Shown here: positions 1-45,206 of the stretch, piece after piece | How the letters are laid out: the number at the start of each line of letters is the position of its first letter | Position numbering within the stretch: position 1 is the stretch's first letter | NCBI GenBank assembly: GCA_014378525.1 | Contig: JACMNL010000024.1 | Coordinates: 1 to 45,206, forward strand | Direction: 5' to 3' | DNA length: 45,206 bases | Source: Bacteriovorax sp. | GTDB lineage: Bacteria; Bdellovibrionota; Bacteriovoracia; Bacteriovoracales; Bacteriovoracaceae | Made by a program: the position numbers and the translations under genes | The notes under the pieces: generated by a model | Databases searched by the model: none | The model's input: the letters and a program-made list of their open reading frames with translations, nothing else | What the model was told of the DNA's origin: nothing

Positions 1-2
1 GT

Positions 3-152
3 TTCTGGGTGGAAATTGATATTGTAACCAAAGAATCCAAAAAAATTTATGCCCACGTCGGCAATCTCTATAACAGCACTGACATAGACGAGGCCATAAC
101 CAGCTCAGTTCAGATGCTTTCCAACTATGTCAGTACAGGCACGCGCCCTTAA
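3..152 (+). CDS. 3' end of an unidentified protein gene (partial)
   Basis: An open frame enters from the left edge and ends at a TAA at 150-152, giving the last 49 residues of a protein (FWVEIDIVTKESKKIYAHVG near the start, STGTRP at the end). The mix of hydrophobic and charged residues looks like a real C-terminus, and the next gene starts 63 bases later on the same strand. I do not recognise the family, and nothing here shows a motif or membrane segment. It could be part of an operon with the kinase gene that follows, although a good -35 element in the gap argues for a separate promoter there. Confidence 0.5.
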   Translation, partial: FWVEIDIVTKESKKIYAHVGNLYNSTDIDEAITSSVQMLSNYVSTGTRP

Positions 153-163
153 AATCCAAAAAA

Positions 164-191
164 TTGACATTGGGCCAACACAAATTATCCA
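164..191 (+). promoter_or_regulatory. possible sigma-70 promoter for the 216-2425 two-component pair
   Basis: A perfect TTGACA lies at 164-169. The best -10 at about 16 bases spacing is only TATCCA (186-191), so the site is plausible but weak. It sits just after the stop codon of the upstream gene and 25 bases before the kinase start. Confidence 0.3.
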
Positions 192-215
192 TCTTAGTGT
201 TAAACTATTCTCCAT

Positions 216-1757
216 ATGAGAATGTACGTCCTCCTCATTTTTGCTGCTATCTTTCTGTCGTTTTCAACGGCCTATTACGCTATTAATCTTCAGCAAAAAA
301 CTATTGCTTCAACTTCCGACATCGCCGACATCCAGAAATTGAAAAAACAATTTGAAGGACGGGCAAAACCACAATTGGAAATTGATTTAAGTTCGATGTA
401 TCCGTCGCGAAGATTTGCCCAGCTTCTTCAACCTTCGAATGTTTTCTCGAGAGGAAATTCGACGAAGACTTATTTTTCGAGACCGTGTGTTTTAGACAGC
501 GAAAAGATGTCGAAACTTTATTTTGACAAGAGTGAGACCTGGGAAGATTTTCGCTGCAACAGACTGGGAAAACTTCCACCGAAATTTTTTGATAATCCAC
601 CGATGATTCATGAAAGTGGTGTGAGTTATGCATACCTGGCCTTTTTGTCGGGGCGCGATCCGTTCTGGACAATTGAATGGGTGAAATCAAGCTTAAATCT
701 TTTTCACGTTTATGAACTTCAGGAATTGCCTTCAAGCAGTCTGGAAGGAAATTTCCGTGTTCTCTCGAAATTAAAAAAAGCTGACCTCGAAGCGCTGATT
801 AAAGGCAGTCCTTATATTATTACGGAAGAACATTTCCTGGTGAGAGACCGACAGGAATTTAATGTTACTTATAAAATCTACTCGAAAATGGACCTGGAAA
901 ATTTCTTTAAGGAGAAATTGTATTTCATCAAGCCTTATCAGGAAGGTGAGCAGTGTTTTTATCGTGAAGGGCGTTTTTGCTGGGAAAAAAGTGCAGGATC
1001 TCTGGCACAGATTTTCATGCAGTCTTCGATTATTATTTTTATCGGTTCGATCATCGTTCTTTTTTTAATTGCAGTTATTTTATTCCGCAAAATAAAAATG
1101 CAAAAATTTGAAGAGGAAAAAAAGAAACATGCTTTACGTGTTCTAACTCATGAGTTGCGTACTCCTATTTCAAATTTATTGTTACAGGTAGAGCAAATTA
1201 ATAAACAATCCGATCTGCTTCCAGCTGGAATACTCGAAGAGTTTTTAAAAATGGAAGGGGAAGTTTATCGATTAAAACGTCTCGCTGAAAAAAGTACAAG
1301 TTATTTACAGACAACGGATGATAAATCTCTCATTGCCATTAATATACAAACTGTCCCTTCTGTGAATGAATTGGTACGGGATATGATCGATGATTATATC
1401 CAAAAGGGTGTAGTTTTATTACCTGCAAATCATGATCATTCTTTCTCACTCGATGTTTACTGGTATTCGATCTGTTTAAAAAACCTGATTGAGAATGCAA
1501 TTCATCACGGGAAAGCACCTGTAAGAGTAGAGATTAAAATTTTAGATGAAACTCTTTCCATCGATGTGATTGATTATGGATTTTCAAATTATAAAACGCT
1601 GGATGAAATGCTTGCCAGTGACCGCACCGGGAAAAACTCTACCGGTCTTGGTCTCGGACTTTCTATCGTAGAAAAAATCATGAAAGAGATGAATGGAAAA
1701 TTAGTCTATACAACTCACCCGACAACTTTCTCGCTTTTTTTAAGGAATAAAAAATGA
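216..1757 (+). CDS. membrane sensor histidine kinase with periplasmic domain
   Basis: A 513-residue inner-membrane sensor kinase. Residues 3-23 form a first membrane helix, residues about 30-268 a periplasmic sensor domain, and residues about 270-290 a second helix, followed directly by the kinase core with no obvious HAMP domain. The H-box THELRTP places the phospho-accepting histidine at 312. The N-box is NLIENAIHHG and the G-box TGLGLGLSIVEK. The sensor domain holds four cysteines (91, 114, 247, 255) that could form two disulfides, and a WTIEWVKSSLNLFHVYELQE stretch. It overlaps the downstream response regulator gene by 4 bases (ATGA), so the two are translationally coupled and presumably form a pair. 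From memory the sensor resembles the DUF3404 type found in the Vibrio VxrA/WigK kinases; that assignment is tentative and needs a profile search. Confidence 0.88.
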   Translation: MRMYVLLIFAAIFLSFSTAYYAINLQQKTIASTSDIADIQKLKKQFEGRAKPQLEIDLSSMYPSRRFAQLLQPSNVFSRGNSTKTYFSRPCVLDSEKMSKLYFDKSETWEDFRCNRLGKLPPKFFDNPPMIHESGVSYAYLAFLSGRDPFWTIEWVKSSLNLFHVYELQELPSSSLEGNFRVLSKLKKADLEALIKGSPYIITEEHFLVRDRQEFNVTYKIYSKMDLENFFKEKLYFIKPYQEGEQCFYREGRFCWEKSAGSLAQIFMQSSIIIFIGSIIVLFLIAVILFRKIKMQKFEEEKKKHALRVLTHELRTPISNLLLQVEQINKQSDLLPAGILEEFLKMEGEVYRLKRLAEKSTSYLQTTDDKSLIAINIQTVPSVNELVRDMIDDYIQKGVVLLPANHDHSFSLDVYWYSICLKNLIENAIHHGKAPVRVEIKILDETLSIDVIDYGFSNYKTLDEMLASDRTGKNSTGLGLGLSIVEKIMKEMNGKLVYTTHPTTFSLFLRNKK

Positions 1758-2425
1758 AGCAGGTTTTAATTATTGAAGACGACGAAAATTTAGGGAAGTC
1801 CTTGAAGAAAATCATGGAAGATGAAGGCATGGTTACACATCTGGCGACCACACTTGCCCAGGCGCGTGAACTTGCTTCTGATACACTTGATGTGATTGTT
1901 CTCGACTGGATGTTACCCGACGGACAGGGAATCGATTTCCTGCGTGAACTACGCGCTAAAAATAAAACTGTGCCGGTCATTATGTTGACAGCGCGAACTG
2001 ATCTTATCGACAAAGTTCTGGGACTGGAAACTGGGGCCAGTGACTATATGACAAAACCATTTGAGTCACGTGAACTTGTGGCACGAGTACGAGTTCAACT
2101 TAGAGAAAAAAATACAGCTGTAACCCGTGAAGAAAAAATAGTTATCGGAAAAATTATCATCAATTCAGTAGAGAAAGAAGTTCTCTATGACGGTAAAAGA
2201 GTCATCTTTACAAAAATGGAATACGAGCTTCTGAAAATTCTTGCTGAAAATCCCAGACAAACTTTTTCGCGGGAAAAACTTCTCGATAAAGTCTGGGGTT
2301 ATGAAAATTTTCCGACGACCAGAACTGTAGATACACATGTCCTGCAAATTCGTCAGAAGACTTCTGATGATGTCATTGAGACCATCAGAGGTCTTGGGTA
2401 TCGATTAGGCAGTATGCTGAGTTAG
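1754..2425 (+). CDS. OmpR/PhoB-family response regulator
   Basis: A 223-residue DNA-binding response regulator. The receiver domain (1-115) has the acidic pair D9/D10, the phospho-acceptor D51 in VIVLDWMLPDG, a switch threonine in IMLTAR and the conserved lysine in YMTKPF. The C-terminal half (about 125-220) is a winged helix of the OmpR type, with LLDKVWGY, the TVDTHVLQIRQK recognition helix and a final ETIRGLGYRL hairpin. It is coupled by a 4-base overlap to the upstream membrane kinase, which is its likely phosphodonor. Targets cannot be read from the window. No terminator with a clear T-run was seen before the converging gene at 2473. Confidence 0.93.
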   Translation: MKQVLIIEDDENLGKSLKKIMEDEGMVTHLATTLAQARELASDTLDVIVLDWMLPDGQGIDFLRELRAKNKTVPVIMLTARTDLIDKVLGLETGASDYMTKPFESRELVARVRVQLREKNTAVTREEKIVIGKIIINSVEKEVLYDGKRVIFTKMEYELLKILAENPRQTFSREKLLDKVWGYENFPTTRTVDTHVLQIRQKTSDDVIETIRGLGYRLGSMLS

Positions 2426-2472
2426 AATTAAAGGTTCTACTAGACTTTTGATTTAAGAGGCCTTAGCTGATA

Positions 2473-4449
2473 CTACATTTTAGAGGAAGGCATTGTGATA
2501 ATAAACGTTGTATTCGTTGAATTTTCACAATACTTTAGAGTTCCACCTAGCGTTTCGACAAGACCATTAGAAATACTTAGACCAAGTCCTGTTCCTTTAC
2601 CTACTTCTTTAGTAGTAAAAAATGGATTCATCATTTTATCTACAACTTGCGAAGGTATTCCATTTCCCGAATCTGTAAAAGAAATGAATATTTTTCCCGA
2701 TTCATGAGTACATTTAATTTCAATCCATTTGTCTTTTAACTCTGAAATAGCGTCGAAAGAATTATTTAGTAAATTCATTATGACCTGTGAAAGTTGAGTC
2801 GGACTGCAGAATACTTCTAAAGACGCATCACAATCTATTTTTATGTTAATTGCTGCTTCAAAGAAGCGTTCATGACAAAGTTCCCATGTATCGTTAAGAG
2901 TCGTTAATAACTTTGATACTTCTGGTTCATCATTTTCTGCATTTCTTGAATAAATTTTTAGAGCATTCACAATTTTAGAAATTCTTTCAGTCATCTTTCC
3001 GATTAACTTTAAATCTCTAATTAAAATTTCCTGATTTAACTCCGGTTCACTTAATCGTTTGATAATTTTATCTGTATTGCCCTTGATGATAGTTAAAGGA
3101 TTATTGATTTCATGAGCGACTCCAGAGGCCATTTCACCAAGGACTGTTAGTTTGGCAGACTCTGTTAAGCGGGCTTCCAATTTTTTGAATTCAGTTATAT
3201 CGACTACAATAGACAAAAAACTTGTGACGACTTCACCATCAAAATTTGGAATATAACTGGCCAGTTTATATCTTAGCGTTCCGTCTTTGTGGGGGAGTGT
3301 GCGCTCAAACGAAACTTTTTCACCCGCTAGAACTCTTTTTATATAGGGAGAATTTAATTTATAAAGCTCTTCACCAAGAAGCTTCCGAAGATGAAGTCCA
3401 CTAATTTGATCAAATGAGTCTTTAAAAAAATCAGAGTACGCCGCGTTTGCTTCCAGGTTTATTTCATCTACACCCCACAGACCAACCATGTTGGGAATTG
3501 AATCCAGGACGAATCTTAATTTTTCTCTCTTTTGTTCAAGCTCTTTTTTAGCAAGAATTTCTTCGCTAATGTCAGCAAAACTTGTTACCGAATGTGAAGG
3601 TAGTTTATCTTCTGTATAAAATAATGGTGACGAATTAATTTTAATCCATCTTGTTTTTTCAATTGAATTTCTTATTCCCATTATTATATTTCTTTGAGGC
3701 ACACCCGTTTTCAAACATACCATCGCGGGATGTTCTTCTCCTGAATAATCAGAGCCGTCTTCTTTAATTGCTCTCCAGTTAGGGTCCATAGATGTTTTTC
3801 CAATCAGCTGGTCAGCTGACATATTCAAGACTCTTGGTGCTGATGAATTGAATTCTAGAATTTTACCGGTTGAATCCTGAAGGACAACTCCTTCAAAAAT
3901 TGTTTCTATAGCTTTGTTTTTAAATAAAAGTTTTTCTTCAGATTTTTTTAGTAATTCAATTTGTGATCGTAGATTTAAAAGTCTTGTGACTTGATCAGAT
4001 AGTGCTTTTAAAGCTTCAATTTGAGAACTTGTGAGATTTCTCGGGCCTGAATCAATTACACAAACAGTTCCAATCGGGAATCCGTCTGGAGATAATATTG
4101 GAGCTCCTGCATAGAATTGAACATTAGGTCCACTGGTCACAAGTGGATTGTCAAAAAATCTACTATCTTTAGAGGAATCTTCCACTATAAAAACTTCGTT
4201 TCCAAGAATAGCATGGGCACAAAATGCTAATTCACGTGGTGTTTCTTTTGCTTCAAGACCAATTTTAGACTTAAACCACTGTCTTTCATCATCAACCAGT
4301 GAAATTAAAGCTATCGGAGTTCCACATATATAAGATGCCAAAAAGGTTATCTGATCAAAATCTTGCTCTGGAAGTGTATCTAAAATATTTAACGATTGAA
4401 GGGCCTCCAATCTCTGCTTTTCATTTTTAGGTTTTTTTGGTTTTTGCAT
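2473..4449 (-). CDS. GAF-PAS-PAS hybrid sensor histidine kinase (soluble)
   Basis: A 658-residue histidine kinase with no membrane helix, so probably cytoplasmic. In order: a GAF domain (about 20-165, with DERQWFKSKIGL and FCAHAIL typical of this subclass), PAS 1 (about 180-300), PAS 2 (about 310-425), a HisKA domain with H-box VAHEINNPLTIIKG, and a HATPase domain with N-box MNLLNNSFDA, DSGNGIP and a GTGLGLSIS G-box. The NtrB-like H-box (HEINNP) is shared with the kinase at 6948-8198. There is no receiver domain and no adjacent regulator on this strand, so its partner is elsewhere. It converges on the response regulator at 1754-2425 with a 47-base gap. Confidence 0.92.
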   Translation of the reverse strand: MQKPKKPKNEKQRLEALQSLNILDTLPEQDFDQITFLASYICGTPIALISLVDDERQWFKSKIGLEAKETPRELAFCAHAILGNEVFIVEDSSKDSRFFDNPLVTSGPNVQFYAGAPILSPDGFPIGTVCVIDSGPRNLTSSQIEALKALSDQVTRLLNLRSQIELLKKSEEKLLFKNKAIETIFEGVVLQDSTGKILEFNSSAPRVLNMSADQLIGKTSMDPNWRAIKEDGSDYSGEEHPAMVCLKTGVPQRNIIMGIRNSIEKTRWIKINSSPLFYTEDKLPSHSVTSFADISEEILAKKELEQKREKLRFVLDSIPNMVGLWGVDEINLEANAAYSDFFKDSFDQISGLHLRKLLGEELYKLNSPYIKRVLAGEKVSFERTLPHKDGTLRYKLASYIPNFDGEVVTSFLSIVVDITEFKKLEARLTESAKLTVLGEMASGVAHEINNPLTIIKGNTDKIIKRLSEPELNQEILIRDLKLIGKMTERISKIVNALKIYSRNAENDEPEVSKLLTTLNDTWELCHERFFEAAINIKIDCDASLEVFCSPTQLSQVIMNLLNNSFDAISELKDKWIEIKCTHESGKIFISFTDSGNGIPSQVVDKMMNPFFTTKEVGKGTGLGLSISNGLVETLGGTLKYCENSTNTTFIITMPSSKM

Positions 4450-4650
4450 AGCTAATTCTATCTTTTTTTTTAGAAAAATTTATATTTTTGAGATGTGAAA
4501 TTTTTGCTTGTTTAGCCTACTTATTATTAAACTTTTTTTTAAAGACACGAAATCAGATTCAAATGTCAGGTGAAGTTGACAAACATTTCACCGGGAACTG
4601 ACTTAACTTACTAATCTCCTGTTACGATGAGTTTACCATCAGGAGGAACT

Positions 4651-5451
4651 ATGAAATCAATTAAACTATTTTCGATTGCAATGATCTCTGCAACTGTTTT
4701 AGCAGGATGCACGAGCGACAAGGACATGAAGGACCAAATCTCTAAGGTATTAAAGGAGAATCCATCAATCCTTACTGAGGCAATTGAAAAACATCCGGCG
4801 GAATTTATAACTGCACTTCAAAATGCAGCGAAAAACGCACAGGAATCGATGGGAAAAGTACGCGAGGAAGAAGAAAAGAAGCAGCTGGAAGAATCCTTCA
4901 ATAAACCGATGGTCGCATCGATGAGAAGTGATGAAGCTGTGAGAGGGCCGAAAGATGCAGTGATCACACTGGTGGAATACTCTGACTTCGAATGCCCGTT
5001 TTGTTCACGTGGAAATGAAACTGTTAATAACTTAATGAAGAAGTACGAAGGAAAAATTAAATTCGTCTACAAACATCTTCCATTAAGCTTCCACGAGCAG
5101 GCGATGATCTCTGCTCAATATTTCGAAGCGATTCGCATGCAAAATAATGACAAGGCCTTTGCATTTCACGACGAGATATTCGCAAATCAGGCAAAATTAA
5201 AAAACGGTACAGCTTTCCTGGATTCTGCAGCTAAGAAAGTTGGTGCTGATATGGCGAGACTAAAAAAAGATTTACATTCAGATGCTGTTAAAAAAAGAAT
5301 TGCAACTGATGTCGAAGAGGCCGGAAAATTCGGAATGCAGGGGACTCCAGGTTTCCTTCTAAATGGAGTGCCTGTAAGAGGGGCGTACCCAGCTGAGTAT
5401 TTCGTAACTCTGGTTGATGAGCTTCAAAAACGCGGCAAATTGAAAATCTAA
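4651..5451 (+). CDS. DsbA-family thioredoxin-like lipoprotein
   Basis: A 266-residue exported thiol-disulfide protein. The start chosen is the ATG at 4651, which follows an AGGAGG ribosome site at 4641-4646; an in-frame ATG at 4627 would put that site inside the gene. The N-terminus is a lipoprotein signal with lipobox LAGC (C20). Residues about 22-95 are helical and charged, then a DsbA/thioredoxin fold begins (AVITLVEYSDFECPFC), with redox motif CPFC at 115-118 and a cis-proline loop GTPGFLL. This arrangement is known from the DSBA-like thioredoxin domain family (PF01323/PF13462), which includes BdbD/ScsC-type proteins. It probably acts at the inner face of the outer membrane or in the periplasm. 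It stands alone, with no DsbB-like partner nearby. Confidence 0.88.
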   Translation: MKSIKLFSIAMISATVLAGCTSDKDMKDQISKVLKENPSILTEAIEKHPAEFITALQNAAKNAQESMGKVREEEEKKQLEESFNKPMVASMRSDEAVRGPKDAVITLVEYSDFECPFCSRGNETVNNLMKKYEGKIKFVYKHLPLSFHEQAMISAQYFEAIRMQNNDKAFAFHDEIFANQAKLKNGTAFLDSAAKKVGADMARLKKDLHSDAVKKRIATDVEEAGKFGMQGTPGFLLNGVPVRGAYPAEYFVTLVDELQKRGKLKI

Positions 5452-5467
5452 AACACACATTCTTTGA

Positions 5468-5500
5468 TTGGTCTGGTCTTCCGAATGGAAGACAGACCAA
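5468..5500 (+). terminator. hairpin after the DsbA-like gene, possible terminator
   Basis: TTGGTCTG (5468-5475) pairs with CAGACCAA (5493-5500) and TCTTCC (5477-5482) with GGAAGA (5487-5492), with one bulged G and a GAAT loop, for 14 pairs in total. There is no T-run after it, so it may be a 3'-end stabiliser or a factor-dependent stop, not a classic intrinsic terminator. Confidence 0.45.
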
Positions 5501-5592
5501 GCTTAGAGTGAGCTGTCTCAAGTTCACAATACCTGATCATATAATTCACAATACATTTTTCTGACAGTTTCAAAACTTTCCCCACATCAGAT

Positions 5593-5675
5593 GTAAGAAG
5601 CAGTAAGCCTCAACTGTCATTTTAATGACTTACTAAACCACTAAAACGTCAATTTGGTGACTTACACAATGTAAG
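5593..5675. promoter_or_regulatory. cluster of dyad sites, candidate activator-binding region
   Basis: Two copies of GTCA-N6-TGAC followed by TTAC (5616-5629 and 5648-5661) have centres 32 bases apart, about three helical turns. The pentamer GTAAG or its complement CTTAC occurs five times (5593, 5603, 5629, 5661, 5671), the last two forming the palindrome CTTAC-ACAAT-GTAAG. The copies lie roughly 115-155 bases before the predicted start at about 5775, the usual distance for enhancer sites of sigma-54 activators. Confidence 0.45.
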
Positions 5676-5747
5676 TTTAGTTTCGATATATCATAGACTT
5701 AAGTGGCTTATACACACAAAAAGGGTCATAAATAGGCCTTTGAAAAC

Positions 5748-5765
5748 TTGGCATGAAGGGTGCAA
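5748..5765 (+). promoter_or_regulatory. candidate sigma-54 (RpoN) promoter
   Basis: TTGGCATG at 5748-5755, then four bases, then GTGCAA at 5760-5765. The invariant GG (5750-5751) and GC (5762-5763) are exactly ten bases apart, as in the known -24/-12 consensus. The predicted transcription start is near 5775. Confidence 0.55.
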
Positions 5766-5774
5766 TTAGTATTT

Positions 5775-5873
5775 GTGTGTGTGTGGAGAATTGATTAAAA
5801 GGATTTTTTTCAACCTCCTGTGAATGTCTCTCAAAAAGCCCATTGCTGAAATACGCACTGGGCTTTTTTGTTT
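5775..5873 (+). ncRNA. candidate small RNA, about 100 nt
   Basis: A sigma-54-type promoter lies just upstream and an intrinsic terminator closes the segment, yet no open reading frame with a ribosome site lies between them. The predicted RNA begins with a run of GT repeats, carries CCTCCT at 5814-5819 (complementary to a Shine-Dalgarno core), and ends in the terminator stem AAAAAGCCCA (5833-5842) with TGGGCTTTTT (5859-5868) and more Ts to 5874. A GGAG at 5785-5788 could pair with the CTCC and mask it. This is inferred only from the signals. The alternative is a leader for the gene at 5937, with the terminator acting as attenuator. Confidence 0.45.
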
Positions 5874-5874
5874 T
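5833..5874 (+). terminator. intrinsic terminator of the candidate small RNA
   Basis: A ten-pair stem, AAAAAGCCCA (5833-5842) with TGGGCTTTTT (5859-5868), has an inner TGC/GCA extension and is followed by TTTTTTGTTTT. No protein-coding gene ends within 380 bases upstream on this strand, so it must serve a non-coding transcript or act as an attenuator. Confidence 0.75.
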
Positions 5875-5936
5875 AGCTTCCTTCTTTTATAATCTATAAT
5901 CTAAAATCTACTCAACAATTAACAATGGATCCTATT

Positions 5937-6383
5937 GTGAAAAAAATTATTGGTCTTTTGTGTCTACTTTTAAGCGTAAATGTATGGGCCGCCGGCAATA
6001 ACGGTCTGGGATTGGTTTTCGGTGATCCTTCCGGAATAACTTTTCAACATAAATTTAGTGAACAACAGTTTACTGATCTCTATTTTGCCTACACGTGGGA
6101 TAGCGAATGGGTTTTTATGGGTGACTACAAATTTCATCTTCCAGGATTGTTTGGAGAAAAACTGCCAATTACTCCTTATGCAGGGATCGGGGCCTTTTTT
6201 AAGGTCGAAGATAAAAAACATGATGATGATGTTGCCCTTGGTGTTCGAATCCCTCTAGGGATCGACTGGAAAGTCCCCAATGCTCCGATAGTTGTGTTCG
6301 GTGAACTTGTTCCGGCCATGAGACTGATTAAATCGACTGACGGAGATTTTCAGGCAGGGATTGGCGGCCGCTTTTATTTTTAG
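5937..6383 (+). CDS. small outer-membrane beta-barrel-like protein
   Basis: A protein of about 148 residues with a Sec signal peptide (MKKIIGLLCLLLSVNVWAA) and no lipobox. The GTG at 5937 is preferred because the signal peptide then begins with the usual MKK; an ATG at 5925 would add four residues and has no ribosome site. The mature part alternates hydrophobic and polar residues, is rich in glycine and aromatics, and ends in GIGGRFYF with a C-terminal phenylalanine, as in small outer-membrane barrels. The segment GLGLVFGDPSGITFQHKF recalls the BAPKO_0422/DUF3996 family of outer-membrane barrels, but that link is from memory. The next gene starts two bases after its stop codon, so the two are probably translated together. 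Confidence 0.7.
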   Translation: MKKIIGLLCLLLSVNVWAAGNNGLGLVFGDPSGITFQHKFSEQQFTDLYFAYTWDSEWVFMGDYKFHLPGLFGEKLPITPYAGIGAFFKVEDKKHDDDVALGVRIPLGIDWKVPNAPIVVFGELVPAMRLIKSTDGDFQAGIGGRFYF

Positions 6384-6385
6384 GA

Positions 6386-6961
6386 ATGAATGTGGATCAT
6401 CAATACTTTGAAAAAAATAATTTTTTTGCAGAAGATTTCCAGACATCATCAAGTGCACCCGCAGAATTTGTGGAGTGCACTTTTACAGGCATAGATTTTT
6501 CGGCCTGCAATATGAGTCAATTTAAATTTTACGACTGCACATTTACTGAATGCAACTTCAGCAACGTCAGCTTGCGTTGTGCGACTTTCAGAAGTCCCGT
6601 TTTTAAAAAATCTAAACTTATAGGTCTAAACTGGTCAGAGGCTGCAACCTTAACCGGCGCAACGTTTTCCGATTCCATTCTCGATTACTGCATTTTTCAC
6701 TCACTTAATTTAAAAGCGACAACTTTTTCTGACTGCAAAATGCACGAAGTGGATTTTTATGAAGCTAAACTCATGAAGAGCTCTTTTAGCGGATGCACTT
6801 TAAAAGGGGCGAGCTTTAATAAGGCCAATCTGACTGATGTTGATTTTAGAAATGCGACGGAATATTTTATTGATGTGAGGGATTCAATTGTCACAGGCGC
6901 GAAGTTTAATCTTCCCGAAGCGCTGACACTTTTATCTTCATTAAAAATTACGATTGAATAG
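6386..6961 (+). CDS. pentapeptide-repeat protein
   Basis: A 191-residue protein built mostly of pentapeptide repeats of the A(D/N)LXX or CXFXX kind: CTFTGIDFSACNMSQFKFYD, CTFTECNFSNVSLRCATF, GASFNKANLTDVDFRNAT and others. These repeats are known to form a right-handed quadrilateral beta-helix. Relatives include the Qnr and MfpA DNA mimics that protect gyrase, and many proteins without a known role. No signal peptide is visible, so it is probably cytosolic. It starts two bases after the stop of the barrel-like gene, and its 3' end overlaps the converging kinase gene by 14 bases. The repeats are cysteine-rich. A gyrase-related role cannot be claimed from the sequence alone. Confidence 0.85.
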   Translation: MNVDHQYFEKNNFFAEDFQTSSSAPAEFVECTFTGIDFSACNMSQFKFYDCTFTECNFSNVSLRCATFRSPVFKKSKLIGLNWSEAATLTGATFSDSILDYCIFHSLNLKATTFSDCKMHEVDFYEAKLMKSSFSGCTLKGASFNKANLTDVDFRNATEYFIDVRDSIVTGAKFNLPEALTLLSSLKITIE

Positions 6962-8198
6962 AGTGTGGGGTCGGCAGCTTTAAGATAAAGCGTGTGAAGA
7001 GCTTGTTGCGCTCTAAAAGCAGCTCTCCACCGTGAACCTTGGCAAAGCCATGGGCCGCGCTCAGACCAAGGCCTATTCCACTGCCGATTTCTTTGGTTGT
7101 AAAAAAAGGCTCCATGACTTTCGTGGCATTGGCATCTGAGATGCCCACGCCGTTATCAGAAATCGCAATGACGTAAAAATCTTTTTCTATTCCCAGAGTG
7201 ATATTTATTAATGGAGAAGCGCTGTTATTTGTCGCTTCTATGGCGTTGGTGCAAAGTTTAAATATAATCTGCACGATTTGATTTTTTTTACAAAGGCACA
7301 TGGCCTTATCTGTTGGATTAAAAACAATATCAGTTTCCAGATCATTAAACATTCTTATGCTCAAACGTATTCCATCATCGATGAGATCATTCAGATCATT
7401 CAACTCCAGAGACTGATCTGAATTATCCTGGGAGAATTCTTTTAGACCACCGGTGATTCTAGTTATCCTGTTTACCATTCTCGAAATCTTATCGGAGAGG
7501 ATGTTGAATTTTTCTGCATCTTCTTTATTTTGTGGAGGTAAGCGCTTCATCTGTTCAATGGCGCCTTTAATGACAGCGAGGGGGTTATTTATTTCGTGAG
7601 AAATTCCGCCGGCCATTTCACCGAGGGCCGCCATTTTTGACTGCTCGATGAGTCCGTTAGTCAGCTTTTCCACTTCTTTTTTATACTGATAATTTGTATA
7701 AACGGAAATCCCGATCAAAGAGAAGACGACCAGGTTCGCTGAATGAAAGTGAAATAATTCAAGTGGAGTGAGTGGTGAAAAAAATCCGAGGATGAGCGGT
7801 CCCGTAAATCCCAGAAGTGAATGAAATAAATAAAATTCCCAGCTGATGGAAGACGAACTTAAAATTGCCGCAAGAACAAAATAAGACCAGCAGTAAAATA
7901 GAGACCAGTGATTGATATGCAGTAAATACATATAGAGCAGCATGAATGAGATACTGGCAACACGCAGATAGAGAAGTGCAGCTTTATATCTGTCATCAAT
8001 GCCAAAAAAGCTGGTGATAAATCCGGCCAGTGAAATCATACAGACCAAGATTCTTCCAGGGAGATAATCAAAACTATCGGGATTAATTTTTGTAATGACA
8101 AAAAAGTATGTCAGACAACAGATGAATGTACTGAGTAAAAAAATTCTTACACGCTTCAGCGATTGTTTATATTCGATATCTGAAAAACTTGTAATCAT
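6948..8198 (-). CDS. six-helix membrane sensor histidine kinase
   Basis: A 416-residue kinase whose first 172 residues contain about six hydrophobic segments (around 18-38, 46-67, 73-94, 99-117, 122-143 and 151-172) with short loops, so it probably senses within the membrane or through small ligands. A HisKA domain follows with H-box ISHEINNPLAVIKG, then a HATPase domain with SDNGVGI and GSGIGLGLSAAHG. The core is closely similar in style to the kinase at 2473-4449. Its start codon overlaps the stop codon of the arginase-family gene upstream by one base (TAATG), so the two are translationally coupled. No cognate regulator is adjacent. The 3' end overlaps the converging pentapeptide gene. Confidence 0.9.
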   Translation of the reverse strand: MITSFSDIEYKQSLKRVRIFLLSTFICCLTYFFVITKINPDSFDYLPGRILVCMISLAGFITSFFGIDDRYKAALLYLRVASISFMLLYMYLLHINHWSLFYCWSYFVLAAILSSSSISWEFYLFHSLLGFTGPLILGFFSPLTPLELFHFHSANLVVFSLIGISVYTNYQYKKEVEKLTNGLIEQSKMAALGEMAGGISHEINNPLAVIKGAIEQMKRLPPQNKEDAEKFNILSDKISRMVNRITRITGGLKEFSQDNSDQSLELNDLNDLIDDGIRLSIRMFNDLETDIVFNPTDKAMCLCKKNQIVQIIFKLCTNAIEATNNSASPLINITLGIEKDFYVIAISDNGVGISDANATKVMEPFFTTKEIGSGIGLGLSAAHGFAKVHGGELLLERNKLFTRFILKLPTPHSIQS

Positions 8199-9112
8199 TA
8201 ATGATCCATAATTTTATAGATTAGTCCTGCAAGGGTGCGGGCACCTTTTTGCGAAAGATTGTCGTAAACCGGATTATATTCGTAAAAACCATAATGTTTA
8301 GTTCTTAAAACATCCTGAGCATAAATTAATAATTCTTCCACAAAATGGTAAGGCAGACCTCTGTGATTGACGGCCGACACACCTTCCATAATTCCAGAAT
8401 CGAGCGCATCTGCATCCAGTGAAAAAAGATACAGGGCCTCGTGATCGTAGGGGATCATTCTCTCAAAAAGTTTTCTATTGCTGGTAAAATTATTCGTCAG
8501 ATGTTTCAGGTCATCATAAGTCGCCACCACTTCTTTGGTTTTGCCGAGTTCATTCATCGTAGATTTTGAATTGGCAAAATCATGAATGCCCAATTGAATG
8601 AGTTCAAACTGGCCTTCAAACTCGTTGGCAAATTGTCTGAAAGGAGTTCCTGAATTGGTGAACGTATCAATGCGGGTATCGAGATGGGCATCGATGTTGA
8701 TGACTTTTATTTTTTTTGATTTTGTGTTCAGTGCTTTTAAAAGCGGGTAGACGTGGTCGTGACCGCCGCCCAGGTAGATGAACTTTGAAGCTTTGGTATA
8801 ACTCTGAAGTGCAGTGGCCAGAGTGGTTGTGTAAACACTCTGGGCGTGTTCAAAAGACTCCAGTTCAAGTTCGGGATTGGCGATCTCAATATCGGACCAG
8901 GTCTCTTCGTTGTGCAGGGCCAGTTTTTTGACGATGTTGATGATGGCCTCAGGAGCAAAATTTGATCCACGACGGCCGGAGTTTCTGATTGTCCCGATAT
9001 CTGATGACGATTTGAAAAAAAGAATGCTGGCCGAGCTCGGTGCTGTCCTGTTATTTACGATTCGCTCACTGTCTCGTGTGCTCGCATTTTCAATAATCAA
9101 ATCTTTTTTCAT
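8198..9112 (-). CDS. arginase/formimidoylglutamase-family hydrolase
   Basis: A protein of about 304 residues of the Mn-dependent ureohydrolase family, which cleaves guanidino or formimino groups from arginine, agmatine or formimidoylglutamate. The metal-binding motifs are visible in order: GGGHDH, NIDAHLD and SLDADALD, followed by GVSAVNHRGL as in this family. The third motif lacks the usual proline after the last aspartate (DSG), as in some HutG-like members, so formimidoylglutamase is the best guess, but the substrate is not proven. The start at 9112 is set by a GAGGAT ribosome site four bases upstream; earlier in-frame starts would run toward the divergent gene. It leads a two-gene unit with the membrane kinase. 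Confidence 0.82.
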   Translation of the reverse strand: MKKDLIIENASTRDSERIVNNRTAPSSASILFFKSSSDIGTIRNSGRRGSNFAPEAIINIVKKLALHNEETWSDIEIANPELELESFEHAQSVYTTTLATALQSYTKASKFIYLGGGHDHVYPLLKALNTKSKKIKVINIDAHLDTRIDTFTNSGTPFRQFANEFEGQFELIQLGIHDFANSKSTMNELGKTKEVVATYDDLKHLTNNFTSNRKLFERMIPYDHEALYLFSLDADALDSGIMEGVSAVNHRGLPYHFVEELLIYAQDVLRTKHYGFYEYNPVYDNLSQKGARTLAGLIYKIMDH

Positions 9113-9171
9113 GGATATCCTCATTTGCGGTTTACCTAAATGGATATGTGAGTATATCATTAAAAGATCAA

Positions 9172-10680
9172 ATGAATAAAGAATGGTTTATATTTAAAGG
9201 CACGCATCATCTAGGACCATTTTCCCTGCAGGAAATGGAAGAGTTCTTCACAGTCGGTGAGATCAATTCCCAATCCCTGGTCTGGCGCGAAGGTGCTGAG
9301 AAGTGGGAAGCGCTGGGAAAAACCCGCGAACTTGATTTTTTAATTAAAAATCCTAATAAGAAACCTGAACTTCCGGATACGAATGCAAAACCAGCAGCAC
9401 CAGTTGAGCCTGTCAAAAAACCGGCACCTGTTCCTGATCTTCCGCCCGAACTTCCGGATCTGCCGGCAGATGACCACGATGATCCGCCCATTCTTCCAAA
9501 ATTTTTACAACCCGACGGCCCTGCGGCCCATAAAACGAAAGTCTCAATTCCAAAACCTAAAATTGAAATAGATTTTGATGAACCACCGCCTATTCCACTG
9601 GACGCGATTTTAAATCCAGGCGGAAGAAGACCGGAGTTCAAAAAGAAAACAGAGTCCCACTTCAATTCCAAAACTATTTTTGGGATCTGTATAATTATAT
9701 TCGGCGCTGTGCTCGCATGGTTTTTTGTGAATGAAAGATCATCATCGGCGCAGATTAGAGTGAAAGGTGTGATGCCGGTCTATCAGGAAAAACTGCAGGA
9801 GATCGCTTCACAGAAAACTCCCTCGATTGTCGTTGGGATTGCCTTGTCTCTTGATGGCAGAACGCTTTTTGCTTCAACCAATAAAGACGGCGAAATTTTA
9901 TCGATCATAAAACTGAAGTCTCTTCCCAAAAGGGTTCTGGGAACGACCGAAGCTGAACTCATGGTCCGCGGGTTGATTAAAAATCACCTGGGAGAGTTCT
10001 CGCGTATGCAGCTCACTAAAGGCCCGCAATTCGTTCCGGGTGAATACGATGTCGAGTTCACGGGCAGAAAATTATTTTTCTTAAACCGCGAGTTCAAATT
10101 CTTAAATAACATCGCCTTCTTTAAAAAATTAAATACGACTTATAATTTTCACTCATCAACTTTAATTTATGCGGGGACACCACGCGAATTTGAAAAGAAG
10201 CTGATTGATTACAAAGAGGCCATCACAAACGAAAAACTGAAACCGTTTAACGACAAGCTGGAACGACTTCAGACTTTTTCTTCACTGTTAAATAAAACAG
10301 TTGAAGAGTATTTACTGGAACTGGAAAAAATCAAGAAACCTAAAGAGATTTCAGTTTTCGAGAAAAAATACATCAAGGATATTTCGGGTATCGTTCAATC
10401 GCTGACGGTTGAGGCCAGCGAAAGTTCCAAAATGCCTGAGGCCCAGAAATTCGATATGCGCTACAAAGTGGCGACTTATACTTCTCAAGTCCAGCTGGGT
10501 AAACAGATCGGTGAGATGGCCAGTGACATGATTACTGAAACGGCAAAACTAAAAAAGATTACTGATTCAAATAAAGCAAAATTAAAAACGAGATTTGAAG
10601 CTCGTTATAAAAATATCAAATCTCAGATTGATGCTCACATCATAAAGCTTCACGCAGAGATCCAGAAAATTTCCAACTAG
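9172..10680 (+). CDS. GYF-domain membrane protein with proline-rich linker
   Basis: About 502 residues from the ATG at 9172. A GTG at 9148 is an alternative, since neither has a strong ribosome site and the GYF domain begins right after the ATG. Residues 3-50 (EWFIFKGTHHLGPFSLQEME...LVWREGAEKWEAL) match the GYF_2 domain, a small proline-peptide-binding fold common in bacterial membrane proteins. Residues about 55-145 are rich in proline, aspartate and lysine. One transmembrane helix lies near 165-185 (TIFGICIIIFGAVLAWFFV). The remaining 310 residues are probably outside the membrane, mixed at first and then coiled-coil-like with many lysines and glutamates. The function is unknown. The lipoprotein gene that follows, six bases downstream, may encode a partner. 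Confidence 0.8.
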   Translation: MNKEWFIFKGTHHLGPFSLQEMEEFFTVGEINSQSLVWREGAEKWEALGKTRELDFLIKNPNKKPELPDTNAKPAAPVEPVKKPAPVPDLPPELPDLPADDHDDPPILPKFLQPDGPAAHKTKVSIPKPKIEIDFDEPPPIPLDAILNPGGRRPEFKKKTESHFNSKTIFGICIIIFGAVLAWFFVNERSSSAQIRVKGVMPVYQEKLQEIASQKTPSIVVGIALSLDGRTLFASTNKDGEILSIIKLKSLPKRVLGTTEAELMVRGLIKNHLGEFSRMQLTKGPQFVPGEYDVEFTGRKLFFLNREFKFLNNIAFFKKLNTTYNFHSSTLIYAGTPREFEKKLIDYKEAITNEKLKPFNDKLERLQTFSSLLNKTVEEYLLELEKIKKPKEISVFEKKYIKDISGIVQSLTVEASESSKMPEAQKFDMRYKVATYTSQVQLGKQIGEMASDMITETAKLKKITDSNKAKLKTRFEARYKNIKSQIDAHIIKLHAEIQKISN

Positions 10681-10686
10681 GCAAAT

Positions 10687-11091
10687 ATGAAAATTTTATC
10701 ACTCACTATGGTTATTTTAACTCTGTGTTCATGCGCGGCCTATCAGCCGAAGCCTTTTAGTAAAGACACTCATTGCTCACCTGAAGCTGTTCTGCACATA
10801 AAAAATTATCCGGTGACAGTAGGTAGTGAAAAATTAAATGAAGCTGTCGATGGTCTGGCGAAGTCATGCTATAGAGCACAGTTTATCGCCAAAGAATACG
10901 CTATCTGCACAGTTGTTCAGACGGATCAGAAAGGAAAAATAAGTTTTCTAGATATTGAAGACCAGACGACAAAACTTCCTGCAGATTTACATCAATGTTT
11001 ATCAGACGCAATCGAGCACGGGGACTATTCAACGTTTCCAAATATGACAATCATGCAGCCGGTATTTTTTCATGTGAAGAGAAGAGACTAA
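10687..11091 (+). CDS. small lipoprotein of unknown function
   Basis: A 134-residue protein with a lipoprotein signal MKILSLTMVILTLCSC, where the likely lipidated cysteine is C16. The mature part has four further cysteines and no recognised domain. Its gene begins six bases after the GYF-domain gene and is probably cotranscribed with it. I do not recognise the family. The pattern of a cysteine-containing repeat around CHxxA and QCLSDAIE suggests a compact disulfide-bonded periplasmic domain. Confidence 0.75.
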   Translation: MKILSLTMVILTLCSCAAYQPKPFSKDTHCSPEAVLHIKNYPVTVGSEKLNEAVDGLAKSCYRAQFIAKEYAICTVVQTDQKGKISFLDIEDQTTKLPADLHQCLSDAIEHGDYSTFPNMTIMQPVFFHVKRRD

Positions 11092-11094
11092 AAT

Positions 11095-11112
11095 GGCCGC
11101 ATTTCTGCGGCC
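11095..11112. terminator. hairpin between converging genes
   Basis: GGCCGCA (11095-11101) pairs with TGCGGCC (11106-11112) around a TTTC loop. Only a short TTTT follows it on the minus strand and none on the plus strand, so it is a weak or factor-assisted stop for one or both flanking genes. Confidence 0.4.
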
Positions 11113-11212
11113 TGAACGAAATTAGAAAATAAGTGAAAATTTAAAAATGTTTAGTGTGATCGTTGGATCAGGTTCATTGTTAATAATCCAGTTTTCAAAT
11201 GAACTCCTTTTA

Positions 11213-12085
11213 TTAGTTAAAAATTGCGTAAGCAGGTTTAGCTTCGTAATCCAGTTTTTGATCGCATACAAAATCGCCTTTTTCATTTTTTTTAACAGTT
11301 GATCCGAAAAAAATCGGATCGTGTTCAAAAATCATTGTGAGATGTTTTTGTTCGATCATCGTTAAAAATTCTTTTTTATCGACCGTCGTCACTCCGGGCG
11401 AAATATCATAACCCATGACCCAGGGAATGTGCACGTGATTTGATGTCGGAATGAGATCGGCCATGTAAATCATTTTATCGTCGTAAGCATGAAGTAAAAA
11501 AGGCGTGTGGCCCATAGAACATTTAAATTTAATACCGGCGACAACATCTCCTTCCATTCCATCGACGAAGTGAAGTTTATGATTGTCTTCATACCATTTT
11601 AAGACCGGCATAAAATATTCAATCTGAAATGATCCAGCATCTCTGTCTGTTGGATTTTTAGAATACTCATAATGTTTTTTATGAAGATGAACTGTTGCAT
11701 TTTTTAAAACGGGAACAGGTTTTTCATCAACCAGTTTTGCGATTCCACCGACGTGATCGAAGTGTAGATGTGAAATAATTAAATCGGTGATGTCGGATGT
11801 ACGCATGCCTATTTCTGCAAGTGCCAGTTCAAGGGGAGACTGATCTCCCACCACACCAAAGCGTGAATTCCATCTTTCTCCATGGTAATCGCCGATGCCG
11901 GTATCGATGAGTATATTTTTTGCACCATCTTTAATAAGGATCAATCTAAGTGCGAGCTCGATTCTGTTTTGATCATCAGCGGGATGAACTTTACTCCAAA
12001 GCGGCTTGGGAATAATTCCAAACATGGCCCCGCCGTCGAGCTTGAAGCGCGCAGGTTCAAGAGAGAAATACTGTTTACTTTGCAT
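11213..12085 (-). CDS. MBL-fold metallo-hydrolase, lactonase-like
   Basis: A 290-residue metallo-beta-lactamase-fold enzyme without a signal peptide. The zinc motif SHLHFDHVGG supplies the HxHxDH ligands. Further ligands are seen in CSMGHTPF, YMADLIPTSNHV and FEHDP. The order and spacing fit the N-acyl-homoserine-lactone lactonase-like branch (AttM/AiiA/YtnP type), but members of this branch also cleave other esters and lactones, so quorum quenching is only a possibility. The gene stands alone, converging with the lipoprotein gene and divergent from sucC across a 200-base gap. The first residues (MQSKQYFSLEPARFKLDGGA) are typical of the YtnP-like N-terminus. Confidence 0.82.
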   Translation of the reverse strand: MQSKQYFSLEPARFKLDGGAMFGIIPKPLWSKVHPADDQNRIELALRLILIKDGAKNILIDTGIGDYHGERWNSRFGVVGDQSPLELALAEIGMRTSDITDLIISHLHFDHVGGIAKLVDEKPVPVLKNATVHLHKKHYEYSKNPTDRDAGSFQIEYFMPVLKWYEDNHKLHFVDGMEGDVVAGIKFKCSMGHTPFLLHAYDDKMIYMADLIPTSNHVHIPWVMGYDISPGVTTVDKKEFLTMIEQKHLTMIFEHDPIFFGSTVKKNEKGDFVCDQKLDYEAKPAYAIFN

Positions 12086-12282
12086 ATTGTTAATCCATTT
12101 TTAGAGGGGAAACTCCCAATCACAGGCCTTAGAATAAATATTTGTTTTGAATTTGGCATTTTTTTTATTAAAAGCGCTGATATTGAAGCGATGTTCCGTG
12201 CAGGAGTTGCACCCGCCCATTATTATGACTGCGACTCACAATTTCTGTATTTTCACACGCAATCTCATAATGAGGAGACCCT

Positions 12283-13452
12283 ATGAACGTTCATGAGTAT
12301 CAAGCAAAAGATTTGATGCGCAAATTCGGTATTAAAGTTTTAAAAGGCGAAGTCGCAAAAACTGTTGATGAAGCAGTAAAAGGCGCGGAAAAACTTGGTG
12401 GAAAAATTTGGGTTGTTAAAGCTCAGATCCACGCAGGCGGAAGAGGAAAAGCTGGCGGGGTAAAACTTGCTAAGTCACTCGATGAAGTAAAAAAATATGC
12501 GAGTGAGATTCTTCACTCAACACTTGTCACTCATCAAACAGGACCTGAAGGAAAAAAAGTAAACACACTTTTAATCGAAGAAGGATGCAACATCGCTAAG
12601 GAATTTTACTTAGGGATCGTTCTTGATAGAAACAATTCAAAAGTGACTTTCATGGCCTCTAAAGAAGGTGGAGTGGAAATTGAAGTTGTCGCTCACAAAA
12701 ATCCTGAAGCCATCGTAAAAGTTTCTGTTGACCCGTCAACTGGATACCAGCCATACATTGGACGTGAATTATCGAACGCACTTGGATTAGATGCCACTCA
12801 AGCTAAAGAAGCTGATGCATTTTACCGCGGTCTTTATAAACTTTACACAGAATCAGATTGTTCAATCGCAGAAATCAATCCTCTTGTATTAACTGCAGAC
12901 AATCAAATGATCGCACTTGATGCGAAATTAAACTTTGATGAAAACGCGCTTTTCAGACACCCTGACATCGCTGCTTACAGAGACCTTTCTGAAGAATCAG
13001 CAAAAGAAGTTGAAGCTTCAAAATACGGACTTTCATACATTGAACTTGATGGAAACATCGGGTGCCTTGTAAACGGAGCAGGCCTTGCAATGGCAACTCT
13101 TGATATCGTAAAACTTAACGGTGGAAACGCTGCTAACTTTTTAGACGTGGGCGGCGGAGCAACGAAAGAAGCTGTAGAGCAAGCTTTCAGAATTATCCTT
13201 TCTGATCCAAACGTAAAAGCAATTCTTGTTAACATCTTCGGTGGAATCATGAAATGTGACATCATCGCAGAAGGTGTTGTCGCTGCTGCTCGTGCAGTTT
13301 CATTAAGTGTTCCACTAGTGGTTCGTCTTGAAGGAACAAACGTTGATCTTGGAAAGAAAATTTTAAAAGAATCAGGTCTTGCAATTACATCTGCAACTGA
13401 TCTTGGTGACGCTGCTGTAAAAGTAGTAGCTGCTGCAAAAGGAGCAAAATAA
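12283..13452 (+). CDS. sucC: succinate-CoA ligase (ADP-forming) beta subunit
   Basis: A 389-residue protein of the normal SucC length. With SucD it converts succinyl-CoA, ADP and phosphate into succinate, CoA and ATP in the citric acid cycle. The N-terminal ATP-grasp domain begins [16 protein letters not shown] and includes [18 protein letters not shown]. The metal-binding EINPLVLT and the C-terminal ligase domain with [23 protein letters not shown] and [10 protein letters not shown] are all intact. A GAGGAG ribosome site precedes the ATG. sucD follows after a single base, so the subunits are made together, and ndk follows 23 bases after that. Confidence 0.97.
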
Positions 13453-13453
13453 T

Positions 13454-14353
13454 ATGGCAATCATGATTGATAACAATACTCGTTTAATCACTATCGGGAT
13501 TACTGGTAAACAAGGAACTTTCCACACAAAACTCTCTCAAGAGTACGGTACGATTGTTGTCGGCGGAGTTACTCCTGGTAAAGGTGGAACTGTTCACGAA
13601 GGATGGCCGGTTTTCAACACTGTTAAAGAAGCAGTAAAAACAACTCAAGCAAACGCAGCGATGGTTTTCGTACCACCTCCATTTGCAGCTGACGCCATTT
13701 TAGAATGTATCGACGCTAAAATGCCGATCATCATCTGTATCACTGAAGGGATTCCTATTTTAGATATGGTTAAGGTAAAAGGAGCTCTTGCTCGTTCACC
13801 TGAAGTTAGATTAGTAGGACCAAATTGTCCGGGTGTTATCACTCCGGGACAATGTAAAATTGGAATTATGCCAGGACAAATTCATTTACCTGGAAGAATC
13901 GGAATCATCTCACGTTCTGGAACTTTAACTTACGAAGCTGTTGGACAACTAACTGCTCGTGGTATCGGCCAGTCAACTTGTGTTGGTATCGGTGGAGACC
14001 CTGTGAACGGAACTAACTTTATTGACGTTTTAGAAATGTTCAATAATGATCCGGACACTGACGGAGTCATCATGATCGGAGAAATCGGTGGAACAGCTGA
14101 AACAGATGCTGCACGCTGGATTAAAAAGAACATGAAGAAGCCGGTTGTTGGATTTATCGCTGGAGCAGCTGCACCGAAAGGAAAGAGAATGGGTCACGCT
14201 GGTGCACTTATCTCTGGAGAAGACGATACGGCAGAAGCGAAGTTTAAAGTTCTTGAAGAGTGTGGTATCACAGTCGCAAGATCTCCAGCTGACCTGGGAT
14301 TAAAGTTAGAAGAAGCAATGAAAGCTAAGAACATTACAATTAGAAATAAATAA
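13454..14353 (+). CDS. sucD: succinate-CoA ligase alpha subunit
   Basis: The 299-residue alpha subunit of succinyl-CoA synthetase. The N-terminal CoA-binding domain has [11 protein letters not shown] (around 15-25) and PPPFAAD. The C-terminal ligase domain has the phospho-histidine H248 in [12 protein letters not shown], and [11 protein letters not shown] is also conserved. The start is the ATG at 13454, one base after the sucC stop. An in-frame ATG lies three codons later (MAIMIDNNT), so the start could be nine bases further in. It forms an operon with sucC and ndk, which suits the joint task of making nucleoside triphosphates. Confidence 0.97.
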
Positions 14354-14376
14354 TTTCTTTAAAGGAGAAAATACAA

Positions 14377-14799
14377 ATGGAAAGAACATTTTCAATCATT
14401 AAACCAAACGCAGTAGCAGACAACAACATCGGAAACATTATCGCACGTTTCGAAAAAGAAGGTCTTCGTATCGCTGCTCTTAAACTTACTCACTTACCAA
14501 AAGAAAAAGCAGAAGGATTTTATATCGAACACAAAGACAGACCATTCTTTGGTTCTCTTGTAGGTTTCATGACTGAAGGACCAGTAGTTCTTATGGTTCT
14601 TGAAGGTGAAAACGCAGTAGAAAAAAACAGAAAGATCATGGGAGCTACAAACCCAGCGAACGCAGAAGAAAACACAATCAGAAAGCTATACGCTAAATCG
14701 ATTGAAGCTAACGCTGTTCACGGATCTGACTCTCAAGCAGCAGCTGATCGCGAGATCAACTACTTCTTCGACAAAAACGAAGTTAAAGCACGTTTCTAA
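14377..14799 (+). CDS. ndk: nucleoside diphosphate kinase
   Basis: A 140-residue enzyme of standard length that moves the gamma phosphate from ATP to other nucleoside diphosphates through a phospho-histidine. The catalytic H115 lies in NAVHGSDS, and [12 protein letters not shown], the GATNPANA loop and the C-terminal EINYFF are conserved. A strong AAAGGAG ribosome site precedes the ATG. It closes the sucC-sucD-ndk unit and is followed by an intrinsic terminator. In other bacteria Ndk and succinyl-CoA synthetase are known to associate, which fits this gene order. Confidence 0.97.
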
Positions 14800-14823
14800 T
14801 TTTTAATTTTAAAAATTAATTAA

Positions 14824-14853
14824 GGCCCGCTTTTACAGCGGGCCTTTTTTTTT
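14824..14853 (+). terminator. strong intrinsic terminator after ndk
   Basis: GGCCCGC (14824-14830) pairs with GCGGGCC (14838-14844) around a TTTTACA loop and is followed by nine Ts (14845-14853). It ends the sucCD-ndk transcript ten bases before the next gene. Confidence 0.92.
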
Positions 14854-14862
14854 GGGAAAAAA

Positions 14863-15279
14863 ATGAAAACAGAAAAAACAAAAGTCATCTCCTACATCTA
14901 TCGAAAAAATAAAACTGAAATTTTAGTTTTCACTCATCAGACTTTTCCGGAAGCAGGAGTGCAGGTCGTTGGTGGAACTCTTGAAACAGGTGAAGAATTC
15001 GCACCATCACTTGTGAGAGAAATTTTAGAAGAGTCAGGTCTTGTTGTTGATGTAAAATATCTAAAAAAAATCGGCCAGACTGAATACCACCGCCAAGATA
15101 AACCAGAAATTAATCACAGGCATTATTTTGAAATGGATTCTGATGGTCTTCCTGAAACGTGGACTCACGTTGTAGTAAGTGACGGCGAAGACAATGGACT
15201 GCTCTTTGACTTCTTCTGGCTAACGATAAAAGAGGCCAAAGAGCGTTTAGTCGGAAACTTCGGCGAACTACTGCGCTAG
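14863..15279 (+). CDS. Nudix hydrolase
   Basis: A 138-residue Nudix-family pyrophosphohydrolase. The Nudix box is complete at residues 38-60 (GTLETGEEFAPSLV then REILEESGL), with the REUXEE metal-binding core. Substrates of this family are nucleoside diphosphates linked to another group, and the sequence does not show which one. The fold begins right at the N-terminus (KVISYIYRKNKTEILVF). It starts just after the ndk terminator and has no good ribosome site, so its promoter may lie over the terminator. The 3' end overlaps the pseudogene on the other strand by 4 bases. Confidence 0.88.
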   Translation: MKTEKTKVISYIYRKNKTEILVFTHQTFPEAGVQVVGGTLETGEEFAPSLVREILEESGLVVDVKYLKKIGQTEYHRQDKPEINHRHYFEMDSDGLPETWTHVVVSDGEDNGLLFDFFWLTIKEAKERLVGNFGELLR

Positions 15280-15952
15280 AGACACTCATCAACAGTTGTA
15301 AACTCTTTACAAGCTCCACCCTCAATTGCCTTTAACTGGGCCTTACAATCACTAAGTGAGGCGTAATTGTATCCAGTATATTTCGTTCTCGCTTCAGCAT
15401 TCATCAGTGAGTATTGCTGGCCGTTCGCTGTACACGTCACGCCTTGAACAGGAGTCGATAAAACTTTCCCATCTTCAATCGACCATGCATCTGAGACTAA
15501 AAAGAAGCCTTCAGCGTTACCGTGACCACTCCACAAAATTACTGCAGTATTATCGTCCTCACTTGCTATTCTTAAGTGTTCTGCTGTGGCATTCACGTTA
15601 ATCATCACGCGGTATTTAGATCCAGCTACATAGTTTCATGATGTAATATATAGCGTCCCAATCGGTTTTTTGAATTGTAGCGTTTGTATCTGCGTTTCCG
15701 CCGCCGAGACCGATAAAAATGTAAAAATTTTTGTTCGGATACAACTCATCGTCTTTAAAATGTGATAGAATAGTAGTGGAAGTTGAAGGTGTTTTTTAGA
15801 TTTAACCACTTCAAAAATCTTATTCGGGTCTTCTTTCTGTTCGAGCTGATCGTAATCTGATTGTCGACCAGAGTGTTTATCTTCGCCGATGTAGCCTCTT
15901 GATTACACGCAACCAGAAAAACCATTATAAAGGCCAGAATTGAAGCTTTCAT
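15276..15952 (-). pseudogene. frameshifted caspase-like lipoprotein gene
   Basis: Read leftward, the locus begins with a lipoprotein signal (MKASILAFIMVFLVAC, start at 15952). Shortly after the cysteine the natural continuation moves to another frame (RGYIGEDKHSGRQSDYDQLE, then KIFEVVKSKK). Near 15755 it shifts again (DELYPNKNFYIFIGLGGGNA, then TDWDAIYYIM). Near 15635 it returns to the second frame (YVAGSKYRVMINVNATAEHL) and runs to the stop at 15276. At least three indels are therefore needed. The intact 3' part has AVILWSGHGN, the strand-plus-HG pattern of caspase/metacaspase-like (CD clan) peptidases. The open frame at 15276-15608 alone has no signal peptide and is best seen as a remnant. 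Sequencing error is an alternative, though three errors in 300 bases is unlikely. Confidence 0.7.
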
Positions 15953-16045
15953 AGAGGATATCTCCGTAAAGGGCGGTGTTTTTTGACGGTTCTTACCCCA
16001 AAAACGCTTTAATAAAAGCCAGTTATGTAGATATTACAGGGTTCA

Positions 16046-16074
16046 TTGTGGCATGAGCCGCAATACGTTATAGT
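16046..16074 (+). promoter_or_regulatory. probable sigma-70 promoter of the CarD-family gene
   Basis: TTGTGG (16046-16051) and TATAGT (16069-16074) are separated by exactly 17 bases, and the start codon is 27 bases after the -10. The -35 is poor and the -10 matches five of six. Confidence 0.45.
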
Positions 16075-16100
16075 CGGCTTAGATATAAATGGAGGTCTAA

Positions 16101-16574
16101 ATGTTTTCAATTGGAGATTATGCAGTCTGCCCCGGTCACGGTGTCGGTCAGATTTGTGATATTGAAGAAAGAGAAATGGGCGCTCAAACCAAAACTTTCT
16201 ACATCATCAAAATTTTAGCTAACGGCATGACCGTTATGGTTCCTACTGACAGTGAAACTGGCATCAGAGGCCTTGTAGGTGATGCGGAAGTGAGCCAGGT
16301 TTACACTCTTTTAACTGACCACGATATTAAGGTCGATAACTCGACATGGAACCGTAGATACAGAGAATACTCTGCGAAAATCAAAACAGGATCTGTTGTT
16401 GAAATCGCTGAAGTACTGCGCCAGTTGTTCCTTTTAAAGGAAAAGAAAAGCTTATCATTTGGTGAAAAGAAAATGCTGGATCAGTGCCGTGAGCTATTAG
16501 CTCAGGAGTTTTCTTTAACTAACCAGATCGATAAAAATGCAATTAACGAAAAAATTAACTCTTATTTCCAGTAG
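16101..16574 (+). CDS. CarD/CdnL-family transcription regulator
   Basis: A 157-residue protein of CdnL/CarD length. The N-terminal Tudor-like RNA-polymerase-interaction domain (1-65) has FSIGDYAVCPGHGVGQICDI and FYIIKI...MTVMVP, shared with the TRCF RNA-polymerase-binding module. The C-terminal part is helical and charged and is expected to contact promoter DNA at the open complex. In Myxococcus and mycobacteria such proteins stabilise RNA polymerase at rRNA and housekeeping promoters. A GGAGG ribosome site precedes the ATG, and a likely promoter lies upstream. Its neighbour cysS starts 63 bases later on the same strand. Confidence 0.93.
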   Translation: MFSIGDYAVCPGHGVGQICDIEEREMGAQTKTFYIIKILANGMTVMVPTDSETGIRGLVGDAEVSQVYTLLTDHDIKVDNSTWNRRYREYSAKIKTGSVVEIAEVLRQLFLLKEKKSLSFGEKKMLDQCRELLAQEFSLTNQIDKNAINEKINSYFQ

Positions 16575-16637
16575 GCTATTATGTTAGACTTTTAGGGTAA
16601 ACCGAAAAGAACTAACGAATAGCATATTGGGAATGTC

Positions 16638-18098
16638 ATGGAAAAAATCTCTGTCTTCAACAACCTCACTCGCTCTAAAGAAGAATTCAAACCAATCGAT
16701 TCAAACCTCATTAGATTCTACAGTTGTGGACCTACAACTTATGACTTCCTTCACGTAGGAAACGCACGCGCTGCTGTTGTGGCCGATCTTTTTCATAGAA
16801 CACTTAAAGCTTTTGGATACAACGTTAAGTTCGTCAGAAATTTTACTGATGTTGACGATAAAATTTTAGAGACGGCGAGAAAGCGCGGGATTCATCCCAA
16901 GCAGCACGCTGATGAATTCATCAGAGAGTGTTTACAGGACTACGAATGCCTGGGAATGCTTCCAGCAAGTGCTACTCCTACAGTCAGTGAAAGCATGCCG
17001 GAAATTATCCAGATGATTCAGGATTTAATTAATAAAGGTTATGCCTACACTGTTCCTAAAAAAGACGGATCGGAAGAAGTTCTTTATAACGTTCCAAAGT
17101 TTGCGGATTATGGAAAACTTTCGAAAATTAAACTCGATTCACTTCAGCACGGAATCCGTGTTGAAACTGATGCGCAGAAAAAAAATCCGTCGGATTTCGT
17201 GTTATGGAAACCAGCTAAACCAGAAGAAGGCTGGAGTTGGGATTCTCCATGGGGGAAAGGGCGACCGGGATGGCACATCGAATGTTCCGCCATGGCAAAA
17301 AAACATTTAGGTAATACGATCGATCTTCACCATGGTGGAGTGGATTTAATGTTCCCGCATCATGAAAATGAAATTGCACAATCCGAAGCAGCGAATGGCT
17401 GCCCGTTTTGTAATAACTGGTGCCACAACGAATTCGTCAATTTCGGAAGCGAAAAAATGTCGAAGTCGCTGGGTAACGTTATTACCATCAGGAAATTCAC
17501 CGAGACTTTTTCCGGTGCAATTTTAAGACACGTTGTTTTAGCTGTTCACTACAGATCAAAACTGGACTGGACTGAAGACTCAATTTCAAAAGCAATCGGC
17601 GAGCTTGAACGTATTCATGAATTCGTGATTCATTTATTTGGAGAGCAAAAGTCCGGTGCAGCTGATGCCGGAGAGCTTTTAAAAGTTCAGAAAGCGCTGG
17701 TTGATATCAGACATGAAATGGCCAATGACTTCAACGTTCCGGGAGCGATGGGAATTTTCTTCGGAGTGATTAAAGATTACAACCGCCTTTCTAAAAACGG
17801 TGTGGATGCACAATATGTTTCTGCAGTGATTGAAATTGTAAATTTCATGAAAGACGCTACGGGGATGGTTCATGATTATCCGGAAGAAATTTTAAGCCAG
17901 CTGAATATTGCCCGCAAACATTTATCGGGAACAAGCGATACAGGTGATGCTGAAATTGAAACTCTTTTAGCTGAGAGAAAAACAGCACGTGATACAAAAA
18001 ACTGGGCGAAGTCTGATGAAATCAGAAACCGTCTTACTGAACTTGGTGTTGTCGTAAAAGACAATCCAGACGGGACTTATACGTGGAGTTTTAAATAG
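16638..18098 (+). CDS. cysS: cysteine-tRNA ligase
   Basis: A 486-residue class I aminoacyl-tRNA synthetase. The zinc cysteine lies in FYSCGPTTYD (C30), and the HIGH-type motif is HVGN at 39-42. GWHIECSAMA, FPHHENEIAQSEA and KMSKSLGN are also intact, as is the C-terminal DALR/anticodon region with ARDTKNWAKSDEIRNRL. It charges tRNA-Cys in the cytosol. The GNAT gene's GTG start overlaps the last base of its stop codon, and the nitroreductase gene follows with a 4-base overlap, so cysS heads a run of coupled genes. Confidence 0.97.
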   Translation: MEKISVFNNLTRSKEEFKPIDSNLIRFYSCGPTTYDFLHVGNARAAVVADLFHRTLKAFGYNVKFVRNFTDVDDKILETARKRGIHPKQHADEFIRECLQDYECLGMLPASATPTVSESMPEIIQMIQDLINKGYAYTVPKKDGSEEVLYNVPKFADYGKLSKIKLDSLQHGIRVETDAQKKNPSDFVLWKPAKPEEGWSWDSPWGKGRPGWHIECSAMAKKHLGNTIDLHHGGVDLMFPHHENEIAQSEAANGCPFCNNWCHNEFVNFGSEKMSKSLGNVITIRKFTETFSGAILRHVVLAVHYRSKLDWTEDSISKAIGELERIHEFVIHLFGEQKSGAADAGELLKVQKALVDIRHEMANDFNVPGAMGIFFGVIKDYNRLSKNGVDAQYVSAVIEIVNFMKDATGMVHDYPEEILSQLNIARKHLSGTSDTGDAEIETLLAERKTARDTKNWAKSDEIRNRLTELGVVVKDNPDGTYTWSFK

Positions 18099-18565
18099 TG
18101 AGTGATGTAATCATTACTCCTATGGTTGAGAGTGAATTCGCGATCTGGCTCGATCAGAGCAAAAAAAATTACAGAGATGAAAATCATAAAAATGGAATGA
18201 CTCTCGAAGAAGCGCAGAAAAAATCTGACGACGACTTCGGGAGACATTTGCCTGACGGACTTAAGTCTGTGGATCAGTATGTGATGTCGATAAAAGCGTC
18301 CGGCGAGTGGGTTGGAACTTTATGGTTCGGCGTGAGAGGCGCTGCTGATAACCGTAAAGCTTTTATTTTTGATATCGTGTTGAATGAATCAGCGAAAGGA
18401 AAAGGATACGGGAAACAGGCGATGACACTTTTAGAAGATGAAGTGAAAAAGCTTGGTCTTCGCCATATTGGTCTTCATGTTTTTGGTCACAATACTGTCG
18501 CAAGAAATCTTTATACGAAACTTGGTTATGAAATCACCAATCTGAATATGGAAAAAGTTTTATGA
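18098..18565 (+). CDS. GNAT-family N-acetyltransferase
   Basis: A 155-residue acetyltransferase that starts with GTG at 18098, overlapping the final G of the cysS stop codon. The acetyl-CoA-binding segment is FDIVLNESAKGKGYGKQAM (around 88-106), with the Q/RxxGxG/A-type loop as KGKGYGKQA. The C-terminal HVFGHNTVARNLYTKLGYE is the usual family ending. The acceptor substrate cannot be told. It is tightly coupled to cysS upstream and the nitroreductase downstream. Confidence 0.88.
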   Translation: MSDVIITPMVESEFAIWLDQSKKNYRDENHKNGMTLEEAQKKSDDDFGRHLPDGLKSVDQYVMSIKASGEWVGTLWFGVRGAADNRKAFIFDIVLNESAKGKGYGKQAMTLLEDEVKKLGLRHIGLHVFGHNTVARNLYTKLGYEITNLNMEKVL

Positions 18566-19356
18566 GCGATAAAAAAAATGTCTTCACAGAAATGGATGGA
18601 AAATTTTCAGGTAATGAAGTTTTCCAGAATGAAGGACGCGATTATCAGAATCCCGAAGAGTTTAAAAAATTAGTCCACGCCAGAAGATCAGTAAGAAAAT
18701 TTACTGCTGAAAAAATTCCGGATCATATTGTTAATGACTGCCTGGATACGGCGCTACTTGCACCGAATTCTTCCAATTTACAGACCTGGGAATTTTATCG
18801 TGTGACATCAACAGATGCGAGAGCAAAACTCGTTGAGGCGTGTTTTTCACAGGGAGCAGCGGCCTCTGCCTCTGAACTGATTGTTTGCGTGGCCCGCAGA
18901 GATACGTGGAGAAAAAACAGCAAAAGGATGCTGGCTGAATTTAAAAAACTTCCAGTAGATCCTCCTAAAGTTGTTCAGGACTACTATGGCAAGCTTGTGC
19001 CATTTGTTTATACAGTTGGATGGTTTAATATTCTGACGCCGCTTAAATGGATCTTGAATACTGTCGTGGGTATATTTAAAGTTGTACCTAGGGATCCTAT
19101 CTCTAGTTTTGGAATCAATGTCTGGGCCGTTAAATCGTGTGCTCTTGCATGTGAGAATTTAATGCTGGCCTTTCGCTCGTACGGTTACGATACCTGTCCG
19201 ATGGAAGGATTTGATTCTTGGAGAGCGAAAAAAGCAATCGGTCTCAAAGGTTGCGCGGAAATCGTTATGGTCATTGGTGCAGGAAAAAGAGCAGAGGGCG
19301 GAGTGTATGGCCCGCGTATGCGTTTTCCGAATGAGCAATTTATAAAAACAGTTTAA
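18562..19356 (+). CDS. nitroreductase-family FMN oxidoreductase
   Basis: A 264-residue flavoprotein of the nitroreductase family. The FMN-binding start is HARRSVRKFTAEKIP, followed by LDTALLAPNSSNLQTWEFYRV, which is typical. The C-terminal NLMLAFRSYGYDTCPMEGFD and CAEIVMVIGAGKR are also conserved. A hydrophobic, aromatic insertion around residues 150-180 (VPFVYTVGWFNILTPLKWIL) could be a lid or a membrane-facing segment. The physiological substrate is unknown; these enzymes reduce nitro groups, quinones or enones with NAD(P)H. It is coupled to the GNAT gene by a 4-base overlap. Confidence 0.9.
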   Translation: MSDKKNVFTEMDGKFSGNEVFQNEGRDYQNPEEFKKLVHARRSVRKFTAEKIPDHIVNDCLDTALLAPNSSNLQTWEFYRVTSTDARAKLVEACFSQGAAASASELIVCVARRDTWRKNSKRMLAEFKKLPVDPPKVVQDYYGKLVPFVYTVGWFNILTPLKWILNTVVGIFKVVPRDPISSFGINVWAVKSCALACENLMLAFRSYGYDTCPMEGFDSWRAKKAIGLKGCAEIVMVIGAGKRAEGGVYGPRMRFPNEQFIKTV

Positions 19357-19365
19357 GGATAAACT

Positions 19366-20187
19366 ATGAAAATTTTCATTCTTCTTTTCGCCTTTTTAAA
19401 TATTGCCCAGGCCGCTCCCGCGACACCGGCCGAGCCTGCTTCAGACTTTGCCAGCTTATGTAAAGCGACTCTTCAAAATCAACCGGCAAGCTTGCCTCTA
19501 TGTGAAACGATTCATCAGAAATTTTTTACCGGCGAGAAAAATAAAGACATCGCAGGAATTAAACCTTCAGATGTGAATGCTCCATCTTCGCCACTTGATG
19601 ATAAAATCCAGTTTTTTATGTTCAATGATCCTAACTATCTTTCGGGAATCGCCTATTGTTATTTCGTCTATAGAAACTGGATCAATTCTGCAGAAGTAGG
19701 GCCTGATCAACTGACAATGAGTGCTTCAGGATTTTCAATTTTAAATGAAGATTTAAAAACTTATCAGACTTGGGTAAACACAAAACCTGAAGGCAAAAAG
19801 TGTAAAGCACGTGTGGAAAAAGAATCTGAAGTAAGTGTGGCGAACTTAGAAGTGTCATTAAAAGGTGCAGTGGCATTGATCGGTTTAAATCCTTATGCAT
19901 CGATTCAAACGCCAAACCCGACACTTGATAGTGTGATGAATGAAATGAAACTTACCATCAATCATGAAAGAATTCATGCTTATCAGGTTGCTTGTCCTGA
20001 CTTTGAAAAGTGGTCTGAGAAAGAGTGGTCGAATCTTCCGTTTGCAAAAAAGAATGAGTACATCAAAAAGTACCCGAGTTATACGTGGAGTATTCCAAAA
20101 GTGGCAGGACGTGAGTACGTAGCGTTTTTATTCGAGAGTACACCTGAAAAAATTTCCGAGCATGTGAAGAGCTGTAAAATTAAATAA
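19366..20187 (+). CDS. secreted protein with HExxH motif, unknown family
   Basis: A 273-residue exported protein with signal peptide MKIFILLFAFLNIAQAA and no lipobox. The mature part has several cysteines. The segment LTINHERIHAYQ contains HERIH (residues 200-204), which fits the HExxH zinc motif of metallopeptidases and is preceded by a hydrophobic run as usual. A possible third ligand is not certain; E253 in FLFESTPEK is one candidate. I do not recognise the family. It starts nine bases after the nitroreductase gene and is probably part of the same transcript. It converges with the transporter gene at 20198. Confidence 0.72.
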   Translation: MKIFILLFAFLNIAQAAPATPAEPASDFASLCKATLQNQPASLPLCETIHQKFFTGEKNKDIAGIKPSDVNAPSSPLDDKIQFFMFNDPNYLSGIAYCYFVYRNWINSAEVGPDQLTMSASGFSILNEDLKTYQTWVNTKPEGKKCKARVEKESEVSVANLEVSLKGAVALIGLNPYASIQTPNPTLDSVMNEMKLTINHERIHAYQVACPDFEKWSEKEWSNLPFAKKNEYIKKYPSYTWSIPKVAGREYVAFLFESTPEKISEHVKSCKIK

Positions 20188-20197
20188 GATAAATAAT

Positions 20198-21130
20198 TTA
20201 GTTAATCCAGTTTTGAGTAATCGCCAGTAGAGTCGTACTTCCTACGATAATCCATAACATAAAACCCAGTAAGAGCGGGCGCACGCCAACTTTTTTCAGT
20301 GAATCCATATTGAGATTACTTCCGATAAAAAATAACGTCAGAACCAGAAGTTTTTTAGCGATTGTTGAAATGACGATGCCTGTGGAATGTAATTCCGGAA
20401 CCCAGGTCATGACCGCGGCCATAAGAATGAATCCGAAAATAAAATAGGGCACTTTGATTTTGCTTTTTGATTTCATGAAAAAAGCGAAGAGAAGACTGAC
20501 CGGGATGATCCATAAAGCACGTGCGAGTTTAACAGTCGTCGCAAGCTCCAGGGCCTCTTTTCCATACTGCATGGCCGCTCCGACAACTGAACTTGTGTCG
20601 TGAATAGCAAGAGCACTCCAAAGACCGAACTGGTGTTCAGTAAGAGCTAAAGCATGGCCGATTGGTGGGAAAATAAATAGAGCGATAGCGTTTAAAATAA
20701 AAACAACTCCAAGAGAGACAGACATTTCTTCGCTGTCCGCTTTTAGAATCGGTCCGGTTGCAGCGATCGCACTTCCACCGCAGATGGCAGTTCCTACTGT
20801 GATGAGAGTTGATAATGTATTAGGAGTTTTTAAAATTTTAGTTAACGAAAATCCAATCAGGGCCGCAAAACAAATTCCGGCCATGGTGTAACCGATTCCG
20901 TGCATACCAACAATGCCGACAACTTTTAAATTCATTCCGGCACCGAGACCGACTACTGATATTTGCAGAAGAGTGGAAGTGTGCTCTTTAGTAAAGGCCT
21001 TGAAAGGATTTCCGAGAGTACTTGCCAGAACGACTCCGCATAATAATGCGAGAGCAGAGTTTCCATAGGGAGATAAACAAAGAATTGCGAGTATTATGAA
21101 AACAATTTTAGCAGCGTCTTCTTTTTTCAT
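20198..21130 (-). CDS. YeiH/UPF0324-family membrane transporter
   Basis: A 310-residue integral membrane protein with about ten hydrophobic segments. VVLASTLGNPFKAF, ISVVGLGAGMNLKVVG, TAICGGSAIAATGPIL and ALAIHDTSSVVGAAMQYG are hallmarks of the UPF0324/YeiH family (PF03601). Members are annotated as putative sulfate or taurine-linked exporters, but transport has rarely been shown. Its start codon overlaps the lysA stop by one base (TAATG), so it is translated with lysA. That makes export of lysine- or diaminopimelate-related or sulfur compounds a guess only. Confidence 0.85.
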   Translation of the reverse strand: MKKEDAAKIVFIILAILCLSPYGNSALALLCGVVLASTLGNPFKAFTKEHTSTLLQISVVGLGAGMNLKVVGIVGMHGIGYTMAGICFAALIGFSLTKILKTPNTLSTLITVGTAICGGSAIAATGPILKADSEEMSVSLGVVFILNAIALFIFPPIGHALALTEHQFGLWSALAIHDTSSVVGAAMQYGKEALELATTVKLARALWIIPVSLLFAFFMKSKSKIKVPYFIFGFILMAAVMTWVPELHSTGIVISTIAKKLLVLTLFFIGSNLNMDSLKKVGVRPLLLGFMLWIIVGSTTLLAITQNWIN

Positions 21131-22353
21131 TAAACGAAATACTCTTTTGCGATTTCACGTTCATTGTAATTCGAGGCCATTGTCTGTCCATAAGCTCCGG
21201 CATTATCAATGACAACGATTTCTCCAGCAGTTAGTTTTGGCAATTTTCTTTTTGTTCCAAAGCAGTCTGAAGTTTCGCAAATAGGGCCCACGATATCTGT
21301 CGTGATCATTTTCTTTGATGATTTTGATGGAAGGACTTCGTGGTAAGCTTCGTAAAGAGCAGGGCGAATGAGGTCATTCATACCGGCATCGATAATTGTG
21401 AAGTGATTGTTGTCAGAAGTTTTCGTGCGGACAACACGAGAGACCAGCACTCCCATTTTTCCAACGATAATTCTACCCGGCTCAAACACTACGCGGGGGC
21501 AGTGGTCTGTTTTGGAATAATAATATTTTTCTAGGGCCTGTGAAACTGTGGCCATATACTGATCAATGCTTGCCAGTTTTAATTTTTCTTCGGCAGTGTA
21601 ATCGATTCCTAAACCACCACCTACATCTAAAAACTCCAGAGGAGTTTCAAGAGACAGAGCAAGTTTTGATAGTTCTTCAATTGCTTTTACTGTCGCTTTC
21701 ATTTCTGTCAGCTGACTACCAATATGAATACTTAGTCCAACTAAAGTTGTATTGGTCCACAAATGTTTTGCAGCGACTGCTTCATGGATATCTTCTTTCA
21801 AAAGACCGAACTTGTGGGTTTTATTTCCTGTTGAAATATGTTTGTGAGTTTTAGCTGCTACTCTCGGGTTTAACCTGAATGCGACACGTGCCTGTCGTTT
21901 TTCTTTTCTGGCGATTTGATTGATGAGTTCCAGCTCTTCAATCGATTCGACGTTGAATGAGTAGATTCCTTTTTTGCCACATCTCAGGGCAAAACGGATT
22001 TCTTCTTCTGTCTTTGCTACACCTGAAAAAACGATTTTTTGCGGATCGATTCCAGCACTAAGCGCTTTCTTTAATTCACCGACAGAAACCACGTCAGCGC
22101 CGCTTCCCAAGGTCTTTAAAGTCGATAGAACTTCTTTATTGGAATTAGCTTTCAGTGCGTAACAAACCAAAGGAGAAACTATCTCATTTTTGGCAGCGCT
22201 CTTGCTAAAATATTCATAGTAATGGCGCAGTATTTTTTTACTGTACAGGTAAAAAGGTGTGCGTTTTTTAGCAGCAATGGATTCTAAAGTTTTACCGTCG
22301 AAACAAAGCTGATTGTTTTTGTATTGCAGGGGACTTGGTAGTATATTTTTCAT
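21130..22353 (-). CDS. lysA: diaminopimelate decarboxylase
   Basis: A PLP enzyme of about 407 residues that makes L-lysine from meso-diaminopimelate, the last step of lysine synthesis. The start at 22353 ([13 protein letters not shown]) is chosen because a longer in-frame start would read far into the divergent uvrB gene. Visible motifs are the PLP lysine in [40 protein letters not shown], the active-site cysteine in [12 protein letters not shown] and [16 protein letters not shown]. It is coupled by TAATG to the YeiH-family gene. The lysA and uvrB starts are only about 30 bases apart, so the promoters must overlap the coding ends. Confidence 0.95.
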
Positions 22354-22381
22354 GGAGCCTATTATATTAACTAAAACATCA

Positions 22382-24409
22382 ATGAAGAAAGCAAATAATA
22401 AAAATAGTGAAGGGAAGAAGTCTGTTTTTGATCTCGTCCTGCCATTTCTACCTGCCGGCGACCAGCCAAAGGCGATTAAAGAATTAATCGAAGGTTTTGA
22501 AGCGGGAAAAACTAAACAAACCCTCTTAGGTGTTACGGGTTCCGGGAAAACTTTCACAATGGCCAATGTCATTCAGGCCTTGGGAAAGAAAACACTGATC
22601 CTAGCTCACAATAAAACCCTCGCCGCTCAGTTGTACGCAGAATTCAAGGAATTTTTTCCGCACAACGCTGTCGAATATTTCGTTTCATACTACGATTACT
22701 ACCAGCCGGAAGCTTACGTCGCCGGTTCTGATACTTTTATCGAAAAAGACTCTGCTGTTAACGAAGAAATTGAAAAACTTCGCCACTCGGCCACGAGAAG
22801 TTTAATCGAGCGCGATGACGTGATCGTTGTGGCCTCTGTTTCCTGCATCTACGGTATCGGTTCAAAAGAAGAGTATGGTGGAATGAAAGCGATGGTTTCT
22901 GTCGGAGAAATTTTAGACAGGGATGAATTTTTAAGAACACTTGTTGCCATTCAATACGAAAGAAATGATATCGATTTTTCGCGTGGATGTTTCAGAGTCC
23001 GCGGAGACATCGTCGAAGTTTTTCCTTCAAACGAAGAAAGCAATGTCGTCCGTATAGAATTTTTTGGTGATGAAGTGGAAACGATTGCCATGGTCGACCC
23101 GCTTCGCGGAAAAGTGGTCCAGTCACTTCGTGGAGTTTCGATTTTTCCAAAGTCACATTATGTTGTGAGTGCGGGAAAATTAAAAAACGCATTGGCGAAT
23201 ATTAAAGTTGAACTTCGTGAACGCATTGTTGAATTTCAAACGACAGAAAAATTGTTAGAGAGACAGAGAATTGAGCAGAGAACCCTTTACGACATCGAGA
23301 TGATGGAAGAGCTTGGATACTGTTCGGGGATTGAAAACTACTCGCGCCACTTAACCGGAGCGAAAGCAGGGGATCCACCTCCAACACTGATCGATTATTT
23401 TGAGAAAGACTTTTTGATGATTATCGATGAGTCTCACATTTCTGTTTCTCAGGTTGGTGGTATGTACCGTGGAGACCGGGCGAGAAAAGAAAATTTAGTG
23501 AACTATGGATTCCGGCTTCCATCGGCACTTGATAACCGTCCGCTTAAATTTGATGAATTTGAAGCGAGACAGGATATTGTGATGTACGTTTCGGCAACTC
23601 CTGCAGCTTACGAGTTGGAAAAAACTAACGGTGAATACGTTGAACAGATTATTCGTCCAACGGGATTATTAGATCCTGTGATTGAAGTTCGTTCTGCGGA
23701 AACTCAGGTTGATGATTTACTCCAGGAAGCTCGTAAGACGATTAAAAAAGGCAGCCGTGTTCTCGTTACAACACTTACTAAAAAATTAGCTGAAGAGTTA
23801 ACAAAATTTTATGCCAGCAGTGGGATCAAGGTTCGATACCTGCACTCTGATATTGATACACTTGAACGCATGGAAATTATCCGCGACCTTCGTCTCGGTG
23901 AGTTTGATGTTCTGGTCGGAATCAACCTTTTAAGAGAGGGGCTGGATATTCCCGAAGTTTCACTCGTGGGAATTCTCGTTGCAGATAAAGAAGGTTTTTT
24001 AAGATCTGAGAGATCACTCATTCAAACGATTGGTCGAGCTGCCAGAAACTCCGAAGGTAGAGTTATTTTGTACGCGTATAAAACGACAAAAAGTATGGCC
24101 CTTGCTATCAGTGAAACGGCAAGAAGAAGAAAAATTCAGGAAGAGCATAATACGTTGAACGGCATCACTCCAACGACGATTAAAAAATCTGTTTCCGGTG
24201 GTGTTATTGAAACTCTTCGTGGAACCAAAGGCGTGAAAGGTCCGAAGAAAAAAGTTGAAATGGAAAATTTAAATCCAGAAGCACTTGATAAGCGAATTGA
24301 AGAGTTGAAAAAACTTATGAAAGAAGCTTCACGTGACCTGCGATTTGAAGACGCTGCCAAAATACGTGACGAGATTAAAACCGTTACGGATCTTAGAATT
24401 CTTTTATAA
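22382..24409 (+). CDS. uvrB: excinuclease ABC subunit B
   Basis: About 676 residues from the ATG at 22382, close to the usual UvrB length of 670. In-frame starts at 22352 and 22313 are possible, but they overlap lysA and add residues not found in the family; none of the three has a clear ribosome site. Visible motifs are Walker [11 protein letters not shown], the damage-probing beta-hairpin region [20 protein letters not shown], the DESH helicase box, the QTIGRAARN motif and the C-terminal UVR motif ([15 protein letters not shown]) that contacts UvrC. It acts with UvrA and UvrC in nucleotide excision repair. No SOS box could be confirmed in the short upstream region. Confidence 0.96.
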
Positions 24410-24413
24410 TATT

Positions 24414-24947
24414 TTATTGATTATGTTTTTGTGTGATGAGTTTCGAAGTCAGCTTCGAAATTCTCACGCGACAATCTGTACTCTCAACGTGATCGAGTAA
24501 AATTTCCTGAAGTTCTTCACCGAAACCCAGTTGAAATGCAAAATCGTCCGCTTCAATCTGTGCCTGAAGAGTATCAATTTTATTTTCAGTGTGCTGGTAA
24601 AAGATATGGCCTAATTCATGGGCGAGGATTGCAATGCCATGAACCGAGCTTGCCGATCTCAGGATCTGCTTTAGTTCCGGGAAAACCAGAATCAGGTGGT
24701 GGTTCTGTGTTCTGCCGATGGCGCAGCTTAAATGGGCCTGACAGGGAATAAGATAAGTCGGGTGCTTTAAAAAAAAGTCGATATGCTTTTCTTCCAGGGA
24801 GTCGATGAGCATGATGATTCCGCGTTTAATCAGGCGGTCTTCATTGATCCATCTGTGGTTACCATCAGAAAGGAAAGAGCTTAAAAAGCGCTCTTTTTTT
24901 GATTTAAAGTCTGTTGGTAGTCTGTTTTTTTTCAAGAAGTCTAACAT
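24414..24947 (-). CDS. putative zinc metallopeptidase with HELGH motif
   Basis: A 177-residue protein with no signal peptide. ILAHELGHIFYQH holds the HExxH zinc ligands (H110, E111, H114). Twenty residues on, QIEADDFAFQLG has the acidic ExxA/D-type third-ligand motif shared by ImmA/IrrE-like and M48-like peptidases. The N-terminal half (MLDFLKKNRLPTDFKSKKER) is basic and not recognised. A compact intracellular peptidase acting on a regulator is possible, but no partner regulator is adjacent. It converges on uvrB with a 4-base gap. Confidence 0.72.
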   Translation of the reverse strand: MLDFLKKNRLPTDFKSKKERFLSSFLSDGNHRWINEDRLIKRGIIMLIDSLEEKHIDFFLKHPTYLIPCQAHLSCAIGRTQNHHLILVFPELKQILRSASSVHGIAILAHELGHIFYQHTENKIDTLQAQIEADDFAFQLGFGEELQEILLDHVESTDCRVRISKLTSKLITQKHNQ

Positions 24948-25076
24948 GCAGAACTTATCGGTCAGATTGCTGTTTGTTTTAAAAAATTATCAATGGCCGC
25001 GCACTGTAGTCAGGTAATCTTTTTCCCTGCTAACGAACATCACAAATAGAGGTTATTATATTGGTAAGAGGTTTAA

Positions 25077-25445
25077 ATGTTAAAGCTGCTTGTTATCTCA
25101 CTGATGCTATTTCAGGTGTCGACTAAAGTTCTCGCCATCGAGTCTCTGGATGGCTTTTTAGTCAGTGCATACGATGACCGTTTTAAAGTTGTGTCGCCGG
25201 AAAAATTTAAACCGGTTATGGAAGTGGTAGTTGAAAATAAAACTTTAGTGAGACTGATCGGCAAACTGGTTGTGAATAAACAAGTGAGTGGAAACTATAT
25301 TTCTGTTGATCCGGAAAAATACCAGAAGACTAATGTAAAATTAAAAAAAGGTGATGTGCTTCATTTCATCCCGATGTCTCCTGCATTTCAGGAAGTAGAA
25401 CTTATCGTTGGAAATAAAATATATGAAATTCCTCCAAGAAAATAA
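25077..25445 (+). CDS. small exported protein, unknown family
   Basis: A 122-residue protein with a Sec signal peptide (MLKLLVISLMLFQVSTKVLA, cleaved near residue 20) and a mature part that looks all-beta (VVVENKTLVRLIGKLVVNKQ). There are no cysteines and no recognised domain. An AGAGG ribosome site precedes the ATG. Its last 23 bases overlap the start of the metallophosphoesterase gene in a different frame, so the two are very probably cotranscribed. Confidence 0.68.
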   Translation: MLKLLVISLMLFQVSTKVLAIESLDGFLVSAYDDRFKVVSPEKFKPVMEVVVENKTLVRLIGKLVVNKQVSGNYISVDPEKYQKTNVKLKKGDVLHFIPMSPAFQEVELIVGNKIYEIPPRK

Positions 25446-26589
25446 AATTAAAAAAACCATCCTGGTTATTTCTGACCTGCACTTAAGTGCGGGAATGATG
25501 GTTAACAAGAGAAAAAATTTTCTTGAAGATTTTCATTATGATAAAGAACTCATTGAGTTTATCGAATATCACGGAAGCATGCACTACCAGGAACGTGAAG
25601 TTGAACTGATTATCAATGGTGATTTTTTTGACTTACTTGCAGTCCCTTTTGTTCCTTATTTTGATGATGAATACTGGAGCGAAGATGCTTCTCTGGATAA
25701 GTTGAAAATGATTATCGATGCTCACCTTGGAGTCATCGAAGCTCTTAAAAATTTTCTAACGTTTCCAAACAATCGTCTGGTTTATATTATCGGGAACCAC
25801 GATGCTGAATTAATTTTTGAATCGCTAAGGCAATACATTATTGAACTTTTCCCGGAAGAAGATAGATATAAATTTAAAATTTTACTAAACACTGAAGACG
25901 TTTATATTCCCGAAGAAGGTGTAGTGCTAAAACACGGGCATGAGTATGAACTGGCCCACCATTTTGACCCTGTGACTTCGATAGCAACTGATGTCGAAGG
26001 GAAAAAATATTTTATTCCGCCGTGGGGATCGTACTACGTCACGAGAGTTATCAATAAATTCAAGGAAGGAAGGGACTACATCAATGCCGTTCGTCCCATA
26101 AATAAATTTATGATCAACGGGATTATCTATGATTCACTTTATACACTTCGTTTTGCTTTTGCGAACTTCTGGTACTTCATGATGGTTCGATTTATGATGA
26201 TCTTTAAGCAGAATAAAGGAATTCTTGAAGTCTTGAATCACGTGAAAACTGAAATTGTCTTATTCCAGAACTATGAAGTGCTGACTGAAGAGTACGTTAC
26301 CACTAATGAAAATGTTCATGCTCTGATTGTGGGACATACTCATGACCCGATTTTTCGCGAATACGATGACGGCTCAATCTTTATCAATACCGGGACGTGG
26401 ACTAAAATGTATAACCTGGATTTCGGGAAGAATTTTTATGGTGCAAGATTAACGTTTGCACGAGTAGACGTAAAAGAAAAAATAATTCCGGCGGAAGGTA
26501 AGACGGTCGATAAATTTGATCATTTAGATATCAGTCTCAATGAATGGAGAGGCAAGAGCGATCTTCCATTCAAAGAGTTTAGATTTTAA
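25423..26589 (+). CDS. calcineurin-like metallophosphoesterase
   Basis: About 388 residues from the ATG at 25423, which has GGA upstream; an ATG at 25408 would add five residues. The dinuclear-metal motifs appear in order: SDLHL, INGDFFD, IGNHDAE and, near the C-terminus, VGHTHDP with TGTW. Between the metal motifs is an insertion with hydrophobic and aromatic residues (YDSLYTLRFAFANFWYFMMV) that could contact a membrane. This resembles LpxH-like and UDP-sugar hydrolase-like phosphoesterases in pattern, but it is longer and the substrate is unknown. It converges on the cheX gene with no spare bases between the stop codons. Confidence 0.85.
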   Translation: MKFLQENKIKKTILVISDLHLSAGMMVNKRKNFLEDFHYDKELIEFIEYHGSMHYQEREVELIINGDFFDLLAVPFVPYFDDEYWSEDASLDKLKMIIDAHLGVIEALKNFLTFPNNRLVYIIGNHDAELIFESLRQYIIELFPEEDRYKFKILLNTEDVYIPEEGVVLKHGHEYELAHHFDPVTSIATDVEGKKYFIPPWGSYYVTRVINKFKEGRDYINAVRPINKFMINGIIYDSLYTLRFAFANFWYFMMVRFMMIFKQNKGILEVLNHVKTEIVLFQNYEVLTEEYVTTNENVHALIVGHTHDPIFREYDDGSIFINTGTWTKMYNLDFGKNFYGARLTFARVDVKEKIIPAEGKTVDKFDHLDISLNEWRGKSDLPFKEFRF

Positions 26590-27102
26590 TTATTCATTGA
26601 TTGAGTAACATAGTTCCATATAAAGCGGACCGAACTGCGATGTAAATGGAATCAGCACAACAGTTGTTCCTGTCGGATATTTGATTGAGTGGTTTTTTCC
26701 TTCAATCAATGAGGGAATCGCCATATTCGAAGTGTAGCCCAGAGTTTTTAAATCTCTTTTCGCATTTCCCATAATCATGTTAACAATTTCTCCGCCCAGA
26801 TCGTGAATGTCAGGGTGGTAAGTTGTATAAGTTTCCGAGAGCATTGCACTCGCAACCTTGAAATATGTATCATAGGGAAAAGCGACTACCAGCATGGCCC
26901 TGTAAGGAGTTTTTACTCCACCTTTATCAAGTTCACCTGAGAGACCAATAACTGCAGTAATGTCGCCGCGGGAATTACTGTCACTTTTTATCTGTGGCTT
27001 TTGTGCTTCTATAGGAGAGCCTACCATTGTAGTAAAAATATTTTTACATGCATCTACAAAGGGGCGTGAAAAATCGATAAAGTTGCTGGGGTCGCCTGTC
27101 AT
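26590..27102 (-). CDS. cheX: CheX-family CheY-phosphate phosphatase
   Basis: A 170-residue protein of the CheC/CheX/FliY phosphatase family. The catalytic motif is DLGGEIVNMIMGNAKRDL, where E105 and N108 form the ExxN pair that positions water for attack on phospho-CheY. The rest follows the CheX layout: an N-terminal helix, then a beta sheet with VIGLSGE and ending TVVLIPFTSQFGPLYMELCY. It is expected to switch off CheY-type signals in the cytosol. It is the last gene of the operon that also encodes CheY, 11 bases after the HPt-like gene. Confidence 0.88.
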   Translation of the reverse strand: MTGDPSNFIDFSRPFVDACKNIFTTMVGSPIEAQKPQIKSDSNSRGDITAVIGLSGELDKGGVKTPYRAMLVVAFPYDTYFKVASAMLSETYTTYHPDIHDLGGEIVNMIMGNAKRDLKTLGYTSNMAIPSLIEGKNHSIKYPTGTTVVLIPFTSQFGPLYMELCYSINE

Positions 27103-27113
27103 AAAGTCTCCAG

Positions 27114-27614
27114 TTAAAGTCCTAAACTTTTCATTAAATCATCAATAGAATTCTGAGTAAGAGTTTCATCACCAATTGCAACGGAAGCACGGTCGATAGT
27201 TTTAAACTTGTCTGATAACCAGTTTAAACGGGTAACGAAAGCTTTCGTATTTAAATTTTTCATTCCGCTGTCAGTACCAAGGCGTATGGCCGTTACCATT
27301 TTACGAAGCAGATCGAGAGAGTCGAATAGAATTGCAACAACTACTTCAATGAGAGGGATATCTTTGATCTGTGATGATTTGTATCCAATCACTTTTCCCA
27401 GTTCGCAGAAAGTTGCTATTTCAGAGGCACCAATTGATTTTGCAGCACCCATAATACGGTCAATGACCTGTCCGAATTTTTCAAGTTCTTTTGTATTCGA
27501 TGGACTTTCTTCCAGGATTTCCAGCGAATCCTGAAGCTCATCAAATAACATATCTGCTTCAGCACAAAAATCTATAATAATTTCCTTCATTGAAGGATCA
27601 TTAAGCATCGACAT
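27114..27614 (-). CDS. HPt-like helical protein lacking the phospho-histidine
   Basis: A 166-residue, almost all-helical protein without membrane segments. Residues 44-70 (LEKFGQVIDRIMGAAKSIGA) resemble the HPt signature H-x-LKG-x-A-x-x-x-G, but an aspartate (D52) stands where the phospho-accepting histidine should be, and M55 replaces the usual lysine next to the glycine. It may bind a receiver domain without transferring phosphate. It lies between cheY and cheX, which argues for a role in CheY signalling. The match is by eye. A start at M3 (27608) is possible. Confidence 0.62.
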   Translation of the reverse strand: MSMLNDPSMKEIIIDFCAEADMLFDELQDSLEILEESPSNTKELEKFGQVIDRIMGAAKSIGASEIATFCELGKVIGYKSSQIKDIPLIEVVVAILFDSLDLLRKMVTAIRLGTDSGMKNLNTKAFVTRLNWLSDKFKTIDRASVAIGDETLTQNSIDDLMKSLGL

Positions 27615-27637
27615 ATTTTGATCTACTTATTTTTAGA

Positions 27638-28033
27638 TTATTTAAAAATTTTATCTATTTTTTCTTTTAAGACAGCAGCAGAGAATGGCTTAACAATAAA
27701 ATTGCTCACGCCGGCCTTAACCGCGATCACAACGTTTCCTTGTTCAGCTTCAGCTGTAATCATCAGGAAGGGAAGTTTTTCTAAACCCGGTGTAGCTCTT
27801 ACTTTTTTCAACAGATCAAGACCTGATAGTTGAGGCATGTTCCAGTCGCTAACGATGAACTCATACGGAGCACCTTCTTTAATTCCATTTTCAATCATCG
27901 GCCATGCTGTAGCACCATCATCTGCTTCAGTGATATTGGTAAAACCAATTTGTCCGAGCATGTTTTTAATGATCTTTCTCATCGTCGACATATCATCAAC
28001 AACCAGGATTTTAATATCCGCTTTTAGTGCCAT
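27638..28033 (-). CDS. cheY: CheY-type single-domain response regulator
   Basis: A 131-residue receiver domain only. The acid pocket is D13/D14, the phospho-acceptor D63 lies in FIVSDWNMP, T93 in LMITAEA is the switch residue, and K115 in FIVKPFSAA completes the site. EADDGATAW and SGLDLLKKVR match canonical CheY, including the DWNMP sequence typical of motor-binding CheY. In the cytosol it would be phosphorylated by CheA and act at the flagellar switch. It is flanked by a degenerate HD-GYP gene and the HPt-like gene. A GGAG-type ribosome site is present on the minus strand (GAGGAGACCCT). Confidence 0.93.
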   Translation of the reverse strand: MALKADIKILVVDDMSTMRKIIKNMLGQIGFTNITEADDGATAWPMIENGIKEGAPYEFIVSDWNMPQLSGLDLLKKVRATPGLEKLPFLMITAEAEQGNVVIAVKAGVSNFIVKPFSAAVLKEKIDKIFK

Positions 28034-28056
28034 CTTAGGGTCTCCTCAAATAAAAC

Positions 28057-29130
28057 TTACGCAGCTTTTTTGGCTTCAGTATTTATATTTTCTTTTTCTT
28101 TGGTTTCAATTTTATCGGTATTTATTAATGTAATTATAGACTGAAAAACCTTTTCTCCAAAATCATATTCGAGACCCGGCAAATAAGATTTTGCTTTCAT
28201 CGCTATAATAATCGACTTCATTGATTGTTTTCCACCGGTAATTTTTCCAGATGAGTATTCAAACAAATGAGATACTGCACCAACAACTTGTGAAAGTATT
28301 TCGATTTGTTCTCCGTACTTCATAGCGGGATAACCGTTACCACCAGCTCTTTCATGGTGTTCAAGAATGATTTTCTTGCATCTCTCACTTAAATTTATTT
28401 GACTTTTTTTAATAAGATGGTGGCCTAAAATAGTATGCTTTTGAAAAAGAGATTTTTCCTTTTCAGGAAGCTGGTTATACGGAGTTCTTGCAATGGTCAG
28501 CGGTGTTTGTGTTAAGCCGATATGGCCAAAGTAAGATCCGCAGATAATATCTGATAAAGCATCCTGATCAACGATATTGCAGTTCTTTGCAAGAAGGTAA
28601 GAGACAGCAACAATACGATTCAGGTAATTGTCTTTATCAAGGTGAGTTTTCGCCAGGTGAAGCGCAAGAGAAACAGTAGGAGATATTGTCACGCTGAATG
28701 TGAGAATTTCTACGCGGGCGTTTTCGATTACTTTTTCAAAATTATCTGTCTGGCATGCAAGTTCAAATTCAGACTGCAGTGAAAAAGCTCCGGTCTTTTC
28801 ATCGTGCATTTCTTTGAGTTTGATGTTCATCAGTCTTTCTTTTTCCAGCGGGTGTAATTCACGTTCTTTTAACGAAGGGATTTCTGCTGCTGTTGTTTCC
28901 TGAGCTACAAGAAAAGTTTTTCTCTGGTTTTTAAGTATGGCCAGTTTTCCACCACGTTCAAGAATATAATTCAGAAAACTTTCATGCTCTTTTGTCAGAG
29001 GACGGTTCCCGTTTAAAAACATCGAGAATTTTTTATGTGATGGATTGAAAATAAAAAGCTGGAAAGGAAAAGTTTTTTTCCCTTTAAGATGTTCAATATC
29101 AATCACGAAATAATCATATTCTGTTTTCAT
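28057..29130 (-). CDS. degenerate HD-GYP-like protein
   Basis: A 357-residue protein. The last 170 residues follow the HD-GYP order: FGHIGLTQTPLTIARTPYNQ at 201-220 in place of HDIGKxxxP, then FQKHTILGHHLIKK, ILEHHERAGGNGYP (255-268) as the HHExxGxGYP signature, and QVVGAVSHLFEY in place of ADxFDAL. The catalytic HD pair is replaced by GH at 202-203, and the later aspartate is lost. The HHE and GYP parts remain. Known HD-GYP enzymes cleave c-di-GMP. This one probably does not, or has altered chemistry, and could instead be a binding or scaffold protein. The first 150 residues are not recognised. It starts 3 bases after the large repeat protein. Confidence 0.72.
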   Translation of the reverse strand: MKTEYDYFVIDIEHLKGKKTFPFQLFIFNPSHKKFSMFLNGNRPLTKEHESFLNYILERGGKLAILKNQRKTFLVAQETTAAEIPSLKERELHPLEKERLMNIKLKEMHDEKTGAFSLQSEFELACQTDNFEKVIENARVEILTFSVTISPTVSLALHLAKTHLDKDNYLNRIVAVSYLLAKNCNIVDQDALSDIICGSYFGHIGLTQTPLTIARTPYNQLPEKEKSLFQKHTILGHHLIKKSQINLSERCKKIILEHHERAGGNGYPAMKYGEQIEILSQVVGAVSHLFEYSSGKITGGKQSMKSIIIAMKAKSYLPGLEYDFGEKVFQSIITLINTDKIETKEKENINTEAKKAA

Positions 29131-29133
29131 CTT

Positions 29134-31833
29134 TTATCCTGCCTTCTTCTTGCCAAAAAGTCCGCCGAAAAAACTCAACACATTTTTCTTTTCTTCAACA
29201 AGTGTTGCTTCCGAGGCGATTTCTTTTCTATCTTCTCGTATTGGCTGAACCTGGTAGCGCTGAATTGTATCAAGGAAAAGCGATCTCGCCATTTCCAGTA
29301 CAGTCAGAAGACCATTGGCATTTTTCGGGTCGAGTCCGTCGGGAAGTAGCACTACAGCAAGTCCCATGCGGTCAATACCGTCGAAGTAGGGAAAGATTAA
29401 CTCCACTTTCTTTGACTTCAATTCATTCTCGGCCCAGCTTGGAAGCTCAACGTCTTCCCACACTTCATTATTGTTCACGATTTCCGGGCATCGCCAGGTC
29501 GTCATGGACTTTTCCTGAAAGTTTTCAAAAAGAGCAGTGTCCTTTTTAAACTCATTCCAGAAATCCTTTTTTTCCTGTGAAATTCTTTCGTCTTTAATTT
29601 CTACGAAAGAGTTAAAGGCCTCAGTAAATTTATTATCGCTTAATTTATATGTATAGAATACAGGGTAGCAGTGATAGTTATTCACCAGCTCGTCAGCAAG
29701 CATTGCAAATATCTGCTTGGACTTCATATCTTTTTGATAAATGCAGTTAATTATGTTGATTGAAAAATCCAGACTTTTCGGATCGATCTCGACAACTTTA
29801 AATGAGCCTGCATCTTCATCATTTTTAAGATTTGTTTCACCCGCAGCTATGCGTGCCGCGATTTCTGCCGAAGTTCCGCCGGCCATCATGTCGAATTCTT
29901 CTTTCATCTTTCTATAATCGATAGTCTGTTCACCCAGGTCTGCTTTAGCTGCTGCCGGGCCTGAACCATCATTTCTTTTCCCCTTACCGGGAAGAAGTTC
30001 GAGTGAGTCTTTTTTATCTACTAAGTTACCCCAGTCATGATCTTTTTTCTTAGAAGCTTCTCCACCACGATAATAAGTATCAATCTTATCTACAGTAGAA
30101 TTATGAGTCTGGTTGCCGTCTTTTTTTGCGATCTCGCTTCCTTTCTCAAACCCGCGTCCATTCTTTTCAGCTTCAGAAGTTTTCTCGAGTGCTTTTCTCT
30201 CGCGTTCCACTTCCTCAATCGTATCCATTTTCATTCTTTCTCGGGAAGAAGTTTCTTCCTGTTCCTGCTTTTCAAGTGGTTTTTTATCCGCAGGACTTAG
30301 GTCAAGCTCAACACCTTTTTCACGGTACTCTATTTCTTCCGCATCTGTTCTTAAGGCCTCACGTTTTTTTGCTTCGCTCTCAGCAGGAGTTATATCGAGA
30401 GAGTCGTGGTCACGTGCATTTTCTTCCTCTTCCAGAGGTTTTTTCTTTAGGCCGCGCGGGTCTTCATTATTATCTTCCTCAACTGCATTTTCATCGTAAG
30501 TTGAGCGGCCTTCCATGCGGGTACGGATTTTTTCAACCGTTCCTTCATCGCCAATCATATTGCCTTCGATCTGGTCTACAACACCATCGTGAATTTTTCC
30601 TTCTTCATCCGGCCCTGTAATATCTTTTTTATCTTTTTTCTTTGCACCTGCAATCAAGTCAAGCTCAACCAGCTCTGGTTTTACTTCTTCCAGTTCAGAA
30701 TTGTCATACTTCGGAGCTTTCTCTTTTTCTTCTTCCTCTTCCTCAGACAGCGCTGCTGAAAGTTTTCCTTTCATATGGCCACCAAGGTCTTCTACGAAGC
30801 CTTCGTTTTTCTTCTTCGCCTCTGCCTCTGCAGCAAGAAGTTCTGCCATTTTTCTATCAAAATCATCTTCTTCTTCAGGTTGATACTTTTTTTCTTTTTT
30901 AATTGAGGCAGCGATCAGATCGAGTTCGACCAGTTCAATTTTTTCTTCTTCAGGAACGTATTCTTCTTCTGCCTTCATGCGCTTTTGTTTCATCGTGCCT
31001 TCGTCAATGACGTCAGCAAAATTACTTTTCTTTTTATTTTCTTCTTCAGCAGCTAATAGCTCTGCCATTTTTTTATCGAAGTCGTCTTCTTCAGGTTCTA
31101 GAGTTGCCGATTTTTTATTTGTCCCGCGCATATACATGTCAATAGCATCAGGAGTGGAGTCAGTTGAAAGATCATCTTCTGCATCTTCCATGATGACATC
31201 AGATTTTTTACGGTCAGATTTCCAGTGAGTGTCCAGGCTTTCTTCACCGGGTTTTACTTTCCCCTTGAGAGGATTTCCATAATCAATAGTTTCGCCTTCA
31301 ACGTGATTCTTTTTATCCGGGCGTTCCATATCAATAACATTTTCTTCAGCAACTGCTTTTTCTTTTACTTCCAGGTCACCTTCAACAGTGCCTTTCATGT
31401 TGTCGAGTGACTTAACAGTTTTATCTGTATCGTCTACAACCTTCGCCGTTTTAATCGAACGAAGTAAAAGTTTTACTTTGTATAAAAATGTTTTAGGAGG
31501 GGAGCTCTCTAGAATACTTTCTGTTAGTCCAATCTTGGTGAATTTCACCAGGGTCTTTGTAGGAATTTCCTTAGGTGTAAAAAGAATTGTTTTACAGTGG
31601 TTCTTTAGAAGGTAAATTCTGTTTTCCTGCAGAAAGGTCGCACATTTTTTTGCATTGGATACAAGAATTAAACACTGGCCTGTAGTGCCCAGGAACTGTG
31701 AAAGCTCCTTGAGATCGTCAATGAGAGTGATCTCCATATTTTCATCGGCAGCAATACCTTCAAGAACTTCATGAAGTTTCTTCACTGCTTCTGACATAGG
31801 AGGAATAATTATGAGCTGTTTCTTGTTTTCCAT
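29134..31833 (-). CDS. large charged repeat protein with receiver-like N-terminus
   Basis: An 899-residue protein with no membrane segment. Residues about 5-125 have the alternating strand-helix pattern of a receiver domain (QLIIIPP, MEITLIDD, CLILVSNA, KTILFTPKE), but the expected phospho-aspartate is S59/N60. Residues about 130-670 are low-complexity, rich in Glu, Lys and Asp, and carry short repeats: DDFD(K/R)KMAELLAAE at 250-263 and 323-336; VELDLIA at 302-308 and 389-395; a VELDLSP relative at 508-514; and (V)(D/E)KI-x-x-x-(M/Y)-x-G near 432-442 and 580-590. Residues about 675-899 are a folded domain ending in LFGKKKAG, not recognised. It heads the operon with the HD-GYP-like, CheY, HPt-like and CheX genes and is divergent from flagellin. 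Confidence 0.72.
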   Translation of the reverse strand: MENKKQLIIIPPMSEAVKKLHEVLEGIAADENMEITLIDDLKELSQFLGTTGQCLILVSNAKKCATFLQENRIYLLKNHCKTILFTPKEIPTKTLVKFTKIGLTESILESSPPKTFLYKVKLLLRSIKTAKVVDDTDKTVKSLDNMKGTVEGDLEVKEKAVAEENVIDMERPDKKNHVEGETIDYGNPLKGKVKPGEESLDTHWKSDRKKSDVIMEDAEDDLSTDSTPDAIDMYMRGTNKKSATLEPEEDDFDKKMAELLAAEEENKKKSNFADVIDEGTMKQKRMKAEEEYVPEEEKIELVELDLIAASIKKEKKYQPEEEDDFDRKMAELLAAEAEAKKKNEGFVEDLGGHMKGKLSAALSEEEEEEKEKAPKYDNSELEEVKPELVELDLIAGAKKKDKKDITGPDEEGKIHDGVVDQIEGNMIGDEGTVEKIRTRMEGRSTYDENAVEEDNNEDPRGLKKKPLEEEENARDHDSLDITPAESEAKKREALRTDAEEIEYREKGVELDLSPADKKPLEKQEQEETSSRERMKMDTIEEVERERKALEKTSEAEKNGRGFEKGSEIAKKDGNQTHNSTVDKIDTYYRGGEASKKKDHDWGNLVDKKDSLELLPGKGKRNDGSGPAAAKADLGEQTIDYRKMKEEFDMMAGGTSAEIAARIAAGETNLKNDEDAGSFKVVEIDPKSLDFSINIINCIYQKDMKSKQIFAMLADELVNNYHCYPVFYTYKLSDNKFTEAFNSFVEIKDERISQEKKDFWNEFKKDTALFENFQEKSMTTWRCPEIVNNNEVWEDVELPSWAENELKSKKVELIFPYFDGIDRMGLAVVLLPDGLDPKNANGLLTVLEMARSLFLDTIQRYQVQPIREDRKEIASEATLVEEKKNVLSFFGGLFGKKKAG

Positions 31834-31960
31834 ACAGTGATCTTTTCGTCCATTTCCCTATAAGAGATAAGTAAAATTTGATTTTTTTATGTATATTAAG
31901 AGCTAGGCATACCCAACCAAACTGCTCCAGTGAAAAAACGAAGAAAATAGAAAAAAAGAT

Positions 31961-31987
31961 TAAAGCTTGGGTAAATCGCGACGATAT
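31961..31987 (+). promoter_or_regulatory. FliA (sigma-28) promoter of flagellin
   Basis: TAAAGCTT (31961-31968), eleven bases, then GACGATAT (31980-31987). This matches the known flagellar sigma consensus TAAAGTTT-N11-GCCGATAA closely, with correct spacing. The predicted transcript has an untranslated leader of about 130 bases before the flagellin ATG. Confidence 0.72.
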
Positions 31988-32126
31988 GTTCATCAATCAA
32001 AGGGCTGAGTCATGGTGACGAAGCTTGAATACCAAATTCAGTTGAACAGAATGTTCGTTGATGGTTCGCCCCTAAAAAGGCCCATCAAAACCAAGGAGGG
32101 AAAACCGAAATTACACGGAGGATCTC

Positions 32127-32960
32127 ATGGGTTTACGTATTAACACGAACGTTACTTCACTCGCTGCTCAAAGAACTTTGGGCGCCAACAACGCTGAACA
32201 AGCATCTACATTAGGTAAGCTTTCTTCAGGGTCAAGAATTGTTAAGTCTGCAGATGATGCTGCTGGTTTAGCGATCTCAGAAAAATTAAAAGCACAAATC
32301 AGAGGTGTAAATCAGGCGGAACGAAACGCTAATGATGGTATCTCGATGATTCAAACCGCAGAAGGTGGCTTGAATGAAACATCAAACATTTTAGTACGTC
32401 TTCGTGAACTAGCTGTTCAGTCTGCTTCTGATACTGTAGGTGATACAGAAAGAAAGTATACTGACCTTGAATATCAAAACCTAAAGCAAGAGATGGAAAG
32501 AATCTCTCAGGTTACTGAGTTCAACGGTAAAAAACTACTTAACGGATCTGGTGATAAATTCGATTTCCAGGTTGGTATCAACAACGACGATTTCCAGGAT
32601 AGAATTAAGTACGATGCTAAGAAACAAAACTCTGGTATTGACGCTTTGGGAGTTGCTGAATTATCAGTTTCTTCAAAAGAGTCTTCTCAGACTTCACTTG
32701 CAAAAATCGATATGGCGATTCAAAACGTATCGGGGCAAAGAGCAGAACTTGGAGCGGTTCAGAACCGTCTAACTTCTACTGTAAATAACCTTCAGTCTTC
32801 GTCTGAAAACTTATCTGCTGCTAACTCTCGTATCAGAGATACAGATTTTGCTGCAGAATCAGCTAAGAACACTAAGATGAACATCTTAACTCAAGCTGGT
32901 ACTTCGGTTTTAGCTCAAGCGAACTCTCAAGGACAAGCTGCACTGAAACTTTTAGGTTGA
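32127..32960 (+). CDS. fliC: flagellin
   Basis: A 277-residue flagellin that forms the filament. The N-terminal D0/D1 region (MGLRINTNVTSLAAQRTL...LGKLSSGSRI...SADDAAGLAISEKLK) and the C-terminal D1/D0 region (NSRIRDTDFAAESAKNTKMN...ANSQGQAALKLLG) are both complete. The protein is near the minimal length because the variable D2/D3 part is replaced by only about 60 residues around FDFQVGINNDDFQDRIKYDA. A GGAGG-type ribosome site (ACGGAGGATCTC) precedes the ATG. It has a matching FliA promoter and an intrinsic terminator, so it is a single-gene unit, divergent from the CheY/CheX operon. More flagellins are likely elsewhere. Confidence 0.97.
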   Translation: MGLRINTNVTSLAAQRTLGANNAEQASTLGKLSSGSRIVKSADDAAGLAISEKLKAQIRGVNQAERNANDGISMIQTAEGGLNETSNILVRLRELAVQSASDTVGDTERKYTDLEYQNLKQEMERISQVTEFNGKKLLNGSGDKFDFQVGINNDDFQDRIKYDAKKQNSGIDALGVAELSVSSKESSQTSLAKIDMAIQNVSGQRAELGAVQNRLTSTVNNLQSSSENLSAANSRIRDTDFAAESAKNTKMNILTQAGTSVLAQANSQGQAALKLLG

Positions 32961-32989
32961 TTATTAGGGCTAAGGCCTTTTTTCATAGG

Positions 32990-33020
32990 GGGCTCGCCAG
33001 AATGGCGGGCCCTTTTTTTT
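32990..33020 (+). terminator. intrinsic terminator of flagellin
   Basis: GGGCTCGCC (32990-32998) pairs with GGCGGGCCC (33004-33012), with one G-T pair and loop AGAAT, followed by eight Ts (33013-33020). Confidence 0.9.
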
Positions 33021-33074
33021 GCTTTTTCACTCTGTAAAAATTTCAATTTCACCCAAGGCCCCTCTGAAATTATC

Positions 33075-33102
33075 TATAATAACCGTTCATAAAGGCGGTT
33101 AT
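33075..33102 (+). promoter_or_regulatory. -10 element with overlapping palindrome before the lipoprotein gene
   Basis: A perfect TATAAT (33075-33080) is followed by ATAACCG (33079-33085), ten bases, and CGGTTAT (33096-33102). The palindrome centre is about ten bases after the -10, over the expected transcript start, and the AAGG ribosome site lies in the loop. It could be an operator or an RNA hairpin. No good -35 was found. Confidence 0.4.
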
Positions 33103-33106
33103 CCCA

Positions 33107-33661
33107 ATGAAAAAGTTTTCAATTTTAATTCTTCTTGTTTTGGTTTCTTCGTGTGGAAAAAAAGTGATCATGGATGCTCAATCTTACAGCGGATCAAGCT
33201 CACTTTCATCAACGAAAGAATTTAAATCTGATAAAGTCGTTGATGACCAGACTTGTATTGATGATGTATTAGTAAAAGAGCTTGGTGAAAAAGAAATCGT
33301 TAAAAAAATCATTGATGATTCAGATATCAACTTTTGTAATGGTCTTCGTATCAGAATCAAAGTTTTTAAAATATCAAATGGTGAAACACGCGTTTATGGT
33401 TTTGCTGAAAGTTCTTCCGGGAAAACATCGTGTTTAAAACAAGGTCCGGACTTCGAAAGAATTCCTTTTATAGGCGACCAGGGAACTCTGGTTGGTGATA
33501 AAATCAAAATTTCACTGGGTGGACACGCTTTTGATTCTAATGGAAAAGTCATAAAAAGTGACCGTATCAAAGGGAAATTCGTGAGATTTGATGTGGCCAA
33601 CTACTCTGGTGAGATGGGATTTTTCGAAGGGACGAAGTTAAAATGTTGGGCACAACATTGA
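33107..33661 (+). CDS. lipoprotein of unknown function
   Basis: A 184-residue lipoprotein with signal MKKFSILILLVLVSSC (C16). The mature part begins with a flexible Ser/Gly/Lys stretch. A mostly beta domain follows, with CIDDVLVKELGEKEIVKK, FCNGLRIRIKVFKI, TRVYGFAESSSGKTSCL and a final KCWAQH. Four cysteines lie outside the lipobox, as for two possible disulfides. I do not recognise the family. The AAGGCGG ribosome site and a palindrome lie just upstream. Its stop is directly next to the stop of the converging MBL gene (33662). Confidence 0.75.
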   Translation: MKKFSILILLVLVSSCGKKVIMDAQSYSGSSSLSSTKEFKSDKVVDDQTCIDDVLVKELGEKEIVKKIIDDSDINFCNGLRIRIKVFKISNGETRVYGFAESSSGKTSCLKQGPDFERIPFIGDQGTLVGDKIKISLGGHAFDSNGKVIKSDRIKGKFVRFDVANYSGEMGFFEGTKLKCWAQH

Positions 33662-34678
33662 TTAATGTTCGTAACTCTCACCAGGAATCAATGTCGTAAA
33701 GTTTGTGACATGCAGTTTTTCTTTTGCCATCTGCAGGTCCTTTAAAGGCGTATCAATTGCTTCATTCGTTAATTTAAAAGTTCCAAAATGCATTCCAATC
33801 GAATGTTTTGCGTGTAAATCCAAATGAGCAAGAACTGCTTCTTCCGGATTCATATGTTCAGATTTCATAAACCATCTCGGCTCATAAGCGCCAATAGGCA
33901 GAAGTGCTAAGTCAGGTGCTCCCATTTTCTTTTCGATTTCAGCAAAATGAGTTCCGTAAGCAGTATCACCTGCAAAATAAATTTTTTCTTTTTTAGTCTC
34001 GATATAGTAGCTACCCCAGAGAGCTTCTCTTTTATCTGTCAGAGTTCTGGCCGACCAGTGTCTTGCCTGCAGCAACGTTATTTTCATTTCAGGAGAGATG
34101 TTTACGCTGTCATTCCAGTCAAGTTCTACGACATTTTTTGCACCAAATGATTTCATTTTCTCTTCGTTTGCGAGAGGAACTATAAATTTTGGTGAAAATT
34201 TATCTTCCAGTGACTTGATTGTTTCCCTGTCCATATGATCGTAGTGATTATGAGAAATAATAACTGCATCGATTTTTGGAAGTGCTTCAAAAGCAATTCC
34301 TGGTTCGTGAACGCGTTTTGGTCCGGCAAAACTAAAAGGGCCCGCGCGTTTAGACCAGATAGGGTCGGTCAGAATATTTATACCGTCTACCTGAATAAGA
34401 AAAGTAGAGTGGTTTACAAAAGTCACAATCATTTTATTTATCGGAGCAGGGGCGGGGATTGCCTGAACAACAGGTGGCTCAACTTTATCCGGCCAGTCCT
34501 CTCCATTGCCTTCAAGTTTCCACTTCATTAAATCTAAAAAACCTTTAGGTTGAGTATCGTCCTTCGGCATGTAGAAAATCTTACCGTTGTAATGATCAGT
34601 GAGCTTGTATGCGCTCTGAGAACTGCATGACATAGAGTAAAATGCTAAAAGACATAAAAGGAATATTTTATTTTTCAT
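33662..34678 (-). CDS. MBL-fold lipoprotein hydrolase, NAPE-PLD/UlaG-like
   Basis: A 338-residue exported enzyme. The N-terminus MKNKIFLLCLLAFYSMSCSS looks like a lipoprotein signal (C18), though the lipobox is imperfect. The metal motif is ISHNHYDHMD. Next come ELDWNDS, the QARHWSARTLTD block, YFAGDTAYG, PIGAYEPRWFM and GMHFGTFKL, a set shared with the NAPE-hydrolysing phospholipase D-like and RomA/UlaG-type branch of the MBL superfamily. Members act on phospholipids, lactones or phosphodiesters, so the substrate is open. It is the last gene of the aromatic-degradation operon, 2 bases after the GST gene, perhaps a lipid-remodelling passenger. Confidence 0.82.
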   Translation of the reverse strand: MKNKIFLLCLLAFYSMSCSSQSAYKLTDHYNGKIFYMPKDDTQPKGFLDLMKWKLEGNGEDWPDKVEPPVVQAIPAPAPINKMIVTFVNHSTFLIQVDGINILTDPIWSKRAGPFSFAGPKRVHEPGIAFEALPKIDAVIISHNHYDHMDRETIKSLEDKFSPKFIVPLANEEKMKSFGAKNVVELDWNDSVNISPEMKITLLQARHWSARTLTDKREALWGSYYIETKKEKIYFAGDTAYGTHFAEIEKKMGAPDLALLPIGAYEPRWFMKSEHMNPEEAVLAHLDLHAKHSIGMHFGTFKLTNEAIDTPLKDLQMAKEKLHVTNFTTLIPGESYEH

Positions 34679-34680
34679 GA

Positions 34681-35295
34681 TTAGAATACTTTCGCTTTAA
34701 TGGCCGCTTCTCTGTTCATAAGGCGTTTCATGTATTTTTCGATTGGTGGATTACCATCTACTAAAAACTGCTGTGCACCCGGAATAACCGCTGCGAGCAT
34801 GATATCTGCAGCTGAAAAACCAGAAGATAAAATATAATCCTGCTTTGAAAGAATAGGATTTAAGGCCAGTTTGAAAATTTCACTTTGTTCAGCAACATAT
34901 TTTAATGTCTCGCCGCTTTCTTCAGGCGTTCTCATATGTGTAAACATTCTGGCAATGACACATTCAAGTGAACCAACGGAAAAGACCATCCACTTGGTGT
35001 ATTCAGCACGAAGTTTTTCATGTTCCATTTTCGGAGCGAGAATACCATGACTGTATTTGTCAGCAAGGTATATACAAACGGCCGCAGACTCAGATAAGAC
35101 AATATCTCCATCAACGATAGTGGGTACTCTTCCCATAGGATTTAGTTTTCTATATTCAGGAATATTCATTTCCCCGGCAGCTTTTTTTAGAAAATGATTT
35201 GTATAAGGCACTTTCATTTCTTCCAGTAACCATCTCACGCGGTCACTTCTGTCTTGCCAGCCCATGCAGTATAAATCGATTGGTGTTTTTGTCAT
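34681..35295 (-). CDS. glutathione S-transferase family protein
   Basis: A 204-residue GST. The N-terminal thioredoxin-like domain has IDLYCMGWQDRSDRVRWLLEE, the cis-proline loop MGRVPTIV, and DGDIVLSESAAVCIYLADKY with the ES pair that binds the glutamyl group. A helical C-terminal domain follows (about 90-200). The catalytic residue near the N-terminus could be S17 or C9, and the class is not clear. In ring-cleavage operons such proteins often act as glutathione-dependent isomerases or protect against reactive epoxides, which would suit an epoxide-forming pathway. It lies 11 bases after the secreted-protein gene. Confidence 0.88.
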   Translation of the reverse strand: MTKTPIDLYCMGWQDRSDRVRWLLEEMKVPYTNHFLKKAAGEMNIPEYRKLNPMGRVPTIVDGDIVLSESAAVCIYLADKYSHGILAPKMEHEKLRAEYTKWMVFSVGSLECVIARMFTHMRTPEESGETLKYVAEQSEIFKLALNPILSKQDYILSSGFSAADIMLAAVIPGAQQFLVDGNPPIEKYMKRLMNREAAIKAKVF

Positions 35296-35306
35296 TTTAT
35301 TGATCC

Positions 35307-35819
35307 TTAGTTGCAGATGTTGATAGTGTTTTTTCCGTTCTGATCAAAGTTCACTGCGACCATTCCGCCAATAAAACTATGGTTCTGAAGATGAGGATAA
35401 GGAAAGTTATTATCGAAGGTAAGTTCAAATCCACGGTTAGTATCTGCAGGGTTTTTGAACTTTATTGTTCCCAGCTCTTTGATTGTGATCACACCATTTT
35501 CTTCATAGGTAATTTTCAACCATGAATCATCAACCGGATGATAACTGCAGGCATCGCCACTGCAGCCTAGTAGTGCCTGTGTTGTGGATCTCATTGAAAG
35601 TGTCCCGTCGGGATTGAAGAACAACAGAACTCTAAGATAGAGATCATGATTCTCGTATTTTTCATTGAGCGGAATTTTGTAAAATTTCATGGCCGAATAA
35701 GAAAGGTTATTGCTGGCACAACTTCCATACTCGCGAGTCTGAATTATATTTTTTAAGTCGGAAGCCTGAGCTCCCGACATTATTAAAAGAAAAACAAAAA
35801 GAATTCTAGAAAATAGCAT
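35307..35819 (-). CDS. small secreted protein of unknown function
   Basis: A 170-residue protein with signal peptide MLFSRILFVFLLIMSGAQA. The mature part has four cysteines in a beta-rich sequence (GSCASNNLSY, LLGCSGDACSYHP, NICN) and no known domain. Its start overlaps the end of the aldehyde dehydrogenase gene by 14 bases, so it belongs to the aromatic operon. I do not recognise it. Confidence 0.68.
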   Translation of the reverse strand: MLFSRILFVFLLIMSGAQASDLKNIIQTREYGSCASNNLSYSAMKFYKIPLNEKYENHDLYLRVLLFFNPDGTLSMRSTTQALLGCSGDACSYHPVDDSWLKITYEENGVITIKELGTIKFKNPADTNRGFELTFDNNFPYPHLQNHSFIGGMVAVNFDQNGKNTINICN

Positions 35820-37293
35820 CTAACCACACTTTCTTTTCTCGCTCGTTACAGTCTGATTCCCAGACGTGACGAACTTCAAGATAGCTCATAATTCCTTCTG
35901 ATCCCATTTCTCTTCCAAGACCAGATTCCTTGAAACCACCGAATGGCATTCCAGGATTTAATAAATGGTACTCATTGATCCATACAGTCCCGGCCTCAAG
36001 CTGGCTTGCAACTTTGTGGGCCTTCTCTGCATCTTTAGACCAGACTGCACCAGCTAAACCGTATTTTGAATTGTTCGCAAGAGCGACACCTTCTTCAATT
36101 GTTTTGAATTTTGTGATACCAACAACCGGCCCAAAAATTTCTTCCTGGAAGATTGTATGCTTAGGAGTGATTTCGAAAGCAGTCGGCTCAATAAAAAATC
36201 CTTTGGCGAATTCACCTTCAGTCATTCTATTACCGCCGTATAATAGTTTTCCGTCTTCTGATTTTGTTTTTTCAATGAATCCTAAAATAGTCTTCATTTG
36301 TTTTTCACTTACTACCGGCCCGTAACCGGCATTTGCATCCGATGTAGGCGCGACTTTTACTTCTTTAATACGTTTTAAAAATTGCTCGATAAACTGTGGA
36401 TATATTTCTTCCTGAACTAACAGTCTTGTTCCAGAGTCACAAGCTTGTCCTGAGTGGTATAGGAATGCGTACAGGGCACCGTCAACAGCAATGGAAAGAT
36501 CAGCATCGTTTAAAACGATGTTAGCTGACTTCCCGCCAAGCTCCATAGTCGCTGTCATGATATTTGGTGCAACCGTTTTTAAAATTTCTTTACCGACCAT
36601 TGTTGAGCCAGTGAAGGCCACTTTTCTGATTTGCGGATGATTTAAAAGAGCACGCCCTGTATCAGCTCCACCAGTAATGATGTTTACTACGCCGGCAGGT
36701 ACACCACTGTCTCTGATAATTTCTGCAAGGATTGCTGCAGATGCCGGGGTTTCTTCTGCCGTCTTTAAAACAGTAGTACATCCAGTTGCTAAAACAGGAC
36801 CTAGTTTCCATCCGGCCATAACAAGAGGGAAGTTCCACGGAATGATTTGAGCACAGACACCAACGGGAGCGTATTCACGTGAGTTGATGGAAAAACCAGC
36901 ACGTGATGCTGATTCATCTTTAATATTTAATTTTAATTCGCGGGCAACCTTACTCATCACTTTAAAAAAAGCAGCAGTGTTGTGAACATCAGCTTTTGCT
37001 TTTCTAAGAGTAGAACCTGAGTCTCTGATTTCAATGTCTACAATTTCTTTCGATCGCTCTTTAATTTTTTCCGAGATTTTCAGAAGAAGATCTGCGCGGG
37101 CATCCTGAGACATATTTTTCCATTCAGGATTATAAAAAGCATTGTGGGCAGCTGTAACTGCTTCATCAATATCCTTATTTGAAGGGACATGATATTTCGC
37201 CACTTCCGCGCCGTTAGACGGGTCAAAAGATGTCTTGATAATTTTTTCTGATGAGTCTTTGAATTGTCCGTTGATGAATAATTTAATTTCCAT
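35806..37293 (-). CDS. aldehyde dehydrogenase family protein
   Basis: About 495 residues from the ATG at 37293, which has an AAGGGAAA ribosome site; a longer frame would run into paaJ. It oxidises an aldehyde to the acid with NAD(P). NAD-fold motifs are PWNFPLVMAGWKLGPVLATG and FTGSTMVGK, the catalytic glutamate lies in MELGGKSANIV and the catalytic cysteine in HSGQACDSGTR. The C-terminal EEIFGPVVG and MPFGGFKESGLGREMG are intact. In a phenylacetate operon it could oxidise a ring-opened semialdehyde (the PaaZ aldehyde-dehydrogenase step) or an arylacetaldehyde. It lacks the MaoC-like hydratase part of PaaZ, which must come from elsewhere. Confidence 0.92.
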   Translation of the reverse strand: MEIKLFINGQFKDSSEKIIKTSFDPSNGAEVAKYHVPSNKDIDEAVTAAHNAFYNPEWKNMSQDARADLLLKISEKIKERSKEIVDIEIRDSGSTLRKAKADVHNTAAFFKVMSKVARELKLNIKDESASRAGFSINSREYAPVGVCAQIIPWNFPLVMAGWKLGPVLATGCTTVLKTAEETPASAAILAEIIRDSGVPAGVVNIITGGADTGRALLNHPQIRKVAFTGSTMVGKEILKTVAPNIMTATMELGGKSANIVLNDADLSIAVDGALYAFLYHSGQACDSGTRLLVQEEIYPQFIEQFLKRIKEVKVAPTSDANAGYGPVVSEKQMKTILGFIEKTKSEDGKLLYGGNRMTEGEFAKGFFIEPTAFEITPKHTIFQEEIFGPVVGITKFKTIEEGVALANNSKYGLAGAVWSKDAEKAHKVASQLEAGTVWINEYHLLNPGMPFGGFKESGLGREMGSEGIMSYLEVRHVWESDCNEREKKVWLDAIF

Positions 37294-37310
37294 TTTGTTT
37301 TCCCTTATGA

Positions 37311-38507
37311 CTAACAGTTTTTGAAACTGACTGCGATACCCTGGCCGACACCGATACACATTGTCGCCAGACCTTCTTTAATATTTTTATTTTTCTGCAT
37401 CTGGTGAGCAAGAGTCGTTACGATTCTTGTTCCTGAACTTCCAAGTGCATGACCAATAGCGATCGCTCCACCGTTAAGATTTACTTTTGAAGGATCGAGT
37501 TCAAGTCCTTTGATACAACCTAGTGATTGAGCGGCGAAAGCCTCGTTCAATTCAATAGCATCAAAGTCTGTAATTTTTTTGTTATATCTTTTTAATAATG
37601 TTTGAACTGCGGCCACTGGTCCGATTCCCATTACATTCGGATGTACACCTCGAGTCGCTGCTCCTGTTACTTCCATCATTGGAGTCAGGTTATGTTTTTT
37701 CATGAACTCTTCGCTCACGAGTAAAACTGCAGAAGCACCATCGTTCATCGGGCTTGAGTTCCCGGCCGTAACTGATCCATCTTTTCTGAAAACCGGTTTT
37801 AACTTCGCCAGAGCTTCCATTGTTGAATCAGCTCTAGGGCATTCGTCTTTCGCGAATGTAAAAGATTCTTTTTTTCCTTCGATAGTGTAGGGAAGAACTT
37901 CATCGCTGAAATCTCCTCTGTCCCACGCAGCAACAGCTTTTTTATGAGAGTTTACAGCGAACTGGTCTTGTTCTTCACGCGAAATTTTATAAAGTGTGGC
38001 CACTTCTTCAGCGGTTTCACCCATTGTATAAAGCGGAAACATTTTTTCCATCTTAGGATTTGGAAATCTCCATCCTAGTGATGTATCGAACATTTTCTGG
38101 TCGCGCGCGAATGAGTCCGAAGCTTTGCTTAAAACATAAGGAGCGCGGGTCATACTTTCGGCACCACCGATGATTAAACAATCCGCCACACCCGATTGAA
38201 TGCGTGCGTACCCGTCAATGAGAGCATCAAGAGATGATCCACAAAGGCGGTTGATCGTTGAACCCGGTACGTCCATTGGTAGACCAGCTAAGATCACGGC
38301 CATGCGGGCAACGTTTCTGTTGTCTTCACCGGCCTGATTCGCGCAACCAACTATAACATCGTCGATTAACATCGGATCAAATTTAATTGTATTTTTAATG
38401 TCTGATAAAACGTGGGCAAGTAAATCATCAACTCTTACCGAAGATAATTTTCCGTTGATTTTACCGATGGCAGTTCTTTTCGCGTAAGCGATAAATGTTC
38501 TTTTCAT
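37311..38507 (-). CDS. paaJ: 3-oxoadipyl-CoA thiolase-like acyltransferase
   Basis: A 398-residue thiolase that releases acetyl-CoA from 3-oxoacyl-CoA. The block GCANQAGEDNRNVARMA followed by LAGLP is characteristic of PcaF/PaaJ 3-oxoadipyl-CoA thiolases. The nucleophilic cysteine is in INRLCGSSLDA, the histidine in GHALGSSGTR and the second cysteine in CIGVGQG. Its start overlaps the stop of the second paaH part by 4 bases (ATGA). Position and motifs suit the last step of phenylacetate degradation. FadA/AtoB-type activity is less likely, given the CANQAGEDNRN block. Confidence 0.92.
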   Translation of the reverse strand: MKRTFIAYAKRTAIGKINGKLSSVRVDDLLAHVLSDIKNTIKFDPMLIDDVIVGCANQAGEDNRNVARMAVILAGLPMDVPGSTINRLCGSSLDALIDGYARIQSGVADCLIIGGAESMTRAPYVLSKASDSFARDQKMFDTSLGWRFPNPKMEKMFPLYTMGETAEEVATLYKISREEQDQFAVNSHKKAVAAWDRGDFSDEVLPYTIEGKKESFTFAKDECPRADSTMEALAKLKPVFRKDGSVTAGNSSPMNDGASAVLLVSEEFMKKHNLTPMMEVTGAATRGVHPNVMGIGPVAAVQTLLKRYNKKITDFDAIELNEAFAAQSLGCIKGLELDPSKVNLNGGAIAIGHALGSSGTRIVTTLAHQMQKNKNIKEGLATMCIGVGQGIAVSFKNC

Positions 38508-39166
38508 ATATTTTTTCCTGTCATTTTAAGTTCACGTGAAAGTCTGTAGCGCGGGTCTTCAGTAATTTCTGAATACTCAGTCAGTAAATCGACGATGTTT
38601 TTAGTTCCGATTTTTTGTCCCCATTCAATAGGACCTAGCGGGTAGTTCACACCATTTTTCATGGCAAGATCGATGGCCTCAGGTGTCGCGAGGTTTTCTT
38701 CAAGTGCGAAGTAGGCTTCATTCACAATCATCGAGATCACTCTCGGGTAATGAAACCCAAGTTTTAAATCTGTATGCTCGACACCGTGACGTTCAATACT
38801 TTTTAAGAATTCCAGAATCTGTTGTTTTGTTTTTTCTGACTTCGTTGAGTATTCAATTGCTGCCGTCGGTGAATAAAATAAAAGAGAAAGAGCACCAGTG
38901 ACTTGCGGGCAGCTTTTAAAAACCATTTCTCCCCAGGCCAGTGTCAGGTCCGTGATGATTTCTGCTTTTGTCGTTTTTGCGAGTTCTTTTAAAAGTGTAA
39001 TTTTCTTTTTTGTTCTTAGAGCTGAAAGATCGAATACGAGATCGTAAGTTTTAAAAGAGGCCAGTGCATCTTCAACTGAACGCGTTTCATGATGAGCAGC
39101 GATCTGCTCATACAACGGATGATTTGTTTCAATGATAACCAGAGTGTTTAATGATGTATCATTCAT
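38504..39166 (-). CDS. 3-hydroxyacyl-CoA dehydrogenase, C-terminal half (PaaH part 2)
   Basis: A protein of about 220 residues. The start at 39166 has AGGAT upstream; a longer frame would read into paaH part 1. Its second half (FHYPRVISMIVNEAYFALEENLATPEAIDLAMKNGVNYPLGPIEWG) is the 3HCDH C-terminal domain (PF00725). The first 90 residues look like a worn Rossmann fold without the GxGxxG loop (TLVIIETN, YDLVFDLSAL). PaaH of Escherichia coli is about 475 residues with two such C-terminal domains, and part 1 plus part 2 give about that. It overlaps part 1 by 8 bases (ATGAATGA), in another frame. It probably pairs with part 1 as a separate chain. Confidence 0.85.
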   Translation of the reverse strand: MNDTSLNTLVIIETNHPLYEQIAAHHETRSVEDALASFKTYDLVFDLSALRTKKKITLLKELAKTTKAEIITDLTLAWGEMVFKSCPQVTGALSLLFYSPTAAIEYSTKSEKTKQQILEFLKSIERHGVEHTDLKLGFHYPRVISMIVNEAYFALEENLATPEAIDLAMKNGVNYPLGPIEWGQKIGTKNIVDLLTEYSEITEDPRYRLSRELKMTGKNI

Positions 39167-40022
39167 AAATATAAAATCCTTTTTTGCTCTTTCTGCCGAA
39201 ACGTTTTGCATCCACCATTTCTTTTTGCAGACGGTGAGGCTTGAAGCGTGGTTCGTCGAAGAAAGCTCTATAGACGGATTCCGTTACACTCAGGTTGACG
39301 TCGATGCCGATCAAGTCCATTAATTCAAAGGGCCCCATTTTAAAGCCACCAACTTCTCTGATCACCTGATCCACTTCTTTTATTTTCTCGAGATCATAAG
39401 TTTCAACAGCACGAAGGGACTCGCCGTAAAAATTGCGGGCAACGCGGTTGACGATAAATCCAGGAGCATCGTTGCACTCACAGGCCACTTTCCCGCGGGC
39501 ATTGAACCACATGTAGAGTTTGTGAGACATTTCTTTGTCTGTTTCAAGTCCGTTGATTACTTCCACCAGTTTCATGATAGTCGCCGGATTAAAAAAGTGC
39601 AGACCTAAAAATTTATTTTTTCTTTTATCAGATAAATCTTTTGCAAGTTCAGTAATAGGGAACGATGAAGTGTTCGAAGCAATGATTGAACGAGCACTCA
39701 AAATCTCATCGAGTTTTTTGAAAAGTTCTTTTTTAACTTCTTTATCTTCAATGATCGCTTCGATAACGAGATCTGCTTCAGGATTGATTTTCTCCAGATG
39801 CTTTACATGAATATTCTGCTTAAAGTTTGCGACATCGGCCGACTGCAGTTTTCCTTTTGCCAGAAGCCCGTCAAGATTTTCGAAAATTTTGGCGTGACTC
39901 TTTAGTGCAAATTCATAATTGCTGTCGACCATTTCTACAGCAACTTTTTGCTGCAGGAACCACTGGGCAATTCCTTGTCCCATGGTTCCTGTTCCGATCA
40001 CTACGACATTCTTAATTTCCAT
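39159..40022 (-). CDS. paaH: 3-hydroxyacyl-CoA dehydrogenase, catalytic part (PaaH part 1)
   Basis: A 287-residue dehydrogenase that oxidises 3-hydroxyadipyl-CoA (or similar) with NAD. The Rossmann loop is VVVIGTGTMGQGIAQWF; the substrate-binding block is IIASNTSSFPITELA; the catalytic histidine and glutamate region is FLGLHFFNPATIMKLVEVI; and the C-terminal 3HCDH domain has DAPGFIVNRVARNFYGESLR and GFKMGPFELMDLIG. The protein ends in GRKSKKGFYIYE, the normal end of a single-domain 3-hydroxybutyryl-CoA dehydrogenase. It is followed by the overlapping second part. Confidence 0.92.
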   Translation of the reverse strand: MEIKNVVVIGTGTMGQGIAQWFLQQKVAVEMVDSNYEFALKSHAKIFENLDGLLAKGKLQSADVANFKQNIHVKHLEKINPEADLVIEAIIEDKEVKKELFKKLDEILSARSIIASNTSSFPITELAKDLSDKRKNKFLGLHFFNPATIMKLVEVINGLETDKEMSHKLYMWFNARGKVACECNDAPGFIVNRVARNFYGESLRAVETYDLEKIKEVDQVIREVGGFKMGPFELMDLIGIDVNLSVTESVYRAFFDEPRFKPHRLQKEMVDAKRFGRKSKKGFYIYE

Positions 40023-40030
40023 TAAATACC

Positions 40031-40867
40031 TTAATGTTTTTTTGCTTCTCTTTTCGGTTGGTCTTCTTCTTTGTACTCAGGAAGAACTAATCCTGCTTCA
40101 GCACACATATCTTCAATTTCTTTTACGAAGACAGCGCGGATTTCTCCGTTCGTTCTTTGTTTTAAACCTAGGTTTACGTAAAGATCGTTTGTTGCTCCTT
40201 GAGTTGAACCAAAAATATTCATCACTCGCGGCCACCAAAGGTTTAAACGTTCTTGTAAGAATTTCTTCTGCTCTGGATCTTTAGACATAATACGAACCCA
40301 CTTATCTCCGTGAGCAAGATGCATAACTTCTTCTTTGTAAATTCCTTCGATTGCTTTCTTCCATGGCATATAGCTTGAGTTGAAAGTATCCTGCAACTGG
40401 TGTCCTGCCGCTCTATCCATTAAAAAGTTGAATAGGATATAGTCAGTCCAGTACTTGATATCGTAGTAAAAAATATTTACACGGTAATCGTCTTTTATTC
40501 TTTTGAATCCGATGTTGATCTGGTCTTCTTCAAGTTTATATCCGAGGTCAACTTTAGAAATATGTTCTGCTGTGTTTTGTCCCAATTCATCTAATAAACG
40601 GTAGATCACAGAAGCATGTCTCATTTCATCTTTTACCATTTGAGCAACTAAAACTTTTTCCTGAAGAGTTGGAGCTTTCTCAATGTATGGCATGTAACCA
40701 AGAGCTCCAGAGTATTCTGAATCGCCTTGCATCCACAGTAGGTTTAATAAATGCTTGCGGTAAAACGCAGGCATGTCAGCAGAGTCTGCTTCAAATGTTT
40801 TTCCGTTTTTAATGTCTTTGAAGAGTTGTAGTTCTTCTGGTCCGTAAGTGTGAGCAGTAGTTGTCAT
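40031..40867 (-). CDS. PaaA-like diiron oxygenase subunit
   Basis: A protein of 278 residues; the start at 40867 follows a strong AAGGAGA site. It belongs to the PaaA/PaaC family (PF05138). From memory it aligns with E. coli PaaA, the catalytic subunit of the phenylacetyl-CoA 1,2-epoxidase: APTLQEKVLVAQMVKDEMRH matches the block around the ExxH ligands, and later KEEVMH and LWWPRVMNIFG match as well. The diiron ligands look present: E51, E81, H84, D142, E180 and H183. It would activate oxygen and epoxidise the ring of aryl-acetyl-CoA. Partners PaaB, C, D and E are absent from this operon, so either they are elsewhere or this is a diverged, stand-alone enzyme. Confidence 0.85.
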   Translation of the reverse strand: MTTTAHTYGPEELQLFKDIKNGKTFEADSADMPAFYRKHLLNLLWMQGDSEYSGALGYMPYIEKAPTLQEKVLVAQMVKDEMRHASVIYRLLDELGQNTAEHISKVDLGYKLEEDQINIGFKRIKDDYRVNIFYYDIKYWTDYILFNFLMDRAAGHQLQDTFNSSYMPWKKAIEGIYKEEVMHLAHGDKWVRIMSKDPEQKKFLQERLNLWWPRVMNIFGSTQGATNDLYVNLGLKQRTNGEIRAVFVKEIEDMCAEAGLVLPEYKEEDQPKREAKKH

Positions 40868-40883
40868 ATATTTCTCCTTAAAA

Positions 40884-41669
40884 TTAATTCCCTGTAAAAA
40901 TCGGTTGGCGTTTTGCAAGAAAGGCCGAAAGCCCTTCTTTGTAATCAGCACTGTTTCCTAAAAAACGTTGTGCATATGTTTCACGTTCTAGTGACTGATT
41001 GTAATCAGAATCCAGTGCCGCTTTGATATTCTTCTTAATCATTTCAGTCGAAAGAGGAGAGAGTTTGTTAATCGCCATCGCATACTCAAGTGCTTTAGCA
41101 ACAGCATCTTCACTAAGTGCATTGATTAAACCTGCTGTATGAAGTTCTTCCGATGTAAGTGCTTCACCCATCAAAAAGAATTCCATCGTCTTCTGGTATC
41201 CAAGAGCACGTGAAAAAATATAAGTTGATCCGGCATCAGGAGCGAGTCCTAATTTACTGAAGGCCCCGACAAATTTCACAGCAGGCCTGCTCACAATCAT
41301 ATCGCAGGCAATTGCCACTGAAATTCCGGCACCCGCACAAACACCGTTAACGGCAGCGATCACAATTTTTTTAGAATCGCGGATAGCTGTCACAAGCGGG
41401 TTCCATTCAGTCTGCAGAGTGTGACCTAAATCAATTGTTCCTTCTGTCGCCTGAACACTTCTGTCATTCAAATCCTGTCCCGTACAAAATGCTTTTCCTG
41501 CACCGGTAAGAACGATGGAGTTAACAGCAGCACTTTTGTTGGCTTCACGAATTGCCTGCACAACTTCCATCTTCGCTTCGGCGTTTAGAGCGTTGTAAAG
41601 CTCAGGTCGATTCATTGTGATCGTCGCTGTTCTGTTTTCTTCTGCATATGTAATAAATTTAAACGGCAT
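40884..41669 (-). CDS. paaG: PaaG-type enoyl-CoA isomerase/hydratase
   Basis: A 261-residue crotonase-fold protein. GKAFCTGQDLNDR (around 65-77) is the signature of PaaG, the ring-1,2-epoxyphenylacetyl-CoA isomerase that forms the oxepin. VNGVCAGAGISVAIACD forms the oxyanion hole and AFSKLGLAPDAGSTY follows. The C-terminal YKEGLSAFLAKRQPIFTG is close to the end of known PaaG. It is separated from paaF by one base and from the PaaA-like gene by 16 bases, as expected for a shared pathway. Confidence 0.9.
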   Translation of the reverse strand: MPFKFITYAEENRTATITMNRPELYNALNAEAKMEVVQAIREANKSAAVNSIVLTGAGKAFCTGQDLNDRSVQATEGTIDLGHTLQTEWNPLVTAIRDSKKIVIAAVNGVCAGAGISVAIACDMIVSRPAVKFVGAFSKLGLAPDAGSTYIFSRALGYQKTMEFFLMGEALTSEELHTAGLINALSEDAVAKALEYAMAINKLSPLSTEMIKKNIKAALDSDYNQSLERETYAQRFLGNSADYKEGLSAFLAKRQPIFTGN

Positions 41670-42449
41670 TTAGTTTCCTTTGTAATCCGGATCTCTTTTT
41701 TCCATGAACGCTTTCATTCCTTCTTTTTGATCCATTGATGAAAAAGTTAAATAAAAATTTCTACGTTCAAAATCCATTCCGTCTTTCAACGTCATTTCAA
41801 AAGATTTGTTAACGGCCTCTTTCGCTAAACGAACTGCAATCGGAGCACGGTTGGAAATTGTTTTGGCAATTTCAAAAGTCTCCTGCATAACTGTCTGGGC
41901 CGGAACAACTTTCGCAACCAGACCCCAGTCGTAAGCAGTATCAGCATCGATCATGTCGCCGGTTAAAACCATCAGCATTGCTTTTGATTTTCCGATGGCA
42001 CGGGTTAAGCGTTGAGTTCCACCAGCTCCAGGAATAGTTCCGATTTTAATTTCCGGTTGAGAAAATTTTGCATCGTCACCTGCGATGATAAGATCACAAG
42101 ACATAGCAAGCTCACATCCGCCACCAAGAGCGAAGCCATTAACGGCCGCGATGATTGGTTTAGTGATGAGCTTTAACATCTCCCATGTGCGGAATCTGTT
42201 TTCGTTGATGTTGTCGATGGGAGTTGCTGTCGCCATCTGGCCGATATCCGCTCCTGCTGCAAAAGCGCGTTCACTACCGGTTAAGATAATGACTCGCACT
42301 TCAGGATTTTTATCAAGTGCAGTCATGCACTCGACAAGTTCTTCCATCAGGTTCGTTGAAAGCGCATTTAAAACTTTCGGACGATTGAGTTTCACCAGAG
42401 CAATGTGCTGGTGATTTTTATAAGGGTATTCTAATAAAATGTTTTCCAT
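41670..42449 (-). CDS. paaF: PaaF-type enoyl-CoA hydratase
   Basis: A 259-residue crotonase-fold hydratase. LNRPKVLNALSTNLMEEL and ERAFAAGADIGQMA form the CoA-binding region; NGFALGGGCELAMSCDLIIA gives the oxyanion hole; and the catalytic glutamates are in QPEIKIGTIPGAGGTQRL. It would hydrate 2,3-dehydroadipyl-CoA to 3-hydroxyadipyl-CoA. General fatty-acid crotonases share most of these residues, so the exact role depends on the operon. It sits second in the operon, with one base to paaG. Confidence 0.88.
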   Translation of the reverse strand: MENILLEYPYKNHQHIALVKLNRPKVLNALSTNLMEELVECMTALDKNPEVRVIILTGSERAFAAGADIGQMATATPIDNINENRFRTWEMLKLITKPIIAAVNGFALGGGCELAMSCDLIIAGDDAKFSQPEIKIGTIPGAGGTQRLTRAIGKSKAMLMVLTGDMIDADTAYDWGLVAKVVPAQTVMQETFEIAKTISNRAPIAVRLAKEAVNKSFEMTLKDGMDFERRNFYLTFSSMDQKEGMKAFMEKRDPDYKGN

Positions 42450-42454
42450 TTTAA

Positions 42455-42763
42455 TTATAACCTGATCACTTCTTCTTCTGCGAAGTGAACTGAAACGATG
42501 TCTTTGTAATTTGTAAAAGCGTCTTTACCTGCGGCCATGTTTTCAGGTGAAGACATCGCAGTTTTAAAATCTTCTTTCGAAGCAAACACTAGTTCTGTCA
42601 CCATGTGAAGATCACTTGCACCACGTGGCCCGCCAGAGACGCGCGATATTCTGATTTCTTTTGTAAGCGGAACTTTTTTAGCAATTTCTGTATGCGATAC
42701 ATACCAGTCATTAAATGCGTTGATGTCAGCTGGAACTTTGTAAATAGCGATCATTTTAAACAT
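42455..42763 (-). CDS. EthD-family small protein
   Basis: A 102-residue protein of the EthD dimeric alpha/beta-barrel type (PF07110): KMIAIYKVPADINAFNDWYV, then HTEIAKKVPLTKEIRISRVS and a C-terminal IVSVHFAEEEV. EthD proteins often accompany oxygenase systems (ethyl tert-butyl ether degradation) or polyketide cyclases. The product may help a ring-modifying step or handle an unstable intermediate. It is the first gene of the aromatic operon, with a fair promoter upstream. Confidence 0.78.
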   Translation of the reverse strand: MFKMIAIYKVPADINAFNDWYVSHTEIAKKVPLTKEIRISRVSGGPRGASDLHMVTELVFASKEDFKTAMSSPENMAAGKDAFTNYKDIVSVHFAEEEVIRL

Positions 42764-42802
42764 AAGTTTTCCTTGGTAATTTCATTAAAAAAGTTCCAAA
42801 AT

Positions 42803-42830
42803 ATTATCATTAGCTTTTTGTCTTTAGCAA
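42803..42830 (-). promoter_or_regulatory. possible sigma-70 promoter of the aryl-acetyl-CoA operon
   Basis: Read leftward, TTGCTA (42825-42830) and GATAAT (42803-42808) are 16 bases apart. Both match the consensus reasonably (four and five of six), and the site is about 40 bases before the first operon gene. No operator palindrome for a PaaX- or TetR-like repressor was evident. Confidence 0.35.
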
Positions 42831-42860
42831 ATTTAGCCGGGTAATTTAGAAGGGGAATAT

Positions 42861-43226
42861 ATGAATAGCTTGATCAATGTATTGGTGGGAATTATTGCTG
42901 TCTTGCACCTATATTTTTTGTGGCTCGAGATGTTTGCCTGGACTACTCCGAAAGGACTCAAAATTTTTAGAAATGACGCTGAATTCGCTCAAAAAAGTGC
43001 AGTTCTTGCAGCTAATCAGGGTTTGTATAACGGTTTTCTTGCAGCAGGTCTTATCTGGTCGGTCTTTGAAGTAGGTAATGAAGCTCTTCACTTGAAAGTT
43101 TTCTTTTTAAGCTGTGTCTCCATTGCGGGGATTTACGGCGGTTATACGGCCAATAAAAAAATCTTTATAATTCAGGGATTACCGGCCTTGATTACTTTAG
43201 CAATTGCTCTCAATTTCTATTATTGA
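42861..43226 (+). CDS. DUF1304-family small membrane protein
   Basis: A 121-residue integral membrane protein with four hydrophobic segments (around 5-27, 54-72, 78-95 and 102-120). The pattern AVLHLYFLWLEMFAWTTPKG and NQGLYNGFLAAGLIW is the DUF1304 signature. The role of this family is unknown. An AAGGGGA ribosome site precedes the ATG. It lies between the divergent aromatic operon and iorA, with 94 bases to the latter, and may be unrelated to either. Confidence 0.85.
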   Translation: MNSLINVLVGIIAVLHLYFLWLEMFAWTTPKGLKIFRNDAEFAQKSAVLAANQGLYNGFLAAGLIWSVFEVGNEALHLKVFFLSCVSIAGIYGGYTANKKIFIIQGLPALITLAIALNFYY

Positions 43227-43295
43227 TTGCAAAAGCAAATGTCGCGGTCATCTTGCTGTTTCTTTGCATCCACAATTTTTTGTGAGATATTTTCT

Positions 43296-43312
43296 GCTAA
43301 TAAAAAATTAGC
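43296..43312. promoter_or_regulatory. inverted repeat just upstream of iorA
   Basis: GCTAAT (43296-43301), AAAAA, ATTAGC (43307-43312) form a perfect six-base palindrome ending nine bases before the iorA ATG, where a ribosome site would normally be. It could be an operator or an RNA hairpin limiting translation. Confidence 0.35.
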
Positions 43313-43320
43313 GAGCATGC

Positions 43321-45206
43321 ATGACAACCGAAATATTAAACGGCAACGAAATAATTATTCAAGGGGCCCTTGAGGCCGGATTCCATTTATATACTGGATA
43401 CCCGGGTTCTCCGCTGGCCGATTATTTTAATATTCTTTACGAAAGAAAAAACGAATTCAAAGAAAAAGGTTTGCGAGTAGTTATCGCCAACAGCGAAGCG
43501 AACGCCGCAGCGATGGCCTCTGGTGCTAAACAGGCCAATAAAAATGCTCTGGTTGCGATGAAGTCCATGGGCCTTCACGTCGCAGCTGATGCACTTTCAG
43601 TAGGAAACTTTTCCAACCCAGGAACGGGCGGAGTGGTAGTCGTTGTAGGTGACGATCCATGGTCGATTTCTACATCCAGCCCTGCTGACTCAAGATATTT
43701 ATTCAAACATCTTCACATTCCATTTTTAGATCCGTCGACTCCACAGGAGTTAAAAGACTGGATGAAAGTCGCACTCGATATCTCTCTTGCGACTTCAGTT
43801 TACCAGGGCGTTCTTCTGACGACATTCATGGCCGAAGGTGGTGGGCGTGTTGAAATCGGTGTCGAGAAAAAAATCGACAGTACACTGATTGAACTTGATC
43901 CTGCGACTTTTGATCTTGCTAAAAACGTCATGGTGCCACCGAACTCACTCCGCGCTGACGTCACAATGATCAAAGACCGCTTCCCGAAAGTAATCGATGT
44001 TTTAAAAGAGAAAAATCTGGATATGACTTTCGGAAATCCGGATTCGAAAATTGGATTCATCACCAGTGGAGCAGTGTTTGAAATTTTGAAACAGGTTCTG
44101 GATGACAATAATGCTCTCGATAGATTTTCACTTTATAAAATCGCTGCTCCTTATCCTTTAGTTGATGAACTGCTGGTTCCTTACTTAAAAAATCTGGACA
44201 TATTAATTGTAGTGGAAGAAAAACGCGGATTTTTAGAAACAGAATTAACTGAAGTGATCGCTCGCCTCGGGTTGAAGTGTAAAATCTTCGGGAAAAAATT
44301 CGGAAGCCTTGAAGGTTTCCCAATTTATGGCGGTCTCAATTACGATTTAGTTTTAGAAAAAGTTTCTACGATTTTTAATCAAATGGGCATTTGTGCCTGT
44401 CACCCGACAGTACCCGGCGTCGTTCTAAGCGAAGTGATGCCGAGACGACTTCCAACTTTTTGCCCGGGATGCCCGCATAGAGAAACTCTTTCATTACTAA
44501 AAGATCTTCGCGGCCACTTAAAAAAACAAAACATTAATCTCATCTCGCATGGAGATGTTGGTTGTTATTCATTGTCTTTTCTTGAACCTTTCAAGGAAAT
44601 GCACAACCTCTCGGCCATGGGGCAGGGGGGAGCACTCGGTTCCGGTCTCGACATGTTTACATCGAACCCATCAGTAGTTCTGATGGGAGACTCGACATTT
44701 TTCCATTCGGGGATTACAGACATTTCAAACTCTGTGCAGATGAACCACGACATCACATACATTCTTCTTGATAATGATAACACTGCAATGACAGGCCATC
44801 AGATGACTCCGAGAACAGGTGAATCGGTTGAAGGATTTAAACGTCCGGCCCAGGACATGTTAAAACTCGTCACTGCATTAGGTGTGAATGAAGCGATTGA
44901 AGTCAATCCGAGTGACCGTTACTTTTATCAAAACCTTCTTCGTGAAATGGTGGTGAAAAAAGGCACGAAAGTTATTATCTCCAATAAAGAATGTGCTCTT
45001 ACTTTCCACGGAAAGAAAAAAGCAGCTGAAAGAAAAATATTCGCAGCGAATGAAACAATTCCTGTGCAAAAATTTTATCAGATCAATACTGATGCCTGCG
45101 AAGACTGCCGTGCCTGTGTTGAGATGACCGGATGTCCGGGATTATCGCAAACGTTTGATGCTTACGGATCTAAAGTTACTATTGATCCGCAAATCTGCGT
45201 GAGTGA
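43321..45206 (+). CDS. iorA: indolepyruvate:ferredoxin oxidoreductase alpha subunit (3' end missing)
   Basis: At least 628 residues, still open at the right edge; the full family length is about 600-700. It decarboxylates arylpyruvates (indole-, phenyl- and hydroxyphenylpyruvate) with CoA and ferredoxin to aryl-acetyl-CoA. The N-terminal pyrimidine-binding region is LYTGYPGSPLADYF with ANSEANAAAMASGA and MKSMGLHVAADAL. The thiamine-diphosphate motif is GDSTFFHSGITDI...DNDNTAMTGHQ. A ferredoxin-like cluster motif begins with C593, C596, C599 and C605 (CEDCRACV). The start is the ATG at 43321, without a good ribosome site. The beta subunit iorB is expected beyond the edge. It is divergent from the aryl-acetyl-CoA operon. 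Confidence 0.94.
   Translation, partial: MTTEILNGNEIIIQGALEAGFHLYTGYPGSPLADYFNILYERKNEFKEKGLRVVIANSEANAAAMASGAKQANKNALVAMKSMGLHVAADALSVGNFSNPGTGGVVVVVGDDPWSISTSSPADSRYLFKHLHIPFLDPSTPQELKDWMKVALDISLATSVYQGVLLTTFMAEGGGRVEIGVEKKIDSTLIELDPATFDLAKNVMVPPNSLRADVTMIKDRFPKVIDVLKEKNLDMTFGNPDSKIGFITSGAVFEILKQVLDDNNALDRFSLYKIAAPYPLVDELLVPYLKNLDILIVVEEKRGFLETELTEVIARLGLKCKIFGKKFGSLEGFPIYGGLNYDLVLEKVSTIFNQMGICACHPTVPGVVLSEVMPRRLPTFCPGCPHRETLSLLKDLRGHLKKQNINLISHGDVGCYSLSFLEPFKEMHNLSAMGQGGALGSGLDMFTSNPSVVLMGDSTFFHSGITDISNSVQMNHDITYILLDNDNTAMTGHQMTPRTGESVEGFKRPAQDMLKLVTALGVNEAIEVNPSDRYFYQNLLREMVVKKGTKVIISNKECALTFHGKKKAAERKIFAANETIPVQKFYQINTDACEDCRACVEMTGCPGLSQTFDAYGSKVTIDPQICVS

Follow-up and report, generated by a model that had tools for sequence, protein, structure and literature searches.

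The locus lies within the window, by which we mean the whole stretch of Bacteriovorax sp. DNA that was analyzed (45,206 nucleotides), in a gap of 473 bp between two open reading frames (ORFs), one at 4627-5451 (a weak thioredoxin-like lipoprotein match, under cut-off) and a small one at 5925-6383 (no match). An initial annotation had proposed here a small RNA controlled by sigma-54 with upstream activator sites, and had given the size of the gap as 485 bases; the latter figure failed. The features, as we now place them, are the following.

5616..5629, no strand: upstream activator site 1, GTCATTTTAATGAC, an exact GTCA-N6-TGAC (putative, no binding data).
5648..5661, no strand: upstream activator site 2, GTCAATTTGGTGAC, an exact GTCA-N6-TGAC (putative, no binding data).
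5748..5763, + strand: sigma-54 -24/-12 promoter element, TTGGCATGAAGGGTGC (family-wide promoter scoring).
5775..5869, + strand: small RNA gene, about 95-100 nt (covariance-model match).
5775..5784, + strand: (GU)5 run at the inferred 5' end (TGTGTG in 98/98 main-type copies).
5785..5818, + strand: conserved hairpin GGAG...AAAAGGAUUUU...CUCC (folding and covariation).
5801..5803, + strand: apical-loop GGA, a CsrA-type motif (AGGA in 98/98 main-type copies).
5823..5832, + strand: conserved AAUGUCUCUC, predicted to be unpaired (GTCTCTC in 89/98 main-type copies).
5833..5874, + strand: intrinsic terminator (folding and covariation of helix 3).

The individual elements of the initial annotation held. 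The two palindromes are 32 bp apart (5616 and 5648), and the promoter element has its GG and GC ten bases apart (GG-N10-GC intact) and scores 10/12 against TTGGCACGNNNNTTGC, which is the sigma-54 -24/-12 consensus. The terminator hairpin occupies 5833-5869 and is followed by GTTTT (to 5874), and the proposed RNA start near 5775 agrees with the ~5774-5776 inferred from spacing. In the whole window there are three exact GTCA-N6-TGAC palindromes (1976, 5616 and 5648) and two GG-N10-GC sites at 10/12 or better (5748 and 22190); the site at 22190, which also scores 10/12, lies within a long opposite-strand ORF and probably arose by chance. A simple terminator scan left the hairpin at 5833 unreported, presumably through its loop-length rule, and folding reveals it. 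The 101-nt transcript folds with -24.8 kcal/mol (z = -2.1). No Rfam family reached gathering level in the window, and on the gap there were only weak sub-threshold matches (E 0.13-9.4).

A search with the gap DNA in 57 genomes, including the window's own, gave matches in 24, including all 13 other members of the genus (four matches were left unaligned, L022 and L024 being due to chance and L025 and L026 being pieces of loci). In the resulting genus alignment the palindromes, promoter, (GU)n, hairpin, AAUGUCUCUC and terminator form islands within diverged DNA. The covariance model R1, built on 22 transcript copies only and with the promoter excluded, found matches in 97 of the 129 genomes of the family Bacteriovoracaceae, in 33 of 48 genera (99 matches in total, two each in 2 genomes). 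We rejected one R1 match, L138 (33-35 bits), as a false positive and excluded it, along with the antisense matches L009 (27 bits) and L012 (25 bits), from alignment A5 and later counts. Model R2, run across the phylum (368 genomes), had matches in 106, namely the 97 of R1, G060 (43 bits), G123 and 7 genomes outside the family; these last scored 31-34 bits, the same level as the false positive L138, and occurrence outside the family was rejected as noise. G123 (38 bits with R2, place unread) was counted as RNA-negative; its match, at C47:10396-10486, and the csrA match of this genome are ~740 bp apart. Scanning named genomes for the pattern yielded 24 stretches, which were labelled Bacteriovorax, Halobacteriovorax, Bacteriovoracaceae, Halobacteriovoraceae or with broader names (for example, Bdellovibrionales, Oligoflexia or Deltaproteobacteria bacterium).

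Of the 75 loci longer than 5 kb, 60 have a hutG-like gene downstream, on the opposite strand, as does the window (where the hutG/agmatinase-like gene is at 8198-9160, with matches under cut-offs), from which we infer that the RNA gene has kept one ancestral place. In one genome (G012) the RNA region is present on two contigs, L002 and L158, in versions that differ slightly, and one version is cut by the contig end; a strain mixture or a duplication is possible. On the strength of the family-wide conservation, we reject chance or artefact as an explanation of these elements. The initial annotation had named lack of conservation in close relatives as a potential refutation: the -24/-12 element and the terminator passed this test, the exact palindromes are kept in 73 of 97 loci, and the proposed order of enhancer, promoter, RNA and terminator without a reading frame is supported by the family-wide comparison.

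We evaluated the promoter on the DNA upstream of the R1 matches, which is an independent test because R1 holds no promoter. Leaving L138 aside, all 97 matches with upstream DNA score 9-12/12 for TTGGCACGNNNNTTGC at the right distance (L080, cut off from any upstream DNA by the contig end at which it starts, was omitted), and mononucleotide-shuffled upstream regions reach only 5-9/12. The GG-N10-GC core is present in 96 of the 97 loci (the exception, L014, has GT for GC at -12), and the -12 G sits 9-17 nt ahead of the first model position. An RpoN domain was detected in 12 of the 13 genomes tested, the window's own included; G103, a carrier of a divergent RNA whose genome is 90% complete, gave no RpoN match.

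The same 97 loci carry two exact GTCA-N6-TGAC palindromes in 36 cases, one in 37 and none in 24, and shuffled upstream regions contain an exact site in 6 of 1940. The spacing within exact pairs is narrowly distributed, at 32 (20 pairs), 31 (8), 33 (7) or 30 (1). Of the 129 genomes, 40 contain the pair, at 42 places in total (the reversed-pattern control gave 0), and 36 of these 42 pairs lie 74-114 bp from an R1 match; 4 further pairs belong to the g55 genomes described below, 1 is the contig-end copy in G012, running into the same RNA, and the remaining pair (G095) is on a contig-end piece and cannot be judged. An off-spacing control, in which one extra N between -24 and -12 was combined with the palindrome, produced 2 matches in 129 genomes.

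The structure of the RNA was assessed on alignment A5 (98 rows, 93 distinct), in which 92.1% of cells pair and both partners vary in 20 of the 25 pairs, with a covariation score of 0.526 versus 0.207 for shuffled alignments and 0.155 or less for the structure slid by 1-3 columns. A5 was fitted to the proposed structure, so the covariation result is favoured. Helix 3, the terminator, is paired in 98.9% of cells and has both-side changes in 9 of 12 pairs, and single-sequence folds of 83 distinct hairpin domains (that of L123 truncated) mostly give the same hairpin. RNAalifold on alignment A3 gave another first helix, and it was our own structure that went into the model; this structure was later borne out by covariation, again on the alignment fitted to it. 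We also rejected a reading frame, as the AAUGUCUCUC AUG is missing from L105, L107 and L113 and the lengths ignore frame. We consider it very probable, on comparative sequence and without expression data, that Bacteriovoracaceae have at this locus a stand-alone small RNA gene with a sigma-54 promoter.

Divergent forms of the RNA were also found. Four g55 genomes are missed by both R1 and R2, yet have the palindromes, the -24/-12 element and a terminated RNA, the latter without (GU)n or UGUCUCUC and with two A/U-stem hairpins that have GGA at the tip (judged by eye). The neighbours of one of these (L154) are a kinase and a regulator with 33% and 55% identity to those at window positions 216-2425, which are a histidine kinase and a response regulator. 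A search for palindrome plus promoter in 35 genomes revealed a divergent RNA with six GGA in G103, and also one in G060 (the divergent RNA listed as L165 has 6 GGA). When 32 genomes, including all 28 R1-negatives outside g55, were searched for the promoter together with GGATTTT, L260 in G104 came up; it has palindrome, promoter, GGA hairpin and terminator and adjoins a GYF-domain-like gene, also found near the window RNA. Other matches of that search were rejected for want of a palindrome (G014, G031 at three places, G092, G128, G136 and G146), and the divergent positive control G099 went unmatched in it. By minimum free energy (MFE) folding, only 4 of 7 divergent RNAs have an apical loop with GGA, versus 23% of shuffles (the pieces for L160 and L162 stop short of their terminators), and the divergent hairpins are therefore merely suggestive; they may lend the CsrA motif weak support.

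For the main type the loop motif is much more pronounced: the MFE folds of 91 of the 93 distinct RNAs place GGA in the loop of an apical hairpin, versus 115 of 1860 dinucleotide shuffles (6%). Each main-type RNA contains 1-3 GGA (two in 63 of 98; the shuffled mean is 1.1). CsrA is encoded in 119 of the 129 genomes (117 above cut-off), and in the window's genome (G000) csrA clusters with fliW, flgK and a flagellin-domain (flgL-like) gene; G019 has a second csrA-like match, which is the weaker one (46 bits). In other bacteria CsrA holds back flagellum genes. The flagellin gene at 32127-32960 has AAGGA 30-34 and ACGGA 8-12 bases ahead of its start codon (window 32093-32119), and with ACGGA in the ribosome-binding site this leader is a plausible CsrA target, a possibility that we infer from sequence alone. 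CsrA ligands selected by SELEX are for the most part hairpins that have GGA in the loop and no more than four contiguous pairs (PMC7652899). From the GGA loop, the invariant AGGA, the presence of csrA, the SELEX ligands and the flagellin leader we infer that the RNA binds CsrA, and we lean toward CsrA as its partner, with no binding data to confirm it. The A/U stem of the RNA differs from the consensus SELEX hexaloop, and the conserved (GU)n and UGUCUCUC are unexplained by CsrA binding. All five RNA-negative genomes examined keep csrA, fliW, flgK and flgL; the RNA is therefore not essential to that system, and the idea that the RNA disappeared because flagella were lost is unsupported.

To which activator the palindromes might respond can be approached through co-occurrence. 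The window's genome has 13 sigma-54 activator domain matches, and 7 of the 12 that were read contain GAFTGA or GSFTGA. Among these seven, only the regulator on contig C96, which has receiver, AAA+ and Fis-type domains, follows the RNA in ten other genomes (a comparison resting on 59 of their 140 matches to the activator domain): reciprocal best hits identify orthologues in six of six RNA-bearing genomes and in G104, where the orthologue was noticed before the RNA was found, and none in G016, G019 or G101. Over the family, 99 genomes have both RNA and regulator, 5 the RNA only, 10 the regulator only and 15 neither (Fisher p = 2e-9); for the 73 good genomes the corresponding numbers are 67, 1, 0 and 5. 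One of the RNA-only genomes (G013, G088, G095, G121 and G142) is at least 90% complete, and all 10 regulator-only genomes are below 90%. Absence of the regulator here means no match at E <= 1e-150, and fragments can be missed; the p-values overstate the association, because related genomes are not independent.

In all five loci read, the regulator is upstream of a TPR gene, an activator-like gene and flgB- and flgC-like genes, with four or five opposite-strand genes in between in L268 and L270. The gene matches in L268 are, in order, TPR, Sigma54_activat, two flagellar rod proteins, FliE, FliF and FliG. The sigma-54-activator-like protein before flgB occurs in all five loci (L268 4080-5018, with counterparts in L267 and L269-L271), and those of G000 and G103 are without GAFTGA. 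We saw no consistent pattern of a palindrome pair at the regulator's own region in the 5 loci, and no activator gene beside the RNA in the flanks examined (mostly ~4 kb a side). The NtrC-type regulator near flgB-flgC-fliE-fliF-fliG is likely the activator of the RNA, an inference from co-occurrence that remains correlative.

In the model that we propose, sigma-54 RNA polymerase would transcribe the RNA (as judged from comparative sequence, without expression data), and an activator, for which the NtrC-type response regulator encoded near flagellar genes is the best candidate on co-occurrence, would bind two GTCA-N6-TGAC sites ~90-160 bp upstream, spaced mostly by 31-33 bp (~three helical turns), and thereby switch the RNA on. 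The predicted product is an RNA of ~100 nt made up of a 5' (GU)n, a GGA-tipped hairpin, a UGUCUCUC stretch and a terminator. Its GGA loop may capture CsrA, and CsrA-repressed mRNAs, such as that of flagellin, would then be released during flagellum building; this step is inferred and not shown. Taken as a whole, a sigma-54 RNA gene with a palindrome-binding activator and action through CsrA is the explanation that we favour, if by a modest margin, given that there are no transcript, binding or mutant data. A bolder circuit, in which flagellar assembly, via the NtrC-type activator and sigma-54, makes a CsrA-titrating RNA alongside FliW, is one that we would not quite expect to be borne out.

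The main rival is a base-pairing small RNA in the manner of Qrr or GlmZ, acting via (GU)n, UGUCUCUC or both, with the GGA hairpin merely a stabiliser or a protein landing site. It remains possible, although neither a target search nor an Hfq search stands behind that assessment. In its favour, the conserved TGTGTG (98/98) and GTCTCTC (89/98) of main-type copies are both outside the predicted stems, and a terminator with a 3' U-run, as Hfq-type small RNAs have, also counts for it; against it, both stretches are absent (by eye) from the divergent RNAs of g55 and g59, in which the promoter is kept. A dual function, with CsrA on the GGA loop serving as helper or brake to base-pairing, would accommodate the coexistence of both kinds of conserved element in the main type; it needs more assumptions, no data separate the two activities, and we think it unlikely. 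A decoy for Hfq/Crc like CrcZ, under a sigma-54 activator, would share the same promoter logic (PMC8871633), but the conserved loop is GGA, and we regard this reading as very improbable (A-rich Hfq motifs were outside the analysis). Finally, a short mRNA or leader peptide in place of a small RNA could draw on the AUG within the AAUGUCUCUC stretch of many copies; the loss of that AUG in the three loci named above, the disregard of lengths for frame and the covarying stems all but exclude it.

The preferred reading, a CsrA-binding RNA under sigma-54, has partial parallels in known systems. CsrA decoy RNAs exist (PMC7652899), and the Csr/Rsm decoys of Gammaproteobacteria (CsrB/C, RsmX/Y/Z) resemble the RNA described here in their loop GGA, stand-alone intergenic gene and terminator, in having a response regulator as the likely activator, and in the presence of CsrA. 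They differ from it in that the promoter here is of the sigma-54 type (which argues against GacA/UvrY control), the lineage bears FliW and there is no Rfam match, and CsrB has roughly 18 sites whereas a main-type RNA has 1-3 GGA. CrcZ/CrcY of Pseudomonadaceae is a sigma-54-dependent decoy small RNA with the response regulator CbrB as its direct activator (PMC8871633), but CrcZ binds Crc/Hfq and the conserved motifs of the new RNA differ. Qrr and GlmY/GlmZ, to which the initial annotation had likened the locus, have a sigma-54 promoter and activator sites before a small RNA, as here; the likeness holds for this promoter architecture only, no Rfam covariance model matching, and the candidate activator falls far under the cut-offs for LuxO (327 versus 800 bits) and GlrR (334 versus 763). 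CJnc230 (FlmE) of Campylobacter jejuni is an RpoN-linked small RNA of the flagellar cascade in a CsrA-FliW bacterium (PMC11187230); unlike the RNA here, it is processed from flgE mRNA and represses flgM and another mRNA, and no role as a CsrA decoy is described in that paper. The attack-phase small RNAs of Bdellovibrio bacteriovorus, three of which have a FliA motif, and merRNA, a c-di-GMP riboswitch (PMC3627812), are similar in being small RNAs from a predatory relative; the FliA motif and the riboswitch set them apart from the RNA here, as does the failure of R2 to exceed 31-34 bits outside the family.

A 2015 survey found FliW and BarA-UvrY to be strongly anti-correlated, with 340 of 346 genomes having one or the other and six maybe both; BarA-UvrY drives CsrA-binding small RNAs, and small RNA antagonists in FliW species were left for further study (PMC4682653). 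We saw neither an account of this RNA nor a combination of sigma-54 and a CsrA-type RNA in a FliW lineage in the openly licensed PMC literature searched, and few small RNAs of predatory bacteria were found in the open-access literature searched. The locus makes the question of small RNA antagonists of CsrA in FliW species directly testable, and it represents a regulatory RNA shared across a family of predatory bacteria, for which a defined promoter, activator sites and a candidate activator are now at hand. If the proposed action is correct, the sigma-54 flagellar tier would be tied to CsrA, and possibly to the decision of these predators between swimming and growth; should the bolder circuit also prove true, two CsrA antagonists, an RNA and a protein, would operate in one flagellar cascade of predators.
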